The position numbers were made by a program, and so were the translations under genes. The notes under the pieces were generated by a model. That model saw only the letters and a list, made by a program, of their open reading frames with translations. It ran no database searches and was not told the origin of the DNA. From Dehalococcoidia bacterium (GTDB lineage: Bacteria > Chloroflexota > Dehalococcoidia > UBA2979), in contig QZJI01000036.1 in the NCBI GenBank assembly GCA_003599735.1, forward strand, positions 1 to 58,851: a stretch of DNA of 58,851 bases, given 5' to 3'. Below, piece by piece: positions 1 to 58,851 of the stretch. Each line of letters begins with the position of its first letter. Position 1 is the first letter of the stretch.

Positions 1-8
1 CGGACAGC

Positions 9-42
9 AGGACGGGCCGCCGAGGAAGAGGCGGCCCGTCCT
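9..42 (-). terminator. Hairpin downstream of groEL
   Basis: A perfect 13-bp inverted repeat (9-21 against 30-42, 8-nt loop) lies 28 bases past the groEL stop codon. It fits the end of the groESL transcript. There is no clear U-run after it, so it may act as an mRNA 3' stabiliser or a weak terminator. Confidence 0.6.
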
Positions 43-69
43 GGGAGGGCCATCAGAGGGAGACGCGGA

Positions 70-1716
70 CTAGAAGTCCATGCCTCCCATACCGCCCATA
101 CCGCCCATGCCACTCATGTCCGGCATCGGCTTCTCTTGCTCTTCGATCTCGCCGACGGCCACCTCGGTCGTCAGCATCAGCGCGGCGATCGACACCGCGT
201 TCTCCAGCGCGACACGCGACACTTTCACGGGGTCAATAATGCCGAGCTTGAACATGTCGCCCATGCGGTCCTCGGCGGCGTCGTAGCCGACGTTCTTCGC
301 CGACTCTTTCACCCGGTCGACGATCACGGACGGCTCGCCGCCCGCGTTCTCCACGATCTGGCGGAGCGGCGACTCCAGCGCCATGCGCAGGATCCGCGCG
401 CCCGTGCGCTCGTCGCCCGTCAGCCGGTCGATGACCGCGTCAAGCGACTTCTGGACACGGATGAAGGCGACGCCACCGCCCGGCACCACGCCCTCCTCCA
501 CGGCCGCGCGGGTCGCGGAGAGCGCGTCTTCCAAGCGGAACTTCTTCTCGCGCACCTCGACCTCGGTGGCGCCGCCGGCCTTGATGACCGCCACGCCGCC
601 GGCGAGCTTCGCCAGCCGTTCCTGCATCTTTTCGCGCTCGAAGTCGGACTGGGTGTCCTGGATCTGGGCGCGGATCTGGCGGATGCGCGCCTGGATCGCC
701 TCGTCCGAACCGGCGCCCTCCACGATTGTGGTCTGGCCCTTGTCGGCGACCACGCGGTGGGCGTGGCCCAGATCCGCCAGTTGTACCTCAGTGAGCTTGC
801 GGCCCATGTCCCCGGTGATGAACGTGCCGCCCGTGAGGATCGCCAGGTCTTCGAGGATCGCCTTGCGGCGGTCACCGAAGGAGGGCGCCTTGATGAAGAG
901 CGGGTTGAACGTGCCGCGCATCTTGTTGACGACCATCGCCGTCAGCGCGTCGCCCTCGATGGTCTCGCAGATCACGACGAAGTTCTTGGAGACCTGGAGC
1001 ACCTTCTCGAGGATCGGCAGGAGCTCTTGCAGGCTCTCGATGGCGTAGTCCGTGATCAGGATGTACGGGTCGTCCAGCGCCGCTTCCATGCGGTCCGGGT
1101 TGGTGACGAAGTACGGCGAGGCGTAGCCGTTGTCGACCTGCAGGCCGTCCGTGATCTCAACTTCGTCGTCCATGCCGCGGCCGTCTTCGATCGTGATGAC
1201 GCCGTCCTTGCCGACCTGCTCCATCACGTCCGCGATCAGGTCGCCGATGCGGCGCTCGTTCGCGGAGATCGCGGCGACCGCCGCGATCGTCTCTTTGTCC
1301 TCGACTGGCACGGCCATCTTCTTCAGCTCGTCGATGGCGACGCGGAGCGCCTGCTCCATGCCACGCCGCAGGTAGATCGCGTTGGCGCCCGCGGCGATGT
1401 TGCGCAGGCCTTCGTGGTAGATCGCCTGGGCGAAGACGGTCGCAGTGGTCGTACCGTCGCCGGCGATGTCGTTCGTCCGGATCGCCACCTGCTTGACCAG
1501 CTGCGCCCCCATGTTGTGGAAGCGGTCCTTCAAATCGATCTCGCGGGCGACGGTAACGCCGTCCTTCGTGATCACGGCGGGCCCGTAGTTCTTGTCCAGG
1601 ACCACGTTGCGTCCGCGGGGGCCCAGGGTGGCCTTCACCGCGTTGGCGAGGATGTCAATGCCATGGCGCAGTTCGCGCCGGGCGTCGTCATCAAATCGGA
1701 GTTGCTTCGCAGGCAT
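70..1716 (-). CDS. groEL: Chaperonin GroEL (Hsp60)
   Basis: The 60-kDa chaperonin forms the double ring that folds proteins in an ATP-driven cycle with GroES in the cytoplasm. At 548 residues it has the usual length. The N-terminus carries the [12 protein letters not shown] segment, the ATP-site DGTTT motif is at residues 87-91, and the protein ends in the typical Gly-Gly-Met repeats before a final DF. It lies 92 bases downstream of groES and should be cotranscribed from the CIRCE-controlled promoter upstream of groES. The long open frames on the opposite strand are coding shadows. Confidence 0.98.
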
Positions 1717-1808
1717 GGATCCTCCGGTCGTGGCCCCCGCGGGGGCGAAGGGTTCCGCGGGCGCGCGCCCGCGCCTCCGTGGCGCTCAGTCGCGGTCTAC
1801 GTCGCGGT

Positions 1809-2135
1809 CTACTTCTTCTTCGCGGCCGCCTTCGGGGCAGCCTCGTCCAGCTTGGCAAGGACATCCTGGAAACGGATGACGATGTAGTCTTCCGAGTCCA
1901 CGGTCACTTCCTGGCCGGTGTACTTTTGGTACAAGATGCGGTCGCCTTCGGCGAGGTCCATGGTCTCCATGTGGCCCGCCTCGTTGACTTTGCCGGGTCC
2001 AGTCGCGACCACGATGCCGTGCTGGGGGGTCTCCTTCGCGGAGTCCGGGATCACGAGTCCAGAGGCGGTCATTTCCTCCGACTTCACCGGCTTAAGCACG
2101 ATGTGGTCCGTCACGGGGACAACCTTCGTCGCCAA
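1809..2135 (-). CDS. groES: Co-chaperonin GroES (Hsp10), TTG start
   Basis: GroES caps the GroEL cavity. The product is about 108 residues: a core matching Cpn10 (ATKVVPVTDHIVLKP at the start, the DYIVIRFQDVLA segment near the end) followed by a short Ala/Lys-rich tail. The open frame extends 50 codons further upstream to an ATG, but that stretch has no Cpn10 similarity and overlaps the CIRCE operator. I chose the TTG at 2133-2135 because AAGGAG lies about 9 bases upstream and the GroES fold starts there. Confidence 0.93.
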   Translation of the reverse strand: MATKVVPVTDHIVLKPVKSEEMTASGLVIPDSAKETPQHGIVVATGPGKVNEAGHMETMDLAEGDRILYQKYTGQEVTVDSEDYIVIRFQDVLAKLDEAAPKAAAKKK

Positions 2136-2278
2136 CGCACCAACTCCTTCACCACCCGGCCCCCGGATCGCGTCACGCGACCCGGTGCCGGCCCCACCAT
2201 TGCTTCGGGTGTCCGGGGGCGCACACTCGAGGGCTACCGCAGCCCATGAAGCGTGCACACCAGCCGATGCGCCGGATG

Positions 2279-2305
2279 TTAGCACTCACCCTCAGGGAGT
2301 GCTAG
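2279..2305 (-). promoter_or_regulatory. CIRCE operator (HrcA binding site) of groESL
   Basis: TTAGCACTC, a 9-base spacer and GAGTGCTAG match the CIRCE consensus TTAGCACTC-N9-GAGTGCTAA except for the last base. It lies about 145 bases upstream of the groES TTG start. HrcA binding to CIRCE represses class I heat-shock operons in many bacteria. hrcA is not in this window, and I could not identify convincing -35/-10 boxes beside the element. Confidence 0.93.
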
Positions 2306-2445
2306 TTCCCTCTCCGGGAATCCGGACGAAGCTGACTTTGCCCAAACGCCCAGCATCAACGGTCATCCTGACAGCCGTCGGAGAACCGTCACACACTGAC
2401 GACGGCGGCTATCCTGCACTGCAACCGCCGGAACATGGGATACCG

Positions 2446-3552
2446 ATGCCAGCCACCATCCTTACCGAACCGCCCGCCCACTACCGGCCGGATCCGGCGG
2501 AAGGCGCCTCCACCGTCGAGGCGCTGCCGGGAGAATCAGCGATCACGGCGGCATGGCTCCTTGGTCGTGTACCGGCGACGGTGCTGCCGTGGCCGCTGCT
2601 CCGTGCCGGGCGAGCCGGGCGCGGGCCGGGGCCGGACATCCGGGAGGCGATGGCGCTGCTTCCCAGCGGCGTCCTGGCCAGCGGGGATGTAGAAGTCCAC
2701 CGCGTCGCGACGGACTTCGTCCGCCACGGGCACGCGGCCGACCCGCGCTACGCCCGCCTGCTGCTCCACCTCGTCTGGCGCGACGACCGTCCGGCTGCGG
2801 AGCGGGGCGGGCCGGTGCGGCTGGTGGGCGGCGGGCTTGCCCCAACCGTCGCGCTCGAAGACACGCTGGGCAGCCTCGCCCGCCTTGATGCCGTGATCGT
2901 CCGCGGGCCGAGCGGCCGCTCAGAGCCCTGTGTGGACACCCACGCCACGCGAGGGGAGGCGGAGACGGCGGCCATACTGCGCGCCGAGGGACACCGGCGG
3001 CTCGCGGAACGGGCGTGGCGTACGCAGCGCCTGGCTGCCGAGGTGGGGTGGGAGGCGGCATGGCGCACGCTGCTGGACCGTGCCCTCGTTTCCTCCGCCG
3101 GACGGCGCGCCGAGGGCGCAGCGGCGCGCGTCACCGTGGCAGATGCTGTGACGGCGGCGGTGGCTGCGGAAAGTGGAGGTAACGACCTCGTGCGAGCGCT
3201 GGCGAAGACGGCCCGTGCCGCCGGTAGCCGCCCGGCAGTGCTGCTCGCCCCGGTGCGGCGCGCCGGGCTGGGCGAACGACGGGCACGGGAGGTTGGCTGG
3301 AACGCGATGTTGCCCCTCGTGGTCGCGCTTGCGGCCGCGTATGACGACCTCGGCCTCGCGCGCGCCGCGCATGCGCTGATCGAGGCGTGGCCCGCGCCGC
3401 CGCCGTATGGCCGCACGCAGGCGCTGGCGGGCCTCGTCAGGGTCACGCCACGGGACGCTCTGACAGCGCATGGCCTGCTGCGGATGCAAGAGCTGTGGTG
3501 TACGCGAGGCGGGTGCGGGCAGTGCCCGCTTTCGCCGGAGACAGCCGGCTAG
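2446..3552 (+). CDS. DUF2851 family protein
   Basis: A 368-residue protein of unknown function. It resembles the DUF2851 family: the segment GDVEVHR..DFVRHGH..DPRYARLLLHLVWRDD matches the family's conserved core, and the C-terminus has a CTRGGCGQCP cluster of closely spaced cysteines that could bind a metal. The frame is open much further upstream through antisense groES and CIRCE, so I start at the ATG at 2446. It is divergent from groESL and is followed by a strong terminator. No catalytic residues can be named with confidence. Confidence 0.75.
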   Translation: MPATILTEPPAHYRPDPAEGASTVEALPGESAITAAWLLGRVPATVLPWPLLRAGRAGRGPGPDIREAMALLPSGVLASGDVEVHRVATDFVRHGHAADPRYARLLLHLVWRDDRPAAERGGPVRLVGGGLAPTVALEDTLGSLARLDAVIVRGPSGRSEPCVDTHATRGEAETAAILRAEGHRRLAERAWRTQRLAAEVGWEAAWRTLLDRALVSSAGRRAEGAAARVTVADAVTAAVAAESGGNDLVRALAKTARAAGSRPAVLLAPVRRAGLGERRAREVGWNAMLPLVVALAAAYDDLGLARAAHALIEAWPAPPPYGRTQALAGLVRVTPRDALTAHGLLRMQELWCTRGGCGQCPLSPETAG

Positions 3553-3571
3553 CAAGCAACGAGGCCCAGAG

Positions 3572-3603
3572 GAAGGCCGCCCTCTCGGGCGGCCTTCTGT
3601 TTC
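3572..3603 (+). terminator. Rho-independent terminator after the DUF2851 gene
   Basis: An 11-bp perfect stem (3572-3582 against 3587-3597) with a TCTC loop is followed by CTGTTT. It starts 20 bases after the stop codon on the plus strand and sits between convergent genes, so it may also stop transcription of the minus-strand acyl-CoA dehydrogenase. Confidence 0.85.
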
Positions 3604-3629
3604 GTACGTACCCCCGATGAGGGCGGCGG

Positions 3630-4847
3630 CTAGCCGCGCGGAAGGCCCAGACCGCGCGTGGCGATGATGTTGCGCTGGATTTCGGACGTACCGGCGGCGA
3701 TCGTCGCGGAGACGGACGAGACGTATGAGTGCGTAAATGAAGCCCGGAATGCCGCGTACGGGCTCCGCTCGTCCCAGACGTTCGAGTGCAGGCCGAATGC
3801 CTTGATGCCCGTGTTCGCGAGACGCTGCACCAGCTCCGAGTTATAGAGTTTGGAGGTGGAGGCTTCGTAGTTCGGGATCAGGCCGCGGTGCTGCATCGAG
3901 ATGATGCGGAACGAGAAGTTGAAGAGCACTTCGCTCTCGATGTAGCGGTCGGCGATGTCCAACCGGATGCTCGGCTGCGCGGCGAGACGGGACTGCGATT
4001 TCCCGGCGCCCTTGGCATAGGCGATCATCCGGTCGATCGTTTTCCGTGCGGCCACGGCCCCCGTGATGTTGGAGCGCTCATAGTCCAGCAGGGTCATGCC
4101 CACGTACCAGCCGCGGTTCTCCTCGCCCACGCGGTTGGCGACCGGGATGCGTACGTCCTCGAAGAACGTCTCGTTGAAGTGGTGCTCCCAGGCCATGTTG
4201 ACCAACGGCCGGACAGAGATGCCCGGCGCGGACTTCGGCGTGAGGACGAACGAGATGCCGCGGTGCTTCGGCGCGTCCGGGTCCGTGCGGACCAGGACGA
4301 ACAGCCAGTCTGCGTTGTGCGCGCCGGAGGTCCATATCTTCTGGCCGTTTACCACGTACTCGTCGCCGTCACGGACGGCGCGGGTCTGCAGCGAAGCGAG
4401 GTCGGAGCCGGAACCTGGCTCCGAGTAGCCCTGCGCCCAAACGACTTCACCAGAGAGGATCTTGGGGATGTGCTCCTTCTTCTGCTCCTCGGTGCCGTGC
4501 ACCATGAGCATCGGCCCGAGCATGCCGACGCCCGAGCCGCCAATGCCCATGGCACCGGCCTTCGTCATTTCCATGTTGAAGATGAACTGCTCGAACGGGG
4601 TCAGACCCGCCCCGCCGTATTCCTTCGGCCACTGCGGCGCGACCCAGCCCTTGGAGCCCAGGGCGTCCGCCCACTCTTTGGCAGCGGTGGTCGCCTCGGC
4701 GTCACCACTCTTGCGATCGCTAAAATAGTCGTGGCCCGGGGAGAAACCCTCAGCGTCCATCTGGTAGCGCTTCGGCATCTTCGCCTTGATGAAGTCAGCG
4801 ACCTCTTTGCGGAAAGCGGCCTGTTCTGGCGTGTCGTTCCAGTCCAT
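3630..4847 (-). CDS. Acyl-CoA dehydrogenase (FadE-like)
   Basis: A flavoprotein that introduces a trans-2 double bond into an acyl-CoA and passes electrons to ETF. At 405 residues it has the family's normal length. The first signature YSEPGSGSDLASLQTRA is mid-protein, and the C-terminus carries GTSEIQRNIIATRGLGLP, the conserved FAD/substrate segment. Substrate chain length cannot be read from the sequence; the form resembles environmental FadE paralogues more than short-chain enzymes. It stands alone on the minus strand with no beta-oxidation partner nearby. Confidence 0.93.
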   Translation of the reverse strand: MDWNDTPEQAAFRKEVADFIKAKMPKRYQMDAEGFSPGHDYFSDRKSGDAEATTAAKEWADALGSKGWVAPQWPKEYGGAGLTPFEQFIFNMEMTKAGAMGIGGSGVGMLGPMLMVHGTEEQKKEHIPKILSGEVVWAQGYSEPGSGSDLASLQTRAVRDGDEYVVNGQKIWTSGAHNADWLFVLVRTDPDAPKHRGISFVLTPKSAPGISVRPLVNMAWEHHFNETFFEDVRIPVANRVGEENRGWYVGMTLLDYERSNITGAVAARKTIDRMIAYAKGAGKSQSRLAAQPSIRLDIADRYIESEVLFNFSFRIISMQHRGLIPNYEASTSKLYNSELVQRLANTGIKAFGLHSNVWDERSPYAAFRASFTHSYVSSVSATIAAGTSEIQRNIIATRGLGLPRG

Positions 4848-4976
4848 ATTCGTCCCCTTCTGCGCGGCTCGGCTCTCACGCCGCGGTCAGCCGGACAAAC
4901 ACCGGCCCGATTGTGGATGATAACGGTTTCCAAGATCTCCCGTGGCGGCGCAGGCATCCCCCGACATCAGGCTCAA

Positions 4977-6224
4977 CTAAGTGAGCGGTATTCCGGGGGC
5001 CGGGAAGCGTGCCGTCAGTTCGCGGACGGCCTTCGCCACCTGATCGCGCACACCCTCGTCCGCGGGAGCCTGGAGGATGCGGGCCATGCCCTGGCCGATC
5101 ACCCGCATCTCCGCCTCGCCCATCCCGCGCGATGTGATAGCGGGGGTGCCGAAACGGATCCCGCCGCCCTCGCGCGGGGGAAGAGTGTCGAACGGGATCG
5201 GGTTCGAGTTCACGACGATGCCGGCCGCCTCCAGTGCGTCAGCGGCCTGGACTCCGTTCAGGCCCAGCGGACGGACGTCCACGAGCACGAGGTGGTTGTC
5301 CGTGCCACCTGAGATCAGCACGATGCCCGCGTCCGTCAGTGCGGCGGCCAGCGCCTTCGCGTTGGCGACCACCTGGTTCGCGTGCTGGCGAAACTCCGGA
5401 GTCGCTGCTTCTTTCAGCATGACAGCCTTCCCGGCGATCACGTGCATCATCGGCCCGCCCTGCGAGCCCGGGAACACGCCGCGGTCGATCCGCTGCCGGT
5501 AGGGCCGGTCGCAGAGCACCATCCCCCCGCGCGGGCCGCGTAGCGTCTTGTGCGTGGAGGTGGTCATGATCGGCGCGAGCCCCACCGGGCTGGGGTGCGC
5601 ACCACCGACGATCAGACCCGCCAGATGGGCCATGTCCGCCATCAGCACCGCGCCCACCTCGTCCGCGATCGCCCGCGCGCGCGGGAAGTCCCACAGGCGC
5701 GGGTATGCGGTGGCCCCCACCACGATGATCTTCGGACGGTGCTCCTTCGCGACCGCCAGCATGTCGTCGTAGTCGACGAGGTGTGTCTCGCGGTCCACGC
5801 CGTAGGAGACGAAGTGGTAGAGCAGGCCGCTCGCGTTGACTGGCGAGCCGTGCGTGAGGTGGCCGCCTGCATCCAGCTTCAGCCCCATCACAGTGTCGCC
5901 CGGCTTCAGCAGGCCGAGGTAAACCGCCATGTTCGCCTGCGTGCCAGAATGCGGTTGCACATTGGCATGGTCGAAGCCGAAGAGTGCCTTTGCGCGGTCG
6001 CGCGCGAGGTTCTCCACATCGTCGACGAAGCGGTTGCCGTGGTAGTAGCGCGCGCCCGGGTAACCCTCGGCGTACTTATTGGTCAGTACCGAACCGACCG
6101 CCTCCATGACAGCAGCGCTGGCGTAATTCTCCGAGGGGATCATCTCCAGCACGGCCTGCTGGCGGCCTTCCTCGTGGCGGATCGCGGCGGCGACCTCCGG
6201 GTCGACCTGTTCCAGTGCGCCCAT
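4977..6224 (-). CDS. glyA: Serine hydroxymethyltransferase from internal ATG
   Basis: The PLP enzyme interconverting serine plus tetrahydrofolate with glycine plus 5,10-methylene-tetrahydrofolate. Starting at the ATG at 6224 gives 415 residues, the normal GlyA length. Its first residues (MGALEQVDPEVAAAIRHEEGRQ) are the usual GlyA N-terminus. GAGGAGG lies 5 bases upstream of this ATG, a strong ribosome site inside the longer frame. The PLP lysine is K226 in STHKTLRGPRGG, and the substrate loop MIPSENYAS is at about 29-37. I think free GlyA is produced from this site even if a fusion is also made. The folate genes folP and folK are elsewhere in the window. Confidence 0.9.
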   Translation of the reverse strand: MGALEQVDPEVAAAIRHEEGRQQAVLEMIPSENYASAAVMEAVGSVLTNKYAEGYPGARYYHGNRFVDDVENLARDRAKALFGFDHANVQPHSGTQANMAVYLGLLKPGDTVMGLKLDAGGHLTHGSPVNASGLLYHFVSYGVDRETHLVDYDDMLAVAKEHRPKIIVVGATAYPRLWDFPRARAIADEVGAVLMADMAHLAGLIVGGAHPSPVGLAPIMTTSTHKTLRGPRGGMVLCDRPYRQRIDRGVFPGSQGGPMMHVIAGKAVMLKEAATPEFRQHANQVVANAKALAAALTDAGIVLISGGTDNHLVLVDVRPLGLNGVQAADALEAAGIVVNSNPIPFDTLPPREGGGIRFGTPAITSRGMGEAEMRVIGQGMARILQAPADEGVRDQVAKAVRELTARFPAPGIPLT

Positions 6225-7451
6225 CACGTCCTCCTCGGCCTTACCCTGCGGAGGCCCGACGATACCGCGCGCCGCTGCCAGCGGCATCCCGCCGGACAGG
6301 CCCGGCTGCGGCCACGGACGCCCCTCACGGGCATCCTTCGCGTCCCACGCCCACTGGTTCACGAGCGGCAGGACGCCCCCGACAAGCGAGTGTCCGCCCA
6401 ACACGACGGGCACCGGCGAGGCCAGGGTCGCCTCCACCAGCGCGCGCAGCCGGAGATCCTCGATCGAGGCAGGGAGGCCCGCGTCGGCGGCAAAGCGGTC
6501 GGCGCGGGACGGGCGGATGCCGAGGTGGACGAGGGCGGGGCGAATGTCGATAAAGGCTGCATCACACCACTCCGGGAGCAGCGTGCCGAACACACGCGCC
6601 GGACCTGACTCCGCGATCAGCGCGCCGAGGATCGAGCGCGCGGTACCGTCCGCGTCGGTCCCTGCCGACTGCATGCCGCGCTCCTCCGCGAGCAGCCGTA
6701 TCCGGCAGGCGGATTCGCGCTCCAGGTAGTTCCAGGTCGCGGAGGAGACCCGGCCCGCCACCAACACCTCCGCCGTACGCTCGGTGAAGCATGCGGCGGC
6801 CCGTTCAAGCCTCGCCGTGTCCAACCGCGTCCCGGCGTCTCGAAGCGCCGCCCGCAGCCGGGGGCCGCCCCGCCCCGACAGCGCAAGCGCCGCGAGGTCG
6901 TTTGGGGTGTCGAGGTTGAACTGCGTCACCTGCGTCCGCGGCAGCTCGACCACCTCAACCTGATGCTGATCCCAGAGGCGGCGCGGGACCGCGTTGTCCG
7001 CCGCAGGCAGCGGGTCGAGCCGCGCGAGCAACGAGGCGGGCGCGAGCGCGTAGATGTCCGCGGAGAAGCGGTTGTTGGTCACGCAGCGGTCGCCGGACAC
7101 GCTGCCCAAGGCCTCCGCGATTGCACGCCAGTCTCTGGCCTCCAGCAGCGGCGCGCTCCCCGCCCCGGCGGTTGCGAACCGCTCGACGCGATAACGGCGC
7201 GTCCAGCCAGCCAGCCGTGCACCATAGTGGAACGGCGCACCGCCGGCCTCGGCATCGGTCTCGACGACGACACCAGAGGGCACACTGAGTACCGGAGCAC
7301 GGTCGGAGAGAAGAAACACACGGTCGTAAACACCGCTGGAGAGCGCGGTTTCCGCGCTGTCCAGCGCGCAGGCTTCCAGCACGGAGCGCATCCACTGTTC
7401 GAGGGGGGCGCCGTCCATCCCGCCGAGCAGGATCGCCAGGTCGAGGGACAT
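4977..7451 (-). CDS. Nucleotidyltransferase-like domain continuous with serine hydroxymethyltransferase
   Basis: One uninterrupted 824-codon frame. Residues 1 to about 190 resemble a GT-A/MobA-type NTP transferase: LAILLGG near the start, then a GAGSAPLL segment, then a QFNLDTPNDLAAL motif typical of such enzymes. Residues about 195-385 form a second region that I do not recognise. From residue 410 onward it is a complete serine hydroxymethyltransferase. No stop codon separates them, so the gene could make a fusion, or the two parts could be separate products using an internal start (see the nested glyA entry). The frame begins 13 bases after the stop of the PfkB gene, without a strong ribosome site. 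The function of the N-terminal half is not known. Confidence 0.7.
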   Translation of the reverse strand: MSLDLAILLGGMDGAPLEQWMRSVLEACALDSAETALSSGVYDRVFLLSDRAPVLSVPSGVVVETDAEAGGAPFHYGARLAGWTRRYRVERFATAGAGSAPLLEARDWRAIAEALGSVSGDRCVTNNRFSADIYALAPASLLARLDPLPAADNAVPRRLWDQHQVEVVELPRTQVTQFNLDTPNDLAALALSGRGGPRLRAALRDAGTRLDTARLERAAACFTERTAEVLVAGRVSSATWNYLERESACRIRLLAEERGMQSAGTDADGTARSILGALIAESGPARVFGTLLPEWCDAAFIDIRPALVHLGIRPSRADRFAADAGLPASIEDLRLRALVEATLASPVPVVLGGHSLVGGVLPLVNQWAWDAKDAREGRPWPQPGLSGGMPLAAARGIVGPPQGKAEEDVMGALEQVDPEVAAAIRHEEGRQQAVLEMIPSENYASAAVMEAVGSVLTNKYAEGYPGARYYHGNRFVDDVENLARDRAKALFGFDHANVQPHSGTQANMAVYLGLLKPGDTVMGLKLDAGGHLTHGSPVNASGLLYHFVSYGVDRETHLVDYDDMLAVAKEHRPKIIVVGATAYPRLWDFPRARAIADEVGAVLMADMAHLAGLIVGGAHPSPVGLAPIMTTSTHKTLRGPRGGMVLCDRPYRQRIDRGVFPGSQGGPMMHVIAGKAVMLKEAATPEFRQHANQVVANAKALAAALTDAGIVLISGGTDNHLVLVDVRPLGLNGVQAADALEAAGIVVNSNPIPFDTLPPREGGGIRFGTPAITSRGMGEAEMRVIGQGMARILQAPADEGVRDQVAKAVRELTARFPAPGIPLT

Positions 7452-7464
7452 CAGGGCGGACCGG

Positions 7465-8421
7465 TTAGCCGACGGACGCGTGGCGGGCGACGAGTTTGAC
7501 CACGACCTCGTCCGCGAGACGCTGTACGTCCTGCACGCGGCATTCGGCGCTGCCGGGCATCAGACAGCAGGCGACGCTGGCAGCCGCGCCCTGACGCAAC
7601 GCACGCTCCCAGCCCTCGTCCCGGCGCAGGCCAAGGAGCATCGCGGCAAGGAATGCGTCTCCCGCGCCAACGGCTGAGATGACTTCCACATCCGGCGCGC
7701 TGATCCGGTAGTCCGCCTCCGGCGTGAGCGCGACGGAACCCAGCGTGCCGCGCGTGACCACGACCGCCGCAACACCGAGGTGCCTGATCGTCTCAGCAGC
7801 CTCGAAGACCTCATCCTCCGTGTCGGTGGGGTCACCGTGGACGCGCTGGAGTTCGTGATGGTTGACCTTAATCACGGTCGGCCGCGCGCCGTATTCGAGG
7901 ACCTGCCGGACGACCACGCCGTCCGCGTCCAGCGCGGTCAGCGCCCCCGCACGTTCCGCTTCCTGAACCAGGCGCGCGTAGACATCGCCGGTGCACGGCG
8001 GCGGCAGCGACCCCGCGAGCACAAGCCAAGTGTCCGGTCGGAGCCGCCGGCGGATATTCGCAATCATCTCCTCGATGTCGTCCGGGTGTGCGTACGGTCC
8101 CGCCGCAGATAGTACGGTGTGGCGATGCTTCGACCGGTCAAGGATCGTGATGTTGGTGCGGGTGACGCCATCGAGGAACGTGAAGTCTACGCCGATGTTT
8201 TCGTCGCGCAGCGTGTCCTCGATCATGCGGCCCAGGTCGCCGGGCGCGAAGCCCATGGCCAGTGGCTCGTAGCCGAGTTCCTTGAGGACGCGCGCAACGT
8301 TGATCCCCTTGCCGCCGATGTCGCGGCGGATTGAGGCAACACGGTTCGTGTCGCCCTCGACGAAATGGTCGAGTTCGACCGTCTCGTCGATCGCGGGGTT
8401 CAGGGTCACAGTGATGATCAC
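7465..8421 (-). CDS. PfkB-family hexose phosphate kinase (1-phosphofructokinase-like)
   Basis: An ATP-dependent sugar kinase of 318 residues. The N-terminus ITVTLNPAIDETVELD and GGKGINVARVL are characteristic of the FruK/LacC branch of the PfkB family, which phosphorylates fructose-1-phosphate or tagatose-6-phosphate. The second PfkB signature includes GAGD at about 252-255, where the Asp is the catalytic base. The start codon is GTG, preceded by a GAGG-containing site. No PTS genes lie nearby, so fructose uptake cannot be assigned. It is followed closely by the glyA-containing frame. Confidence 0.87.
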   Translation of the reverse strand: MIITVTLNPAIDETVELDHFVEGDTNRVASIRRDIGGKGINVARVLKELGYEPLAMGFAPGDLGRMIEDTLRDENIGVDFTFLDGVTRTNITILDRSKHRHTVLSAAGPYAHPDDIEEMIANIRRRLRPDTWLVLAGSLPPPCTGDVYARLVQEAERAGALTALDADGVVVRQVLEYGARPTVIKVNHHELQRVHGDPTDTEDEVFEAAETIRHLGVAAVVVTRGTLGSVALTPEADYRISAPDVEVISAVGAGDAFLAAMLLGLRRDEGWERALRQGAAASVACCLMPGSAECRVQDVQRLADEVVVKLVARHASVG

Positions 8422-8483
8422 GCTGGAAACCTCACCCGCCCTTCGCGGGTGGTTCCAGTGTAGGCACGCCGGTCCGGCGCACG

Positions 8484-9215
8484 CTAATCCTCCCGCGCCA
8501 GGGCAAGGGCATAGACACGGTGAGTGCCGGCCGCCCGCAGCGCCCGCGTCGCCGCTTCAAACGTCGCCCCGGTGGTGGTGACATCATCGACCAGCAGGGC
8601 GCCCGCCGGCGGAGGTAAATCTGCTCCCGACGCCATGAATGCTCCCTGCAGATTCGTCGCTCGCGCCTCGGCGCCCAGACTTGCCTGCGGCGGGGTTTCC
8701 TGAATACGGCGAAGCCGCTTCGTATCCAGCGGGACGCCGAGGCGCCGCGCGACCTCACGGGCGACGATCTCCGCCTGGTTATATCCCCGCGTCCGGTATC
8801 GCCCGCGCGCGAGCGGGATCGGGACAACCACCTCGACCGCCCACTCCGCCGGCACTACCGCGGCAGCGGAGCGAGCGAGGGGCGGGAGCAGCGTGGTGAC
8901 CCCGCGAAACTTCGCTTCCAGGACGGCACGACGGGCATCCCCGCTGAACTCGAACGGCGTCCGCAGCCCGTCAAAGACAGGGGTGGCCGGCCCGCCGGCC
9001 GCGCAGCGCTCACACCACGCCCCGGGGCCTGGGCGCCAACAGCGGAGGCAACGCGGCGGTTCGGCAGCGGGCAGCCGTGCGAGGCAGCGCGCATGCAGCG
9101 CGGCACCAAAGCGGCCGCACACAAGGCAGCGCTGGGGCAGCAGGAACTCCGCCGCCTCCGCCCACAGCCGTCGCACCGGATGGTCGAATGCACCAATGTG
9201 GTGCACAGGCAACAC
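8484..9215 (-). CDS. comF: ComF-family phosphoribosyltransferase-like protein
   Basis: A 243-residue protein. The N-terminus has a zinc-finger-like cysteine set (CLVCGRFG..C, CLRC..CERC), and the C-terminal half is a type I phosphoribosyltransferase domain with the PRPP motif LLVDDVTTTGAT. ComF proteins are linked to uptake of transforming DNA and to single-strand DNA handling, though many bacteria carry the gene without known competence. The annotated start is GTG at 9215. A perfect TGCACCA-ATG-TGGTGCA inverted repeat at 9189-9205 lies in the first codons, so the true start could be slightly further downstream. Confidence 0.88.
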   Translation of the reverse strand: MLPVHHIGAFDHPVRRLWAEAAEFLLPQRCLVCGRFGAALHARCLARLPAAEPPRCLRCWRPGPGAWCERCAAGGPATPVFDGLRTPFEFSGDARRAVLEAKFRGVTTLLPPLARSAAAVVPAEWAVEVVVPIPLARGRYRTRGYNQAEIVAREVARRLGVPLDTKRLRRIQETPPQASLGAEARATNLQGAFMASGADLPPPAGALLVDDVTTTGATFEAATRALRAAGTHRVYALALARED

Positions 9216-9299
9216 TCATCGCCTCCGAGGCGTTAGCCTCATCACCCCAGCCGTACCGAGCAGCATGCCAGAAGACTGTATGCCAGAAGGATGTGCGCC

Positions 9300-10562
9300 G
9301 TGGCCGCCATCGCGACGACCGGCTCACCTCTCCGTCAGGCGCTGCGCCTGCGCGAGTACCGGCTGCTCCTCGGCACCCAGCTCGCCGTCGGCCTCACGCA
9401 ACCGCTGCTCTTCTTCACCCAGGGCTGGTATGTCACGATCGCCGCGCCCGAGGGGAAGGCAGTGATCTACCTCGGAGCACTGGGCGCGAGCCGCGGGCTT
9501 GCCTTCCTGACCTACGTCCTCTTTGGCGGCACGTTCGCGGACCGTTTCCCGCGCCGGCGCGTCTTGATCGTGAGCCAGTTCGTCTCGCTCGTCATGACGG
9601 TCACGATCGGGATGTTGCTTCTCGTCCCCGCGGTACGCGACGGCGAGGGGTGGCTCCTCCCGCTGATGATCGGGCTCTTCGCCACGTTCGGGCTCGTGCA
9701 AGGTCAGGACGGCCCCACGCGCACCTCGATGCTGCGGGACGTCGTGCCGGAGGCACTGCTTTCCAGCGCGCTCTCGCTGTTCTTCATGATCGTGTCGGCG
9801 GCGCTGCTGCTCGCCGCGCCCTTCTCCGGCTGGTCGCTGGAGCACCTCGGCGTCGGCGCCACTTACTTGATCTCCGCCACCGGGCCAGCTGTGATCCTGC
9901 TCTGTGCGCTGCCGATGAACAGCGCGGGGTCAGCGGCTGACCCGGACGCCCACCACGAGTCGGTCTGGGAGAACCTGCTCGGCGGTCTCGATGTGCTTGC
10001 GAAACAACCCGCGGTGCGCTGGACGGTGCTATTGACCTGGCTGTCGACGGCGGCCGGACTTTCCGTCATGGGCGTATTGATCGGCGCATGGGTAAAGGAC
10101 ATCCTTCATCTGGGTGCGAGCGGCTGGGGCACGCTTGCACTCTTCTGGGGCGTCGGCTCCGTGATCTCGACGACCTATCTGATGACCCGGCCGAGCCTAC
10201 GCCATCGGGGGTGGCTGTTCCTCGGGGCGTGCGGTGGCTTGGGTGCGGCGGTCCTCGGGTTCTCGCTGACTCGCACGGTCCCGATCGCGTTCGCGTTCAA
10301 CGCGCTGGCCGGCGTGACCTTCATGGTGATGAACACGGTGGGTGTCGGGATCGTCCAGGCGATGGTGCCTAACCGCGTGCTCGGCCGCGTGACCGGCCTG
10401 CTATTGCTCGGTGGCGGCCTGATGCAGGTGACCGGCCTGCTCGTCGGGCTGCTCGCCGCCGCCGCCGGCATCGAACGCACCTACACCATCGCGGCCCTCG
10501 TGATCATCACGGCCAGCACGCTGGTCACGCTGCGCCAGCGACCCCTTCGCGAACTCGACTAA
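9300..10562 (+). CDS. Major facilitator superfamily transporter
   Basis: An integral membrane permease of about 420 residues with many hydrophobic segments and a short basic loop (FADRFPRRRVL) after the second or third helix, the classic MFS loop 2-3 signature. It resembles the MFS_3/enterobactin-exporter type (Ala/Gly/Leu-rich, a QDGPTR-type segment in the first half), suggesting drug or metabolite efflux; the substrate is unknown. AGAAGG lies 9 bases before the GTG at 9300, so I prefer that start to the ATG at 9291, which directly abuts the ribosome site. A 10-bp direct repeat, ATGCCAGAAG, at 9265 and 9280 lies in the leader. Confidence 0.87.
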   Translation: MAAIATTGSPLRQALRLREYRLLLGTQLAVGLTQPLLFFTQGWYVTIAAPEGKAVIYLGALGASRGLAFLTYVLFGGTFADRFPRRRVLIVSQFVSLVMTVTIGMLLLVPAVRDGEGWLLPLMIGLFATFGLVQGQDGPTRTSMLRDVVPEALLSSALSLFFMIVSAALLLAAPFSGWSLEHLGVGATYLISATGPAVILLCALPMNSAGSAADPDAHHESVWENLLGGLDVLAKQPAVRWTVLLTWLSTAAGLSVMGVLIGAWVKDILHLGASGWGTLALFWGVGSVISTTYLMTRPSLRHRGWLFLGACGGLGAAVLGFSLTRTVPIAFAFNALAGVTFMVMNTVGVGIVQAMVPNRVLGRVTGLLLLGGGLMQVTGLLVGLLAAAAGIERTYTIAALVIITASTLVTLRQRPLRELD

Positions 10563-10622
10563 CCGAGGGCGTTCCGTCGCCCCGCCTATACTGGAACTCG
10601 TCGACGTCACCTCGGAGGCATC

Positions 10623-11324
10623 GTGCGCGTCACTGTCCGTCTTTTCGCCGGTCTGCGTGAGGTCGTCGGCAGCGACGCGCTCATCGAAGAGTTCGCGACG
10701 CCCGACGTCACCGTGGAGACGCTGCGCACCCGCCTCGGCGAGGCGCACCCGCAACTGGGCCCGTACCTGAGCGGCGTGGCGATCGCTGTCAACGAGGAAT
10801 ACATCCTCGAACCGGGGACCGCGCTGCACGACGGCGACACAGTCGCCCTCATCCCCCCGATCTCCGGCGGCGCGGGGGAGGCTCCGAAGATCCTCGTCAC
10901 CCACTCCATCCTCGACCCGCGCGCCCTGCGCGACGCCGTCATCACGCCGGCGTCCGGCGCCTGCGTCGTGTTCGAGGGCGTCGTGCGAAACCACCACGAG
11001 GGCCACGCCGTGATCCGTCTCCAGTACGAGGCGTACGAGGAGATGGCCACGCGCCAACTCGAAGCAGTCGCCCGCGAGACGCTCGCCGCCTACGCCAGCC
11101 GCGAGGTTTACGACATCGGGATCCACCACCGCGTAGGCATGCTGGAGGTCGGCGAGACCTCGCTGCTCGTGGCCGTCTCTGCCGCGCACCGGCAGGACGC
11201 ATTCGAGGCGGTGCTGCGGGCGGTCGACCGCGTGAAAGAGACCGTGCCGGTGTGGAAGAAGGAGTGGGGGCCGGACGGCGCCCAGTGGCAGGAAGGCGTC
11301 CAGCCCAAGCCGGCTGCGCCGTAG
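10623..11324 (+). CDS. MoaD-MoaE fusion, molybdopterin synthase
   Basis: A single 233-residue protein carrying both subunits of molybdopterin synthase, which inserts two sulfurs into precursor Z (cPMP) during molybdenum cofactor synthesis. Residues 1-83 are the MoaD ubiquitin-like carrier, ending in GG at 82-83; about 88-225 are MoaE, with the Lys-rich VPVWKKEW segment that lines the active site. Because the Gly-Gly is internal it cannot be thiocarboxylated until the chain is cut after Gly83. M. tuberculosis MoaX is a known fusion of this sort that needs cleavage. The start is GTG with GGAGG 4 bases upstream. Confidence 0.93.
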   Translation: MRVTVRLFAGLREVVGSDALIEEFATPDVTVETLRTRLGEAHPQLGPYLSGVAIAVNEEYILEPGTALHDGDTVALIPPISGGAGEAPKILVTHSILDPRALRDAVITPASGACVVFEGVVRNHHEGHAVIRLQYEAYEEMATRQLEAVARETLAAYASREVYDIGIHHRVGMLEVGETSLLVAVSAAHRQDAFEAVLRAVDRVKETVPVWKKEWGPDGAQWQEGVQPKPAAP

Positions 11325-11332
11325 GCAGGCCT

Positions 11333-12418
11333 GTGACCTCCCCTCCCACAAACGCCGCTGATCACGCGCCGTACTGCACCATCTGCGGCTCGCCCCGGCT
11401 GGTCGAACGATTCCTCGGCCACCGCCGCTGCGAGGCATGCGGGACGACTCGCTGGCGCAACCCGCTCCCCGTCGCCGAGGCGGTGATCGTGCGCGACGGG
11501 CGCGTCCTGCTGGTCCGGCGTGGGGACGTTGAGCGCAGTCCCAACACCTGGACGGTGCCCGGCGGGTTCATTGGCCTCGGAGAGACACCGCCGGCGGCCG
11601 CCGCCCGCGAGGCCGCGGAGGAAGCCGCCGTCACGGTGCGCATCCTCGGGCTGGCGGCGCCTCCTCGGCACCTCCCGACCCCGGACGGACGCGGGCATGT
11701 GCTCCTCTCGTTCCTCGCGGCCACCGAGGATGAGCCCCAACCCGTGCACGAGGTCGCCGAGGTGCGCTGGTGCACGCCGGACGAGGTGCCATGGGCCGCC
11801 CTCGCCTTCCCCACGACGCAGGCGCTGCTGCGCGGGCTCGTCGTGCGCTCGGCGGATCCACATCGCTTCCCCGACGACCCGCTCGATGTGACGACCGCGG
11901 AGATCCCGAGCGGGCGGGGACCTCAACCACGGCCACGGTTCTGCCCGCACTGTGGTGGCCTACTGGTCGCGAGCAGCATCGGCGCCTGGCAGTGCTCACG
12001 CTGCGCCTCATGGCACTACGAGAACCCGCGTGCCACGGCCGGGTTGCTTGCGCTGCGAGACGGCCGGGTGTTGCTCGGACGGCGGCGGGCGGACGTGACC
12101 GGAGCAGGCCGCTGGGCCGGGCCATCGGGCCATGCCGAGCCTGGCGAGGCGCCGAAGGAGACCGCAATGCGCGAGCTGTTCGAGGAGACGGGCGTGCGCG
12201 CCGACGTGGAACGGCTCGCCGGCGTGTTCTGGGACGGCGACCACTTCGAGGTTGTCTACGCCGGCCCAGCCATCGAGGGCGATGCCGCGGCGAGCCACCG
12301 TCCGGAGTTCACCGAGATCGAATGGTTCGACCGCGCCTCGCTCCCCCCGGCCGAGGCACTGCACCACAGCGCGGCATACACCACCGCGTGGCTCGTGCGG
12401 CAGGGGCTCGTCCGTTAG
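11333..12418 (+). CDS. Protein with two zinc ribbons and two NUDIX domains
   Basis: A 361-residue protein with two zinc-ribbon/NUDIX units in tandem. The first ribbon is C15-x2-C18 and C33-x2-C36; the first NUDIX box follows at about 78-100 and reads G-x5-E-x7-REAAEEAAV, with Ala in place of the usual Gly. The second ribbon (CPHCGG..CSRC) is near the middle, and the second box, GHAEPGEAPKETAMRELFEETGV, matches the consensus exactly. NUDIX enzymes hydrolyse nucleoside diphosphates linked to other groups; zinc-ribbon forms include NADH pyrophosphatase. The GTG start at 11333 lies 8 bases after the moaDE stop, suggesting cotranscription. Confidence 0.85.
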   Translation: MTSPPTNAADHAPYCTICGSPRLVERFLGHRRCEACGTTRWRNPLPVAEAVIVRDGRVLLVRRGDVERSPNTWTVPGGFIGLGETPPAAAAREAAEEAAVTVRILGLAAPPRHLPTPDGRGHVLLSFLAATEDEPQPVHEVAEVRWCTPDEVPWAALAFPTTQALLRGLVVRSADPHRFPDDPLDVTTAEIPSGRGPQPRPRFCPHCGGLLVASSIGAWQCSRCASWHYENPRATAGLLALRDGRVLLGRRRADVTGAGRWAGPSGHAEPGEAPKETAMRELFEETGVRADVERLAGVFWDGDHFEVVYAGPAIEGDAAASHRPEFTEIEWFDRASLPPAEALHHSAAYTTAWLVRQGLVR

Positions 12419-12427
12419 CAAGCCGCG

Positions 12428-13792
12428 CTACTTCTTCCCCCCGTGGTTCATCAGGCGGAAGTCGGGCGCGGTGATCTCGGACATCTCGGAGACGTCGCGG
12501 TCGCCGATGCGGGAGGCGATGCGCGGCTCCATGTCCTTCGGGTGGACGTTCGAAGTGATCACCGTCAACGCGCGCGCCAGGTGCCGGTGGTTCAGCAACT
12601 GGTATAGCTTCTCCTCCGCCCACGGGCTCGACTTCTGCGCGCCCAGGTCGTCGAGGATCAGCACAGGCATCTCTGCCAGCGTGCGGAAGATGTCGTCGTA
12701 CCGCCGCCGCGCGTCCGGCGCGTACGCCGCACGCAACTCGTCGAGCAGGTCGGGCACGTTCGCGAACGCGACGCGGTCCCCCTTCGCCAGCCGCTCGTTC
12801 GCGATCGCGGCAGCGAGGTGCGTCTTCCCGCTGCCATTCTTCCCGAGCAGCACGAACCAGCCCTTCGGGTCGCGCGACCACGTCACCGCGCGGCGGTACG
12901 CGCCCTCCAGACTCTTCCGATCCGGCCCGGTCAGGCCCACACCGTCCGGGATGAAATTGTCGAAGGTGAACGCCGCCAGCCGCTCGCGCGTCATCGCGCC
13001 GACCTGGACGTAGGCCGGCTGCGCCTCGCCACCCAGTTCCACCACCTGCGTCAGCGCCGGGTCGGTCAGACGCACGGCGAGTCGCGCGTCCAGGTCGGCC
13101 GGCTGACGCACTGCCGTGAACACCGTGGGAAGCGCCGCGTTGAAACGGTGCGACACCAGCTGGAAGAACTTCTCGCGTGCCCACGCTGTCTCCGCGTAGG
13201 CGTCGAGGTCATCGAGGATCAGCAGCGGCGCGTTGCGCACCTGCTCGAAGAGCGCGTCGTACTCGACCTCCGCGTCGTCGGCGTACGCCGACCGCAGATG
13301 GTCGAGCAGATCGGCGACGGTGACAAAGAGGGCCGGGTCGCCGCGCTCGATCACCGCATTCGCGATCGCGGCGGCGATGTGCGTCTTCCCGCTGCCGTGC
13401 GCACCGGAGAGCACCAGCCAGCCCTCCGGCTGGCGAGCGTACCGCTCCGCGATGGCGACCGCCTCGGCATAGGCCCGCTGGGCGCGCGGGTCGCTCGAAC
13501 GGCCGGAGCGCAGCAGCGTCTCAAAGGTGAGCCGCCGCAACGCCCCCAGGCGCGAGTAGCGGGTGAGGCGGTCGCGGCGCTCCTGCGCGTCTTCCTGGCG
13601 CACGCAGCGGCACGGCACCGCCTGCCCGAAGCGCGGGTCTTCCGGGTCGGCCGTGACGCGCACGAATCGCGCCCCGCCGCAGTGCATGCACGGCGGCTCG
13701 GACTCGACGCGCCGTACCGGCGCGTCAGTCTCGATGGATGAGCGCATCGAATGGGTTGGCCGGTCGCCCAGCAGATCCCCCAGCGCTTTCAT
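12428..13792 (-). CDS. Tandem DnaC/IstB-like AAA+ ATPase, putative helicase loader
   Basis: A 454-residue protein made of an N-terminal Cys cluster (CMHC..PCRC, like the DnaI/DnaC zinc region) and two consecutive DnaC-type AAA+ domains. Domain 1 has Walker A GAHGSGKT at about 130-137 and Walker B LLILDDLD; domain 2 has GKNGSGKT at about 317-324 and VLILDDLG. Domain 2 keeps the sensor-1-like VITSN, whereas domain 1 has VFTAV there and may be degenerate. Helicase loaders normally carry one such domain. I start at ATG 13792, with GGAAGG 8 bases upstream. The gene overlaps the end of the dnaD-like gene and lies with dnaB, which supports a replicative role. Confidence 0.85.
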   Translation of the reverse strand: MKALGDLLGDRPTHSMRSSIETDAPVRRVESEPPCMHCGGARFVRVTADPEDPRFGQAVPCRCVRQEDAQERRDRLTRYSRLGALRRLTFETLLRSGRSSDPRAQRAYAEAVAIAERYARQPEGWLVLSGAHGSGKTHIAAAIANAVIERGDPALFVTVADLLDHLRSAYADDAEVEYDALFEQVRNAPLLILDDLDAYAETAWAREKFFQLVSHRFNAALPTVFTAVRQPADLDARLAVRLTDPALTQVVELGGEAQPAYVQVGAMTRERLAAFTFDNFIPDGVGLTGPDRKSLEGAYRRAVTWSRDPKGWFVLLGKNGSGKTHLAAAIANERLAKGDRVAFANVPDLLDELRAAYAPDARRRYDDIFRTLAEMPVLILDDLGAQKSSPWAEEKLYQLLNHRHLARALTVITSNVHPKDMEPRIASRIGDRDVSEMSEITAPDFRLMNHGGKK

Positions 13793-14444
13793 CGTCACGT
13801 CCTTCCGTCTCCCAGCGGTGGAGGATGGCCTCCGCGTACCGCCAGGAGCGCGCGTTTCGCACCGCCGCCAGCCGGATCGCCTCGACGATCCACGCCGCGG
13901 GGTACTTCGCCTCCGCCTCCGCCAGCGCTGCCGTCACCGCTGGCGTCAGCAGCCCGATCTCCTGCTCGTACACCTGCGCCGGCCGCGAGGGCAGCGCCGC
14001 CGGCTCGGCCCGCACGACCACGCCTCCGCCCGGCGCAGGCTCCGCGCCGCTCGCCACCCGGTCGAGCAGCCGCCGGCCCGCCTCGGTGTTCACGACGACG
14101 AGCGCGTCGCCATCCTCGAGGGCCAGCGAGCGCAGCACGCCGCGCGCCACCGCCGCGTCGAGGGCGGCCCGTATCGCCTGCGCCCCGCCGTGGTGCGCGA
14201 ACGCGCGCGCCATCGGCTCCTCCGACGCGATCGCGCTCGCGCGCATCACCGGCGGCGTCCCGGGCCGCGTGATCGCATACAGCGCATACAGCATCACCCG
14301 CAGTTCTTCGACGTCCTCGACCAAGGGCAGCACCTCGGTGAAAAACTGTGACGGGATCGCGGTCGCACGCGCGCCCGCGCGGAACCCCTCGAATGCGCCG
14401 TCCGGCGCGTCCCGCTGGGCACCCTGACGAGGCGTGGCGGTCAT
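13725..14444 (-). CDS. DnaD-like primosome protein
   Basis: A 239-residue protein whose C-terminal part matches the DnaD/DnaB_2 domain: VYEQEIGLLTP.. followed by ..YPAAWIVEAIRLAAVRNARSWRYAEAILHRW, including the conserved SWRY..IL.RW pattern. In Firmicutes DnaD helps load DnaB helicase onto DNA at oriC and restart sites. The N-terminal half looks like a winged-helix region with weaker similarity. It sits between dnaB and the tandem loader in one minus-strand unit and overlaps the loader gene by about 68 bases. Confidence 0.85.
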   Translation of the reverse strand: MTATPRQGAQRDAPDGAFEGFRAGARATAIPSQFFTEVLPLVEDVEELRVMLYALYAITRPGTPPVMRASAIASEEPMARAFAHHGGAQAIRAALDAAVARGVLRSLALEDGDALVVVNTEAGRRLLDRVASGAEPAPGGGVVVRAEPAALPSRPAQVYEQEIGLLTPAVTAALAEAEAKYPAAWIVEAIRLAAVRNARSWRYAEAILHRWETEGRDDESAGGSAGRPANPFDALIHRD

Positions 14445-14452
14445 GAGGTCGC

Positions 14453-15910
14453 CTAGAACCCGTCGAAGCCGCCCCGGCCGCCACCGTATCTGCCGGGCTC
14501 GGGGCGCAGGAGGAGGTCCTCGAACTTCGCGGTGCGCGCGACCCAGCGGGTGGTAATGGTGCCGGTGGGGCCGTTGCGGTGCTTCGCCACGATGATCTGC
14601 GCGAGGCCGGTGGGGTGTGCGCCGCCTGGCTCACCCGGGTGCTGCGCTTGCCAGTCCTCCGGCTTCACGTACTGGTCCTCGCGGTAGATGAACATCACCA
14701 CGTCGGCGTCTTGCTCGATCGAGCCGGACTCGCGGAGGTCGGAGAGCATCGGGATGTGCGGCGTCCGCGTCTCCACGGCGCGTGACAGCTGCGCCGCCGC
14801 GACGACCGGCACGTTCAGTTCGCGCGCCATCTCCTTTAGCGCCCGCGTGATCTGGCTGACCTCGTTGGCGCGCGTGTCCGCGCGGCCGCCGTGCAACAGT
14901 TGGAGGTAGTCGATGAGCACGAGGTCCAGCCCGTGCTCCGCCTGCAACCGCCGCGCCTTCGCGCGGATCTCCGGCACCGTCAGCACCGCGGAGTCGTCAA
15001 TGTAGAACGAGGCGGTGGCGAGACGGCCGTGGGCGCGCATCACTTGCTGCTCTTCGGCCTCGGTGTGCCGGCCGAGGCGGAGGCGTGCCATCTCCACGTC
15101 GGACTCGGAGGAGAGCATGCGCATCGCCAGCTGTTCGCCACTCATCTCCAGCGAATAGAGCGCCACGGTGCCGTGCTGGCCGATCGCGGCGTTCCGCCCG
15201 AAGTTGAGCAGCAGCGAGCTCTTCCCGATGCCGGGGCGCGCCGCGATGATCACGAGGTCACCGCGCTTGTAGCCGCCGGACAGCTGCTCGTCCAGGTCCA
15301 TGAACCCGGTGCGCACCGCGCCAGACAGTTCGCCGTCCTCTTCCTCGGCGGGGGCCTCCAGGAACTCGTCGAGGAGGTCGCGCAGACGCCGGAAGTCCCC
15401 AGCGGCCTCGGCAGTGCGGAGGTTGAGCAGCGTGGTCTCGGCGTGGCTGAGGACCCGCTGGACGTCCGGGCCGCCCTCGTACGCCATCTGCGCGATCTGG
15501 CCCGCCGCCTGGATGAGCCGGCGGTAGAGCGCGTCCCGCGCGACGATCCGCGCGTGGGCTTCGACTCCAACGGCGGTGAAGTACTTGCCCGCGATCTCCG
15601 CGAGGTATTGCTCGCCGCCCGATGCGTCGAGGCGGGCGTTGCGGTCGAGTTCGTGCGCGACGGTCGGGATGGTGATCGGCTCGTTGCGCTCAGCGAGCGC
15701 GAGGCAGGCCTCGTACACCCAGCCGTTCTGCTCACGGAAGAAGTCTTCGGGCTGGACGATCGGGAGGACGCGCGGGTAGGCATCGTCGTCCAGGAGGAGC
15801 GCGGCGATCACGGCTTCTTCGGCGGCGATGTCGTGCGGCGGCAGTCCCGTGGGCGCGGGGCGCGGACGCTGGTCCGGGCGGAGGGAGGCGGGGCGTCCAT
15901 CGAGTACCAC
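14453..15910 (-). CDS. dnaB: Replicative DNA helicase DnaB
   Basis: The hexameric 5'-3' helicase that unwinds DNA at the replication fork. At 485 residues it has an N-terminal primase-interaction domain (PPHDIAAEEAVIAALLLDDDAY..) and a RecA-like C-domain with Walker A ARPGIGKSS, Walker B LVLIDYLQLL and the DnaB-typical LSDLRESGSIEQDADVVMF segment. No intein interrupts it. A flexible C-terminal Gly/Arg-rich tail (GRYGGGRGGFDGF) ends the protein. It follows rplI, as in many bacteria, and the dnaD-like gene starts 8 bases after its stop. Confidence 0.97.
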   Translation of the reverse strand: MVLDGRPASLRPDQRPRPAPTGLPPHDIAAEEAVIAALLLDDDAYPRVLPIVQPEDFFREQNGWVYEACLALAERNEPITIPTVAHELDRNARLDASGGEQYLAEIAGKYFTAVGVEAHARIVARDALYRRLIQAAGQIAQMAYEGGPDVQRVLSHAETTLLNLRTAEAAGDFRRLRDLLDEFLEAPAEEEDGELSGAVRTGFMDLDEQLSGGYKRGDLVIIAARPGIGKSSLLLNFGRNAAIGQHGTVALYSLEMSGEQLAMRMLSSESDVEMARLRLGRHTEAEEQQVMRAHGRLATASFYIDDSAVLTVPEIRAKARRLQAEHGLDLVLIDYLQLLHGGRADTRANEVSQITRALKEMARELNVPVVAAAQLSRAVETRTPHIPMLSDLRESGSIEQDADVVMFIYREDQYVKPEDWQAQHPGEPGGAHPTGLAQIIVAKHRNGPTGTITTRWVARTAKFEDLLLRPEPGRYGGGRGGFDGF

Positions 15911-16005
15911 GCCAGGCCTCGGCTCAGTGGGGGAGTGCGGCAGAGATGGCGAGGGGTCGACCTTCGTCGACCCCCGTCATGTTCCTCCGCGACGCGCCGT
16001 GCGCG

Positions 16006-16608
16006 TCAGGCGGAAGGAGTGCCCGGCTCCGACTCGCCATCGGTGGCTTCGTCCTCGGTGGCTTGCGCCACTGAGACGGCGAAGGCCTGCGTCGGGGCGG
16101 GTGCCTCTTCCATTTCTGGCTTCAGCAGTTCCGCAACGGCCGCGTCTACGCCTTCCGGCGCGTCCACGTCCACCACGACCACCTGCACATCCGGCACAAC
16201 GCTACGCGACAGCCGGACGGGCACGGTGTAGACCCCCACCTTCCGAATCACCTCAGGCAGCAGGATGCGACGCCTGTCCAGTTCTTCGCCCAGAATCTCC
16301 CCAGCCTTCTGGGCGATGTCAACGTTTGTGACAGAACCGTACAGACGTCCCTGCTCACCGACGCGTACAGCCATGACGAGCGGTTTGCCCTCGAGCTTGC
16401 CGACAAGCTCGCGAGCCCGCTCATCCTGTGACCGCTGCCGGCTCTCCTCGATCTCCCGCAGCCTTTCGGCACGGGCGAGGACAGTCGGCGTTGCCGGTGC
16501 GGCGAGGCCGCGCGGCAACAGGTAATTTCGGGCGTACCCAGGGGCTACGGTTCGCACCTCGCCCATAGAACCCGAACCCTCAACGGTCTCCAGGAACACA
16601 ACCTTCAC
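16006..16608 (-). CDS. rplI: 50S ribosomal protein bL9 with C-terminal extension
   Basis: bL9 binds 23S rRNA near the L1 stalk and helps maintain reading frame. The N-terminal domain (MKVVFLETVEGSGSMGEV..APGYARNYLLPRGLA) and the C-domain (GKLEGKPLVMAVRVGEQGRLYGSVTNVDIA) are both present. The protein is 200 residues against about 148 for E. coli; the extra roughly 50 residues are an acidic Ala/Glu/Pro-rich tail of unknown role. The start is GTG with GAGGG upstream. It leads the dnaB/dnaD/loader unit. Confidence 0.96.
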   Translation of the reverse strand: MKVVFLETVEGSGSMGEVRTVAPGYARNYLLPRGLAAPATPTVLARAERLREIEESRQRSQDERARELVGKLEGKPLVMAVRVGEQGRLYGSVTNVDIAQKAGEILGEELDRRRILLPEVIRKVGVYTVPVRLSRSVVPDVQVVVVDVDAPEGVDAAVAELLKPEMEEAPAPTQAFAVSVAQATEDEATDGESEPGTPSA

Positions 16609-16942
16609 GTCGGATGACCCTCTCGGCGTGTCGGAGCCGGGACTGCCGCCATCATGGAGCAGCGCGACGGACCCAACGGGTTACTTGTCAAAGCGATATC
16701 GAACAGTCTGTTCGACGGGCGACGGATTACAGGTGGATGTCTGCGCCGAAGCGTGGACAGCCGCTCATAACCCAGCCGCAGACCAATCAGACTACCCGAC
16801 TCGGCCCGGCAAGTGCCACCGGATCCACCTCGCCACCCGGCCGAGGGCGGCAACTCCCGGTCAGATTAGAACGGACGTACGTATTCTGTCAAACGAATGT
16901 TCTGAACTGAGCTGAACTGAATGCCGGGAATGCAGAACTCCT
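16609..16942. other. Noncoding stretch upstream of rplI
   Basis: About 334 bases between rplI and the broken GNAT gene. I find no credible gene. It holds a 17-bp palindrome (16699-16715) and two tandem copies of CTGAACTGA at 16902-16920. The rplI promoter should be here but I cannot name its boxes. The short frames here lack similarity to known proteins. Confidence 0.6.
16699..16715. repeat. 17-bp perfect palindrome, possible operator
   Basis: TCGAACAG-T-CTGTTCGA is a perfect inverted repeat with a single central base, about 90 bases upstream of rplI. It recalls the GAAC..GTTC core of Gram-positive LexA boxes, but the half-sites are separated by five bases rather than four, so I do not call it a LexA site. 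Confidence 0.5.
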
Positions 16943-17485
16943 TCACCGACGGATTGGCAGTCCGAGGTGAATGTCTTCTGGCTCCGCAGCCAGCAGCGCC
17001 GGGTCAGGCGGCACGAGCAATGTTGCGCCGCGGCTGAGGTAGAAGCCCACCGCTGACTCTGTAGGCGTCGCCGAGATGTATAACCCCTCCGCACCTCGTC
17101 GCAGCGCCTCACTTTGGATGCACTCAAGCAGGCGACCGGCCACACCCTACCGCCAGTACGGGCGGCTGACGTGCATGAACCTCAACTGCAGCAGTGACGG
17201 ACGCGTTTCCACCGGTTCGGCGCCGAGGCTCGCGATCCCTGCCAGCCCTCCGCCGCCAGCGGAATCCTCCGCTCCGACGCACATACCCCCGGATTGCAGA
17301 CGCATCACTAACTCGCGGACATACCCCTCGGTACGCTCAGCGGACCAGCGCACCGCATTCGAATCGACCGCCTCCGGGACGAGCACCCCGTCTTGGACGC
17401 GGTACACAAGGGTGATGTGTTCGCTGCGATCGATCTCGCCGAGCCGGCTCAACTCGTGTACCTGAAGGTTACGCAACTTGATCAT
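16943..17485 (-). pseudogene. GNAT acetyltransferase gene interrupted by an in-frame TAG
   Basis: Codons 1-112 (from ATG 17485) encode the N-terminal half of a GNAT-like N-acetyltransferase, ending ..LLQLRFMHVSRPYWR. A TAG stop at 17147-17149 follows, and then the same frame continues GVAGRLLECIQSEALRRG..GLYISATPTESAVGFYLSRGA.., which is the acetyl-CoA loop and C-terminal half of the fold, to a stop at 16943. No frameshift is needed: a single base change to CAG, GAG, AAG or TGG would restore a normal protein of about 180 residues. Many genes in the window end in TAG, so codon reassignment is unlikely. It follows the SnoaL-like gene by 9 bases. Confidence 0.82.
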
Positions 17486-17494
17486 TGCGTTCGC

Positions 17495-17878
17495 CTAGTC
17501 CTCGCCGGCCCAGGCGTCGTCCATGTTCGCGTAGACGTGCATCGAGGCGATGAGCGGGCCATCGAAGGCGTAGGCGTGGGCGATGTGCGTGTTGCTGCGG
17601 ATGCTGCCGTCGAGGGCGCGGATGACCTGGTGGACGGCGACGAGGACGCGGTCCTCGTCGATCTCGAAGGCGACCGGCTCCACGTTCGGGCTGACCTGCG
17701 TGAACTGGTACTCCCAGTAGGCGCGCACCTCGTCGTGGCCGACGGCGCGCGTGCGCTCCATCATGTTCGGCCAGTCGATGTCCTCCGTGAGCATCGGGAG
17801 CACCGCGTCGATGTCGCGGCGGTTGAACGCCTCGTACAGCCGCCGCAGCATCGCGATACGGTCTTCGTCCTGGCTCAT
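17495..17878 (-). CDS. SnoaL-like (NTF2-fold) protein
   Basis: A 127-residue protein with the NTF2/SnoaL pattern: an N-terminal helix ending in LRRLYEAFNRRDIDAVLPMLTEDIDW, a GHDEVRAYW segment, then strands leading to HAYAFDGPLIASMHVY. Members include polyketide cyclases, ketosteroid isomerases and many uncharacterised small proteins; no catalytic assignment is possible. Its start overlaps the VOC gene stop in an ATGA, so the two are translationally coupled and belong to the purL transcription unit. Confidence 0.8.
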   Translation of the reverse strand: MSQDEDRIAMLRRLYEAFNRRDIDAVLPMLTEDIDWPNMMERTRAVGHDEVRAYWEYQFTQVSPNVEPVAFEIDEDRVLVAVHQVIRALDGSIRSNTHIAHAYAFDGPLIASMHVYANMDDAWAGED

Positions 17879-18300
17879 CCGATGTCCACCTGTCCACGCT
17901 CATCGAGCGGCCAGAACGGGTTGTGCGCCACCTCGAGCAGGTGGCCGTCCGGATCGACGGAGTAGCCGCTGTCGCCGCCCCAGAGCGCCTGCTCGCCCGC
18001 CTTCACGACGCGCCCGCCGTGCTGGGAGGCCTGCGCGAGCACGGCGTCCACCTCCGCGGGACTCCCGACGTTGTGCGCGAGGGCGATCCCGGAGAAGCCC
18101 GAACCGTCAGCACTGACATGCGCGTCCGCGGCGAGGTCCTTGCGCCCGAACAGACTGAGCACCCAGCCGCCGAGCGAGAAGAAGATCACACCCTCCTGGC
18201 TCTGCGGCGATCGCCGCCACCCGAGGGCCCCTTCGTAGAAGCGTGCGGAGCGTTCGAGGTCGGCGACACCGAGCGTGACCACCGTCAGCCGCTGCTCCAC
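17875..18300 (-). CDS. VOC-family (glyoxalase/dioxygenase fold) protein
   Basis: A protein of about 141 residues with the vicinal-oxygen-chelate fold: LTVVTLGVADLERSARFYEGALGWRR at the N-terminus and DPDGHLLEVAHNPFW at the C-terminus, which contains the usual metal-ligand Glu. Such proteins bind divalent metals and act on small lactoyl, phenolic or antibiotic substrates; the substrate here is unknown. I start at GTG 18300, two bases after the purL stop, with GGAG about 10 bases upstream; the upstream in-frame ATG lies inside purL. Confidence 0.82.
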   Translation of the reverse strand: MEQRLTVVTLGVADLERSARFYEGALGWRRSPQSQEGVIFFSLGGWVLSLFGRKDLAADAHVSADGSGFSGIALAHNVGSPAEVDAVLAQASQHGGRVVKAGEQALWGGDSGYSVDPDGHLLEVAHNPFWPLDERGQVDIG

Positions 18301-18302
18301 GG

Positions 18303-20516
18303 CTACCGCTCCGCCAGCGCGCGATCGAGGCCGGTCTCCCACTCGCCACGAACGGCGTCGAGCGCGACGGCGGCGGGGCCGAGGCGGATCGTGTCTCCCT
18401 CGATCCGCCCGAGCGTGACCGCGGGGACTCCGGCCGCTGAGGCGAGCGCGGCGACGGTCGCAGCCACAACAGCGTCACGGACGGCGACGAGGAAGCGTGA
18501 TGGCGCCTCGCCGAAGAGCGCGGCGTCGAGTCGTGCGCCGACTTCGATGTTGCGTGCGCTGATGCCGTGCCCCGCCGCGATGCACATCTCCGCGACCGCG
18601 ACCGCGAGGCCACCATCGGCAAGGTCGTGGGCGGCGGTGAGGAGGCCTCGGGCATGGGCGTCCAGCACGAGCCGCTGGACGCGCGCCTCCAGGTCGAGGT
18701 CGATCGACGGCAGGCCACCGAGGGTTTCGTGGACGACGTGCTGGTACTCGGAGCCGGCGAGCGTCGAGGCGGGCTGCTCGACCGTCGCTCCGATCAGCAG
18801 GAGCAGGTCGCCCTCACGCGGGGCGACCGTGAGGCAGCGCTCGATGTCCTGGATCACGCCCACCATGCCGATGCCGGGGGTCGGGATGATCGCGCCGCCG
18901 GGCGTCTCGTTGTAGAGCGAGGCGTTGCCAGAGATCACCGGAGTGTTCAGCACGCGCGCCGCCTCGGAGAGGCCGATGATCGCCTCCTCCAGCTGGTAGG
19001 CGACATCCGGCTTCTCCGGATTGCCGAAGTTGAGACAGTCCGTGAGCGCCGCCGGTGTCGCGCCGGTCGCCACGACGTTCCGCGCGGCCTCGGCGACGGC
19101 CATCGCGGCGCCCGTGCGAGGGTCGAGGGCGAGGAACCGGCCGTTGCAGTCGGTCGAGGCGGCGACGCCTTTCGAGGTGCCGCGTACGCGGACCACGGCG
19201 GCGTCACCGCCGGGCCGGATGATGGTGTTGTTCTGCACCATGTGGTCATACTGGCGGTAGATCCAGCGGCGACTTGCGAGGTTCTCCGAACCGAGCAGAC
19301 GCAGGAGCGTTGCCGACGCGTCGACCACATCGGGCTGCGCGCCGGGGTCGACCGCCTGGAGGCGGTCGAGGCTCGCCGGGCGCTGCCCCGCCGGGGGGTA
19401 CTGCGGCGGGTCGCCGAAGATCCCGACGGGCATCCGCGCGACCACGGTCGCGCCGTCGCGGATCGTCGCCATCTGGTCGTCCGTGACGTGGCCGATGACA
19501 TCGGCATGCAGTTCCCAGTGGCGGAAGTGGGCCAGCACGTCGTCCAGGTGCTCGGCCTTCGGGATCACGAGCATCCGCTCCTGCGACTCCGACAGCATCA
19601 CCTCGTACGCGTTCATCCCCTGCGCGCGCCGCGGCACGAGCGAGATGTCGATGTCGATCCCCGTGCCCGCGCGGTTCGCCGCCTCCACGCTGGACGAGGT
19701 GAGCCCGGCCGCGCCGAGGTCCTGCAGCCCCTCGATCCAGTCACCGTGCTGCTCGGCCAGTTCGCAGCACGCCTCCATCAGCAGCTTCTCCATGAAGGGG
19801 TTGCCGACCTGGACGGCGGGACGGTGCTCGTCCGACCCTTCGGAGAGTTCGACGGAGGCGAAGGTGGCACCGTGGATGCCGTCCCGGCCAGTGTCCGCGC
19901 CGACGAGCACGAGCGGGTTGCCAACACCTCGAGCAGCCGCCGACAGCAGGTGTTCGCGCCGCCCGATACCGATCGCCATCGCGTTCACCAGCGGGTTGCC
20001 GCTGTAGGAGGCATCCATCTGCACCTCGCCGCCCACCGTCGGGACGCCGACGCAGTTCCCGTAGCCGCCGATGCCCGCCACCACGCCCCGGAAGAGCCGC
20101 CGGTTGTTGCGGTCAGTCAGCGGCCCGAAGCGGAGCGAGTCGAGCAGCGCGACCGGCCGCATCCCCATCGCGAAGATGTCGCGCAGGATCCCGCCGACGC
20201 CCGTCGCCGCGCCCTCGTACGGTTCGAGTGCGCTCGGGTGGTTGTGCGACTCCATTTTGAAGACGCAGACCCAGCCGTCGCCGAGGTCGATCGCGCCGGC
20301 GTTCTCCTCGCCCACCTTGGTGAGGACGAACGGGCCGGTGGTGGGGAAATAGTGGAAGAGCGGCCGCGAGTGCTTGTAGCCGCAGTGCTCCGACCAGAGC
20401 GCGCCGGTCATCCCGAGTTCGACCTCGGTCGGCTCGCGGTCGAGCATCTCGACGAGGCGGCGATACTCCTCGCGGCTCATCGCCACCTGCTGCAGGGCGC
20501 GGTCGTCGGCCGGCAT
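18303..20516 (-). CDS. purL: Phosphoribosylformylglycinamidine synthase subunit PurL
   Basis: The large ATP-dependent subunit that converts FGAR to FGAM in purine synthesis, using ammonia from PurQ. At 737 residues it is the small-PurL type that works with separate PurQ and PurS. Conserved stretches include [15 protein letters not shown] near residue 40 and [23 protein letters not shown]. purQ lies about 1.3 kb upstream, separated by an opposite-strand gene. No purS is visible in the window. The 704-codon frame on the other strand is a shadow. Confidence 0.97.
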
Positions 20517-20647
20517 GCGCTACCTCGATGCCACGCGCGGGGAGATGCACCGAGGGTACCAGCGAGGAGGGTGAGGGGGGAGCGAAAGGCTGGACACGTC
20601 TCCCGCAACCAGTTACTACTCGCAGCACCCGAGTGGAGGAGTTCAGA

Positions 20648-21820
20648 ATGCGATGCAGCAATTGCGGTTCAGAGCAGGTGAGTGCCGCGTCCTTCTGCAC
20701 CGCCTGCGGAAGTCGACTCGAACCTGTCCAAGAGATTCGAGAGTCAGTCGCCAACCATAGATCCATGCTGCGTCGAGCCGCGGATTGGGTCTGGAAGGGG
20801 TGGCTCGTTGGGTTTCTCCTGTCGGGTGCCCTCGTCTACATCGCCGAGGGGTCGGACAAGGGAGTGGCTGCGGGCCTTGTACTCGCTGTCGCCGCAGTTG
20901 CCTCATGGGTACTCGCTTGGAACCCCTTCGGTTGGCGACGTTACGTACCTCGATCGACAACGTTGCGAGGAACAGTCACGTCGTGGGGGATCGTATTCGT
21001 CCTCTTCGTTAGCGGACTCGCACTTGCGCCGAAACTTGAGACATCGAGCAAAGGCGAGAAAGCGGAGATTTCGACGCAATCCAACAAAAAGGCAGCGTCC
21101 GGTGACTCCACTGCAAGCCCGACGAACGCAGCCAAGAAATCCGCCACCGCAACGAGTGGCACTGCGGCCACGACCAGCCCAACAGCGAGCGCAACCCCGA
21201 GCCCCACTCCCGTAACAGTCCAGGCAGCAATTCAGGAAAAGCCAACGTTCACGGTCTGGCGCGATGTCCTCATCGGAACCCGTGTGCACTTCGTCGCCCA
21301 CGTAGTGAATGAGGGTACGGTTCCTGTCGAAATCCGGAACATCAAGTATGAGATGCGCTCTGCGACGGGTGCGATTGTCGAAGTCGGAGATATCCCGCAG
21401 GCCTACCCAAACAAGATCGCTCCTGGAGCGAGCGCAGTAATCGGACGGACCGTGCGTGCCGACGCCGCCGTTGCGAACGCAGATGTCGCGAGCGTCGACA
21501 TCCGCTTCGAGACCATTCGCACCTCGTCGATTGACAACTTGTTGGATGTTTCGAACATCTCGTTCCGAGGCAGTAGCCCCGGCGGCCAACCCGTGATTAC
21601 GGGTGATGTCCAGAACAATGGCCGTAATGTGTACGACAACATCCAGACGGCGGTAGTACTCATCGATTCCACCAGTAGGTGGATCGGTTACGTCACAGCG
21701 AGCCTTCCTGTCAGGAGCCTCAAGCCCGGAGACAAGGCCCAGTTCGTCACGAATGCTGATCTCCCCCCAAGCGTCAACACGCGCACGGTGTCGTTTAGAG
21801 GATTCAGCTTCGACAAGTAG
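20648..21820 (+). CDS. Zinc-ribbon membrane protein with FxLYD-like C-terminal domain
   Basis: A 390-residue protein of unknown function. A zinc ribbon with C3-x2-C6 and C17-x2-C20 opens the protein, followed by three hydrophobic segments (about 49-66, 71-89 and 108-127). A low-complexity Ser/Thr/Ala/Pro/Lys linker spans about 130-190. The C-terminal domain (VWRDVLIGTRVHFVAHVVNEG.. and ITGDVQNNGRNVYDNIQTAVVLID) looks like FxLYD, a beta-rich module found on membrane and secreted proteins. I start at ATG 20648, with GGAGG 7 bases upstream. It lies on the plus strand between purL and purQ, and its codon use looks less GC-extreme than its neighbours, which may indicate transfer. Confidence 0.75.
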   Translation: MRCSNCGSEQVSAASFCTACGSRLEPVQEIRESVANHRSMLRRAADWVWKGWLVGFLLSGALVYIAEGSDKGVAAGLVLAVAAVASWVLAWNPFGWRRYVPRSTTLRGTVTSWGIVFVLFVSGLALAPKLETSSKGEKAEISTQSNKKAASGDSTASPTNAAKKSATATSGTAATTSPTASATPSPTPVTVQAAIQEKPTFTVWRDVLIGTRVHFVAHVVNEGTVPVEIRNIKYEMRSATGAIVEVGDIPQAYPNKIAPGASAVIGRTVRADAAVANADVASVDIRFETIRTSSIDNLLDVSNISFRGSSPGGQPVITGDVQNNGRNVYDNIQTAVVLIDSTSRWIGYVTASLPVRSLKPGDKAQFVTNADLPPSVNTRTVSFRGFSFDK

Positions 21821-21834
21821 CCCACCAAGGGAAT

Positions 21835-22530
21835 CTAGACGCGCACACCCACGGATTCGAGGACGGAGCGCCAGATCGCGTTGCCGTCGTCGTGGCCCAG
21901 CAGCGGCTCACAGGATCGCTCGGGGTGAGGCATCATGCCGAGGACGTTGCCCCGCTCGTTCAGGATGCCCGCGATGTTGTTCATCGAGCCGTTCGGGTTC
22001 GCCTCCGGCGTCACGCGGCCGTCGGCGGTGCCGTAGCGGAAGGCGACGCGGTCCGTGTCCTCCAGCATCCGGAGCGTCGGCTCATCGGCGACGTAGCGGC
22101 CTTCGCCGTGCGAGATCGGGAAGAGGTAACCGCGTGAAGCATCGAGGCCGCGCGTGAACGGCGAGGTGGTGTTCACGGGGACGCAGTAAGTGTCCGTGCA
22201 GCGGAACTGCAGCGACTCGTTCCGTACGAGCGCCCCCGGCAGCAGGTGCGCCTCACAGAGGATCTGGAAACCGTTGCAGATGCCGATCACCAGCCCGCCG
22301 GCCTCGGCGTGGCGTTGCACCGACTCCATGATCGGCGCGAACCGCGCGATCGCCCCGGTGCGCAGATAGTCGCCGTAGGAGAAACCACCGGGCAACACGA
22401 CGAGTTCGTCCGGCTCCAGATGCGTCTCACGGTGCCAGACCTTGCGCGACTCGATCCCCACCTGCGAGAGCGCCCACACGCAGTCGTTGTCACTCCATGT
22501 GCCGGGAAAGACGACGACGGCGGCACGCAT
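21835..22530 (-). CDS. purQ: Phosphoribosylformylglycinamidine synthase glutaminase PurQ
   Basis: The class I glutamine amidotransferase that supplies ammonia to PurL. At 231 residues it shows VVVFPGTWSDNDC at the start, LPGGFSYGDYLRTGAIA, the nucleophile elbow GICNGFQIL (Cys) and the catalytic MMPHPERSCEP near the end. It ends 14 bases from the plus-strand membrane gene, which separates it from purL. Confidence 0.96.
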   Translation of the reverse strand: MRAAVVVFPGTWSDNDCVWALSQVGIESRKVWHRETHLEPDELVVLPGGFSYGDYLRTGAIARFAPIMESVQRHAEAGGLVIGICNGFQILCEAHLLPGALVRNESLQFRCTDTYCVPVNTTSPFTRGLDASRGYLFPISHGEGRYVADEPTLRMLEDTDRVAFRYGTADGRVTPEANPNGSMNNIAGILNERGNVLGMMPHPERSCEPLLGHDDGNAIWRSVLESVGVRV

Positions 22531-22590
22531 CGGCGGCTCCTCGGGCGAGACAGTCGAGGGGAGACCGGCCCAGTATACGGAAGGCCGCCG

Positions 22591-24816
22591 TTAGCGCGTG
22601 TCGTCCTCGGAGATCGCGGGGCGCGGCGGGATCGGAAGGTCGGCCACGATGACCTCCTGTGGCGTCTCGGGGCGCTGAGGGGCAGGGAGGGCGGCGCCGC
22701 GGGCGGCCAGTTCACGACGGGTCGGCTCGGGGTACTCGACACGAGGATGGAAGACGGCGTTGAGGGTGGCGGTATAGGTGTCCGCGACGACGCGCAGGTC
22801 GCGCAGCGAGATCGGGCACTCGTCCAGCTGTCCCTCCTCAATACGTTCGCGGATCGTCTGCTCTACGGCCTCGCGGATCCGTTCGGTGGATCGGTCGGGC
22901 ATCGAACGGACGGTCGCCTCGCACGCGTCGGCGATCATGACGAGGGCGGTCTCGCGCGTCTGCGGCTTCGGGCCGGGATAACGGAAGAGGTCGGGCGAGA
23001 CGTCCGGGCGCACCTCAGCGGCGCGCCGGTAGAAGTAGGTGACGAGCCGTGTGCCGTGGTGTTCCGGGATGAACCGCACGACGACTTCGGGGATCTTCTC
23101 CTTGCGCGCGAGTTCGACACCCTGGGTGACGTGCTGCAGGATCACGCGGTTGGACTGCATCGGATCGATGTGCTCGTGCGGACTCGGGTCATCACCGAAG
23201 TTTTCCACGAAGAACGCGGGGGAATACAGCTTGCCGACGTCGTGGTAGTACGCCCCTACGCGGACAAGGAGGGCGTCCGCGCCAATCCGGTCCGCCGCAC
23301 GCTCCGCGAGGTTCCCCACGAGCATCGCGTGCTGGAACGTGCCGGGCGCCTCGTCCTGCAGGCGGCGGAGCAGCGGGTGGCTCAACTGGCCGAGTTCCAT
23401 CAACTGCACGCGCGTGACGATGCCGAACATTTTACCGAGGAGCGCGAGCGCAAGCGCGGCCAGCACGGCTGTCCAGAGGCCACCCACCACGCTGGCCCCA
23501 ACCAGCCAGGGGAGGTCCTCCAGCCGCCGGTCGGGGTCGAGCAGCAGCAACGCACCCGCCGTCACGCCCGATCCCGCCGCCGCCGCGAGCCCCGCAAAGA
23601 CGATGCGCTGACCGCGGTCGCTACGTGTGGCGACGCCGACGGCCGCGAGCGAACCGACCGTCGCCGCTGCCGCGAACTGCGCGACTTCGAGGGCGTTCGC
23701 CTCGCCGAGAGTGGCGCTGGGAGCGGCGACACCAGCGAATGCGGTCAGCGCACCCAGGAGTGCCGCCAGCAGCAGTCCGGCTCCGGCGTCGAGCAGAAGC
23801 GTCGCCGCCACGGGCACAGCGCACAGCGGTAGCGCCAGCACCAGGAAGCGCCGCTGGTCGTCCAGCAGCAGGAACGGCGCGGCGGACTTCGCGGCGAACA
23901 CGGCAACGGCTAACAGCAGGGCAAAGAGCAACCGCCGGCGCGCCCCGGCCAGGCTTGGGACGCCCTCCGCCACGACCGCGCAGGCGGCGCCGGACACCAT
24001 CGCGGCGACGACGGCGGCTGCCACCACCGGCCAGCGCAACGCACCGTCGTTGACCCCCAGCCGGTCGAGCGCCTCGATCGCCGCGGCGTCGACAAGATCC
24101 CCCGTGTCGACGACCGGCTGTCCCCGCGTGAAGGAGACAACGACAGGCGGGGTATTGTCGCGCGCCTGCTTCCGCTGCGCCTCGGTCCGGGCGGCATCCA
24201 CTTTCAGGGTGGTGATGATCAGCGGTGACAGCAGCTCACGCGCAGCAGCCCGCTCCAGCTCCGACAGCGACGGACTGAAGAACCCGGCCGCACGCGTCTT
24301 CGCCTGCTCCACCTCGTGCGCCGCGACAGCGCCGACCAGCGTGCGGCCGAGGACGGCACGGAGTTCAGCCGTCAGCGCCTCCCAGCGCTCGGACGTGAGC
24401 GCGGCCAGCGCCGTCGCGCCTTCCTGCGAGATCGTCGTGCCCGGGATCGCACGGAGCGCGCTCTCCTTCGCGGAGGCGGAGAGCCCGGCGTCGTGTCTCA
24501 CCCGGTCAACCTCGCGCAGCACGCGTTCGAGGTCGGCGAGTTGCCGGTCGCGCACGGTGGTGTCGAGGACCACGACCTCCGGGACAGCGTCGGCCGCCTG
24601 CTTCCGGACGGCACGCGTACGCACCTCGGACTCGTAGGAGAGGTCGCGCGGCGCGGGGAGCGCACGCGCGACGATGGAACCCTCGCGCAGCGGGCGGACG
24701 CCCGGGTAGACGGGGAACAGCGCAGCCGTGAGCAGCAACGTCACCGCGACGCCGAACCACCATGATCGACGGCGCATTGGCCGCGCGGGGACGGGACGGG
24801 GAGCGCGCACGGCCAT
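22591..24816 (-). CDS. 7TM-HD family membrane phosphodiesterase (PgpH-like)
   Basis: A 741-residue membrane protein: an N-terminal transmembrane helix, an extracytoplasmic 7TMR-HDED-like region up to about residue 260, a bundle of hydrophobic helices around 265-480, and a cytoplasmic HD domain with HAMLVGNLAERAADRIG and YYHDVGKLY (the HD metal pair) and HEHIDPMQS. Listeria PgpH, of the same layout, hydrolyses cyclic di-AMP; that activity is a family-based inference here. It starts 21 bases after the yqeY stop. Many neighbours of such genes are ybeY/ybeZ, which are not seen here. Confidence 0.9.
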   Translation of the reverse strand: MAVRAPRPVPARPMRRRSWWFGVAVTLLLTAALFPVYPGVRPLREGSIVARALPAPRDLSYESEVRTRAVRKQAADAVPEVVVLDTTVRDRQLADLERVLREVDRVRHDAGLSASAKESALRAIPGTTISQEGATALAALTSERWEALTAELRAVLGRTLVGAVAAHEVEQAKTRAAGFFSPSLSELERAAARELLSPLIITTLKVDAARTEAQRKQARDNTPPVVVSFTRGQPVVDTGDLVDAAAIEALDRLGVNDGALRWPVVAAAVVAAMVSGAACAVVAEGVPSLAGARRRLLFALLLAVAVFAAKSAAPFLLLDDQRRFLVLALPLCAVPVAATLLLDAGAGLLLAALLGALTAFAGVAAPSATLGEANALEVAQFAAAATVGSLAAVGVATRSDRGQRIVFAGLAAAAGSGVTAGALLLLDPDRRLEDLPWLVGASVVGGLWTAVLAALALALLGKMFGIVTRVQLMELGQLSHPLLRRLQDEAPGTFQHAMLVGNLAERAADRIGADALLVRVGAYYHDVGKLYSPAFFVENFGDDPSPHEHIDPMQSNRVILQHVTQGVELARKEKIPEVVVRFIPEHHGTRLVTYFYRRAAEVRPDVSPDLFRYPGPKPQTRETALVMIADACEATVRSMPDRSTERIREAVEQTIRERIEEGQLDECPISLRDLRVVADTYTATLNAVFHPRVEYPEPTRRELAARGAALPAPQRPETPQEVIVADLPIPPRPAISEDDTR

Positions 24817-24837
24817 CGATGCGCTCCGTGGGCCGCG

Positions 24838-25284
24838 CTAACCCTGGAGGATTTCGCGGGCGACCGCGTTCGCGGCGGCGCCGTCCGCACGGCCCGCGAG
24901 GCGGGCCATCAGGGGACGCATCACTTTACCCAGGTCATTCACACTCGTCGCGCCCGCCTCTTCGATCACGGAGCGGACAATGGCGCGCAATTCTTCGTCG
25001 GACATCTGCTGGGGAAGGAACTCCACGATGACATCGAGCTCAGCCTGCTCTTTGTCGACGAGATCCTGCCGCTTCGCCTTCGCGTATTCCGTGATCGAGT
25101 CGCGGCGCTGCTTCGCTTCCTTCTGCAGGACGCGTGTGACGTCCGGCTCTTCGAGTGGCCGCCTGAGCTCGATGCGGGCGTTCTCCATGCTCGCGATCAT
25201 CAGGCGGAGCGCGTCGCGGCGTGTGGTGTCACCGGCCTTCCAGGCAGCGGTCATTGCCGCGCGGATCGATTCGGTCGTGGCCAT
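24838..25284 (-). CDS. yqeY: GatB/YqeY domain protein
   Basis: A 148-residue protein matching the YqeY family, related to the tail domain of the amidotransferase GatB: SIRAAMTAAWKAGDTTRRDALRLMIASMENARIE, KEAKQRRDSI and VNDLGKVMRPLMARLAGRADG. It is thought to bind tRNA, but its role is unproven. The true start is ATG 25284 with GAGGAGG 5 bases upstream; a longer frame begins 27 codons earlier but has no ribosome site and overlaps the rpsU terminator. yqeY commonly sits next to rpsU, as here. Confidence 0.9.
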   Translation of the reverse strand: MATTESIRAAMTAAWKAGDTTRRDALRLMIASMENARIELRRPLEEPDVTRVLQKEAKQRRDSITEYAKAKRQDLVDKEQAELDVIVEFLPQQMSDEELRAIVRSVIEEAGATSVNDLGKVMRPLMARLAGRADGAAANAVAREILQG

Positions 25285-25330
25285 CGTCCCTCCTCGTGTC
25301 TCGCCGACGTCATGCCGCCGGAGACAACGA

Positions 25331-25349
25331 ACCCCGGCTTTGCCGGGGT
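25331..25349 (-). terminator. Hairpin between rpsU and yqeY
   Basis: ACCCCGGC-TTT-GCCGGGGT is a perfect 8-bp stem with a 3-base loop, 38 bases after the rpsU stop on the minus strand. The following bases (TCGTTGTC) are only partly U-rich, so it may attenuate rather than fully terminate read-through into yqeY. Confidence 0.6.
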
Positions 25350-25386
25350 CCGAGTCTGCGAGCACCCGGCGTCCGCCGGCCTCCGA

Positions 25387-25605
25387 CTAGTAGTCGCGAC
25401 GCGCGCCAGTGCGGGAAGCCGCCTTGCGCAGCTTGCGGCGGCGGGCGGCTTCCTTCTTCTTGCGTCGCTCGGACGGCTTTTCGTAGTACTCGTGGCGGCG
25501 GGCGTCGGTCAGGATGCCGTCCGCCTGAACGCGCTTGTTGAAGCGGCGCAGCGCGGCCTCCAACGATTCCGAGTCGCCTACCGTGATATCCGTCACTCGT
25601 ACCAC
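25387..25605 (-). CDS. rpsU: 30S ribosomal protein bS21
   Basis: bS21 is a small basic protein of the 30S platform near the anti-Shine-Dalgarno end of 16S rRNA. The 72-residue product shows ESLEAALRRFNKRVQADGILTDARRHEYYEKPSERRKKK, the diagnostic core, and a basic tail. The start could be GTG at 25605 or the GTG three codons downstream; either keeps the full core. The gene's presence argues against an actinobacterial host. Confidence 0.95.
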   Translation of the reverse strand: MVRVTDITVGDSESLEAALRRFNKRVQADGILTDARRHEYYEKPSERRKKKEAARRRKLRKAASRTGARRDY

Positions 25606-25775
25606 CCCCGGCCCGGCATCTGGCCGGGCTCCGCATCCGTTGCTCTCAACCTCGGGAGATCCCCGCGGCGCGTCCAGATTCGGCGCGTATTAGCCATCGT
25701 ACGGATGGCGCTCCGACAGCGTCAAACCGGACGTCAGAAAGAGGATAGAAGAGACAAAAAACCCAAAGACGAAGA

Positions 25776-25800
25776 GGACGGCCGCCGGTGGCGACCGTCC
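25776..25800 (-). terminator. Terminator after the two tiny zinc-knuckle-like genes
   Basis: On the minus strand a GC-rich imperfect hairpin (GGACGG..CCGTCC arms with a one-base mismatch, 4-base loop) is followed by TCTTCGTCTTTGGGTTTTTTGTC, a clear T-rich tract. It lies 18 bases after the stop of the 51-codon gene. Confidence 0.8.
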
Positions 25801-25817
25801 AAGATCCCATGCCAGCC

Positions 25818-25973
25818 CTAGTCGGCGGAGGGGAGCACTTTCGGCTGGAGTTCTTCCATACCGCGGCCGTTGACGTTTAGGTTGACGTCGGCCGGCTTGT
25901 CACCGGGCTTGATGCAGAGCACCTCGACCCCGGTGGTCTCGTCCTTGTAGCGCTTGCCGAGTGCGACAGCCAT
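25818..25973 (-). CDS. 51-residue protein, paralogue of the upstream desulforedoxin-like gene
   Basis: A very small protein with GKRYKDETTGVEVLCIKPGD in its first half and LPSAD at the end. It aligns with the neighbouring 39-residue protein along its length (GKRYK, then a turn, then a xG-rich strand), but the CxxC pair of the neighbour is replaced by ETTG here, so it cannot bind metal in the same way. The start at 25973 has TAGGAGG 7 bases upstream, one of the best ribosome sites in the window. The longer frame beginning at 26060 overlaps the upstream gene and is not used. Function unknown. Confidence 0.82.
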   Translation of the reverse strand: MAVALGKRYKDETTGVEVLCIKPGDKPADVNLNVNGRGMEELQPKVLPSAD

Positions 25974-25983
25974 AGCGAACCTC

Positions 25984-26103
25984 CTACAGCTGCTCGAGCG
26001 GCTTCTCGCCGCAGCGCAGTTCCGCGTCGTTGGAACCCTTGGTGACGATGAATTCGGCACCGCAGTCGGGGCACTTGTAGCGCTTCCCGGTCACAGCAGG
26101 CAT
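25984..26103 (-). CDS. 39-residue desulforedoxin-like mini-protein
   Basis: The ATG at 26103 opens a 39-codon gene encoding MPAVTGKRYKCPDCGAEFIV..ELRCGEKPLEQL. C11-x2-C14 and a later RCGE recall the desulforedoxin/rubredoxin-type iron knuckle, though only three cysteines are present where four would be normal, so the metal site would be incomplete within one chain. GAGGGGGG lies 5 bases or so upstream. It is followed 10 bases later by its 51-residue paralogue, and the pair share a terminator. Such proteins are easily missed because of their size. Confidence 0.82.
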   Translation of the reverse strand: MPAVTGKRYKCPDCGAEFIVTKGSNDAELRCGEKPLEQL

Positions 26104-26167
26104 TCGAACCCCCCTCGAACTCTCGCGCCCGGCGAATGTGCTGGCTACGTCGCGCAGGCTATGAGGC

Positions 26168-27082
26168 CTACGGCTCTACGGTCTTGATGAACGTGACGAG
26201 CGCCTTGATGTCGTCGTCCTTCAGGCCGGCTGCGCCCCACGCCGGCATCGCTGTGCCGGGGCGTCCGTTCTTGATCGTGTTGAAGTAGAAGTCGTCCGTA
26301 TTCGTCAGCTTTGCTGGCGTCAGCGCCGGACCCACGATGCCCTGGCGCTTGTTCCCGTGACAGGTCGCGCACGTCTTCTGGTAGAAGTCGCCGACAGCGA
26401 CACCCTGGACCGTCGGGCCGGACGGGGCGCCCTTCGGTGTGGCGGTCGCCTGCGCGCCGGCGCTGTCGGCGCCGAGCGGCTTCAGCGCGTCGCGCTCGTA
26501 GAACTCCTTGGCGGACAGCGGGTTGAACTGTCCACAGTTCTTCGCCGTCAGCGACAGCGCCGCCGGATCCTTCACCAGGATCGCCGCGCGCTCCGCATCC
26601 GTCAGCGGCGCGTCGTGCTCGTGTCCGATCTCAGTGACCAAGTCCCAGCGGCCCTGCGTGATGAGCAGGACGAGGTAGTTGATCTGCGTGTCCGACAGTG
26701 GACCGCCGTGCTTCTCCGACCAGGTCGGCATCGCGGTGTTGGTCCGGCCACAGGCGATGGTATTGAAAAGGAAGCTCTTAAGCGCCGTCGCCTCACCTTC
26801 CGGCGTCTGGACGTACTGTTTGTCACCCTTCTCGACGACGCGGAACGAGGTGCGGTTCAGCGCCGGGGCAATGGCACCTCCCTCGGTGCCCTTGCCCTCC
26901 ATGCCGTGGCAGGTGCGACAGTTGTTCACGTAGAGCGTCGCCCCGCGGTGCGCCTTCAGATCTTCCTGGGCCTCGCGCGCGGCCTCGGCGCGGTTGTTCT
27001 CGTTGGCGATGTAAGCGCCAAACGCGAGGAAGGCGACGAACAGCAGCCCGATCATCACATTGACCTGCTTGCTTGTGTTCAT
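26168..27082 (-). CDS. Membrane-anchored dihaem cytochrome c
   Basis: A 304-residue protein with one N-terminal membrane anchor (about residues 8-25) and two class I c-type domains outside the membrane. The first haem site is C55-R-T-C58-H59, the second C238-A-T-C241-H242; each is followed by a TAMP(T/A)W segment whose Met can be the sixth ligand. It is the last gene of the b6-type bc operon and probably takes the place of cytochrome f or c1, receiving electrons from the Rieske centre and passing them to a terminal oxidase. Confidence 0.93.
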   Translation of the reverse strand: MNTSKQVNVMIGLLFVAFLAFGAYIANENNRAEAAREAQEDLKAHRGATLYVNNCRTCHGMEGKGTEGGAIAPALNRTSFRVVEKGDKQYVQTPEGEATALKSFLFNTIACGRTNTAMPTWSEKHGGPLSDTQINYLVLLITQGRWDLVTEIGHEHDAPLTDAERAAILVKDPAALSLTAKNCGQFNPLSAKEFYERDALKPLGADSAGAQATATPKGAPSGPTVQGVAVGDFYQKTCATCHGNKRQGIVGPALTPAKLTNTDDFYFNTIKNGRPGTAMPAWGAAGLKDDDIKALVTFIKTVEP

Positions 27083-27138
27083 GCGTTCACCATTCCGTCG
27101 CGCGTCTCGACCTGCTCAGCCGCGTGTCAATCGCCAGG

Positions 27139-27792
27139 CTATGCCGGCAATCCGGGCGCCTTGACGGCGCGAGTCGGGTTGTCCGGTCCACCCGGTGTGA
27201 TCTTGCCGGTGTCCACGGTGATGTTGCCGGAGCCGTCCACCGTGATCGCCATCGTGTCCATCGAGCGCGGGGCGGGCCCGAAGACCCGGATACCCGACTT
27301 CGTGTACGTGGAGCCGTGACACGGGCAGCGGTACCAACCCTTATCGCCCTCGTAGTCGAAGCTCTGGCGCCACGGCACCGTGCAGCCGAGATGGGGACAT
27401 TTCCGCCAGAGCGCCAACAGCCCGGCCGCGCCACCAGCCCCCCCGGGCCGAGTCTCCGCAGGGTCAAGGTTGGCGATCCAGAACTGACCCTCCGAGAATG
27501 CCTTCGGCTCGCCGCCCTTGGGATAGTCCTTCACGTTACCCGCCGGGACCGGGGCGCCAAAGCCCTTCACATTCCGCGGGTAGAGAAAGTCCAGCAGCAA
27601 CCCGACCGAGCCGAGCAACGTCACACCAAGGCCACCCCAGAAGGAGGCCCGGATGAAATTCCGGCGCGACACGTCGTGATCGAGTGGCGTCACCGCCGCC
27701 GCTGGGATGGACTCCGCATCCGCCACCTGCGTCTTACGCGTGGCCAGCGCCTGCTTCCAGGCGTCTGTGGGCGAGACCGTCTCGTTCGCCAT
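27139..27792 (-). CDS. Rieske iron-sulfur subunit, Tat-type signal
   Basis: A 217-residue Rieske protein. The cluster boxes are C132-P-H134-L-G-C137 and C156-P-C158-H159, with ligands C132, H134, C156 and H159, and C137-C158 as the usual disulfide. A twin-arginine motif SRRNFI (41-47) precedes the single anchor helix, as expected since Rieske proteins fold before Tat export. It accepts electrons from quinol and passes them to cytochrome c. A tatA gene occurs elsewhere in the window. Confidence 0.95.
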   Translation of the reverse strand: MANETVSPTDAWKQALATRKTQVADAESIPAAAVTPLDHDVSRRNFIRASFWGGLGVTLLGSVGLLLDFLYPRNVKGFGAPVPAGNVKDYPKGGEPKAFSEGQFWIANLDPAETRPGGAGGAAGLLALWRKCPHLGCTVPWRQSFDYEGDKGWYRCPCHGSTYTKSGIRVFGPAPRSMDTMAITVDGSGNITVDTGKITPGGPDNPTRAVKAPGLPA

Positions 27793-27822
27793 CGATGTGC
27801 CCTCTCAGCCGGCCCCGCGGGC

Positions 27823-28689
27823 CTAGTGGTCTCCCGCGAAGATGGTGTACGGCACGAGCGCCAGACCCTCGCCGCGCATGTACGTGCCGATGATCGTCAG
27901 CGTTACGTATACGGCGATGAAGCCAGAGAACTGCAGGATCATGTGGTCGCGCTTCGTCTGCGCGATCTTCGCCTTCCATGCCACGATCGACAGTAGGATC
28001 GGCAGGCCGACCATCGTGCTTATCGGGATGATCTGCTCGACGATCAGGCCCGGTATGTTGACGTTCAGGCTGATCTTCGGCAGGCCCAAGAGATCCGTTC
28101 GAAGCAGCTTGTCGCCCAAGGGAACCTTCAGCCACGACTCCGGCCATGGGATCTCGTTCTGGATCGCCCGCAGGTTCCGCAGCGCGGGGATGGGCCAGTC
28201 CGTCCCGGTCAGCTTCTCCCACATCTTCGCGTGCTGCGCGTCGTCGAACAGGATGAGCAGCAGCGTCCCAACCGAACCGACGCCCGCACCCACGTAGGTG
28301 TTGAGCCACGCGCGCGGGGTGGAGAGCCATTCGCCCTGACCCTCGGCGGTGTTGTCCCAGTACGGGATAGCGCCGAGCGCGATGAGCGCGACCGTCGGCA
28401 CGATGACGCCCGCGAGCGCCGGGTGCATGTGGAGCAGGAGCTCCTGCAGGTTCAGGAAGTACCACGGCGCCTTGGACGGGTTCGGGGTCACGGCCGGGTT
28501 CGCCCGGTCAAGCAGGATCGCGTCCACCAGCACGGCGAGCGCCACGATCAGGACCGTGAACAGCACCGCCGAGATGAACTCGATGAAGACCAGATCCGGC
28601 CAGACGAGGAGCTCTTCCTCGCGCTGACGTCGCTTGCGCGCCTCGACGGCACGCGAGGCGGCGACGGGCTGGGTGTTTGCAGCGGCCAT
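27823..28689 (-). CDS. Cytochrome b C-terminal (subunit IV-like) protein
   Basis: A 288-residue membrane protein matching cytochrome b6f subunit IV, the C-terminal part of cytochrome b that forms the quinol site. PNPSKAPWYFLNLQELL is the typical beginning of that part (with the PWYF in place of PEWY further along the family alignment). It is much longer than the roughly 160-residue plant/cyanobacterial subunit IV: an N-terminal basic region and a soluble stretch near residues 140-210 are extra. It sits between cytochrome b and the Rieske gene. Confidence 0.92.
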   Translation of the reverse strand: MAAANTQPVAASRAVEARKRRQREEELLVWPDLVFIEFISAVLFTVLIVALAVLVDAILLDRANPAVTPNPSKAPWYFLNLQELLLHMHPALAGVIVPTVALIALGAIPYWDNTAEGQGEWLSTPRAWLNTYVGAGVGSVGTLLLILFDDAQHAKMWEKLTGTDWPIPALRNLRAIQNEIPWPESWLKVPLGDKLLRTDLLGLPKISLNVNIPGLIVEQIIPISTMVGLPILLSIVAWKAKIAQTKRDHMILQFSGFIAVYVTLTIIGTYMRGEGLALVPYTIFAGDH

Positions 28690-28707
28690 CGTGCGTTCCT
28701 CCCCCGA

Positions 28708-29463
28708 CTACAGCGGCCGAGCCAGGCCGCCGTCGCGGCGGATCCGCCAGAAGTGGACCGTCATGAACACGGCCGCCATCAGCGGAAGGCCGATCACATG
28801 CAGCGTATAGAACCGGATGAGCGCGGATTGGCCCACCTGGAACCCACCCACCAGGACGAACCGGTTCGGCTCCCCCAGCAGCGGCGCGGAACCCACCATG
28901 TTCGTACCGACCGTGATGGCCCACAGCGCGAGCTGGTCCCACGGCAGCAGGTAGCCGGTGAACGAGAGCAAGAGCGTCAGGACGAGCAGCACTACGCCGA
29001 CGACCCAGTTGAACTCCCGGGGCGGCTTGTACGCACCAGTGTAGAAGACGCGCATCATGTGCATGAGCACCGTCAGGACCATGCCGTGCGCCATCCACCG
29101 ATGCATGTTGCGCATCAACTGGCCGAAGCGGACGTCCGTCTCCAGCGCCAGGATGTCTTCATACGCCCGCTCCACGGAGGGCACGTAATAGAACATCAGC
29201 AGCACGCCAGAGATGGTCAGGCCGAGGAAGAGGAAGAACGACAACCCGCCCAGACAGAACGTGTGCGTGATCTTGACGTGCGTCCGGTGGATACGCGTCG
29301 GGTGTAGGTGCAGGAAGACGTTGGTGGCAACCGCGAGCATCTGGTTGCGGGGGGTGTTCGGGTACCCGGAACGGAAGATCGAGCGCCAGAGGCGATTCGT
29401 GAAGATCGCGTCATAGACTCGGTCGCCCATCGACCGGCGTTCCGGAGATTCCGTCGCCGTCAT
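28708..29463 (-). CDS. b6-type cytochrome b, N-terminal half
   Basis: The dihaem quinol-oxidising subunit, 251 residues, with four membrane helices. Two haem ligand pairs are visible: His in MHRWMAHGMVLTVLMH (14 apart) and His in LHVIGLPLMAAVFMTVH (15 apart); the latter spacing is that of b6 rather than mitochondrial cytochrome b. FYYVPSVERAY resembles the b6 loop. Subunit IV follows 18 bases after. The complex moves electrons from menaquinol or similar to cytochrome c while pumping protons. Confidence 0.94.
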   Translation of the reverse strand: MTATESPERRSMGDRVYDAIFTNRLWRSIFRSGYPNTPRNQMLAVATNVFLHLHPTRIHRTHVKITHTFCLGGLSFFLFLGLTISGVLLMFYYVPSVERAYEDILALETDVRFGQLMRNMHRWMAHGMVLTVLMHMMRVFYTGAYKPPREFNWVVGVVLLVLTLLLSFTGYLLPWDQLALWAITVGTNMVGSAPLLGEPNRFVLVGGFQVGQSALIRFYTLHVIGLPLMAAVFMTVHFWRIRRDGGLARPL

Positions 29464-29548
29464 CAGCCTGCCTCACCATCCATCCCCGGCATCCCGAGGA
29501 TCGCTGCCAACTCCGTGGGTGTCCGCCGTCAGGCGGGCAGAGGCGTAA

Positions 29549-29650
29549 TTACGCCTCCCACCACTTCCCAAGCACCACCATCACGCCCAGACCAAACATG
29601 AACGTGAAGAAGACGCCCATCAGCTCGAGGCCTTCACCTTCACCCAGCAT
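29549..29650 (-). CDS. 33-residue single-helix membrane peptide at the head of the bc operon
   Basis: ATG 29650 with GGAGG 5 bases upstream opens a 33-codon gene. The product has a short acidic N-terminus (MLGEGEGLEL), one hydrophobic helix of about 19 residues and a WWEA end. It lies 85 bases before cytochrome b in the same direction. Small single-helix subunits of this size occur in b6f and cbb3 complexes (PetG, PetL, PetN, CcoQ), but I see no clear identity with any of them. The long upstream frame is not used: it has no ribosome site. Confidence 0.75.
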   Translation of the reverse strand: MLGEGEGLELMGVFFTFMFGLGVMVVLGKWWEA

Positions 29651-29854
29651 GTCGACCTCCGAACCACACGACCGCGTCGCCAGATTGGCCGCAGCCGTCA
29701 CGAAGCACGCACAGCCGGGGCTGCGGGGCCGCCGCGAATGTAGCGAGGCGGCGTAGATACGGTCAACGCGAGACCGGCCATCCGGATCACCGTTCTCGGA
29801 ACGCCATGTTCCTCCGGAGGAGGGTGAGGCGCCAGCCAAGCGAGCATCCGGCCG

Positions 29855-30595
29855 CTAGTGCCCTGCTCGTGCCCGCCCGGGCACCCTTGGGATCGGGTTC
29901 CGGCGGAGCCGCCAGATGCCCTGGAGATCCTCTACCGCCGTCTGGACGATCTTAACCCGGGTGTCCGGGTCCTCGATCCAGCGGACGGGGACTTCCCGAA
30001 GCCGGAATCCGTTTCTTTGAGCTACCCAGAGCAGTTCCGAGTCTAAAAACCACTTGTTATCCCGGACCAGCGGGATCAGCGCCCGAGCGGCCTCCCGCGA
30101 GAGAGCCTTGAATCCGCACTGGGCATCTGTCACTTTCAGGCCCAGCGCCCAGTTCAGGATGAACACGTACGCCCGGCTGATGAATTCCCGCTTAACGGAA
30201 CGGTTGGTCACCGCCCCCCTTCCCAAGCGGGAGCCGTAGGCCACGTCCACTTCACCCGCCGCGATCGGGTCGATCAGCGCTGGGAGATGGCCGAGGTCGG
30301 TCGACAGGTCCACGTCCATGTAGGCGACCACGTCAGCGTCCGAGGTGAGCCACGCGTTCCGAAGCGCGATCCCACGCCCTTTCACTGGCAGATGAAGCAC
30401 GGTGACCCGCCCGGGGTGCGCCGCCTCCTGCTCCCGAGCCACCTCCAGCGTTCGGTCGCGCGAGGCGTTGTCCGCCACAACAATCCGCCACTGATGCTCC
30501 GGGTGCCCGTCAAGGTAGGTGAGCACGCGCGTGATGCTGCCAGCGAGGACGTGTTCCTCGTTGTAGACGGGGATGACGAGGTCAACGGTAGCCAT
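29855..30595 (-). CDS. Family 2 glycosyltransferase (dolichyl/polyprenyl-phosphate sugar synthase-like)
   Basis: A 246-residue GT-A enzyme with DLVIPVYNEEHVLAGSI at the start and the metal-binding VAYMDVDLSTDL (DxD). SDKW-like and QCGFKAL segments match polyprenyl-phosphate mannosyl/glucosyltransferases, which load a lipid carrier with one sugar for later protein or polymer glycosylation. There is no membrane helix visible in the enzyme itself. It ends before the bc operon with about 200 bases between. The acceptor and sugar are unknown. Confidence 0.85.
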   Translation of the reverse strand: MATVDLVIPVYNEEHVLAGSITRVLTYLDGHPEHQWRIVVADNASRDRTLEVAREQEAAHPGRVTVLHLPVKGRGIALRNAWLTSDADVVAYMDVDLSTDLGHLPALIDPIAAGEVDVAYGSRLGRGAVTNRSVKREFISRAYVFILNWALGLKVTDAQCGFKALSREAARALIPLVRDNKWFLDSELLWVAQRNGFRLREVPVRWIEDPDTRVKIVQTAVEDLQGIWRLRRNPIPRVPGRARAGH

Positions 30596-30645
30596 GGGCC
30601 GAGTCTAAGGCCCGCCGCTGTGAGGGCGACCCGGCATTCCGCCGA

Positions 30646-32223
30646 TTAATGCCGGAAGTGCCGGACGCCCGTCACGATCAGCGTGACTCCGAGGCGATCC
30701 GCCGCCGCGACCGACTCACCGTCCCGGATCGACCCGCCCGTGTGGGCCACCACCGTGCATCCGGCGCTCGCGCAGACCTCCACGGTGTCGGGGAAGGGGA
30801 TGAGGGCGTCCGTCGCGGCGACGGCGCCGCGGGCGCGCTCCCCGGCCTGCTGCTTGCAGATCTCGGCGCTGCCCACACGGTTCGGCTGCCCCGCGCCCAT
30901 GCCGATCAGTACCCCGTCCTTCACAAAGGCGACGGCGTTCGACTTCACATGCTTGCAGACCCGCCAGGCGATCTGGAGGTCGGCCATCTCTTTCGTCGTC
31001 GGCCGCCGCTGGCTCACCACGTCAAACCGCGTGTCCACCGACACGTCCGCGGTCTCCACGAGCATCCCCCCGCGCACCCCGCGCACCTCGAGGCGCTCGC
31101 GGTGCGGATCACCGATCGGCGCTTCAAGGATGCGCAGATCCTTCGACTTCTTCTTCAAGTGGTCCAGCGCGTCCGGGTCGTAGCCCGGTGCGATCACGAT
31201 CTCGTAGAACATGCGAACGCCGGACTCCGGCGAGAGCACATCACGCAACGCCACCGCAAGGTCCATGTCCACCACGCGGTTCACCGCCACGATGCCGCCG
31301 TACGCTGAGACGTAGTCGCCCTCGATCAGCGCCCGTTCGTACAGTCGCGCGAGCGGGGTCTCACCGGCCGCGAGGCAGGCGGGGTTCGTGTGTTTGATGA
31401 TCGCGACCGCTGGCTCGTCGAAGTCGCACACCACGTTAAAGGCGGCGTCCGCGTCCAGGAAGTTAACGTAGGACATCTCCTTCCCGTGGTGCTGCTGCAT
31501 CGCGCCGATACCCTCGATTGGAGTACGGACAGAGTCGAACGTGTAAAACGCGCCCTGCTGGTGCGGGTTCTCGCCGTAGCGCATTTCCTGTACGCGGGTC
31601 ATCCCTACCGTTAGTTGCGCCGGGAACAGTTCATGTGGCTCACGCAGGTACTCCGCGACCGCCGTGTCGTAGTGGGCGACGTGCTGGAACGCCTTCGCGG
31701 CCAGCCGGCGTCGGTACGCCAGGTCGATCCCCTTCGGATCGCCACCCGCCGCGCGCAACGCCTCCAGGATCGAGGTGTAGTCGGCAGGGTCGATGATCGG
31801 AAGCACCCACTGATGGTTTTTCGAGGCGGCCCGGATCATCGCCGGCCCGCCGATGTCAATCTGCTCAATCGCGTCCTCAAAAGACGGGTTGCCCGCCACG
31901 GTGGCGACGAACGGGTAGAGGTTCCCCACCACCATGTCGATGTTCGGGATGCCGTGCTCGGTGGCCTGCGCCTCATCCTCGGCGAGCCCGCGCCGATAGA
32001 GGATGCCGCCATGCACCTTCGGGTGGAGCGTCTTCACGCGTCCACCGAACATCTCCGGGCTGGCGGTCAGCTCGGCCACCTCGATCACCGGGACGCTGGC
32101 CTCACGCACGGCGCGCGCGGTGCCGCCGGTGGAGACGATCTCCCAGCCCAGCGCGTGCAGCCCGTGTGCGAGGTCTGTGATCCCCTGCTTGTCGTACACG
32201 GCCAGGACAGCGCGGTGGGTCAT
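30646..32223 (-). CDS. purH: Bifunctional AICAR formyltransferase/IMP cyclohydrolase PurH
   Basis: Carries out the last two steps to IMP. The N-terminal MGS-like cyclohydrolase domain has WEIVSTGGTARAVREA and GGRVKTLHPKVHGGIL; the formyltransferase domain carries KHTNPAC. From the ATG at 32223, with GGAG 6 bases upstream, the protein is 525 residues, the usual length; the open frame begins 7 codons earlier. purM lies 31 bases upstream and purF before that, all on the minus strand, so the three form one purine operon. Confidence 0.97.
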   Translation of the reverse strand: MTHRAVLAVYDKQGITDLAHGLHALGWEIVSTGGTARAVREASVPVIEVAELTASPEMFGGRVKTLHPKVHGGILYRRGLAEDEAQATEHGIPNIDMVVGNLYPFVATVAGNPSFEDAIEQIDIGGPAMIRAASKNHQWVLPIIDPADYTSILEALRAAGGDPKGIDLAYRRRLAAKAFQHVAHYDTAVAEYLREPHELFPAQLTVGMTRVQEMRYGENPHQQGAFYTFDSVRTPIEGIGAMQQHHGKEMSYVNFLDADAAFNVVCDFDEPAVAIIKHTNPACLAAGETPLARLYERALIEGDYVSAYGGIVAVNRVVDMDLAVALRDVLSPESGVRMFYEIVIAPGYDPDALDHLKKKSKDLRILEAPIGDPHRERLEVRGVRGGMLVETADVSVDTRFDVVSQRRPTTKEMADLQIAWRVCKHVKSNAVAFVKDGVLIGMGAGQPNRVGSAEICKQQAGERARGAVAATDALIPFPDTVEVCASAGCTVVAHTGGSIRDGESVAAADRLGVTLIVTGVRHFRH

Positions 32224-32254
32224 CAGTGACTCCATCTCCAGCAAACAGGCGCGA

Positions 32255-33319
32255 TTAGCGTTCCGGCAGCCCTCGCACCGCTCTCCCCGTACCGCGCGCC
32301 TCGACCGCCCCTATGCGCCAGGCGCCGGGCAGCATCAGTGCCGCATCAAGGTTGGCTTCGGAGACGACAAGGATCATCCCAACCCCCATATTGAACGTGT
32401 GAAACATCTCGGCGTCGGCGATACGCCCTTCGCCCTGGATCAGCGCGAAGAGCGGCGGCACGGCCCACGTCGAGCGGTCGATGCGGCCCGCCACGCCCTC
32501 GGGCAGAATGCGCGGCAGGTTACTAGGGATGCCGCCGCCAGTGATGTGGGCGATCCCCTTGATGTACCCACCGGCGAACGCCTCGCGCAGCATTGGCCAG
32601 TACGGCTGATGCAGGGCGCAAAGGGCGTCCCCCAGCGTCCCGTGCAATTCCTCAACTTCACGCGCCAAGATGCGGCGATCATGGTCGTCGCCGAAACCCT
32701 TGCCCAGCCCCCAGACCTCGCGGGCGAGCGAGTAGCCGTTCGTGTGCAGCCCGGTCGAGGGCAATGCCACAAGCGCGTCCCCCGGCGCGATTGTGGAGCC
32801 GTCGATCATCCCGTCGCGCTCGACCGCGCCGACAATAAACCCGGCGAGGTCAAAATCCTTTGGACGGTAGATGTCCGGCATGTCCGCCGTCTCGCCGCCA
32901 ATCAGCGCCACACCCTGCTCACGGCACGCGGCAGCGACACCCTCGACGACGCGCAGGCGGGCCTCGGCAGGCAGCGCGTTCGTGGCGATGTAGTCGAGAA
33001 AGAACAGCGGCTCCGCGCCGATCGTGATCAGGTCGTTCACGTTGTTCGTGACGACATCGCGTCCGGCATCTTCGTAGCGGTCGAGCGCGGCTTGGAGCAG
33101 CACTTTCGTACCCACGCCGTCCGTCGCCCCCACCAGCACCGGGTCACGCATGCGTTGACCGAGGTGGAAGAGGCCCGCGAACCCACCGCCCAGCCGCAAC
33201 ACCTCCGGCCCGTGGGTCGTGCGCGCGACCTCGCCGTAGCGGCGTGCGGCGGCATCGCGCGCGGCGACATCGACGCCGGCGGCGGCGTATGTGAAGGGCT
33301 GGGGATCGCGGTCGCTCAT
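32255..33319 (-). CDS. purM: Phosphoribosylformylglycinamidine cyclo-ligase PurM (AIR synthetase)
   Basis: Closes FGAM to AIR using ATP. The 354-residue protein has the family's N-terminal YAAAGVDVAA, the ATGVGTK-like ATDGVGTKV, the NDLITIGAEPLFFLDYIA motif and GGETADMP. It shares ancestry with PurL. It sits between purF and purH in the same direction. ATG 33319 is a normal start. Confidence 0.97.
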   Translation of the reverse strand: MSDRDPQPFTYAAAGVDVAARDAAARRYGEVARTTHGPEVLRLGGGFAGLFHLGQRMRDPVLVGATDGVGTKVLLQAALDRYEDAGRDVVTNNVNDLITIGAEPLFFLDYIATNALPAEARLRVVEGVAAACREQGVALIGGETADMPDIYRPKDFDLAGFIVGAVERDGMIDGSTIAPGDALVALPSTGLHTNGYSLAREVWGLGKGFGDDHDRRILAREVEELHGTLGDALCALHQPYWPMLREAFAGGYIKGIAHITGGGIPSNLPRILPEGVAGRIDRSTWAVPPLFALIQGEGRIADAEMFHTFNMGVGMILVVSEANLDAALMLPGAWRIGAVEARGTGRAVRGLPER

Positions 33320-33380
33320 GGCGCGGCCTTTAAGGCGGGGAGTGCCTGACTGGAAGCGTATCCGTCGGTGCGGACGGGGG

Positions 33381-34853
33381 CTACGGCCTACCGGCTGTCA
33401 GCGGAATCGTCGCCGGCCGGGCGGCGATCACGGGAATCTCGTGGTCCGGCCGCGAGGCCTCCGACTCCAGTGCAAACTTGTCGAACTGGAGCGGAACCTC
33501 GGAGGGGTAGACTCCGGAGAAGCACGCCGTGCAATGCCGGCCGTCGTCCAGGCCTGTCGCTTGGACCGTCCCGTCCAGCGAGAGGTATCCGAGGCTGTCC
33601 GCGCCGATGTGGTCGCGGATCGCGTCCACTTCCATATTGGCGGCGATCAGCTCGCCGCGTGTCGCCATATCCACGCCGTAGAAGCATGGGTGCGTGATCG
33701 GCGGCGAGGTGATGCGCATGTGCACCTCGACCGCGCCGGCGTCACGCAGCATCTTCACCACCCGCGGCGTCGTCGTCCCGCGCACGATCGAGTCGTCCAC
33801 GACGATCACGCGCTTGCCTTGGATCACCTCGCGCAGCGGGTTGTACTTCAGTTGCACGCCACGCTCGCGTAGCCGTTGATCAGGCTGGATGAACGTCCGT
33901 CCCACATACCGGTTCTTCACCAGCCCCTCGGCGTACGGGATGCCTGAAGCGGCCGCGTAGCCGATCGCCGCGGCGGTTGCGGAGTCCGGGACGCCGATCA
34001 CGAGATCGGCGTCGACTGGGTGCTCCTCGGAGAGCCGCGCACCCATGCGCATCCTTACCGGGTGCAGCAACTGGCCGTCCAGCTTCGAGTCAGGCCGCGC
34101 GAAGTAGATGAACTCGAACAGGCACAACGCCTGGTCACCGGCGTCCCCCAGCGGGAACGTGGAGGTCAGCCCGTGCTCGTCGACGCGCACGACCTCGCCC
34201 GGGGCGACTTCGCGGACGAACTCCGCGCCCAGGTGGTCGAGGGCGCATGTCTCAGACGCGAACACCCAGCCGTGGCCGTTCAGCCGGCCGATGCACAGCG
34301 GACGAATACCCAGCGGGTCACGGACGGCATACAACGCCTCTTTCGAGAGGATCACGAGCGAGTACGCTCCCACCGCGCGCCGCATCATGGTCGCGAAGCC
34401 GTCCTGCCAGTGACTGGGCGCCGCCGCCAGCAAGTGACCGAGTACCTCGGTGTCGCTGGTCGTCTCGAAACGTGTCCCACGGGCCTCGAGGTCCGCGCGC
34501 ATGATGTCGGCGTTGACCACATTGCCGTTGTGCGCGATCGCCAGTTCACCCAGTACACCCTTGATCAGGAACGGTTGGGCGTTGCCCAGCACACTGGAAC
34601 CTGTGGTGGAGTATCGAGTGTGGCCGATCGCAGCGTGGCCGGGCAGACCCGCCAGCGTGTCCTCGTCGAACACCTGGGCGACGAGGCCCATCTCCGCGAA
34701 AATGTTGAGTTTCCGGCCGTCTGTCGTGGCGATCCCGGCGGACTCTTGCCCGCGGTGCTGGAGTGCATGGAGGCCAAAGAATGTGAGCCGAGCCACGTCT
34801 TCGCCCGGGGCGAAAACGCCGAAGATCCCGCACTTTTCGCGCAGCCCGTGCAC
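33381..34853 (-). CDS. purF: Amidophosphoribosyltransferase PurF
   Basis: The committed purine enzyme, making phosphoribosylamine from PRPP and glutamine. The 490-residue protein has a short propeptide and then Cys8 in KCGIFGVF as the glutaminase nucleophile after cleavage, followed by LHALQHRGQESAG. The PRPP site is VIVVDDSIVRGTT. CLFEFIYFARPDS, THPCFYG and HCTACFSG supply cysteines at the positions that bind the 4Fe-4S cluster in the Bacillus enzyme, so this is likely the iron-sulfur form. The start is GTG at 34853. Confidence 0.96.
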   Translation of the reverse strand: MHGLREKCGIFGVFAPGEDVARLTFFGLHALQHRGQESAGIATTDGRKLNIFAEMGLVAQVFDEDTLAGLPGHAAIGHTRYSTTGSSVLGNAQPFLIKGVLGELAIAHNGNVVNADIMRADLEARGTRFETTSDTEVLGHLLAAAPSHWQDGFATMMRRAVGAYSLVILSKEALYAVRDPLGIRPLCIGRLNGHGWVFASETCALDHLGAEFVREVAPGEVVRVDEHGLTSTFPLGDAGDQALCLFEFIYFARPDSKLDGQLLHPVRMRMGARLSEEHPVDADLVIGVPDSATAAAIGYAAASGIPYAEGLVKNRYVGRTFIQPDQRLRERGVQLKYNPLREVIQGKRVIVVDDSIVRGTTTPRVVKMLRDAGAVEVHMRITSPPITHPCFYGVDMATRGELIAANMEVDAIRDHIGADSLGYLSLDGTVQATGLDDGRHCTACFSGVYPSEVPLQFDKFALESEASRPDHEIPVIAARPATIPLTAGRP

Positions 34854-34929
34854 GTCCGTGCTTGTGTCCCCTCGGTAGGCCCGTGAGACATCAAGTGTAG
34901 CACCCGCCGCCGTAGAGGCTCCCCGGCGT

Positions 34930-35349
34930 CTACCGCCCCTGAGCGGCCAGCCAGCTCTGGTGCTCGATCTTCGTACAGCGGTCCATGACGACCGCCAGGC
35001 CAGCCTCCGCGGCGCGGGCGGCGGCAGTCTCGTTCACGATCTCCAGCTGCATCCAAACGCACTTCGCCCCGGCCGCGATGGCATCCTCCACGACCGGCGG
35101 GACATCCGCCGGTCGGCGGAAGATGTCGACGATATCGACCGGCTCCGGCAAGTCACGCAGCGAGGCATACACCGGCCGGCCGAATATCTTCGTCTCGGTC
35201 GGGTTGACCAGATACACCGTGTATCCCGCTTCGATCAGGTACTTCGCGACATCATTCGAGGGGCGACTGGGGTTCGAGGAGACCCCCACGACCGCGATCG
35301 TCCGCGCCCGAACCATCGTCTCGACGGGATCCGCCTGCGGTGTGCTCAT
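34930..35349 (-). CDS. CoA-binding protein (YccU-like)
   Basis: A 139-residue Rossmann-fold protein of the CoA_binding_2 family: IAVVGVSSNPSRPSNDVAKYLIEAGYTVYLVNPTE, then VDIVDIFRRPADVPPVVEDAIAAGAKCVWMQLEI and a conserved Cys in MDRCTKIEH. Related proteins bind coenzyme A or its nucleotide, and the cellular role is unclear. ATG 35349 has GGGAGG upstream and matches where the family starts; the longer frame does not. Confidence 0.85.
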   Translation of the reverse strand: MSTPQADPVETMVRARTIAVVGVSSNPSRPSNDVAKYLIEAGYTVYLVNPTETKIFGRPVYASLRDLPEPVDIVDIFRRPADVPPVVEDAIAAGAKCVWMQLEIVNETAAARAAEAGLAVVMDRCTKIEHQSWLAAQGR

Positions 35350-35381
35350 CGATCTGCCTCCCCGGAGTACCAGCCTAGTCG

Positions 35382-35990
35382 TCAGGCCGGCGGATCTACA
35401 GAGGACGCCCATTCCGGCAGCCGGGCCTCGACCACCGGCGCTCCGCACATCTCTGCCGTGGCGCGGGCGACGATGTTGGCACGCTTCAGCGCCTCGTCTG
35501 CCAGAGGGCGGGCAGCCAGTACCGATGCGAACGGGAGCACGCGCCCGTTGTCCTTCACCAGGCGGATCTCCCAGCGCACCACGTCCTGCAGGTCGCCGGA
35601 ACCGAGTTCCGTCTCGAAGTCACCCCCGACCTCGATCCGCACGATCCGGTTGAACGGCACGAAATCGCGGGTGCCGAGCCCGAGACCGAGAAACCCCTGC
35701 TGGAAGCGGCAGGTGCCCTTCCGCCGTTCCATGACGAAGGCGGAACCCATCACGTTGTAGACGACGCCGAGGATGGCGGTCGGTCCGGAGATCAATACGA
35801 ATATCAGGAGCAGCATCAACACCCAGAGAGGAAACGTGTTGATGTATGCCGCGATCGCCCAGGCGGCGAGGACGGTCAGCGCCAGCTGCACCAGTGGCCC
35901 CACAAGGGCGCTCCGGGCAGGCTTCACGGCGATCTCGTCCGGCGTGAGCCGGGCATAGGAGCGCTGCAACGCAATCCGTTCGACCGCCAC
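35382..35990 (-). CDS. Two-helix membrane protein with soluble C-terminal domain
   Basis: A 202-residue protein with two adjacent membrane helices around residues 28-48 and 53-78, joined by a short loop, and a soluble C-terminal half of about 110 residues containing RRKGTCRFQQGFLGLGLGTRDFVPFNRIVRIEVGGD. The arrangement recalls bacterial PH-like membrane proteins, but I do not recognise the family with certainty. It is divergent from the Trm112-like gene and has no obvious operon partner. Confidence 0.65.
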   Translation of the reverse strand: MAVERIALQRSYARLTPDEIAVKPARSALVGPLVQLALTVLAAWAIAAYINTFPLWVLMLLLIFVLISGPTAILGVVYNVMGSAFVMERRKGTCRFQQGFLGLGLGTRDFVPFNRIVRIEVGGDFETELGSGDLQDVVRWEIRLVKDNGRVLPFASVLAARPLADEALKRANIVARATAEMCGAPVVEARLPEWASSVDPPA

Positions 35991-36067
35991 CCGTGCCTCC
36001 CATCTTCACGATGATCGTAGGTGCGGCGGACGCGAGGTACGATCCAGCCCGTACCGTTGGAGGCCTC

Positions 36068-36277
36068 ATGCGACGCGACCTGATGGACATCCTCGCCTGC
36101 CCCATCTGTAAGGGGACGCTCACGCTCACCGTCACCCGCGAGGACGGCGCGGAAATCCTCGATGGCGCGCTCCGCTGCGCCGCCTGCGCGGTCGACTACC
36201 CAATCAGCGATGGCATCCCCAACCTCCTCCCGCCCGAGATGCGGCGGGCGATGGGGGCGGAGACGGCAGCCCACTAG
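36068..36277 (+). CDS. Trm112-like/UPF0434 zinc protein
   Basis: A 69-residue protein with LMDILACPICKGTLTL near the start and a second Cys pair CAACAVDYPISDGIPNLLPPE. This is the Trm112/UPF0434 pattern, found as activators of methyltransferases or as stand-alone zinc proteins. ATG 36068 has GGAGG 5 bases upstream. The next small gene begins on the last base of its stop codon. Confidence 0.88.
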   Translation: MRRDLMDILACPICKGTLTLTVTREDGAEILDGALRCAACAVDYPISDGIPNLLPPEMRRAMGAETAAH

Positions 36278-36549
36278 TGCCAAATCCGATGGATGTCCTG
36301 CCCGACCTTGCTACCCGCCCGATGACCGTTGGGCGGTCACGTTGGCTGGGCCGTGGCCTGATGGCCGTGGCGGCGCTCGTCGCCGCCTGGTGGCTGCGAC
36401 GCCTCGTGCGCCGTCCCCTGATCTCATTGCTGCTCGCGCCGGCCCTGCTCCCTGCGGTGGTGCTCGGCCTGTGGGCGGGCTTCACGCTGAACGTGATGGA
36501 CTGGGACGAACCCGCCGACTTCCTCGGGGACGAGGGCTCCGCAGCCTAA
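36277..36549 (+). CDS. Small membrane protein, unknown
   Basis: A 90-codon frame opening with GTG at 36277 that shares its G with the TAG stop of the Trm112-like gene (a TAGTG overlap), suggesting translational coupling. An ATG at 36289 is an alternative. It has two hydrophobic segments around residues 27-43 and 46-69, a basic stretch (WWLRRLVRRPLIS) between them and an acidic C-terminus. I do not recognise a family. Its 3' end overlaps the convergent folK stop by 4 bases. Confidence 0.6.
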   Translation: MPNPMDVLPDLATRPMTVGRSRWLGRGLMAVAALVAAWWLRRLVRRPLISLLLAPALLPAVVLGLWAGFTLNVMDWDEPADFLGDEGSAA

Positions 36550-37073
36550 CCCGCAGTCCACTCTGGCCCGCGTACTCGTCGCACCTCCGTACGCTCCCCG
36601 TCAGGGCGGGCATCGCGCAACGAGGCGATCGGGACACCGAGGTGCGGATGTATCCACTGCCCGGCGACTTCCGCGAGTGGGACAAGGACAAACGAGCGTT
36701 CCGCCAGCAAGAGATGCGGCACGGTCAGGTCGGGATCGGTGACCGTCTCACCCTCGATCAACGCGATGTCGACGTCCACTGGACGCGCGGTCCAGCGCGG
36801 CGCACTGAAATCGCGGCCCGCCGCCGCTTCGATCCGCTTGGCGAGCGCCAGCAAGTCGCGCGCCCCCAGCGAAGTCACACCGACGACCGCGATATTGAGA
36901 AACGCCGGCTGCTCGACGACACCCCAGGGCGGCGTCTCGTAGAGTGACGACACTGCCTCGATCGTGACGCCGCCAGCATGCAGTCCGTCGAGCGCGTCTA
37001 GGAGATGCGCCTCCCGGTCGCCCATATTCGAGCCGAGGGCGAGGCAGACGCGGCGCGCGGGGCCCGATGTCAT
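36546..37073 (-). CDS. folK: HPPK, 2-amino-4-hydroxy-6-hydroxymethyldihydropteridine pyrophosphokinase
   Basis: Transfers pyrophosphate from ATP to 6-hydroxymethyl-dihydropterin for folate synthesis. 175 residues, with CLALGSNMGDREAHL at the start, VSSLYETPPWGVVEQPAFLN and the diagnostic RWTARPVDVDIALIEG (the two Mg-binding Asp). It starts 9 bases after folP's stop, and the two are at the end of the sulfur-carrier operon. The alternative shadow frame on the opposite strand is not real. Confidence 0.95.
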   Translation of the reverse strand: MTSGPARRVCLALGSNMGDREAHLLDALDGLHAGGVTIEAVSSLYETPPWGVVEQPAFLNIAVVGVTSLGARDLLALAKRIEAAAGRDFSAPRWTARPVDVDIALIEGETVTDPDLTVPHLLLAERSFVLVPLAEVAGQWIHPHLGVPIASLRDARPDGERTEVRRVRGPEWTAG

Positions 37074-37082
37074 ACCGGGGCG

Positions 37083-37970
37083 CTATGGCAACACGCCGCG
37101 GACGATGGCGTCCGCCACGCGCACAACCTGCACCATTTCGGCTACGTCATGCACGCGCACGATGTCGACCCCCTGACCGACGGCGAGCGCGACCGTGGCC
37201 GCGGTACCCCACTGACGCTGCGCCGCCGCCCCGCCCGTCACGTAGCCGATCGCCGACTTCCTCGATGTCCCGATAAGCAGTGGGCGGTTGAGGTCGCGCA
37301 GCTCGCCGAGGCGGCGCAGCAGGTTGTAGCTCTGCACCGGCCCCCACCCGAAGCCGAAGCCCGGGTCGATGATGAGCCGGTCGCGCGGCACGCCCGCTGC
37401 CTCCGCAACCGCGATGGAGCGGCGCAGGCCGTTGCGGATGTCCTCGATCACATCGCCGCCAAACTCGCGGCCGCGCTGGTTGTGCATCGCTATCGCCGGG
37501 ACGCCCGCACGCGCGACCACGCCGGCCATTTCCGGGTCGCCGAGGAATCCCGTCACATCGTTCACCGCGTCCGCGCCCGCCTCGATCGCACGGCGTGCCA
37601 CCGAGGCTTTGCTCGTGTCGACGGTGATCGGGGTGATCTTCACAGCGCGACGCAGGACCGGCAGGACAAGAGAGAGACGGCGCCACTCTTCGTCCGCGTC
37701 CACCGGCGGGAAGTCCGGACGTGTCGACTCCGCGCCGATGTCGAGGATGTCCGCGCCCGCCTCGACCATCGTCTCGGCCAGTCGCACGACCGCGGCAGGG
37801 TCGACGATGCCGTCACCGGAGAAGGAGTCGGGCGTCACGTTCACCACGCCCATCACGAAGGTGCGCGCGCCCCACGCGAAGCGGGCCTTCCCGATCGTCA
37901 TCGCGGGCGGGTGCGGGCCGGTGTCGATCGGTGAAGTGGGGTCCATGGGCTTCCGCAGCCAGCCGAACAC
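37083..37970 (-). CDS. folP: Dihydropteroate synthase
   Basis: Joins 6-hydroxymethyl-dihydropterin pyrophosphate to p-aminobenzoate. 295 residues with FVMGVVNVTPDSFSGDG, DIGAESTRP and the DPGFGFGW segment. GTG at 37970 overlaps the TAG stop of the JAMM protease gene (TAGTG); the ATG at 37946 is an alternative start that better fits the family's N-terminus. Its link to the cysteine operon may just reflect shared transcription. Confidence 0.95.
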   Translation of the reverse strand: MFGWLRKPMDPTSPIDTGPHPPAMTIGKARFAWGARTFVMGVVNVTPDSFSGDGIVDPAAVVRLAETMVEAGADILDIGAESTRPDFPPVDADEEWRRLSLVLPVLRRAVKITPITVDTSKASVARRAIEAGADAVNDVTGFLGDPEMAGVVARAGVPAIAMHNQRGREFGGDVIEDIRNGLRRSIAVAEAAGVPRDRLIIDPGFGFGWGPVQSYNLLRRLGELRDLNRPLLIGTSRKSAIGYVTGGAAAQRQWGTAATVALAVGQGVDIVRVHDVAEMVQVVRVADAIVRGVLP

Positions 37971-38401
37971 TAGATGATCTCGATTGGCTCTTCAACGACC
38001 TCGCCGCCCTGCCGGATCCAGTATGCACGCACGTCCGGCGGTTCCGAAGCCAGCGAGACCAAGATGTACATCGTCTCCGGATATGCCGGTTCCCGCTCTA
38101 CCTCACCGGGCGGGAAGAACGCCATCCGCACGTCAGTCGGTGACGGGCGCGCGGCCGAGGCGATGTGCGAGTGGTAGATCGCGAAGAGCTTTTCGCCCTC
38201 GCTGTCGCGCCGGCTCTCCAGGCGCATCATCTGCAGCGGGTTCATCTCATACCGGTAGGGACTGGCGGCGTCGTTCTTCACACGATGTACCGCGACCGGC
38301 ACACCGTCCTTCGCATGCACCATCCCGCACGCCTCATCCGGCAGGTCCTCCCGGGCATGCGCCACCATTTCGTCGACAACCGCGCGGGGGATTCGAGGCA
38401 C
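37970..38401 (-). CDS. JAMM/MPN metalloprotease (Mec+/HcyD-like)
   Basis: A JAB1/MPN-domain zinc protease with the full JAMM motif: Glu in DLPDEACGM, then HSH-x7-S-x2-D (HSHIASAARPSPTD). In M. tuberculosis, Mec+ releases cysteine from the CysO-cysteine adduct; in Wolinella, HcyD removes the last alanine of the sulfur carrier HcyS and later frees homocysteine. The in-frame ATG at 38485 lacks a ribosome site and overlaps the upstream gene. I use the GTG at 38401, with GGAG 7 bases upstream, giving 143 residues and an N-terminus that aligns with Mec+. It lies among cysM, carriers and the E1-like gene, so processing of those carriers is the likely job. Confidence 0.9.
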   Translation of the reverse strand: MPRIPRAVVDEMVAHAREDLPDEACGMVHAKDGVPVAVHRVKNDAASPYRYEMNPLQMMRLESRRDSEGEKLFAIYHSHIASAARPSPTDVRMAFFPPGEVEREPAYPETMYILVSLASEPPDVRAYWIRQGGEVVEEPIEII

Positions 38402-38456
38402 AAGCGGCTCCGAAGACCAGGCGCTGCGCGCCGTTGCGCCCGAGGGCTCGTCGACT

Positions 38457-38846
38457 CTACGTCCAGACGACTGTCTCACCATCATCGATGCATGCGCCCG
38501 ACGACAGCTTGATCTGGAGGAAATTCGCGTCCACCGGCTCCGCTACGAGATGGGCGATCCAGTGCTCCCATTCAGCCTCCGGCAGGCGCTGGAGCAGGTC
38601 ACCAAACGTCACCTGGACTTCCGTCTCCGCAGGCGACGTGCTGTCGATGATTCCCATGTCCAGCGACCACCGACCGCGGATGGCAACCCGGCCCAACGTG
38701 CGCGTCCGGATCACCTGCGCTCCTTCGATGTTCCGGTATTTCGCCACAACGTCGGCACGGAAGCGTAGCGGCTGCAGAAGCCCGTCCCCGGACGCCAGCA
38801 TGCGTCGGAGTAGCGCCTGCTGCAGCGCATCTGCTCGACCCGCCAT
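38457..38846 (-). CDS. Hypothetical protein inside the sulfur-carrier operon
   Basis: A 129-residue soluble protein with ALQQALLRRMLASGDGLLQPLRF, KYRNIEGAQVIRTRTLGRVAIRGRWSLDMGI and TFGDLLQRLPEAEWEHWIAHLV. It has no membrane segment, and one Cys in SSGACIDDGE. I do not recognise its family. Start at ATG 38846; the longer frame overlaps the rhodanese gene. Its conserved-looking Trp/Tyr-rich segments and tight spacing (25 bases from the rhodanese stop) make a role in the same pathway plausible, but nothing in the sequence says what it does. Confidence 0.7.
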   Translation of the reverse strand: MAGRADALQQALLRRMLASGDGLLQPLRFRADVVAKYRNIEGAQVIRTRTLGRVAIRGRWSLDMGIIDSTSPAETEVQVTFGDLLQRLPEAEWEHWIAHLVAEPVDANFLQIKLSSGACIDDGETVVWT

Positions 38847-38871
38847 CCGCGTATCCGCCCCTCGGCTTGTC

Positions 38872-39693
38872 CTACCGCTCGATCGGGACGTCCACCATGG
38901 AACCCCACTCGGTCCATGAGCCGTCATAGTTCTTCACGTTTTGGAAACCCAGGAGATACTTCAACACAAACCAGGTGTGACTGGAACGCTCGCCAATCCG
39001 GCAGTAGGCGATGGTCGGCGCGTCCGCCTTGAGGCCTTGTCCGGCGTAGAGCGCCTGCAATTCTTCCTTCGAGCGAAACGTGCCATCCTCGTTCACCGCC
39101 CGTGCCCACGGGACGTTTTTTGCCCCGGGAATGTGGCCACCGCGCTGTGCGGTTTCCGACATGCCCGGAGGCGCGATCACGTCGCCAGAGAACTCCGCTG
39201 GCGACCGCACGTCCACCAGCTGTGTGTTGTCCGCGAGGGCCGCCAGTACCTCGTCGCGCTTTGCTCGCATCGCGCCATCCGGGGCCTTCGCCTGATATGC
39301 CGTGGCTGGGACACGCGGCTCCGCTGTGGTCATCGGTCGCTGGTCGCCCAGCCACTTCACCCGGCCGCCGTCCATCAACGAGACCTTCGTGTGGCCGTAC
39401 ATCTCCAGCAGCCAGAGCGCGTATGCCGCGAACCAGTTGTTATTGTCGCCGTACAGGATCACATGCGTCTCCGGCGTGATTCCGGACCTCGATAGCAGCG
39501 ATTCCATCGCAGCCTGGTCAAGGATCGTACGGCGTACGGGATCCTGGAGTTGTGTCGTCCAGTTCCACGCGACCGCGCCTTCGATGTGGCCGTCCTTGTA
39601 TGCCTCCGTGTCCACGTCCACCTCGACCAAGCGCACGTCCGGGTCGGACTTGTGCTGCTGCACCCAATCCACCGTGACCAGTTTGTCGACCAT
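38872..39693 (-). CDS. Tandem-rhodanese sulfurtransferase (thiosulfate/mercaptopyruvate type)
   Basis: A 273-residue protein with two rhodanese domains; the active-site loop is C231-RIGER in domain 2, as in SseA/TST enzymes with an N-terminal inactive domain (DLVEVDVDTEAYKDGHI is the family start). Such enzymes transfer sulfur from thiosulfate or 3-mercaptopyruvate to a thiol acceptor. In this operon the E1-like protein has no rhodanese domain of its own, so this enzyme may be the sulfur donor to the activated carriers. Start ATG 39693 with GAGGGGG upstream. Confidence 0.92.
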   Translation of the reverse strand: MVDKLVTVDWVQQHKSDPDVRLVEVDVDTEAYKDGHIEGAVAWNWTTQLQDPVRRTILDQAAMESLLSRSGITPETHVILYGDNNNWFAAYALWLLEMYGHTKVSLMDGGRVKWLGDQRPMTTAEPRVPATAYQAKAPDGAMRAKRDEVLAALADNTQLVDVRSPAEFSGDVIAPPGMSETAQRGGHIPGAKNVPWARAVNEDGTFRSKEELQALYAGQGLKADAPTIAYCRIGERSSHTWFVLKYLLGFQNVKNYDGSWTEWGSMVDVPIER

Positions 39694-39728
39694 GGGAATC
39701 CCCCTCGCTGGGATCGCCTCTCGGGCGG

Positions 39729-40664
39729 CTACCACCACATCTTTTCGGCCACGTCCTCACGGATGTCGTCGTAGTCGCGACTCCAGAGGCCGCTCGACAG
39801 GTACTTCCATCCGGCGTCCGCCAGGAGGCAGACGACCTTGCCTGCCTCCATCCGCTCCGCCGTGCGTTGCGCCGCGCGGACGGCTGCACCGCCCGAAACG
39901 CCCGCGAACACGCCAGTGAGCTGCGTTAATTCTTTCGTCGTACGGAACGAGGTCGCGGAGTCGACGACAATCCGGCCATCCAGCACGCGGTCGTCGAAGA
40001 CCGGGGGGATATAGCCGTCCTCCAGGGCGCGCAGCCCCTGCACCATGTCGCCCGGGTGTGGCGCAGCCGCGATTACACGGATCGCCGGGTTGTGCTCCTT
40101 CAGCCGCCGGCCAACGCCTGTGAGCGTCCCACCGGTACCGAGACCTGCCACGAATGCGTCGAGATCGGGCAAGTCGCGGATGATCTCCGGGCCCGTCGTC
40201 TCGTAATGCGCGTGCGGATTCTCCGGGTTTTCATACTGGAACGGCATGAACCAGTCCGGGTGCTCCGCCTGCACCTCCAGCGCCTTCTGCACGGAGCCAT
40301 TCGTCCCCAGCGTGCCGTCTGAATAAATGATCTCGGCCCCGAACGCTTCGAGGATCTGCACGCGCTCCACGGAGACGGCGTCCGGCATGACCACCTTCAC
40401 CGGGTGGCCCTTCAGCCTCCCGATCATCGCGAGCGCAATGCCCGTGTTGCCCGACGTCGGCTCGAGGATCGTCTGGCCGGGCTTTAACCGGCCGCTGCGC
40501 TCGGCATCCTCAACCATGAACTTCGCAATCCGGTCTTTCACGGAGCCCGAGGGGTTCTGGCCTTCCAGCTTCGCGTAGATCGAGACGCGCGGGTTCGGCG
40601 ACATCGCGGAGATGTCCACCAACGGCGTGTTGCCGATCAGGTCAAGCAGTCCCGCGTACAGCAT
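39729..40664 (-). CDS. cysM: CysM-type cysteine synthase (O-phosphoserine, sulfur-carrier dependent)
   Basis: A fold-type II PLP enzyme, 311 residues, closest in character to M. tuberculosis CysM, which uses O-phospho-L-serine and thiocarboxylated CysO. PLP lysine is K43 in PSGSVKDR. Shared features include GIFAG-like GVFAGVSGGAAVRAA, LLADAGWKYLS, the Arg in the SFRTTKEL segment that matches the phosphoserine-selecting Arg of CysM, and a C-terminal ..EKMWW tail that would close over the site like ..GQLWA. The gene starts 15 bases before carrier A on the coding side and is followed by the rhodanese gene. Confidence 0.9.
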   Translation of the reverse strand: MLYAGLLDLIGNTPLVDISAMSPNPRVSIYAKLEGQNPSGSVKDRIAKFMVEDAERSGRLKPGQTILEPTSGNTGIALAMIGRLKGHPVKVVMPDAVSVERVQILEAFGAEIIYSDGTLGTNGSVQKALEVQAEHPDWFMPFQYENPENPHAHYETTGPEIIRDLPDLDAFVAGLGTGGTLTGVGRRLKEHNPAIRVIAAAPHPGDMVQGLRALEDGYIPPVFDDRVLDGRIVVDSATSFRTTKELTQLTGVFAGVSGGAAVRAAQRTAERMEAGKVVCLLADAGWKYLSSGLWSRDYDDIREDVAEKMWW

Positions 40665-40679
40665 CGACGTCCCTGCGGC

Positions 40680-40958
40680 CTACATGCCGCCCGCGAGGGC
40701 GGGGAGGAACGACACCGTATCGCCGTCCTTCAGCGGGGTAGCCTTCCCACCGAGGTAGCGCACGTCTTCGTCGTTGAGGTACACGTTGACGAAGCGACGG
40801 ATCTCGCCCTGCTCGTCCATAATCTGCCCGGCGAATCCGGGGTACGCCCGCTCGATATTCTCAATGAGCGCGCCCAGCGTCGCCCCTTCGGCAGCGAATT
40901 CACGCTGTCCGTCCACGACCTTCTGGATCACTGAGGTGACGTTCACGGTCACCGGCAT
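40680..40958 (-). CDS. Sulfur carrier A (CysO/MoaD/ThiS-like), ending Gly-Gly-Met
   Basis: A 92-residue ubiquitin-like carrier close in sequence to CysO: VTVNVTSVIQKVVDGQ, IRRFVNVYLNDEDVRYLGG and DGDTVSFLPALAGGM. The adenylated/thiocarboxylated group forms on the terminal Gly of such proteins, but here Met follows the Gly-Gly, so it needs trimming, presumably by the JAMM protease in the operon. It is next to cysM (15 bases apart), so I expect it to be CysM's sulfur donor. Start ATG 40958 with AAGGA upstream; the longer frame is not used. Confidence 0.92.
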   Translation of the reverse strand: MPVTVNVTSVIQKVVDGQREFAAEGATLGALIENIERAYPGFAGQIMDEQGEIRRFVNVYLNDEDVRYLGGKATPLKDGDTVSFLPALAGGM

Positions 40959-41032
40959 CGACAAATTCCTTCCACCACCGGACGACGGTAGCGCCGGCCT
41001 CAGAGGCCATGCGTGCTCCATCCGGACGCGGC

Positions 41033-41893
41033 TTAGTGAGCGGCCGCAGTCATACCCGGCATGACCAGCGGCGGCGTCCCGCAGAACTGGTCGTAGTCGA
41101 TCAGTTCCTTCACCGTCGGGTTGTCACCGCAGAGCGGGCACTTCGGGTCCCGCCGGAGCTTCATCGTGCGGAACTCCATAGTGAGTGCGTCCACCAGCAG
41201 TAACCGGTTGGTCAGTAGGTTTCCCACACCAAGAACCTTCTTGAACACCTCGGTCGCCTGGATCGAGCCGACGATCCCCGTGATCGCGCCCAGCACGCCG
41301 GCCTCGGCGCACGACGGGACGAGGCCCGGTGGAGGGGGGTCTGGGTAAAGGCAGCGGTAGCAGCCCTTGCCGGGCTCGTAGACCGTCGCTTGCCCGTCAA
41401 ACAGCAGGATCGCGCCGTCCACCAGCGTCTTACCAGCCAGATAGCAAGCGTCGTTCACCAGGTAGCGCGTCGCGAAGTTGTCGGCGCCGTTCACGACGAT
41501 GTCGTACTGGCTGATGATCTCCATTGCATTGTCGGAGGTGATCGGCATGTTGTGCCCGACGACCTTCACATGCGGATTGTGCGCGGCGAGCTTCTCCTTC
41601 GCCGATTGCAATTTCGGTTTCCCGACATCCGGCGTCTGGTGCAGCACCTGACGCTGGAGGTTCGAGAGGTCGACCGTGTCGAACTCGACGATGCCGACCG
41701 TGCCCACACCCGCCAGTGCGAGGTAGAGGGCCACCGGACCGCCGAGGCCGCCCGCGCCGACGACGAGCACTTTCGCGTCGCGCAGCTTGCGCTGACCCAG
41801 CGGTCCCACCTGCGCCATGATGATGTGCCGCGAGTAGCGCATGACCTCATCCGGGGTCATCGCCTCCGAGCGGGTCGCCGTCTGATCGCTCAT
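41033..41893 (-). CDS. E1-like carrier-activating enzyme (MoeB/ThiF/MoeZ family)
   Basis: The ATP-dependent adenylyltransferase that activates the C-terminal Gly of ubiquitin-like carriers. 286 residues: Rossmann GAGGLGG at 46-52, zinc cysteines C178/C181 and C252/C255, and the candidate catalytic Cys195 in PSCAEAGVLG. It lacks the C-terminal rhodanese domain of MoeZ. Its ATG overlaps the stop of carrier B (ATGA), so it is coupled to it, and it precedes carrier A. It is probably the one activating enzyme for all carriers in the region. Confidence 0.93.
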   Translation of the reverse strand: MSDQTATRSEAMTPDEVMRYSRHIIMAQVGPLGQRKLRDAKVLVVGAGGLGGPVALYLALAGVGTVGIVEFDTVDLSNLQRQVLHQTPDVGKPKLQSAKEKLAAHNPHVKVVGHNMPITSDNAMEIISQYDIVVNGADNFATRYLVNDACYLAGKTLVDGAILLFDGQATVYEPGKGCYRCLYPDPPPPGLVPSCAEAGVLGAITGIVGSIQATEVFKKVLGVGNLLTNRLLLVDALTMEFRTMKLRRDPKCPLCGDNPTVKELIDYDQFCGTPPLVMPGMTAAAH

Positions 41894-42183
41894 CCCATCC
41901 CTCCGTCTGCCCCACCCGCCAGCGCGGGAATCACAGCGACCTGGTCGCCGTCCGAAACTTTCGTCGCCACGCCGTCGAGGTCGTGGATCTCCTGATTGTT
42001 CAGGTAGATGTTGATGTGCGCCGGCACCTTCCGGTTACGGTCGTACACCAGGTCACCGAACCCGGGGTACTGCTGCTCCAGCGCGTCGAGTACCTCCCCC
42101 ACCGTGGAGCCTTCCACGTCCACGTAATCATGCTGGGCCGTCAACCGCCGGAACGGCGAGGGGATGTAGACGGAGACGCCCAT
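41890..42183 (-). CDS. Sulfur carrier B (MoaD/ThiS-like), GGADGGMG tail
   Basis: A 97-residue ubiquitin-fold carrier: SVYIPSPFRRLTAQHDYVDVEG, VPAHINIYLNNQEIHDLDG and DGDQVAVIPALAGGADGGMG. The Gly-Gly sits six residues before the end, so a six-residue tail must be removed for thiocarboxylation. It lies between cysK (14 bases) and the E1-like gene (4-base overlap). Start ATG 42183 with GGGGAG 5 bases upstream. Confidence 0.9.
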   Translation of the reverse strand: MGVSVYIPSPFRRLTAQHDYVDVEGSTVGEVLDALEQQYPGFGDLVYDRNRKVPAHINIYLNNQEIHDLDGVATKVSDGDQVAVIPALAGGADGGMG

Positions 42184-42197
42184 CTCGATCTCCCCGC

Positions 42198-43157
42198 CTA
42201 CATCGCCACGCTGAGGTAGCGCTCGCCGGTGTCGCACAGCATCGTGACCACGCGCTTGCCTGGCCCGATTTCCTGCGCCACCCTGACCGCCGCCCAGACG
42301 TTCGCGCCCGAAGAGATGCCCAGCAGCATCCCTTCCTCGCGCGCCAAGCGGCGCGTCATCGCCATCGCGTCCTCGTCGCGCACACCCATCACTTCGTCAT
42401 AGACGGAGCGGTTGAGCACACCCGGCACGAACGATGCGCCAATACCCTGAATGCCATGGACACCGGCGCGGCCACCCTGCAGCACCGGCGCACGCGCCGG
42501 CTCCACCGCGACGATCCGCACTTTGAGCCCCGCGCCGCGCAGGACCTCGCCGACGCCCGTGATCGTACCGCCCGTCCCGACACCGGCCACGAACGCATCG
42601 AGCCGTCCGCCCGTACCTTCAAGTATCTCCGGCCCAGTGGTCAGGCGGTGGGCTTCCGGGTTTGCCGGGTTGTCGAACTGCTGAAGCAGCACGTAGCCCT
42701 TGCGCTTCACGAGCTCTTCGGCGGCGTACACCGCGCCCGTCATCCCCTCGATCGCCGGCGTGAGCACCAGTTCCGCACCCAGCCGCTCGAGGAGCCGACG
42801 CCGCTCCACGCTGTAGTCCTCGGGCATCGTCAGGACGAGGTGGTAGCCCTTCGTCGCACATACCATGGCGAGGCCGATACCCGTGTTGCCGGAGGTCGGC
42901 TCGATCAGCGTCGCACCGGGCTTCAGCTTCCCGTCGCGCTCCGCCGCCTCCACCATTGACTGCGCGATGCGGTCTTTCACGCTCCCCGCCGGGTTCGCGA
43001 CCTCCCACTTGCCAAGGACTTCGGCGGCGCCCGCAGGCACCACGCGGTTCAGGCGCACGAGCGGCGTCCGTCCGACCAGGTCGAGGACGGACGCCGCAAT
43101 CAGAGGCCGCTCCAATGCGCTCTCTTCGCCGTCACGCCCGGACTGATGATCCGCCAC
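42198..43157 (-). CDS. cysK: CysK-type cysteine synthase
   Basis: A PLP fold-type II enzyme making cysteine from O-acetylserine and sulfide. 319 residues from the GTG at 43157. PLP lysine K61 in AGSVKDR, EPTSGNTGIGLAMV, and GVGTGGTITGVG. The GISSGAN loop near the C-terminus is the usual one for CysK. It differs from the downstream cysM, so the operon holds two non-identical cysteine synthases. The ORF continues 128 codons upstream in antisense to the regulator gene, which I reject. It follows the Rrf2 regulator by 28 bases. Confidence 0.92.
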   Translation of the reverse strand: MADHQSGRDGEESALERPLIAASVLDLVGRTPLVRLNRVVPAGAAEVLGKWEVANPAGSVKDRIAQSMVEAAERDGKLKPGATLIEPTSGNTGIGLAMVCATKGYHLVLTMPEDYSVERRRLLERLGAELVLTPAIEGMTGAVYAAEELVKRKGYVLLQQFDNPANPEAHRLTTGPEILEGTGGRLDAFVAGVGTGGTITGVGEVLRGAGLKVRIVAVEPARAPVLQGGRAGVHGIQGIGASFVPGVLNRSVYDEVMGVRDEDAMAMTRRLAREEGMLLGISSGANVWAAVRVAQEIGPGKRVVTMLCDTGERYLSVAM

Positions 43158-43185
43158 GTCCACTCCACGCTTCGAACCCGGTGCC

Positions 43186-43632
43186 CTAGATGTTGTAAGT
43201 GATGACCGCCTGGCGCTCGTGCGCACGCTCATGCTCGACGAGTTCAGCCAGCGAGACCGCTGCCAGTCGCGTCCGCATCTGGTCGTAGATCTCCTGCCAC
43301 ACCCAGTTCTGTCCGCAGATCGACTCCGCCGCCTCGTCGCCCGCTGCTGGTTCCAGACACCCGAGCGGCGCCAGAGAGCCTTCGAGGGCCTCCAGCAGAC
43401 CCAGCAGCGAGATTTCAGACGCGGGCTTCGCCAGCTCGTGGCCGCCGCTGGGCCCTCGGGTGCTCCGGACGAATCCAGCGCGCCGCAACTGCGCCAGCAG
43501 GTGGTCAAGGTAGGACTCGGGAATTTGACGCCGTCGAGCAATCTCGGAGCGCTGTACCGGACCCTCCCCCGCGTGTTTCGCGAGGTCGATCATGGCACGG
43601 ACGCCGTAGTCGCCCTTCGTACTCAGCAGCAT
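43186..43632 (-). CDS. Rrf2-family transcriptional regulator (CymR/IscR-like)
   Basis: A 148-residue winged-helix regulator: STKGDYGVRAMIDLAKHAGEGPVQRSEIARRRQIPESYLDHLLAQLRRAGFVRSTRGPSGGHELA is the DNA-binding domain, then LLGLLEALEG. Two cysteines, C92 and C106, lie in the loop where IscR has three, so an Fe-S cluster is possible but not secured; CymR-type members have none. As first gene of the cys operon it most likely responds to cysteine or sulfur status. The ATG at 43632 gives the family's normal N-terminus; the longer frame runs through the operator. Confidence 0.87.
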   Translation of the reverse strand: MLLSTKGDYGVRAMIDLAKHAGEGPVQRSEIARRRQIPESYLDHLLAQLRRAGFVRSTRGPSGGHELAKPASEISLLGLLEALEGSLAPLGCLEPAAGDEAAESICGQNWVWQEIYDQMRTRLAAVSLAELVEHERAHERQAVITYNI

Positions 43633-43669
43633 CTGGAACCCCGCACCCGACCGATTCTCAATCTCTTGA

Positions 43670-43692
43670 TACTTGAGTAAAACACTCAAGTA
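43670..43692. promoter_or_regulatory. 23-bp palindromic operator upstream of the Rrf2/cys operon
   Basis: TACTTGAGT-5 bases-ACTCAAGTA is a perfect 9-bp inverted repeat, 38 bases upstream of the regulator ATG. On the minus strand TTGCCA (43698-43703) and TTTACT (43675-43680), 17 bases apart, could be -35 and -10 boxes, with the palindrome overlapping the -10 box. This suggests autorepression by the Rrf2 protein. The symmetric site and its distance to the start are seen directly; the binding partner is inferred. Confidence 0.72.
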
Positions 43693-43723
43693 CATCTCTG
43701 GCAAGCGCGAGGGCGTCCCGGAG

Positions 43724-44842
43724 CTACAGCAGCGGCATCGCGCGGCGAGCAGGGGCTGGAACTTCGCTCACGAGGTCGTAGACCCGCTGCGTCTCCCGGG
43801 CGGCCCGCTCCCATGTGAACTCTGCAGCCCGCTGGACACCGCGGACCCGCAGTCCCTCACGGTAGGCCCGATCGGTGATGACGCGGCCGATCGCGACCGC
43901 GATCGCTTCAGGGTCGCGTGGCGACACCAGAGCCGCGGCGTCCCCGGCGATCTCGGGCAGTGACCCACCCGACGATGCCACCACCGGCGAGCCACATGCC
44001 ATCGCCTCCAGCACCGGGAATCCAAACCCCTCGTAAAGTGAGGGCATCACTGTGCACTCGGCACCCGCGTAATAGGCCGGTAGGGCCTCCGGGTGGACCC
44101 GGTCATCCAGGATCACCGACTCCGACACCCGGTATTTCTCGACCAGGCGCTGTGTCTCCTCGCGGAAATTCGACTCGCGCCCCCCGGGGGCACCCACCTT
44201 CACAAGGCGGAGATCGGGGTGCGCACCCGACCGCTTCAACCGGGCGAAGGCCTCGATAAGCGCCGCAAGGTTCTTCCGCGGCTGTTCTGAGCCCACGAAG
44301 AGAAGGTATGGGAACTCGAATGGTCGAGCGTCCACGGGCCGGAACTGCCGATGGTCAACCCCCTCGTACACCACGTGGACGCTCGACTCATCGACGCCCA
44401 GATGCTCCACGAGATCCGCCTTGGTCGTGAGCGAGACCGCGATTACGGCGGAGGCGTGGCGGATACCCCCGTAGTCGAGCCCCAGATAGAGGCGGTCCCG
44501 AAGGTTCGGGCGGTGAATGAGGGGCGTACGGCGCTGTAGGTCGAAGTAACGGATGAGGTCGTGCACGGTGACGACGTACGGCTGCTTCAGAAACCGCCCA
44601 TAGCGCGCAAGGTGATGGTTCGGGAAGTGGATGGCATCGTCCTGCGCACGGAGCAACCTGACGAACTCCACATCAAGGTACAACGAGCGGAGCGTCCCAG
44701 CGCTCACAAGCGACTGGTTGAACCGGCGCACGCTGTGCTCATAGACGTTGGTGGGCAGCTGCCGTACCTCAGGCAGTCGCTCGGCCAGTGCCGACGCATA
44801 CTGATCCATGGAGCCCGTGCCGCTAGTCGTGACGAGGATCAT
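43724..44842 (-). CDS. Glycosyltransferase family 4-type (GT-B)
   Basis: A 372-residue GT-B glycosyltransferase: an N-terminal VVTVHDLIRYFD region, ASAVIAVSLTTKADLVEHLGV, and the C-terminal donor-site motif LPAYYAGAECTVMPSLYEGFGFPVLEAMACGSPVVAS with the retaining E(x7)E. It may add a sugar to a lipid or surface polymer; no neighbours point to a specific pathway. Start ATG 44842 with GGGAGG upstream; the longer frame has no ribosome site. It sits upstream of the operator of the cys operon. Confidence 0.87.
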   Translation of the reverse strand: MILVTTSGTGSMDQYASALAERLPEVRQLPTNVYEHSVRRFNQSLVSAGTLRSLYLDVEFVRLLRAQDDAIHFPNHHLARYGRFLKQPYVVTVHDLIRYFDLQRRTPLIHRPNLRDRLYLGLDYGGIRHASAVIAVSLTTKADLVEHLGVDESSVHVVYEGVDHRQFRPVDARPFEFPYLLFVGSEQPRKNLAALIEAFARLKRSGAHPDLRLVKVGAPGGRESNFREETQRLVEKYRVSESVILDDRVHPEALPAYYAGAECTVMPSLYEGFGFPVLEAMACGSPVVASSGGSLPEIAGDAAALVSPRDPEAIAVAIGRVITDRAYREGLRVRGVQRAAEFTWERAARETQRVYDLVSEVPAPARRAMPLL

Positions 44843-45166
44843 TGCCTCGCCTCCCTTCACCTCTCCGGCGCCGCCGATGCGGCAGCGAGACGTCACGCGG
44901 ACGCCCTGTGGAAACAGGAGGCGAAAGGCAACTGCCTTGGCCTCCGAACGCCTACGGGGTGAGCTGACGGGTTCGGCGTCGGAAGTCGCCTACGCGCCGA
45001 GGCGCGATTCACCCCAGAAGGTGGTTCCCCCGCTCCCGATGCAGATCGGGATTCGGCCCCAGAACCGTACCAGCCGCTAAGCCATGCGCGTCAACCCGCG
45101 AATCTGACGAGCGGTCTTGTCCGCTTTGGATCCGAGCGTGGCCTTGACGAGCAGGGGGTTGTATGT
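44843..45166. other. Divergent intergenic region
   Basis: About 324 bases between the minus-strand glycosyltransferase and the plus-strand DinB gene. I see no gene. A 7-bp hairpin (TCCCGAT-GCAG-ATCGGGA, 45034-45051) lies inside. Both promoters probably lie here, but I cannot assign boxes. The short frames crossing it have no recognisable product. Confidence 0.55.
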
Positions 45167-45676
45167 TTGTCCCTTTCTGGAGGAACCACCATAACAGCCC
45201 CCACCACCCCCGACGAGCGTGCGGTTTACTCCGACCTCCTCGGCTGGCTGCTTGGCCGTATCGCCGACGTTGTCGAAGCCACCCCATCCGCGTTGCTCGA
45301 CACGCCGCCGTACGAGGGTGCCACGGCGGTCGGTGCGATCGCCGCCCACGTCCACGGTGCGACCGTCGCATGGGCGCTCGGGATCGGCGCGGGGCAAGAC
45401 GTCTCCCGCGACCGCGCCGCGGAGTTCGCTTCGTCGGGTGTGCCCGCAAACGAACTCGCTGTGGCGCTCCGGTCGCTCGCGTCACGCATCGATGCTTCAC
45501 TCACTACCCTCGACCCGGCGCGCCTCGACGAGATCGTGATACCGACAACATCGCTCTTCGGCGAAGGCGACCCGCACGCGATGCCTCGACGGCGCGGCTT
45601 CGCGTCCGCGATCCGCCACTGCTCGATCCACCTCGGGCACCTGGAAATGACCGCGGACCTGCTGAACACGCGCTAA
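45167..45676 (+). CDS. DinB/MDMPI-like protein
   Basis: A protein of up to 169 residues with an N-terminal DERAVYSDLLGWLLGRIADVVEAT helix, GATAVGAIAAHVHGATVAWALG with metal-ligand His, and the last conserved helix RHCSIHLGHLEMTADLL. This is the four-helix DinB fold with a His-rich metal site; members include thiol S-transferases and mycothiol-dependent isomerases. The start is unsure: TTG at 45167 has a weak site, while GGAGG is 7 bases before an ATA codon (45191), where the conserved fold begins. Confidence 0.78.
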   Translation: MSLSGGTTITAPTTPDERAVYSDLLGWLLGRIADVVEATPSALLDTPPYEGATAVGAIAAHVHGATVAWALGIGAGQDVSRDRAAEFASSGVPANELAVALRSLASRIDASLTTLDPARLDEIVIPTTSLFGEGDPHAMPRRRGFASAIRHCSIHLGHLEMTADLLNTR

Positions 45677-46185
45677 CGGGGCGCGGCAATCCCCTCTCCA
45701 GAACCGCCCGACGGGGAGCGGTCCGAGGCGATCGAGCCGAAGACGGCGGCTGCCAGGACGGCGACGCACACCACCCACGTCCCGCCGAGGACGACCCAGC
45801 CGTCCCTACTCCCAACTTCACGGCTGAAAGAGCGGGCCGCACGAACCGCGGCGATCCAGCCGAGGATGGCGACCGGCAACCAGAGCGGCGTCAGAGTATT
45901 GAGGAGGAGCGTCCAGAACAGTGCCACTGTCGCGCCCCACGTCAGCAGCGCGACACGTGCCTTTGACTGCCGTGCCCGCGCGCCTGCGATAAGGGTGACG
46001 GCCGAGGAGGCGAACGTCGCCGTGATCAGCGAGACGCCAAGTGCGTCGCCGGAGTCGCGTTGCCGCGCCATGATCACGGTGTAGACGACCGTGATCGCCG
46101 CCGCCGCCAGACCCGCAACGACCGCGAGAAGCCCCGGGCCCGTGAGCGCGCCCGGCCGCAATCGCGCAACCTTGCTGGCAGTCAT
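45673..46185 (-). CDS. Four-helix membrane protein of unknown function
   Basis: A 170-residue protein with hydrophobic segments at about 18-38, 48-68, 78-115 (likely two helices) and 128-150. No catalytic motif is visible, and no family is recognised. It overlaps the convergent DinB stop by 4 bases and starts 15 bases after the third carrier gene, so it may be the last gene of the SAM-riboswitch transcript. Confidence 0.65.
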   Translation of the reverse strand: MTASKVARLRPGALTGPGLLAVVAGLAAAAITVVYTVIMARQRDSGDALGVSLITATFASSAVTLIAGARARQSKARVALLTWGATVALFWTLLLNTLTPLWLPVAILGWIAAVRAARSFSREVGSRDGWVVLGGTWVVCVAVLAAAVFGSIASDRSPSGGSGEGIAAPR

Positions 46186-46200
46186 GGGCGCCTCACGACG

Positions 46201-46479
46201 CTAAGCGCCGCCAGCGACCGCTGGAACGATCGAGACTTCGTCGCCCGACTTCAACGCGGTCGCGGTGCCGGAGAGGAAGCGGACGTCCTCGCCGTTCACG
46301 TAGATGTTCACGAAGCGGCGGATCTCGCCGCCTTCATCCACCAGCCGCTCGCGCATCCCGGGGAACAATCCTTCGAGGGCGGCCACGCAACCCGCCACGT
46401 CAGCGACATCCACGGAAGCGGTGTCCTGGTTCAGCGTCAGGCCCCGGAGCGGGGTAGGGATCTTCACGGTTACAGCCAT
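46201..46479 (-). CDS. Sulfur carrier C (MoaD/ThiS/HcyS-like), ending Gly-Gly-Ala
   Basis: A 92-residue ubiquitin-fold carrier: VKIPTPLRGLTLNQDTASVDVADVAG, IRRFVNIYVNGEDVRFLSG and SGDEVSIVPAVAGGA. The C-terminus is Gly-Gly-Ala. In Wolinella the sulfur carrier HcyS also carries one extra Ala that HcyD removes. It is in the same unit as the NIL-domain gene and the ThrC-like gene, behind the SAM riboswitch. Start ATG 46479 with AAGGA upstream. Confidence 0.92.
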   Translation of the reverse strand: MAVTVKIPTPLRGLTLNQDTASVDVADVAGCVAALEGLFPGMRERLVDEGGEIRRFVNIYVNGEDVRFLSGTATALKSGDEVSIVPAVAGGA

Positions 46480-46524
46480 CGTCGGTTCCTTCTTGTTCGT
46501 TTCAGGTTGCGGGACGGACAGCGC

Positions 46525-46773
46525 CTACGCGCCGCCCTCCACCACATCGCCCAGCGTCGCCTCGTCCACACGGACGCCTTGCGACCGCGCCCACACGAGC
46601 GCGCGCTCGATCTCGTCCGCTTCGCCCTCGAGGCCGAGGACGACCCAGCCGACGGACTTGTCCACGTCAGCCATGCGGATACTGGTGACCACTTTGAACT
46701 CGTGGCCTAGCTGGTACACCAGCGGCTGCTTGATCGACTCCGGACCGAATGTCAGCCGGACATGCTTCTCCAC
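46525..46773 (-). CDS. NIL-domain protein
   Basis: An 82-residue single-domain protein: KHVRLTFGPESIKQPLVYQLGHEFKVVTSIRMADVDKSVGWVVLGLEGEADEIERALVWARSQGV is the NIL ferredoxin-like fold. NIL domains occur on the methionine importer MetN, where they bind methionine, and on proteins of anaerobic homocysteine synthesis. Here it stands alone between the ThrC-like gene (11 bases) and the third carrier, which suggests a sensory or accessory part in methionine metabolism. Confidence 0.9.
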   Translation of the reverse strand: MEKHVRLTFGPESIKQPLVYQLGHEFKVVTSIRMADVDKSVGWVVLGLEGEADEIERALVWARSQGVRVDEATLGDVVEGGA

Positions 46774-46784
46774 CGCCGGCCTCC

Positions 46785-48038
46785 TTATGCCTTCGCGCCC
46801 ACGAGCGCGCCGCGGCGCGCCCGCTGTGCGGCTTCGAACGACTCGATCCGCGGCTCAACGTGCAACGGCTCTTCGAGCGCGTCCACGACCGCCTCCAGCG
46901 TCTTCAAGCCACCGCCGGAGATGATCGCGACCGTCTCCTCGTCGCGGCGGATGAAGCCGGAGGCGACCATCTTCTTCAGGCAACCGATGGTCACCCCACC
47001 GGCTGTCTCTGCCCAGATGCCCTCGGTCTCGGCCAGTAGCTTGATGCCTTCGACGACTTCCTCGTCGGTGACCATCTCGGCGCCGCCGCCCGTCTCCTGC
47101 ATCTGCTTGAGCGCGTAGTAACCGTCAGCGGGGTTCCCGATGGCGAGCGACTTCGCGATGGTGTTCGGCTTCTGGGGCACGAAGTTCAGCGTGCCCTTCT
47201 CGAAGGCCGTCGTGATCGGCGAACAGCCGGCGGCCTGTGCACCGGACATCCGGGTCTTCGGCTCATCGACGAGCCCCGCCTTGTGGAACTCCTGGAACGC
47301 CTTCCAGATCTTGGTGTACATCGAGCCTGAGGCCATCGGTGCGACGAGGTGGTCCGGGGTGCGCCAGCCGAGTTGCTCCGCGACCTCGAAGCCGATCGTG
47401 CGTGAGCCCTCGGCGTAGTACGGCCGGACGTTGATGTTCACAAACGCCCACGGGTACTGCATCGACAGTTCGGTACAGAGACGGTTCACGTCGTCGTACG
47501 AGCCGCGCACCTTCACGACGGTGGGGTTGTAGATGCCAGAACCAACGACCTTCCCCTGCTCCAGGTCGTCCGGGATGAAGACGAAGCACTCCATCCCTGC
47601 CCCCGCCGCGTGTGCCGCGACGGAGTTCGCGAGGTTGCCCGTGGAAGCGCAGGCGATGGCGGTGAACCCGAACTGCCGGGCACGCGCGATCGCGATGGAT
47701 ACCACGCGGTCCTTGAACGACCACGTCGGGTTCACCGTGTCGTTCTTGATCCATAGCGTGTCGAGGCCGATCGCCTTTGCCAGCCGGTCGGCGCGCAGTA
47801 GAGGTGTATAGCCGGTACCGAGGTCGACCTTGTATTCGACATCGCATGGCAGGAATGGCGCATACCGCCAGATCGTGGACGGGCCGCGGCTGATCGAGTC
47901 GCGGCTCACGGCGGCGCGGATACCGTCAAGGTCATAGGCGACTTCAAGCGGGCCGAAGCAGAACTCGCACGAGAATATCGGGTCGAGAGGGTACTCCCGG
48001 CCGCATTCGCGGCAGCGGAGAGCGCGTGCAAAGGACAT
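46785..48038 (-). CDS. Threonine-synthase-like PLP enzyme (possible homocysteine synthase)
   Basis: A 417-residue fold-type II PLP enzyme with an N-terminal zinc ribbon (C9, C12, C24, C27) and the PLP lysine K109 in PTWSFKDR. By family it would turn O-phosphohomoserine into threonine (thrC). The context argues for caution: it is read from a SAM riboswitch and lies with a NIL protein and a sulfur carrier. An enzyme using thiocarboxylated carrier in place of water at the gamma carbon could make homocysteine. The start ATG 48038 has GAGGA upstream; the longer frame passes through the leader hairpin. A true thrC elsewhere in the genome would support the second reading. Confidence 0.85.
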   Translation of the reverse strand: MSFARALRCRECGREYPLDPIFSCEFCFGPLEVAYDLDGIRAAVSRDSISRGPSTIWRYAPFLPCDVEYKVDLGTGYTPLLRADRLAKAIGLDTLWIKNDTVNPTWSFKDRVVSIAIARARQFGFTAIACASTGNLANSVAAHAAGAGMECFVFIPDDLEQGKVVGSGIYNPTVVKVRGSYDDVNRLCTELSMQYPWAFVNINVRPYYAEGSRTIGFEVAEQLGWRTPDHLVAPMASGSMYTKIWKAFQEFHKAGLVDEPKTRMSGAQAAGCSPITTAFEKGTLNFVPQKPNTIAKSLAIGNPADGYYALKQMQETGGGAEMVTDEEVVEGIKLLAETEGIWAETAGGVTIGCLKKMVASGFIRRDEETVAIISGGGLKTLEAVVDALEEPLHVEPRIESFEAAQRARRGALVGAKA

Positions 48039-48080
48039 ATGACGAATCCTCAGTGGACGGTGCTGGTCGGGTGCCTGATG

Positions 48081-48117
48081 AGCCCGAAGTCCGCGCGATG
48101 TCGCGCGCCCTCGGGCT
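48081..48117 (-). other. Stable leader hairpin near the ThrC-like gene
   Basis: AGCCCGA and TCGGGCT form the outer stem and CGCGCG-ATGT-CGCGCG the inner one, with a small internal loop. It lies about 43 bases upstream of the start codon, downstream of the riboswitch aptamer. There is no U-run, so a role in translation control is likelier than intrinsic termination. It may be part of the expression platform. Confidence 0.5.
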
Positions 48118-48191
48118 AGCGCATCACCATGCGGCCCAGGGAGGGTCGTGCCAGCGAGGGAGTCGAGTGTGTCATAGCTCCGGCGCCTTCC

Positions 48192-48312
48192 GTTCATCTT
48201 CCCGGAGGCCGTGTGCCGTCCGGGCCGGAATTCGCACCGTGTCCACCCGGGCGAGGGGGGTCGGTTGCGGCGGGTTCGCAGGGCCGGTGCCCTCCCCCGC
48301 TCTGGATGAACC
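48192..48312 (-). promoter_or_regulatory. SAM-I-type (S-box) riboswitch in the leader of the ThrC-like gene
   Basis: Read on the minus strand, the leader holds the S-box core. P1 is GTTCATC (48305-48311) pairing perfectly with GATGAAC (48192-48198). Between them are AGGGCACCGGCCC (48281-48293), GCAACC (48263-48268) and GGTGCGAATTCC (48227-48238), in the order and spacing of the consensus AGGGACYGGCCC .. GCAACC .. GGTGCYAATTCC .. GAWGATGAG. SAM-I riboswitches reduce expression of methionine and cysteine genes when S-adenosylmethionine is plentiful. The aptamer is well supported; one extra base in the AGGG-CA-CCGGCCC part and the GC-rich P3 differ from the standard, so a SAM-IV variant is possible. 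Confidence 0.85.
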
Positions 48313-48339
48313 GCCAGCCGAAGCCAGCGACTGCAACCG

Positions 48340-48369
48340 AGGCTAGGCGGGCCACGATCATTCTGTCAA
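48340..48369 (-). promoter_or_regulatory. Promoter of the SAM-riboswitch operon
   Basis: TTGACA (minus strand, 48364-48369) is followed after 18 bases by TAGCCT (48340-48345). Transcription would begin near 48333, about 20 bases before P1 of the riboswitch. A perfect -35 box and correct placement support it; the -10 box is weak. Confidence 0.6.
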
Positions 48370-48403
48370 TGAGTACAGTACCGGAACTGCCCCAGGAGGG
48401 CGG

Positions 48404-49690
48404 TTAATGCCGCGTCGCCGGCACTGTCAGGCCACGGAGGACTTCGAAGTACTCCGGAAACGTCTTCGAGACGCACTCCGGGTTCGCGATGCGGATGCCG
48501 GACGCCCGCAGGCCGGTCACCGCGAAGCTCATCGCGATGCGGTGGTCATCGTAGGTCTGGATCTCGGCAGGCTGCGGCGTACCCGGGTAAATGGTGACGG
48601 AATCCCAGTCGCTCTCAACGCGCAGGCCCATCCGTCGCAACTCGGTCGCAGCCGCCACCGGGCGGTCACTCTCCTCGTAGTGAGTCTGCGCGATCCCGCG
48701 CACCGTCGTCGGGCCGTCCGCGAACGGGGCGATCGCCATGAGCGAGGTCGCCACATCACCCATCTGCGTGAAATCGGCGTCGACCCCGCGCAGGCGGGCG
48801 GGGCCCTGCACCTCGATCGAATCTTCGGCGATGCGCACCCGGCAGCCCATGCGCTCCAGCACCGCGAGGATGCCGAGGTCGCCCTGCGCCGACCGGCTCC
48901 CGAGTCGCGGTACGACCACGCGCCCGCCGGTCACCGCGGCTGCGGTAAAAAAGTAGGACGCCGCCGAGGCATCCGGCTCCACGGCGTACGTCCGCGCCTG
49001 ATAGCGCTGACCGGAGGGGACACGGAACCAACGGTCACCGTCCCGCTCCGCGTGCACGCCAAACTCCGCCATCGTCGACAGCGTCATGGTCACGTACGGA
49101 GACGAGACCAGTTCCCCCTCAACCTCGATCTCCACGTCGGCCGAGGCGTACGGCGCGGCCATCAGCAACGCACTGAAGTACTGACTGGAGATATCGCCGC
49201 GCATGACCGCCCGGCCGCCGGCAATGCCTCGCGCGCGTACCTCCACCGGCGGACAGCCGTTGCCGTTCTGGCTGTCGATGTCCACGCCCAGTTGTCGGAG
49301 GCCGTCGATGAGCGGTTGGATCGGGCGCTTCCGCATCGCTTCTGAGCCGTCGACGATAAACGTGCCATGGCCAAGGGCCACCGCCGCCGTCAGGAATCGC
49401 GCGGCAGTGCCCGCGTTCCCCACCATCAGCGTTGCGCCGGTGGAGGGGAACTGCCCGTCGATGCCGGTGACCAGGAACGTATGCGCGTCACGGTCATCAA
49501 TGCGGACTCCCAGCGCTTCCAGCGCGGCGTGCATGTAACGCGTGTCGTCGGAGGACAGTGCCTGGGTGATCTCGGAGCGCCCGTGCGCCAGGGCCGCGAT
49601 TAGCAGGGCGCGGTTCGTGTAACTCTTCGACCCGGGCAACTCGACGACGGCGTCGAACGGCCCCGCAACCGGTTCGATCTCCACGACCAT
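48404..49690 (-). CDS. aroA: 3-phosphoshikimate 1-carboxyvinyltransferase (EPSP synthase)
   Basis: Transfers enolpyruvyl from PEP to shikimate-3-phosphate in aromatic amino acid synthesis. 428 residues with LPGSKSYTNRALLIAALA near the start, GNAGTAARFLTA (PEP site), SSQYFSALLMAAP, and the C-terminal TYDDHRIAMSFAVTGL. ATG 49690 is a normal start. It lies downstream of the glutaredoxin-like and lgt genes in the same direction. The SAM riboswitch leader starts upstream of its stop, so the gene upstream is not in its unit. Confidence 0.97.
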   Translation of the reverse strand: MVVEIEPVAGPFDAVVELPGSKSYTNRALLIAALAHGRSEITQALSSDDTRYMHAALEALGVRIDDRDAHTFLVTGIDGQFPSTGATLMVGNAGTAARFLTAAVALGHGTFIVDGSEAMRKRPIQPLIDGLRQLGVDIDSQNGNGCPPVEVRARGIAGGRAVMRGDISSQYFSALLMAAPYASADVEIEVEGELVSSPYVTMTLSTMAEFGVHAERDGDRWFRVPSGQRYQARTYAVEPDASAASYFFTAAAVTGGRVVVPRLGSRSAQGDLGILAVLERMGCRVRIAEDSIEVQGPARLRGVDADFTQMGDVATSLMAIAPFADGPTTVRGIAQTHYEESDRPVAAATELRRMGLRVESDWDSVTIYPGTPQPAEIQTYDDHRIAMSFAVTGLRASGIRIANPECVSKTFPEYFEVLRGLTVPATRH

Positions 49691-49740
49691 CGAAGGCCCC
49701 CTGCCACTGCCGACCGACAGGCTACACGACCACGCCGACG

Positions 49741-50025
49741 CTAGCCGAGGGCGGCCCGCCGCAGGCGGGCTCGCACGACCGCCGCCCGCACCGCCTCGAT
49801 CTTCACCGGCGCCTGAGCGGCAACCTCGCCGTCCACTTCAATCACAGGGACTTCGAGGAGGTAACGCCGCTCCAGATCAGGGTCACTCGCGATCTCGACT
49901 TCGCGCAGCCGGAACGGGATCGAGCGCCGGAGCGCCAGCAACAGATGGCGGGCAATCTGGCAGAGGTGGCAGTCCGTCCCCATATACAGGACGACTTCCA
50001 CCTCGTCCGCCGGGTCCGCGGCCAC
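49741..50025 (-). CDS. Glutaredoxin/thioredoxin-like (DUF836) protein
   Basis: A 94-residue thioredoxin-fold protein: VEVVLYMGTDCHLCQIARHLLLAL holds a CxxC active-site pair, and the YLLEVPVIEVDGE strand carries the cis-Pro. It is the glutaredoxin-like DUF836 type, of unknown partner. The GTG start is at 50025, 4 bases after the lgt stop, so it is probably coupled to lgt translation. Confidence 0.85.
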   Translation of the reverse strand: MAADPADEVEVVLYMGTDCHLCQIARHLLLALRRSIPFRLREVEIASDPDLERRYLLEVPVIEVDGEVAAQAPVKIEAVRAAVVRARLRRAALG

Positions 50026-50028
50026 TTG

Positions 50029-50892
50029 CTACGCCTTGCGCACGCGTACGCGGCCCGGGGGCAGCGGCGGCGTCATGGGGCGACGCTCGCCTCGACGCCA
50101 CAAGACGACACCGGCCGGGACCATCGCCAGCGCCCCAAACAGGGACATCATCTGAGGCCAGGTAATGTGGAAGATGAACGTCTCCGCTGAATCCATTCGC
50201 AGATAAGAGACGAAGAAGCGCATCACCGCGTACGACGCAAAGAAGAACGTGAAGATGACGCCGTGGCGATAGCGCCATGGCCCTGCCTTCAACCACAGCA
50301 TCGCGCCGAGGATCATGAGGTCGCCCAGCATTTCGTACGTCGTCGCGGGATGGTGCGCCCCGACGAGCAGCGAGTGGGCGAACGCCGGCGAATCAGGGTC
50401 GGTGTAAATCACGCCCCACGGCAGACTCGTCGCTTTCGCTAGGTGTTCGCCGTTGACCAGGTCGCCGAGGCGTCCGATCGCCATGCCGAGGATCAACCCC
50501 GTCCCGCCTATATCGAGGCCCAACGGAATGTCGTAGTGCCTCCACCAGGCGAACAGCAGCGGCCCGGCCACGCCGCCAACCACCGCGCCCCAGACGGATA
50601 TCCCGCCCTCGGTCAGGGCGAGGATCTGGAACGGTGTCTCGCTGTAGAATGACCAGTGCTCCGCAACGAATAGCAGCCGGGCGCCCATGATGCCGCTGGG
50701 GATGCCGATGAGAGCGAGCGTGTACGCGTCGTCCTCATCGTACCCGTGACGGCGGCCCAGCCAGAGCGCGATCTGCACACCCGCGAGGATCCCGACCGCG
50801 GTGAACAGCCCATGCCACGTCAGCATCAACCCACCAATGGTGACGATGCGGGGGTCGAACGGGATCTCGATGGCAAGAACGGGCACGGGCAC
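50029..50892 (-). CDS. lgt: Prolipoprotein diacylglyceryl transferase
   Basis: The membrane enzyme that attaches diacylglycerol to the lipobox Cys of prelipoproteins. 287 residues with about seven helices. LTWHGLFTAVGILAGV near the start, the arginine-rich GMAIGRLGDLVNGEHLAKATSLPWG motif (Arg for phosphatidylglycerol) and HPATTYEMLGDLMILGAML are the family marks. It points to a cell envelope with lipoproteins; one (the M23 peptidase) follows directly upstream in the reading order. Confidence 0.95.
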   Translation of the reverse strand: MPVPVLAIEIPFDPRIVTIGGLMLTWHGLFTAVGILAGVQIALWLGRRHGYDEDDAYTLALIGIPSGIMGARLLFVAEHWSFYSETPFQILALTEGGISVWGAVVGGVAGPLLFAWWRHYDIPLGLDIGGTGLILGMAIGRLGDLVNGEHLAKATSLPWGVIYTDPDSPAFAHSLLVGAHHPATTYEMLGDLMILGAMLWLKAGPWRYRHGVIFTFFFASYAVMRFFVSYLRMDSAETFIFHITWPQMMSLFGALAMVPAGVVLWRRGERRPMTPPLPPGRVRVRKA

Positions 50893-50940
50893 GCTCCTCA
50901 GTCGGCGATGGTGTCTCTACGGTAGCGCCCGTCCGATCGG

Positions 50941-51741
50941 TTAGCGAGGCGCAAAGAGCCGCCCGTACAGGGCACGCACCGTCGGCGGCGGCAATCCGCT
51001 CCCAAGGAACGAGTCACCCACGCGCACCTCGAAGTGGAGGTGCAGTTCAGTGTTCGGCGCGGTAATCCACTCCGGTGTACCGGACTCGCCGACCCCAGCG
51101 AGCACGGTCCCCGCCTTCACGGTGACGCCAACCTTGATCGCGGGGTCGATCGAATTCAGGTGGCAGTAACGTGTGACGACGCCACCTCCGTGGTCCACCC
51201 ACACCTGCCGGCCCCGGTAGATGTCGAGCGTGACCGGGTCTGAGGACCCCTGAGCCTTCGTCTTCGCATCCAGCTCCGTGATCTGTTGCAACGTGATGTC
51301 CTTGTAGTCGAGGTCGGCCCGGATCACGGTGCCCGCCGCTGTCGCAACGACCACCGTGCCACGCTTCACCTCGGCGCATGCGAGGCCCGGGTAGAAGTCG
51401 AGGCCCTCGTGGAAGCCGTTCCTGTAGGTGCGGGGCGCGTTCGGCATCAATTGATCGCCCTGGGGCATACAGGCACCGGCGATCGGGTAGATGAAGCCGA
51501 CCGGGCCTGGAGGCAGCGCGACCGCGCCGGTCACGATGACGGGCGGCACAGGTGTAGGTGTAGGCGTCACGCTCGGCTGCGGAGTGGCCTCGGGCTCCTT
51601 CGTGGCCGCTGCTGTCGTTGCCGCCGGTGCCAGTTTCTCGTCGCCGCCGCACGCCAGCAACAGCAGCCCACCTGCACCGAATGCGCCCCGTACGAGGAAC
51701 ATGCGCCGCGAGAGGGGCCGAAACAAGATCGAGTCATCCAT
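50941..51741 (-). CDS. Lipoprotein M23 metallopeptidase with a twin-arginine motif
   Basis: A 266-residue LytM/M23 endopeptidase. SRRMFLVRG (11-19) is a Tat motif and ..LLLLAC31 is a lipobox, so the protein is likely exported by Tat and anchored by lipid at Cys31. A Thr/Pro-rich linker follows (about 38-66), then the peptidase with HEGLDF and HLHFEV, which provide the zinc-binding histidines. It would cut peptidoglycan cross-links outside the cell. It lies with lgt, gatD and murT, a small cell-envelope set. Confidence 0.9.
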   Translation of the reverse strand: MDDSILFRPLSRRMFLVRGAFGAGGLLLLACGGDEKLAPAATTAAATKEPEATPQPSVTPTPTPVPPVIVTGAVALPPGPVGFIYPIAGACMPQGDQLMPNAPRTYRNGFHEGLDFYPGLACAEVKRGTVVVATAAGTVIRADLDYKDITLQQITELDAKTKAQGSSDPVTLDIYRGRQVWVDHGGGVVTRYCHLNSIDPAIKVGVTVKAGTVLAGVGESGTPEWITAPNTELHLHFEVRVGDSFLGSGLPPPTVRALYGRLFAPR

Positions 51742-51746
51742 TACTT

Positions 51747-52541
51747 CTACTTCACCACCGGTTCAAACTTCGGCGACCGCCGTCGCGCTACCGCCGCTGA
51801 GGCGGCATGCGCCCGCTCCGCGTACGGTGCGGGGCGTGGCTCGATCTGTGCCCGGGGAGAACCCTCACCGTAGCGGTGGTGGAGCGCCGCAACGATTAGC
51901 CAGTCGAGGAGGGCCGGGTTCTTCGGCAGCAACGAGCCGTGCAGGTAGGTCCCGATGGCGTTCCGAAAGATCGCGCCCTCCGTACCGTCTTCGCCGTTGT
52001 TGCCGCGGCCGTACTCCACCCGGGCGAACGGACGTCCTCCTGGCCCGAGGTAGGTCCGGCCAGCGTGATTTTCGAAGCCCACGACCTCCCAGACGCCATC
52101 GACCTCCGCGCTCGCAAGGATGTCGCCAATGCAACGCGCAGCGCCGGGCCCTGGGGCGATCGTGGTGACGTCGAACACACCCGCACCCGGAAGTTCTGCC
52201 CCAGAGGCGTCGCGATACCAGCGACCGAACAGCTGAAATCCTCCACACACCGCCAGCATCGCTGTGCCCGCCGCGGCCCACGCGCGCAGCACCGGACCTC
52301 GCGCTGCCAGTTCGTCTGCCACCCGCCGTTGCTCGCGGTCCTGGCCCCCGCCAATAAGGACAAGGTCAGCGTCCTCAGGCAACGGGTCGCCGAGACTGAC
52401 CGACAACACGTCGACACCCACACCGTGCTCGGCCGCACGTGCCTCGATCGCGATCAAATTCCCGCGGTCGGCATAGACGTTCATCACGTCGTCGTACAGC
52501 GTGACCACGCGGATTGTGCGCTCTGGCGTCGCCGACGTCAT
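51747..52541 (-). CDS. gatD: Lipid II isoglutaminyl synthase, glutaminase subunit GatD
   Basis: The glutaminase half of MurT/GatD, which amidates the alpha carboxyl of D-Glu in lipid II. 264 residues from the ATG at 52541: TLYDDVMNVYADRGNLIAIEARA, VLIGGGQDREQ, the nucleophile C99 in AVCGGFQLFG, and the GTYLHGSLLPKNP His. Its ATG overlaps the murT stop (ATGA). The long upstream extension of the frame is antisense artefact. Confidence 0.93.
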   Translation of the reverse strand: MTSATPERTIRVVTLYDDVMNVYADRGNLIAIEARAAEHGVGVDVLSVSLGDPLPEDADLVLIGGGQDREQRRVADELAARGPVLRAWAAAGTAMLAVCGGFQLFGRWYRDASGAELPGAGVFDVTTIAPGPGAARCIGDILASAEVDGVWEVVGFENHAGRTYLGPGGRPFARVEYGRGNNGEDGTEGAIFRNAIGTYLHGSLLPKNPALLDWLIVAALHHRYGEGSPRAQIEPRPAPYAERAHAASAAVARRRSPKFEPVVK

Positions 52542-53962
52542 CGCTCGGCCTTCTCCCAGTAGGCGCCCATGCCCGCGCGACGCGCGAGCGCCTCCCGCAC
52601 ATCGATCATTGCCGTGTATGTGGCGACCACGTCCAGTCGAGCCCCGGGCGGCGTCCGGCGCAGCGCATCGTCCAGTGCCACCTCCGTGTCCGGCACCACC
52701 GCCGCGGGGTCGACGCCGGCGAGATGCCAGCGCAACGCGAAGTCGTCCGCGCGGTCGCCGGAACACGTCACCGTCACCGAACGTCCCGCCAGGGCCTCGA
52801 TGTCAGCGTCGTAGATCCAGGAGACATCCTGACCGTCCTGCACGCCGTCGTTGAGCATCGCAAGGAGGTGGATCGGTTCTCCCTCGGGTGACCCCGCGAT
52901 CAGCGCGCGCATTAACTCGTTCAGGCCGGCGGGATTCTTCGCCAGCAGCACACGCACGGTGCGCCCGTCGACCTCGAACCGCTCCTGCCGTCCAAACGCC
53001 GGGCCCGCCTCAGCGAGCGCCCGAGCGATCGTCGACGCCGGAACACCAAGGGCGTGCGCGGCGGCTGTCGCCGCCAGCGCGTTGTAGACGGAGTACAGCC
53101 CCGCCATCGGGAGATCGAGAGTGATCGAGGCCCCGTCCATGTCGACATCCACACGCGAACCCTCTGGACTGAGCTCGACCTGCCGCGCTGAGATACGCGC
53201 CAGCGGCCGGCGCTCCCCACACGAGGTGCACCTCCAAATACCGACATGCCCCATATAGATCGCTTCGTACGCGAAGCGGCCACCGCACCGGCAGAACCGC
53301 GCGTCGGAGGCGTGCTCCGCCTGCGCCAGCCGTGCGTGTGGATCGTCGATCCCAAACGTGAGCACCCGCGCGCGTGTCCCCGCCGAGAGTTGGGCGATCG
53401 ACGGATCGTCCGCGTTCAACACCAGCGTGCAGTCGGGTGCGGCAGACACGAGCATCCCACCCCACCCTTCGCCGACGGAATCCACCTCGCCATATCGGTC
53501 GAGCTGGTCGCGGAACAGGTTCAAGAACACCGCGACACGCGGCGTGAGCCGCGGGAAGAGCCGCGCCAGCACCGCCTCGTCCACTTCAAAGACGCCAACG
53601 CGCGAGGGCGCGTTTGCAATCCGGCCATCCGCTTCCGCGTCTTCGACATACGCCGCGACGAGGCCTCGCTCCAGGTTGGAACCGGACGGATTCGTGAGCG
53701 GCTGGACGCCGTGGGCGCGGAGGATGGCGGCGATCAGGTGAGTGGTGGTCGTCTTCCCATTAGTCCCGGTGACCGTCACCACGCCCTGGCCCATCTGCCG
53801 GGCCAGCCGTTCCAGCAGGCTCGGTGCCAGCGCACCGGCCACGAGGCCCGGCAGCGCAGTGCCGCCACCACGTCCCAGCCGTCGCGCCGCCGTCCCGGCC
53901 GCTCGACCGAGGATCAGCGCCGCGCGCTCGCGGACAGTGGATCTGGCTGTCGCAGCGACCAT
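52538..53962 (-). CDS. murT: Lipid II isoglutaminyl synthase, Mur-ligase subunit MurT
   Basis: A Mur ligase-like ATPase of 474 residues: P-loop GTNGKTTTTHL at 66-76, the AVFLNLFRDQLDRYGEVD motif, and the zinc ribbon unique to MurT (FCRCGGRF..CTSCG). It works with GatD, giving amidated peptidoglycan. The pair occurs in Gram-positives and Chloroflexota, consistent with a cell wall in this organism. Confidence 0.95.
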   Translation of the reverse strand: MVAATARSTVRERAALILGRAAGTAARRLGRGGGTALPGLVAGALAPSLLERLARQMGQGVVTVTGTNGKTTTTHLIAAILRAHGVQPLTNPSGSNLERGLVAAYVEDAEADGRIANAPSRVGVFEVDEAVLARLFPRLTPRVAVFLNLFRDQLDRYGEVDSVGEGWGGMLVSAAPDCTLVLNADDPSIAQLSAGTRARVLTFGIDDPHARLAQAEHASDARFCRCGGRFAYEAIYMGHVGIWRCTSCGERRPLARISARQVELSPEGSRVDVDMDGASITLDLPMAGLYSVYNALAATAAAHALGVPASTIARALAEAGPAFGRQERFEVDGRTVRVLLAKNPAGLNELMRALIAGSPEGEPIHLLAMLNDGVQDGQDVSWIYDADIEALAGRSVTVTCSGDRADDFALRWHLAGVDPAAVVPDTEVALDDALRRTPPGARLDVVATYTAMIDVREALARRAGMGAYWEKAER

Positions 53963-54038
53963 ATGACCAGTGTCGCACGCTCGTGCGTCGAGGGCTTCCT
54001 CATCCGAAGCTCAGCGAGGCTCGCCGCTCCTCTGACGC

Positions 54039-55109
54039 CTACTTCTGACGCCATAGCAGCCGGTCGCCCGCCTCGATCCGCTCCACGCGGCCCTCATCCT
54101 CCAGGAGTCGGAGGTGCGCCAGCGTCTCGCCGAGCGCGGACCGTTTCATGAAAATGTTGAAGTCATCGAACGAGCCGGTATTCCAATGGATGTTCTGGCT
54201 GATCGCCCCGCCAGAGGCCTCCCCCGGCCCGATCGCTTCACGCACCTCGGTCAGCCGTTCGTCGTGATGATGGAGCAGGATGCTGCAACGCGATTTCAGG
54301 TCGGCGATCGTGAACTCGTGCGCCGGCAGCGCGCAGCGCGTGTCGAAGGAAGCGACTTTCTTCAGCGACGCACGGAAGTCGGAGAGTGGACTGCTCCCCT
54401 CCTGGTCGGCGTGCAGCGAGACGTTCGGGCTGATATAGGGCAGGACGTGGTCGCCGGTGAACATCAGCCGGTGGTTCGGCTCGTACATGCACATGTGGCC
54501 GGGGGTATGGCCGGGCGTCCAAACGGCGCGCAGCTTCCAGCCGTCGAACTCCACAACCTCGCCATCCTGCAGCTTCACGTCCGGCTCCACCCAGCGCATC
54601 CCGCCACCGGGGCCGCCCGGCACGCCGCCATGGGCCCCCCCGACCGGCTTCTCCGGCGGCGCTTGACCCGGCTTCACCGCCGACGAGGTCGGCGCGAGCG
54701 CGCCCGCCTCATGCGCCGCATCGATGTCCTCCTGCGGGATGCCATGCCGCACGAGCCACGCGTCTGAGAGACGCGTCCATGACTCATTGTCCAGCCAGCG
54801 CGCCTGGACCCACTGCCATTCGCGCTCCAGCATGATCACCTGGCAGCCCGGAGCTTGATCTTTGATCCATGCCGCCATGCCGATGTGGTCCGGGTGGGCA
54901 TGCGAGATGAAGAGCCGGCGGATGTCCTTCGGCGTGTAGCCGAGGACCGCCAGTTCCAGTGTCATCGCCTCGATCGCCTGGGGAGTGCCGAACCCCGCGT
55001 CGAAAAGCGAGACACCGTCTCCGCCGGTGAAGGCGTACGGCATCATGTAGGGCAACGCGGGCCCCGCCATGGGCGTCTTCAACTGGTGCAGGCCAGGCAC
55101 GATCTCCAT
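54039..55109 (-). CDS. MBL-fold metallohydrolase
   Basis: A 356-residue metallo-beta-lactamase-fold enzyme: SHAHPDHIGMAAW carries the HxHxDH zinc motif, WTPGHTPGHMCMYEP and TGDHVLPYISPNV carry the other ligands, and a C-terminal winged-helix-like region follows (LLHHHDERLTEVREAI, LAHLRLLEDEGRVERIE). It resembles the glyoxalase II/LACTB2 group; the substrate is unknown. Start ATG 55109. Confidence 0.87.
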   Translation of the reverse strand: MEIVPGLHQLKTPMAGPALPYMMPYAFTGGDGVSLFDAGFGTPQAIEAMTLELAVLGYTPKDIRRLFISHAHPDHIGMAAWIKDQAPGCQVIMLEREWQWVQARWLDNESWTRLSDAWLVRHGIPQEDIDAAHEAGALAPTSSAVKPGQAPPEKPVGGAHGGVPGGPGGGMRWVEPDVKLQDGEVVEFDGWKLRAVWTPGHTPGHMCMYEPNHRLMFTGDHVLPYISPNVSLHADQEGSSPLSDFRASLKKVASFDTRCALPAHEFTIADLKSRCSILLHHHDERLTEVREAIGPGEASGGAISQNIHWNTGSFDDFNIFMKRSALGETLAHLRLLEDEGRVERIEAGDRLLWRQK

Positions 55110-55206
55110 CGGGGCGATCCTCTCGCTCCGGGTGCGCGAAGGCTTCCGGGCGTCATGGGGCTGCCCGTTACGGGCGGCGCGAGCATAGCAAAACCACCCG
55201 TGCGCT

Positions 55207-55986
55207 CTACTCCGTCTGCCCCGGCGTCCTGAGGGCCAACCGTCCGAGACCCTCGAACAACTCGCCGACGTGCGGAAGACGGATGTGCGCGGGTGGATCG
55301 CCGTCGGCGCGCTCGCCTATCTGCACCACCCACCACCCGTACCGGCGCGGCGGTTCCACGTCGTACCGCGGCGTGTCACCCACAAACACGGTCTCCGCCG
55401 CCGTCACTCCAAGTGTGTCGAGGGCCGCCTGGAAAAGCCCCGGATGTGGCTTCGCGCGGCGCTGCTCGTCGCTGAACATCAGTGCGTCGAAGTAATCGAT
55501 CACTCGATGACGCTCGAAGACGCGCCGCAGGTGCCGCCCGCCAGCGACCCCGGTGTTCGAGATCAGGCCGGTACGCAACCCGCGCGCCCGACATTCCTCA
55601 AGCACCTCGCGCGCACCAGAAAGCAGGTCAGGCGGCGTGTGCTCGATCACCCCGCCGTAGGCCTCGGCGAACGCCGTCGCGTCCGCTTCGTCAATGTGGT
55701 CGGCGATACCCGGCTCGTACTGGTAGAAGACATGCCGTGCGCGGTCTTCCCCGCTCACGTCGCGCCCGTACTCCTGCAATCGCGCGAGCGTGCTGTTGGA
55801 GCGTTGGTGGTGTTTCGTGAACTCTTCCTGTGTCGTCTCGATCCCGTACTTCGCGAGGATCGGCGCACACCGCTCGAACCGGAGTCGTGCCCGCACCGGG
55901 AACGTGTCCCGCCGCTCGGACATCAACGTCCCCCACAGGTCGAACACGACCGCCCGGATCTGAGGCGACGCCGCAGCCTCTGTCAT
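55207..55986 (-). CDS. HAD-superfamily hydrolase
   Basis: A 259-residue HAD phosphatase-like protein: AVVFDLWGTLMSERRD (motif I, D-x-x-G-T; the first Asp is the nucleophile), GLISNTG (motif II), RRAKPHPGLF (Lys, motif III) and FVGDTPRYD (motif IV). The helical cap lies between about residues 30 and 110. It fits haloacid dehalogenase-like phosphatases; the substrate is unknown. Confidence 0.87.
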   Translation of the reverse strand: MTEAAASPQIRAVVFDLWGTLMSERRDTFPVRARLRFERCAPILAKYGIETTQEEFTKHHQRSNSTLARLQEYGRDVSGEDRARHVFYQYEPGIADHIDEADATAFAEAYGGVIEHTPPDLLSGAREVLEECRARGLRTGLISNTGVAGGRHLRRVFERHRVIDYFDALMFSDEQRRAKPHPGLFQAALDTLGVTAAETVFVGDTPRYDVEPPRRYGWWVVQIGERADGDPPAHIRLPHVGELFEGLGRLALRTPGQTE

Positions 55987-56066
55987 GCATCCATTCTCGC
56001 ACCCTCATCCGCACCGAGGCGTGGTTGGCGTGCCGGACATCGCCACTTCGGCTGGTACCCCAAGCA

Positions 56067-56092
56067 GAAGGGGCGCCTCACGGCGCCCCTTC
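56067..56092 (-). terminator. Hairpin downstream of tatA
   Basis: An 11-bp perfect stem (56067-56077 against 56082-56092) with a 4-base loop lies 20 bases after the tatA stop. The bases after it (TGCTTGG on the minus strand) are only weakly T-rich. It may act in both directions. Confidence 0.65.
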
Positions 56093-56112
56093 AATGCAAC
56101 GAAAGAAAAGCC

Positions 56113-56352
56113 CTAGGACTTTGCCTGCTGCTTCTTGAACTCCTGGTACTCCACCCACTCCGCGTCCGACATCCCGGCGGGCCGCTCGAGGAGGGGCGCC
56201 TTCTCCTTGTCGGAGCCTTTCGCCTCCTCGCGGAACTCGCGGATGCCCTTGCCCAGCGCGCCGCCGAGTCCAGACACTCGCTGCGCCCCGAAAAGCAGCG
56301 CCAGGATGACCACGATAATCAGTAATTCCTGCCAGCCGAGGCTTCCCAGCAT
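56113..56352 (-). CDS. tatA: Sec-independent translocase TatA/TatE
   Basis: A 79-residue Tat pore component: a single N-terminal helix (LGWQELLIIVVILALLFGAQR), a conserved hinge FGAQRVSGLGGALGKGIREFREE with the amphipathic helix, and a charged C-terminal tail. It exports folded twin-arginine substrates, of which at least the Rieske protein and the M23 lipoprotein in this window are candidates. ATG 56352 starts at the helix. Confidence 0.93.
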   Translation of the reverse strand: MLGSLGWQELLIIVVILALLFGAQRVSGLGGALGKGIREFREEAKGSDKEKAPLLERPAGMSDAEWVEYQEFKKQQAKS

Positions 56353-56482
56353 GGGTCAATACCTTTCCGGCCCGCGCACCCCGTCACAACCCCAACGAAT
56401 GTAGCACCGAGGTTCGGCGTGCGCCCCCGACCGCCCAGCGGACGATACCTCGATCATACGCGCGCTTGCCGCGGAGGGATCG

Positions 56483-56794
56483 CTACCCGATCCGCTCCAC
56501 AAAGACGCGCATCACGCCGCCACAAATCTTGTCGTCGCCATCCACCGGCTCTGTGAGGTCAACGAGCACCGTCCGCGGCCGCCCATCCGCCATCGTCTCC
56601 ATGGCTTCCTGCCACACCTCAGCCTCGCCGCAGCCGCCGCCGATGGTGCCGAAAAAGGTACCGTCTGGACGCAACATCATTTGCGCCCCGGCCTTCCGGG
56701 GCGTGGAGCCTCGGGTGTCCGCGACGGTCGCGAGGACACGTGGTTGACCCGCAGCCAGGGAATCGCACAGTTCGCGGTACAAATCCAGGGACAT
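56483..56794 (-). CDS. Stand-alone XdhC/CoxI N-terminal domain protein
   Basis: A 103-residue protein matching the XdhC_CoxI N-domain alone: VLATVADTRGSTPRKAGAQMMLRPDG and GTIGGGCGEAEVW with its conserved Cys. XdhC binds molybdenum cofactor and inserts it, after sulfuration, into xanthine dehydrogenase-type enzymes. The Rossmann domain is encoded in the separate upstream gene at 57026. No xanthine dehydrogenase subunit genes are visible in the window. Confidence 0.87.
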   Translation of the reverse strand: MSLDLYRELCDSLAAGQPRVLATVADTRGSTPRKAGAQMMLRPDGTFFGTIGGGCGEAEVWQEAMETMADGRPRTVLVDLTEPVDGDDKICGGVMRVFVERIG

Positions 56795-56903
56795 CGAGAG
56801 CTCCCACCGTCACAACAAATTAATCATACGGCGGCCCGAGAGATCCGGGATCGCCGAACGCACGTACTCCGTGGGAGACCGTTCGCTCTCCGACTGGCAG
56901 AAA

Positions 56904-56933
56904 GCATCAGAGCCGATTGCTCGGCCCTGATGC
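56904..56933 (-). terminator. Terminator downstream of the XdhC Rossmann-domain gene
   Basis: GCATCAG-GGCCGA-GCAA-TCGGCT-CTGATGC forms a 13-bp stem (one mismatched or wobble pair) with a GCAA tetraloop, followed by TTTCTG on the minus strand. It lies about 93 bases after the stop at 57026. The 56795-57025 interval has no other feature I can support. Confidence 0.75.
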
Positions 56934-57025
56934 CCCAGAGGGAACTGGCAGTTTGGGAGCGGCGGCCTCATCGCAACGTGGCGGTGGCCGTCAGCAGATG
57001 TGACCATACCACAGCAGAGGTCGCG

Positions 57026-57874
57026 TTATGTCAGACGTTCGCCGTCTGGCCGACCCTGACTCATCCGTGTCCCCGTCCCACCCCGGCGCAGCATTGTGAT
57101 CTCCGCCAGGATCGACACCGCAATCTCCTCCGGCGTCTCCGCCCCGATGTCGAGGCCCACCGGCGTCGAGACCGCCTCCAACGCCGCCGCCGGGAATCCC
57201 TCGGCCGCGAGGTGGTCCAGTACCGTGCGCGTCCGCCGACGGCTCCCAATCATCCCCACGTACCCCGCGCCACGCCCGACGGCATGCCGCAGTGCCTCCT
57301 CGTCCACACGGTGCCCCCGCGACACGAGGACGACCGCGGTCGATGCGTCGAGGGTCAGCGAATCGAGCGCGGGCCCGACTTCGTCCGCGATCACCTGCAG
57401 CGCCATCGGGAACCGCTCCCGGTTCGCAAACTCTGGCCGGTCGTCCACCACCGTCGTCTCGTAACCCAGCAGTTCCGCGATCTTGGCGAGGGCGAGTCCG
57501 ACGTGCCCGGCGCCTACGATCACCAGCCGCGCGGGCGCCTCGAACAGCTGCACCATCACCTCGACAGAGCCCTCGGCCGCTTGCGATGGACGGTCCGTCG
57601 CAACCCGGCCATCAAGGCGCCACGTCGCGGTCATCACGCGCGGCGTCGCCGTGAACGCGGCGACCGCCACGTCCCGCATCGCTTCGTCTGCGTCGGCGCT
57701 GCCCAGCGACCCGACCGTCCGCCCGTCACCGTGCACCAGCATCTTCGCGCCTGCCACAAGGCCCATCGCGCCTCCAGCCACGACCGTCGCCGTCGCGACG
57801 GGCGGGCCGCCCGCGAGGGCAGCCTCGATCGCCTCAACGATGGCGACGGTGCTGGAAGGGACGGCATCTGGCAC
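57026..57874 (-). CDS. XdhC-family protein with Rossmann domain
   Basis: A 282-residue protein: residues 1-90 resemble the XdhC_CoxI N-domain but lack the GGGCGE Cys (GSLGSADAD instead), then a Rossmann domain begins with LVIVGAGHVGLALAKIAELLGYETTVVDDRPEFA. VGMIGSRRRTRTVLDHLAAEG and TPVGLDIGAETPEEIAVSILAEI are the classic XdhC C-terminal motifs. Its role in molybdenum cofactor delivery is by family. Start ATG 57874. Confidence 0.88.
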   Translation of the reverse strand: MPDAVPSSTVAIVEAIEAALAGGPPVATATVVAGGAMGLVAGAKMLVHGDGRTVGSLGSADADEAMRDVAVAAFTATPRVMTATWRLDGRVATDRPSQAAEGSVEVMVQLFEAPARLVIVGAGHVGLALAKIAELLGYETTVVDDRPEFANRERFPMALQVIADEVGPALDSLTLDASTAVVLVSRGHRVDEEALRHAVGRGAGYVGMIGSRRRTRTVLDHLAAEGFPAAALEAVSTPVGLDIGAETPEEIAVSILAEITMLRRGGTGTRMSQGRPDGERLT

Positions 57875-57912
57875 AGCGCGATCATACGCGCGCCGTCGCG
57901 CGGGCTATCTCG

Positions 57913-58305
57913 CTATTCGGATGCGTCGAGGTCGATGCCGAGGTGCTCGCGCAGCGCCTCCTGCGGGGTGAGGCGAAGGACCAGGTAGGCGACCGCCGCG
58001 ACGATCAACACGTCATCCAGCTGGCCCAGCACCGGAATGAAGTCCGGGATGATGTCGAACGGCATCGCCAGGTACATGAACAGCGGCACCGGCAGCAGCC
58101 GGACCGTCCATGGCACCCTCGGGTCGCGCGTCAGCCCCCACGCGCCTCGTACCGCGTGGCGCCACCCGAGACCGCCCAGCGTCCTGAGGGCACGGCGCAA
58201 CCAACGTACGCGCCAGACCAGTAACCCGCCCGAGACCAGGATCACCAGCAGCAGCGCGGCCGCGACAGCGAGGAGCCACCACCACGTCGAGCCCGCGTCG
58301 GACAT
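57913..58305 (-). CDS. YkvA/DUF1232 membrane protein
   Basis: A 130-residue membrane protein. A first helix near 8-33 is followed by a basic amphipathic stretch, then LLPVPLFMYLAMPFDIIPDFIPVLGQLDDVLIVAAVAYLVLRL, the DUF1232 signature with the DIIPDFIP and GQLDD motifs. The function is unknown. I start at ATG 58305; a GTG one codon upstream is possible. Confidence 0.87.
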   Translation of the reverse strand: MSDAGSTWWWLLAVAAALLLVILVSGGLLVWRVRWLRRALRTLGGLGWRHAVRGAWGLTRDPRVPWTVRLLPVPLFMYLAMPFDIIPDFIPVLGQLDDVLIVAAVAYLVLRLTPQEALREHLGIDLDASE

Positions 58306-58323
58306 CACGAGACCGCGATGCCG

Positions 58324-58851
58324 CTACACATTGAAAAGGATGTTCAGCACATCGCCGTCCTGGACGATGTACTGCTTCCCCTCGGTCCGCAGTTTGCCAG
58401 CCTTCTTCAACTCCGCGTTGGATCCCTTGGCGTCTACGTAGTCCCGCCAGCCGGCCACCTCCGCGCGGATGAAGCCGCGTTCGAGGTCGGTGTGGATCTT
58501 CCCGGCGGCCTCGGGCGCAGTGGCGCCCTTGCGCACCGTCCACGCGCGCACCTCGTCCTCGCCCGCCGTGAGGAACGACTGGAGGCCCAGCAAGTCGTAC
58601 GCCGCCACGATCGCGCGGTCGAGCGGCGACTCGGCGGGCAGGCCGAGGTCGGCGCGGAACACCGCCGCGTCATCCGGTTCCATCTGCGCCAGTTCCGCCT
58701 CGATCTTCGCGCAGAGCGCCGCCACCGCCACGCTCTTCCCGGCGTACCGCGCGGCGAATTCCGCCTCGATCTCCGCCACCCGCGCGATGTCGTCCTCGCC
58801 GATGTTCACGACCAGCAGCACCGGCAGGCGCGTGATGAACTGGTACGCGCG
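58324..58851 (-). CDS. ychF: Redox-regulated ATPase YchF (Obg family), C-terminal part
   Basis: The C-terminal 175 or so residues of YchF/OLA1, a P-loop ATPase that binds the ribosome. The coding frame runs off the right edge and continues upstream as RAYQFITRLPV before LLVVNIGEDD. The TGS domain is present: LGLQSFLTAGEDEVRAWTVRKGATAPEAAGKIHTDLERGFIRAEV and the VQDGDVLNILFNV end. The G-domain is outside the window, so the start cannot be set. Confidence 0.93.
   Translation of the reverse strand, partial: RAYQFITRLPVLLVVNIGEDDIARVAEIEAEFAARYAGKSVAVAALCAKIEAELAQMEPDDAAVFRADLGLPAESPLDRAIVAAYDLLGLQSFLTAGEDEVRAWTVRKGATAPEAAGKIHTDLERGFIRAEVAGWRDYVDAKGSNAELKKAGKLRTEGKQYIVQDGDVLNILFNV

Follow-up and report, generated by a model that had tools for sequence, protein, structure and literature searches.

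Why would a genome keep, side by side, two very small related genes of which one encodes most of a metal site and the other none of it? The window, that is, the whole 58,851-nucleotide stretch of DNA that was analysed, carries such a pair on its minus strand. Gene A (25984..26103, minus strand, ATG start; MPAVTGKRYKCPDC...) encodes a 39-residue desulforedoxin-like protein with a CxxC motif and one further cysteine (residues 11, 14, and 31, which are three of the four ligands). Gene B (25818..25973, minus strand; MAVALGKRYKDETTG...) encodes its 51-residue paralogue, in which the ligand positions are occupied by D, T, V, and N and none of the four ligands is present, with LGKRY and a C-terminal PSAD kept. 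An earlier reading of the DNA from its letters alone had placed both genes correctly, with the right strand and lengths (39 and 51 codons), had counted only three cysteines in A, and had seen a ribosome site for each: a purine-rich, Shine-Dalgarno-like GAGGGGGG stands 5 nt before A (26109..26116, minus strand), and a ribosome-binding-like AGGAGG stands 6 nt before B, where it overlaps the stop codon of A (25980..25985, minus strand). The intergenic gap is 10 nt in the window, A lies upstream of B by 9-41 nt across 35 family loci (window included), and translation of the two is likely to be coupled, judging by the sequence. A shared terminator had also been proposed, and this holds in part: an 11-bp stem with a 3-nt loop follows B as a candidate terminator (25776..25800, minus strand), however, its T-rich tail is interrupted, and three such sites were found in the 2 kb scanned vs 1.4 expected by chance. 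Searches of the window's genome for second copies of A and B returned matches at chance level only (E 0.14 and 0.53). The answer that we develop here, and to which we give an even chance, is that A and B form a heterodimer module for which metal is dispensable and which, as a small accessory protein without a redox role, most likely assists a stand-alone acyl-CoA ligase of the ANL superfamily.

The paralogy of the two genes, claimed in the sequence-only reading, is borne out both by blastp (E=1e-4, 13/42 identical) and by profile-profile comparison (hhalign probability 99.5%, E=1.9e-22, 39 columns). CPDC of A aligns with DETT of B, one position off the ETTG that had been proposed as its replacement; the vicinal cysteines of desulforedoxin correspond to V and N in B, and A retains one of them. 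The AlphaFold model of B (pLDDT 84.8), a metal-free prediction whose underlying alignment includes intact relatives, matches desulforedoxin best (1dxg_A; Z 5.1, rmsd 1.1, 36/36 residues), with a less certain tail (block means 83 and 59), and a desulforedoxin fold is predicted for B. Against Desulfoferrod_N (PF06397), A scores 13.6 bits, below the Pfam gathering score of 23 bits, and B matched no Pfam family at E<=10. Many A and B relatives match the desulforedoxin/desulfoferrodoxin family, with PF06397 matched by 35/51 A rows and 17/46 B rows (E<=0.01), and on the evidence of sequence comparison A and B share descent with members of PF06397; of the four cysteines in the CxxC...CC pattern of that family, B has none and A has three. 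A zinc-finger or zinc-ribbon identity for A was considered and set aside, since its Pfam and NCBIfam matches all fall short of the curated cut-offs and are due mostly to the CxxC knuckle (19.3 bits for the FmdB-type zinc ribbon PF09723, gathering score 34.4 bits). Comparison of B by sequence with solved structures gave a single match at chance level (E 1.2).

Desulforedoxin of Desulfovibrio gigas (PDB 1dxg) and the N-terminal domain of desulfoferrodoxin (PF06397, TIGR00319) have the same predicted fold, size, and knuckle position as these proteins. Unlike desulforedoxin, however, A has only three of the four ligands and B none, a conserved extra tail closes B with PS[AS]D, and the A-B module is made of two different chains, paired or fused. 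The iron-free N-terminal domain of class III superoxide reductase derives from a desulforedoxin domain. For the Treponema pallidum enzyme, the accessible part of one report describes an extended N-terminal domain without iron, of unknown function (PMC3116461). This iron-free domain is the point of likeness to B, but in the enzyme it lies within the superoxide reductase chain, whereas B is a free chain of 51 residues whose paired paralogue keeps a metal site; no superoxide reductase domain follows B, which is a stand-alone open reading frame.

The sequence-only reading had proposed a duplication followed by loss of the metal site, and this order of events is supported. A tandem pair in which each protein has CxxC...CC is found in most other families of the class that were read. 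The duplication therefore predates the metal loss; B lost its site afterwards, and did so repeatedly, in several lineages. B has indeed lost all four ligands, however, loss is not confined to it, as A has lost one; in the window's family A has CxxC and one further cysteine, with histidine instead in some members. Among 127 unique B sequences, a set that is enriched in metal-free forms (the genome scan used patterns taken from them and kept 80 of 141) and leaves out most fusions, 53 keep all four cysteines, the last alone is missing from 7, and 67 are without CxxC. Of these 67, 64 have no ligand at all, and all 67 have [DE] and [ST] at the two knuckle positions. The knuckle was replaced differently in other lineages, for example by S..G (fusions) and by A..S or S..A (family f30), and one genome (G167) has an intermediate state, a metal-free B with a four-cysteine A.

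The window's B carries a 4-residue insertion (KPAD). Among the loci read, this insertion (KPAD-type) in B occurs only in genera g1 and g2 (L003, L005-L010), where it replaces a cysteine found at that place in nearly all other metal-free B proteins read. We considered whether a new cysteine in metal-free B (KPG-x-Cys) supplies the ligand lost from A. A wholly metal-free B with the new cysteine goes together with an A that has CxxC plus one Cys or His in 59/124 unique A+B combinations, and the sole metal-free B whose A keeps CC is without it. Such compensation is not claimed, because six combinations from the window's genus and its sister genus join a three-cysteine A to a B that lacks the new cysteine.

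The recurrence of the loss was followed on an rpoB tree of 28 of the 30 genomes (G236 gave no match and a fragment from G542 was left out). By parsimony, the knuckle state of B changes eight times on this tree, five of these changes being forced by well-supported branches, and the fusion state of A and B changes seven times, six of them forced in the same way. Families f1, f20, and f33 are separated on the tree, but their grouping in one clade is not rejected (AU p 0.108), so five is a safer count than eight for the knuckle, and these three families may share one metal loss. Both kinds of change can be seen within single families: f16 has an intact, separate pair in G050 and fused, metal-free forms in G084 and G203, and f14 has a separate pair with CxxC in G249 and a fusion without CxxC in G311. 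Horizontal transfer of so small a module may also have taken place.

In several lineages A and B occur as a single open frame of about 83-104 aa; 19 distinct fusion sequences were aligned, and one more contains an ambiguous letter. Both knuckles are gone in the f16, f36, and f69 fusions, several fusions are without any ligand in either half, and a fusion from outside the class (G433) has a metal-free A half and an intact B half. The AlphaFold model of an f33 fusion, built from 19 sequences, reaches pLDDT 92.5 and pTM 0.81, and its B half superimposes on 1dxg_A with an rmsd of 0.8 over 36 residues. Foldseek with the whole model returned no convincing match, its top rows being unrelated proteins with E of 1 or more, and five fusions matched no Pfam or NCBIfam family at E<=0.01. 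Since A and B are fused in several lineages, the separate proteins most likely form an A-B heterodimer, and the natural fusions, in which both halves are often free of metal, suggest a single heterodimer with a dispensable metal.

The recurrent loss of ligands from a fold that is kept could also reflect a metal-economy switch, in which A and B would be metal-plus and metal-free versions of one protein and the loss would save zinc or iron. The C+ and C- ribosomal protein paralogues offer a precedent, zinc-independent forms being known according to the portion of the source available (PMC5912738). However, A and B are encoded together and not alternatively, intact pairs have a metal site in both proteins, and the fusions join both in one chain, so the two look like partners and not substitutes, and we regard such a switch as unlikely.

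In the window, the pair sits between cytochrome bc genes and S21/YqeY, with no adjacent ligase. The order on the minus strand (21835-29463) is cytochrome b, subunit IV, Rieske, cytochrome c, A, B, S21, YqeY, an HD-domain protein, and a PurQ-like gene, the names S21, YqeY, HD protein, and PurQ having been assigned by eye. Loci of f1, f20, and f33 whose flanks are long enough mostly retain this order, although the functions look unrelated. Such surroundings could mean that the module carries electrons for the cytochrome bc complex or helps to assemble it, with the three-cysteine A passing electrons or iron and B as its apo partner. Nearly every f1, f20, or f33 locus with sufficient flank has the cytochrome b, subunit IV, Rieske, and cytochrome c genes upstream on the same strand, and the same bc genes are upstream in the intact relatives G050 and G056. 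However, 11 intact-pair loci have other neighbours, such as MnmG-like or CoA-transferase-like genes (assigned by eye), and an acyl-CoA ligase takes that place in other phyla. Furthermore, several fusions are free of ligands in both halves, so redox chemistry or iron transfer is not a function common to all. A role in the bc complex is improbable in our judgement, and the A-B pair probably acts as a helper and does not carry electrons.

The role of the two genes, which the sequence-only reading had called unknown, is narrowed on two sides, by the A-B fusions, which point to a heterodimer, and by a ligase gene that adjoins the module outside the window's class. A tblastn search of plasmids (threshold E<=1) found a B-like sequence in 18 records from Rhodococcus, Streptomyces, Mycobacterium, Sphingomonas, and Sphingobium, of which 14 were opened; the matches in Sphingomonas and Sphingobium and one of those in Streptomyces are weak alone (E 0.07-0.8) and count only because size, tail, and neighbour agree. 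At each of the 13 annotated loci the B-like part forms the C-terminal half of what is annotated as a “hypothetical protein” (about 97-103 aa), and in 12 of these 13 a gene for an acyl-CoA ligase, AMP-binding or class I adenylate-forming enzyme adjoins the fusion, on the same strand and with gaps of 2-59 nt. The exception, in R. gordoniae, has FAD-dependent oxidoreductase genes in place of the ligase, and the 14th opened locus, unannotated and from R. opacus, has a ligase alongside by profile search, which brings the total to 13/14. OB-fold genes are present in the same plasmid clusters as the fusions. The two ligases tested are AMP-binding enzymes (PF00501), and one ligase, a partial frame, scored below the cut-off of the best 25 of 107 NCBIfam models.

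The ligase profile was built from 12 of the plasmid ligases and is independent only for its other matches, among which a ligase adjoins the pair in 5/6 Chloroflexota genomes outside the class. In one genome within the class (G041), a ligase lies clearly beside the pair in 5/8 loci read and weakly in a sixth, and in G385 ligase and B lie together too. G041 is a Dehalococcoidia genome of 5.6 Mb with many matches to A and B, and the ligase profile matches it 34 times. Among the Dehalococcoidia loci searched with the profile (flanks to about 4 kb), G041 is the only genome with a ligase near the pair. The window's genome has one ligase (585.8 bits), which lies away from the pair and adjoins genes for enoyl-CoA hydratases, a cysteine-rich iron-sulfur protein, and ETF. 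Across 393 genomes of the class (cut-offs E<=1e-12 for B and E<=1e-150 for the ligase), 198 have B and a ligase, 55 B only, 24 a ligase only, and 116 neither, giving an odds ratio of 17 that is not corrected for kinship. B is thus present in 198/222 ligase-bearing genomes. A ligase at E<=1e-150 is absent from 55/253 B-bearing genomes, G046, G052, and G053 included, a count in which some ligases may be missed, as a rule no more than the three best first-look candidates per genome having been scored. Among 23 fully scored B-bearing genomes, 20 have a ligase of at least 558 bits; G046, G053, and G052, also fully scored and 95-99% complete, gave 315 bits, 205 bits, and no match at E<=1e-60, respectively. 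Six genomes without B had no ligase above 233 bits.

A and B are real genes, as the sequence-only reading had held, and they are under purifying selection. When the window's genome and 59 relatives were searched, the two were found to co-occur, a check that reading had called for, in 34/35 other family genomes, and the sole family genome without the pair is 75% complete; in a wider draw from the class, B was found in 42/44 family genomes, a count that takes in the window's. Copies of B within the genus are 98-100% identical and differ, pair by pair, at 0-2 nonsynonymous vs 9-16 synonymous codons (5 genomes, 10 pairs). Across the family the median dN/dS is 0.13 for B and 0.22 for A (27 of 28 family loci without the insertion; computable for 202/351 pairs of B and 121/211 pairs of A). 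PS[AS]D is the C-terminal end in 127/127 unique B sequences, whether a metal site is present or not, and because this tail is invariant with or without the ligands, it is the tail, LGKR, and K.G that selection keeps, and not the metal. That B is a gene being lost by neutral decay, as the absence of ligands from B and partly from A might suggest, is contradicted by the codon comparison, by its near-identity within the genus despite many silent changes, by its retention across the family, and by the invariant tail, and we give this idea almost no credence.

In the reading that we prefer, A and B would be the two halves of one small desulforedoxin-fold module. Each half of the intact ancestors would have held a metal, most likely as a structural brace; in the window's lineage the knuckle of B would have become a [DE]xx[ST] turn, with A keeping a three-ligand site. 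Going by the natural fusions, the two chains would pair as an A-B heterodimer that needs no redox chemistry and whose working surface would be the conserved LGKR, K.G, and the C-terminal PS[AS]D tail. The module would aid the folding, stability, or activity of an ANL-superfamily ligase, as MbtH proteins do for adenylation domains, and the window pair would serve a ligase encoded elsewhere in the window's genome. Four elements here, namely the heterodimer, the structural metal, the binding to a ligase, and the service of the window pair to a distant ligase, are ones that we infer. More tentatively, the module may represent a new family of acyl-CoA-ligase adaptors, in which a metal-braced heterodimer repeatedly turned into a fused, metal-free chain, with the invariant PS[AS]D tail serving to bind an ANL ligase or to bring it to maturity, and which would extend over at least Chloroflexota, Actinomycetota, and Alphaproteobacteria.

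MbtH-like proteins are tiny and are encoded near an adenylate-forming enzyme. The A-B module is likewise tiny, and such an enzyme is encoded beside it in 13/14 opened plasmid loci and 5/6 Chloroflexota genomes outside the class, but not in the window. This is analogy only; the fold of the module is desulforedoxin-like and its partners would be acyl-CoA ligases, not peptide synthetase domains. The MbtH Pfam family was matched neither by B (E<=10) nor by three plasmid fusions (E<=0.01). One MbtH-like protein may act as a folding chaperone, as far as the accessible text of the source goes (PMC7593251). DUF35 zinc-ribbon/OB-fold proteins pair with thiolase-like acyl-CoA enzymes, according to the available parts of two reports (PMC2954200; PMC11321319). 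They too offer an analogy only, that of a small zinc-ribbon partner of acyl-CoA enzymes, and differ from A-B in fold and in enzyme partner. The likeness to MbtH and DUF35 proteins would be one of working principle, and no membership is claimed. Literature on desulforedoxin, desulfoferrodoxin, and pairs of MbtH-like proteins and ligases, in a search with most subscription journals outside its scope, describes no A-B module.

Taken as a natural series from metal site to metal-free protein, the intact forms, those with one ligand lost, those with [DE]xx[ST] or S-x-D-G turns, and the fused metal-free double domains make the value of a structural metal open to study. If the link to the ligase is true, hypothetical proteins of Actinomycetota and Alphaproteobacteria whose genes adjoin those of acyl-CoA ligases would gain a function, and the module would add another kind of small accessory protein for adenylate-forming enzymes.

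Some minor observations concern the surrounding DNA and the genome records. Elsewhere in the window, on the minus strand, are a c-di-AMP riboswitch (44934-45068; RF00379, 86.6 bits) and a SAM riboswitch (48191-48312; RF00162, 64.9 bits). A second contig of genome G033 carries a second pair (L076), with intact cysteines, in the window's family, which is either real or contamination. Finally, public MAG records labelled Dehalococcoides mccartyi or Thermoflexus hugenholtzii (L096, L110, L111, L130) carry the family's locus, and their labels look wrong.
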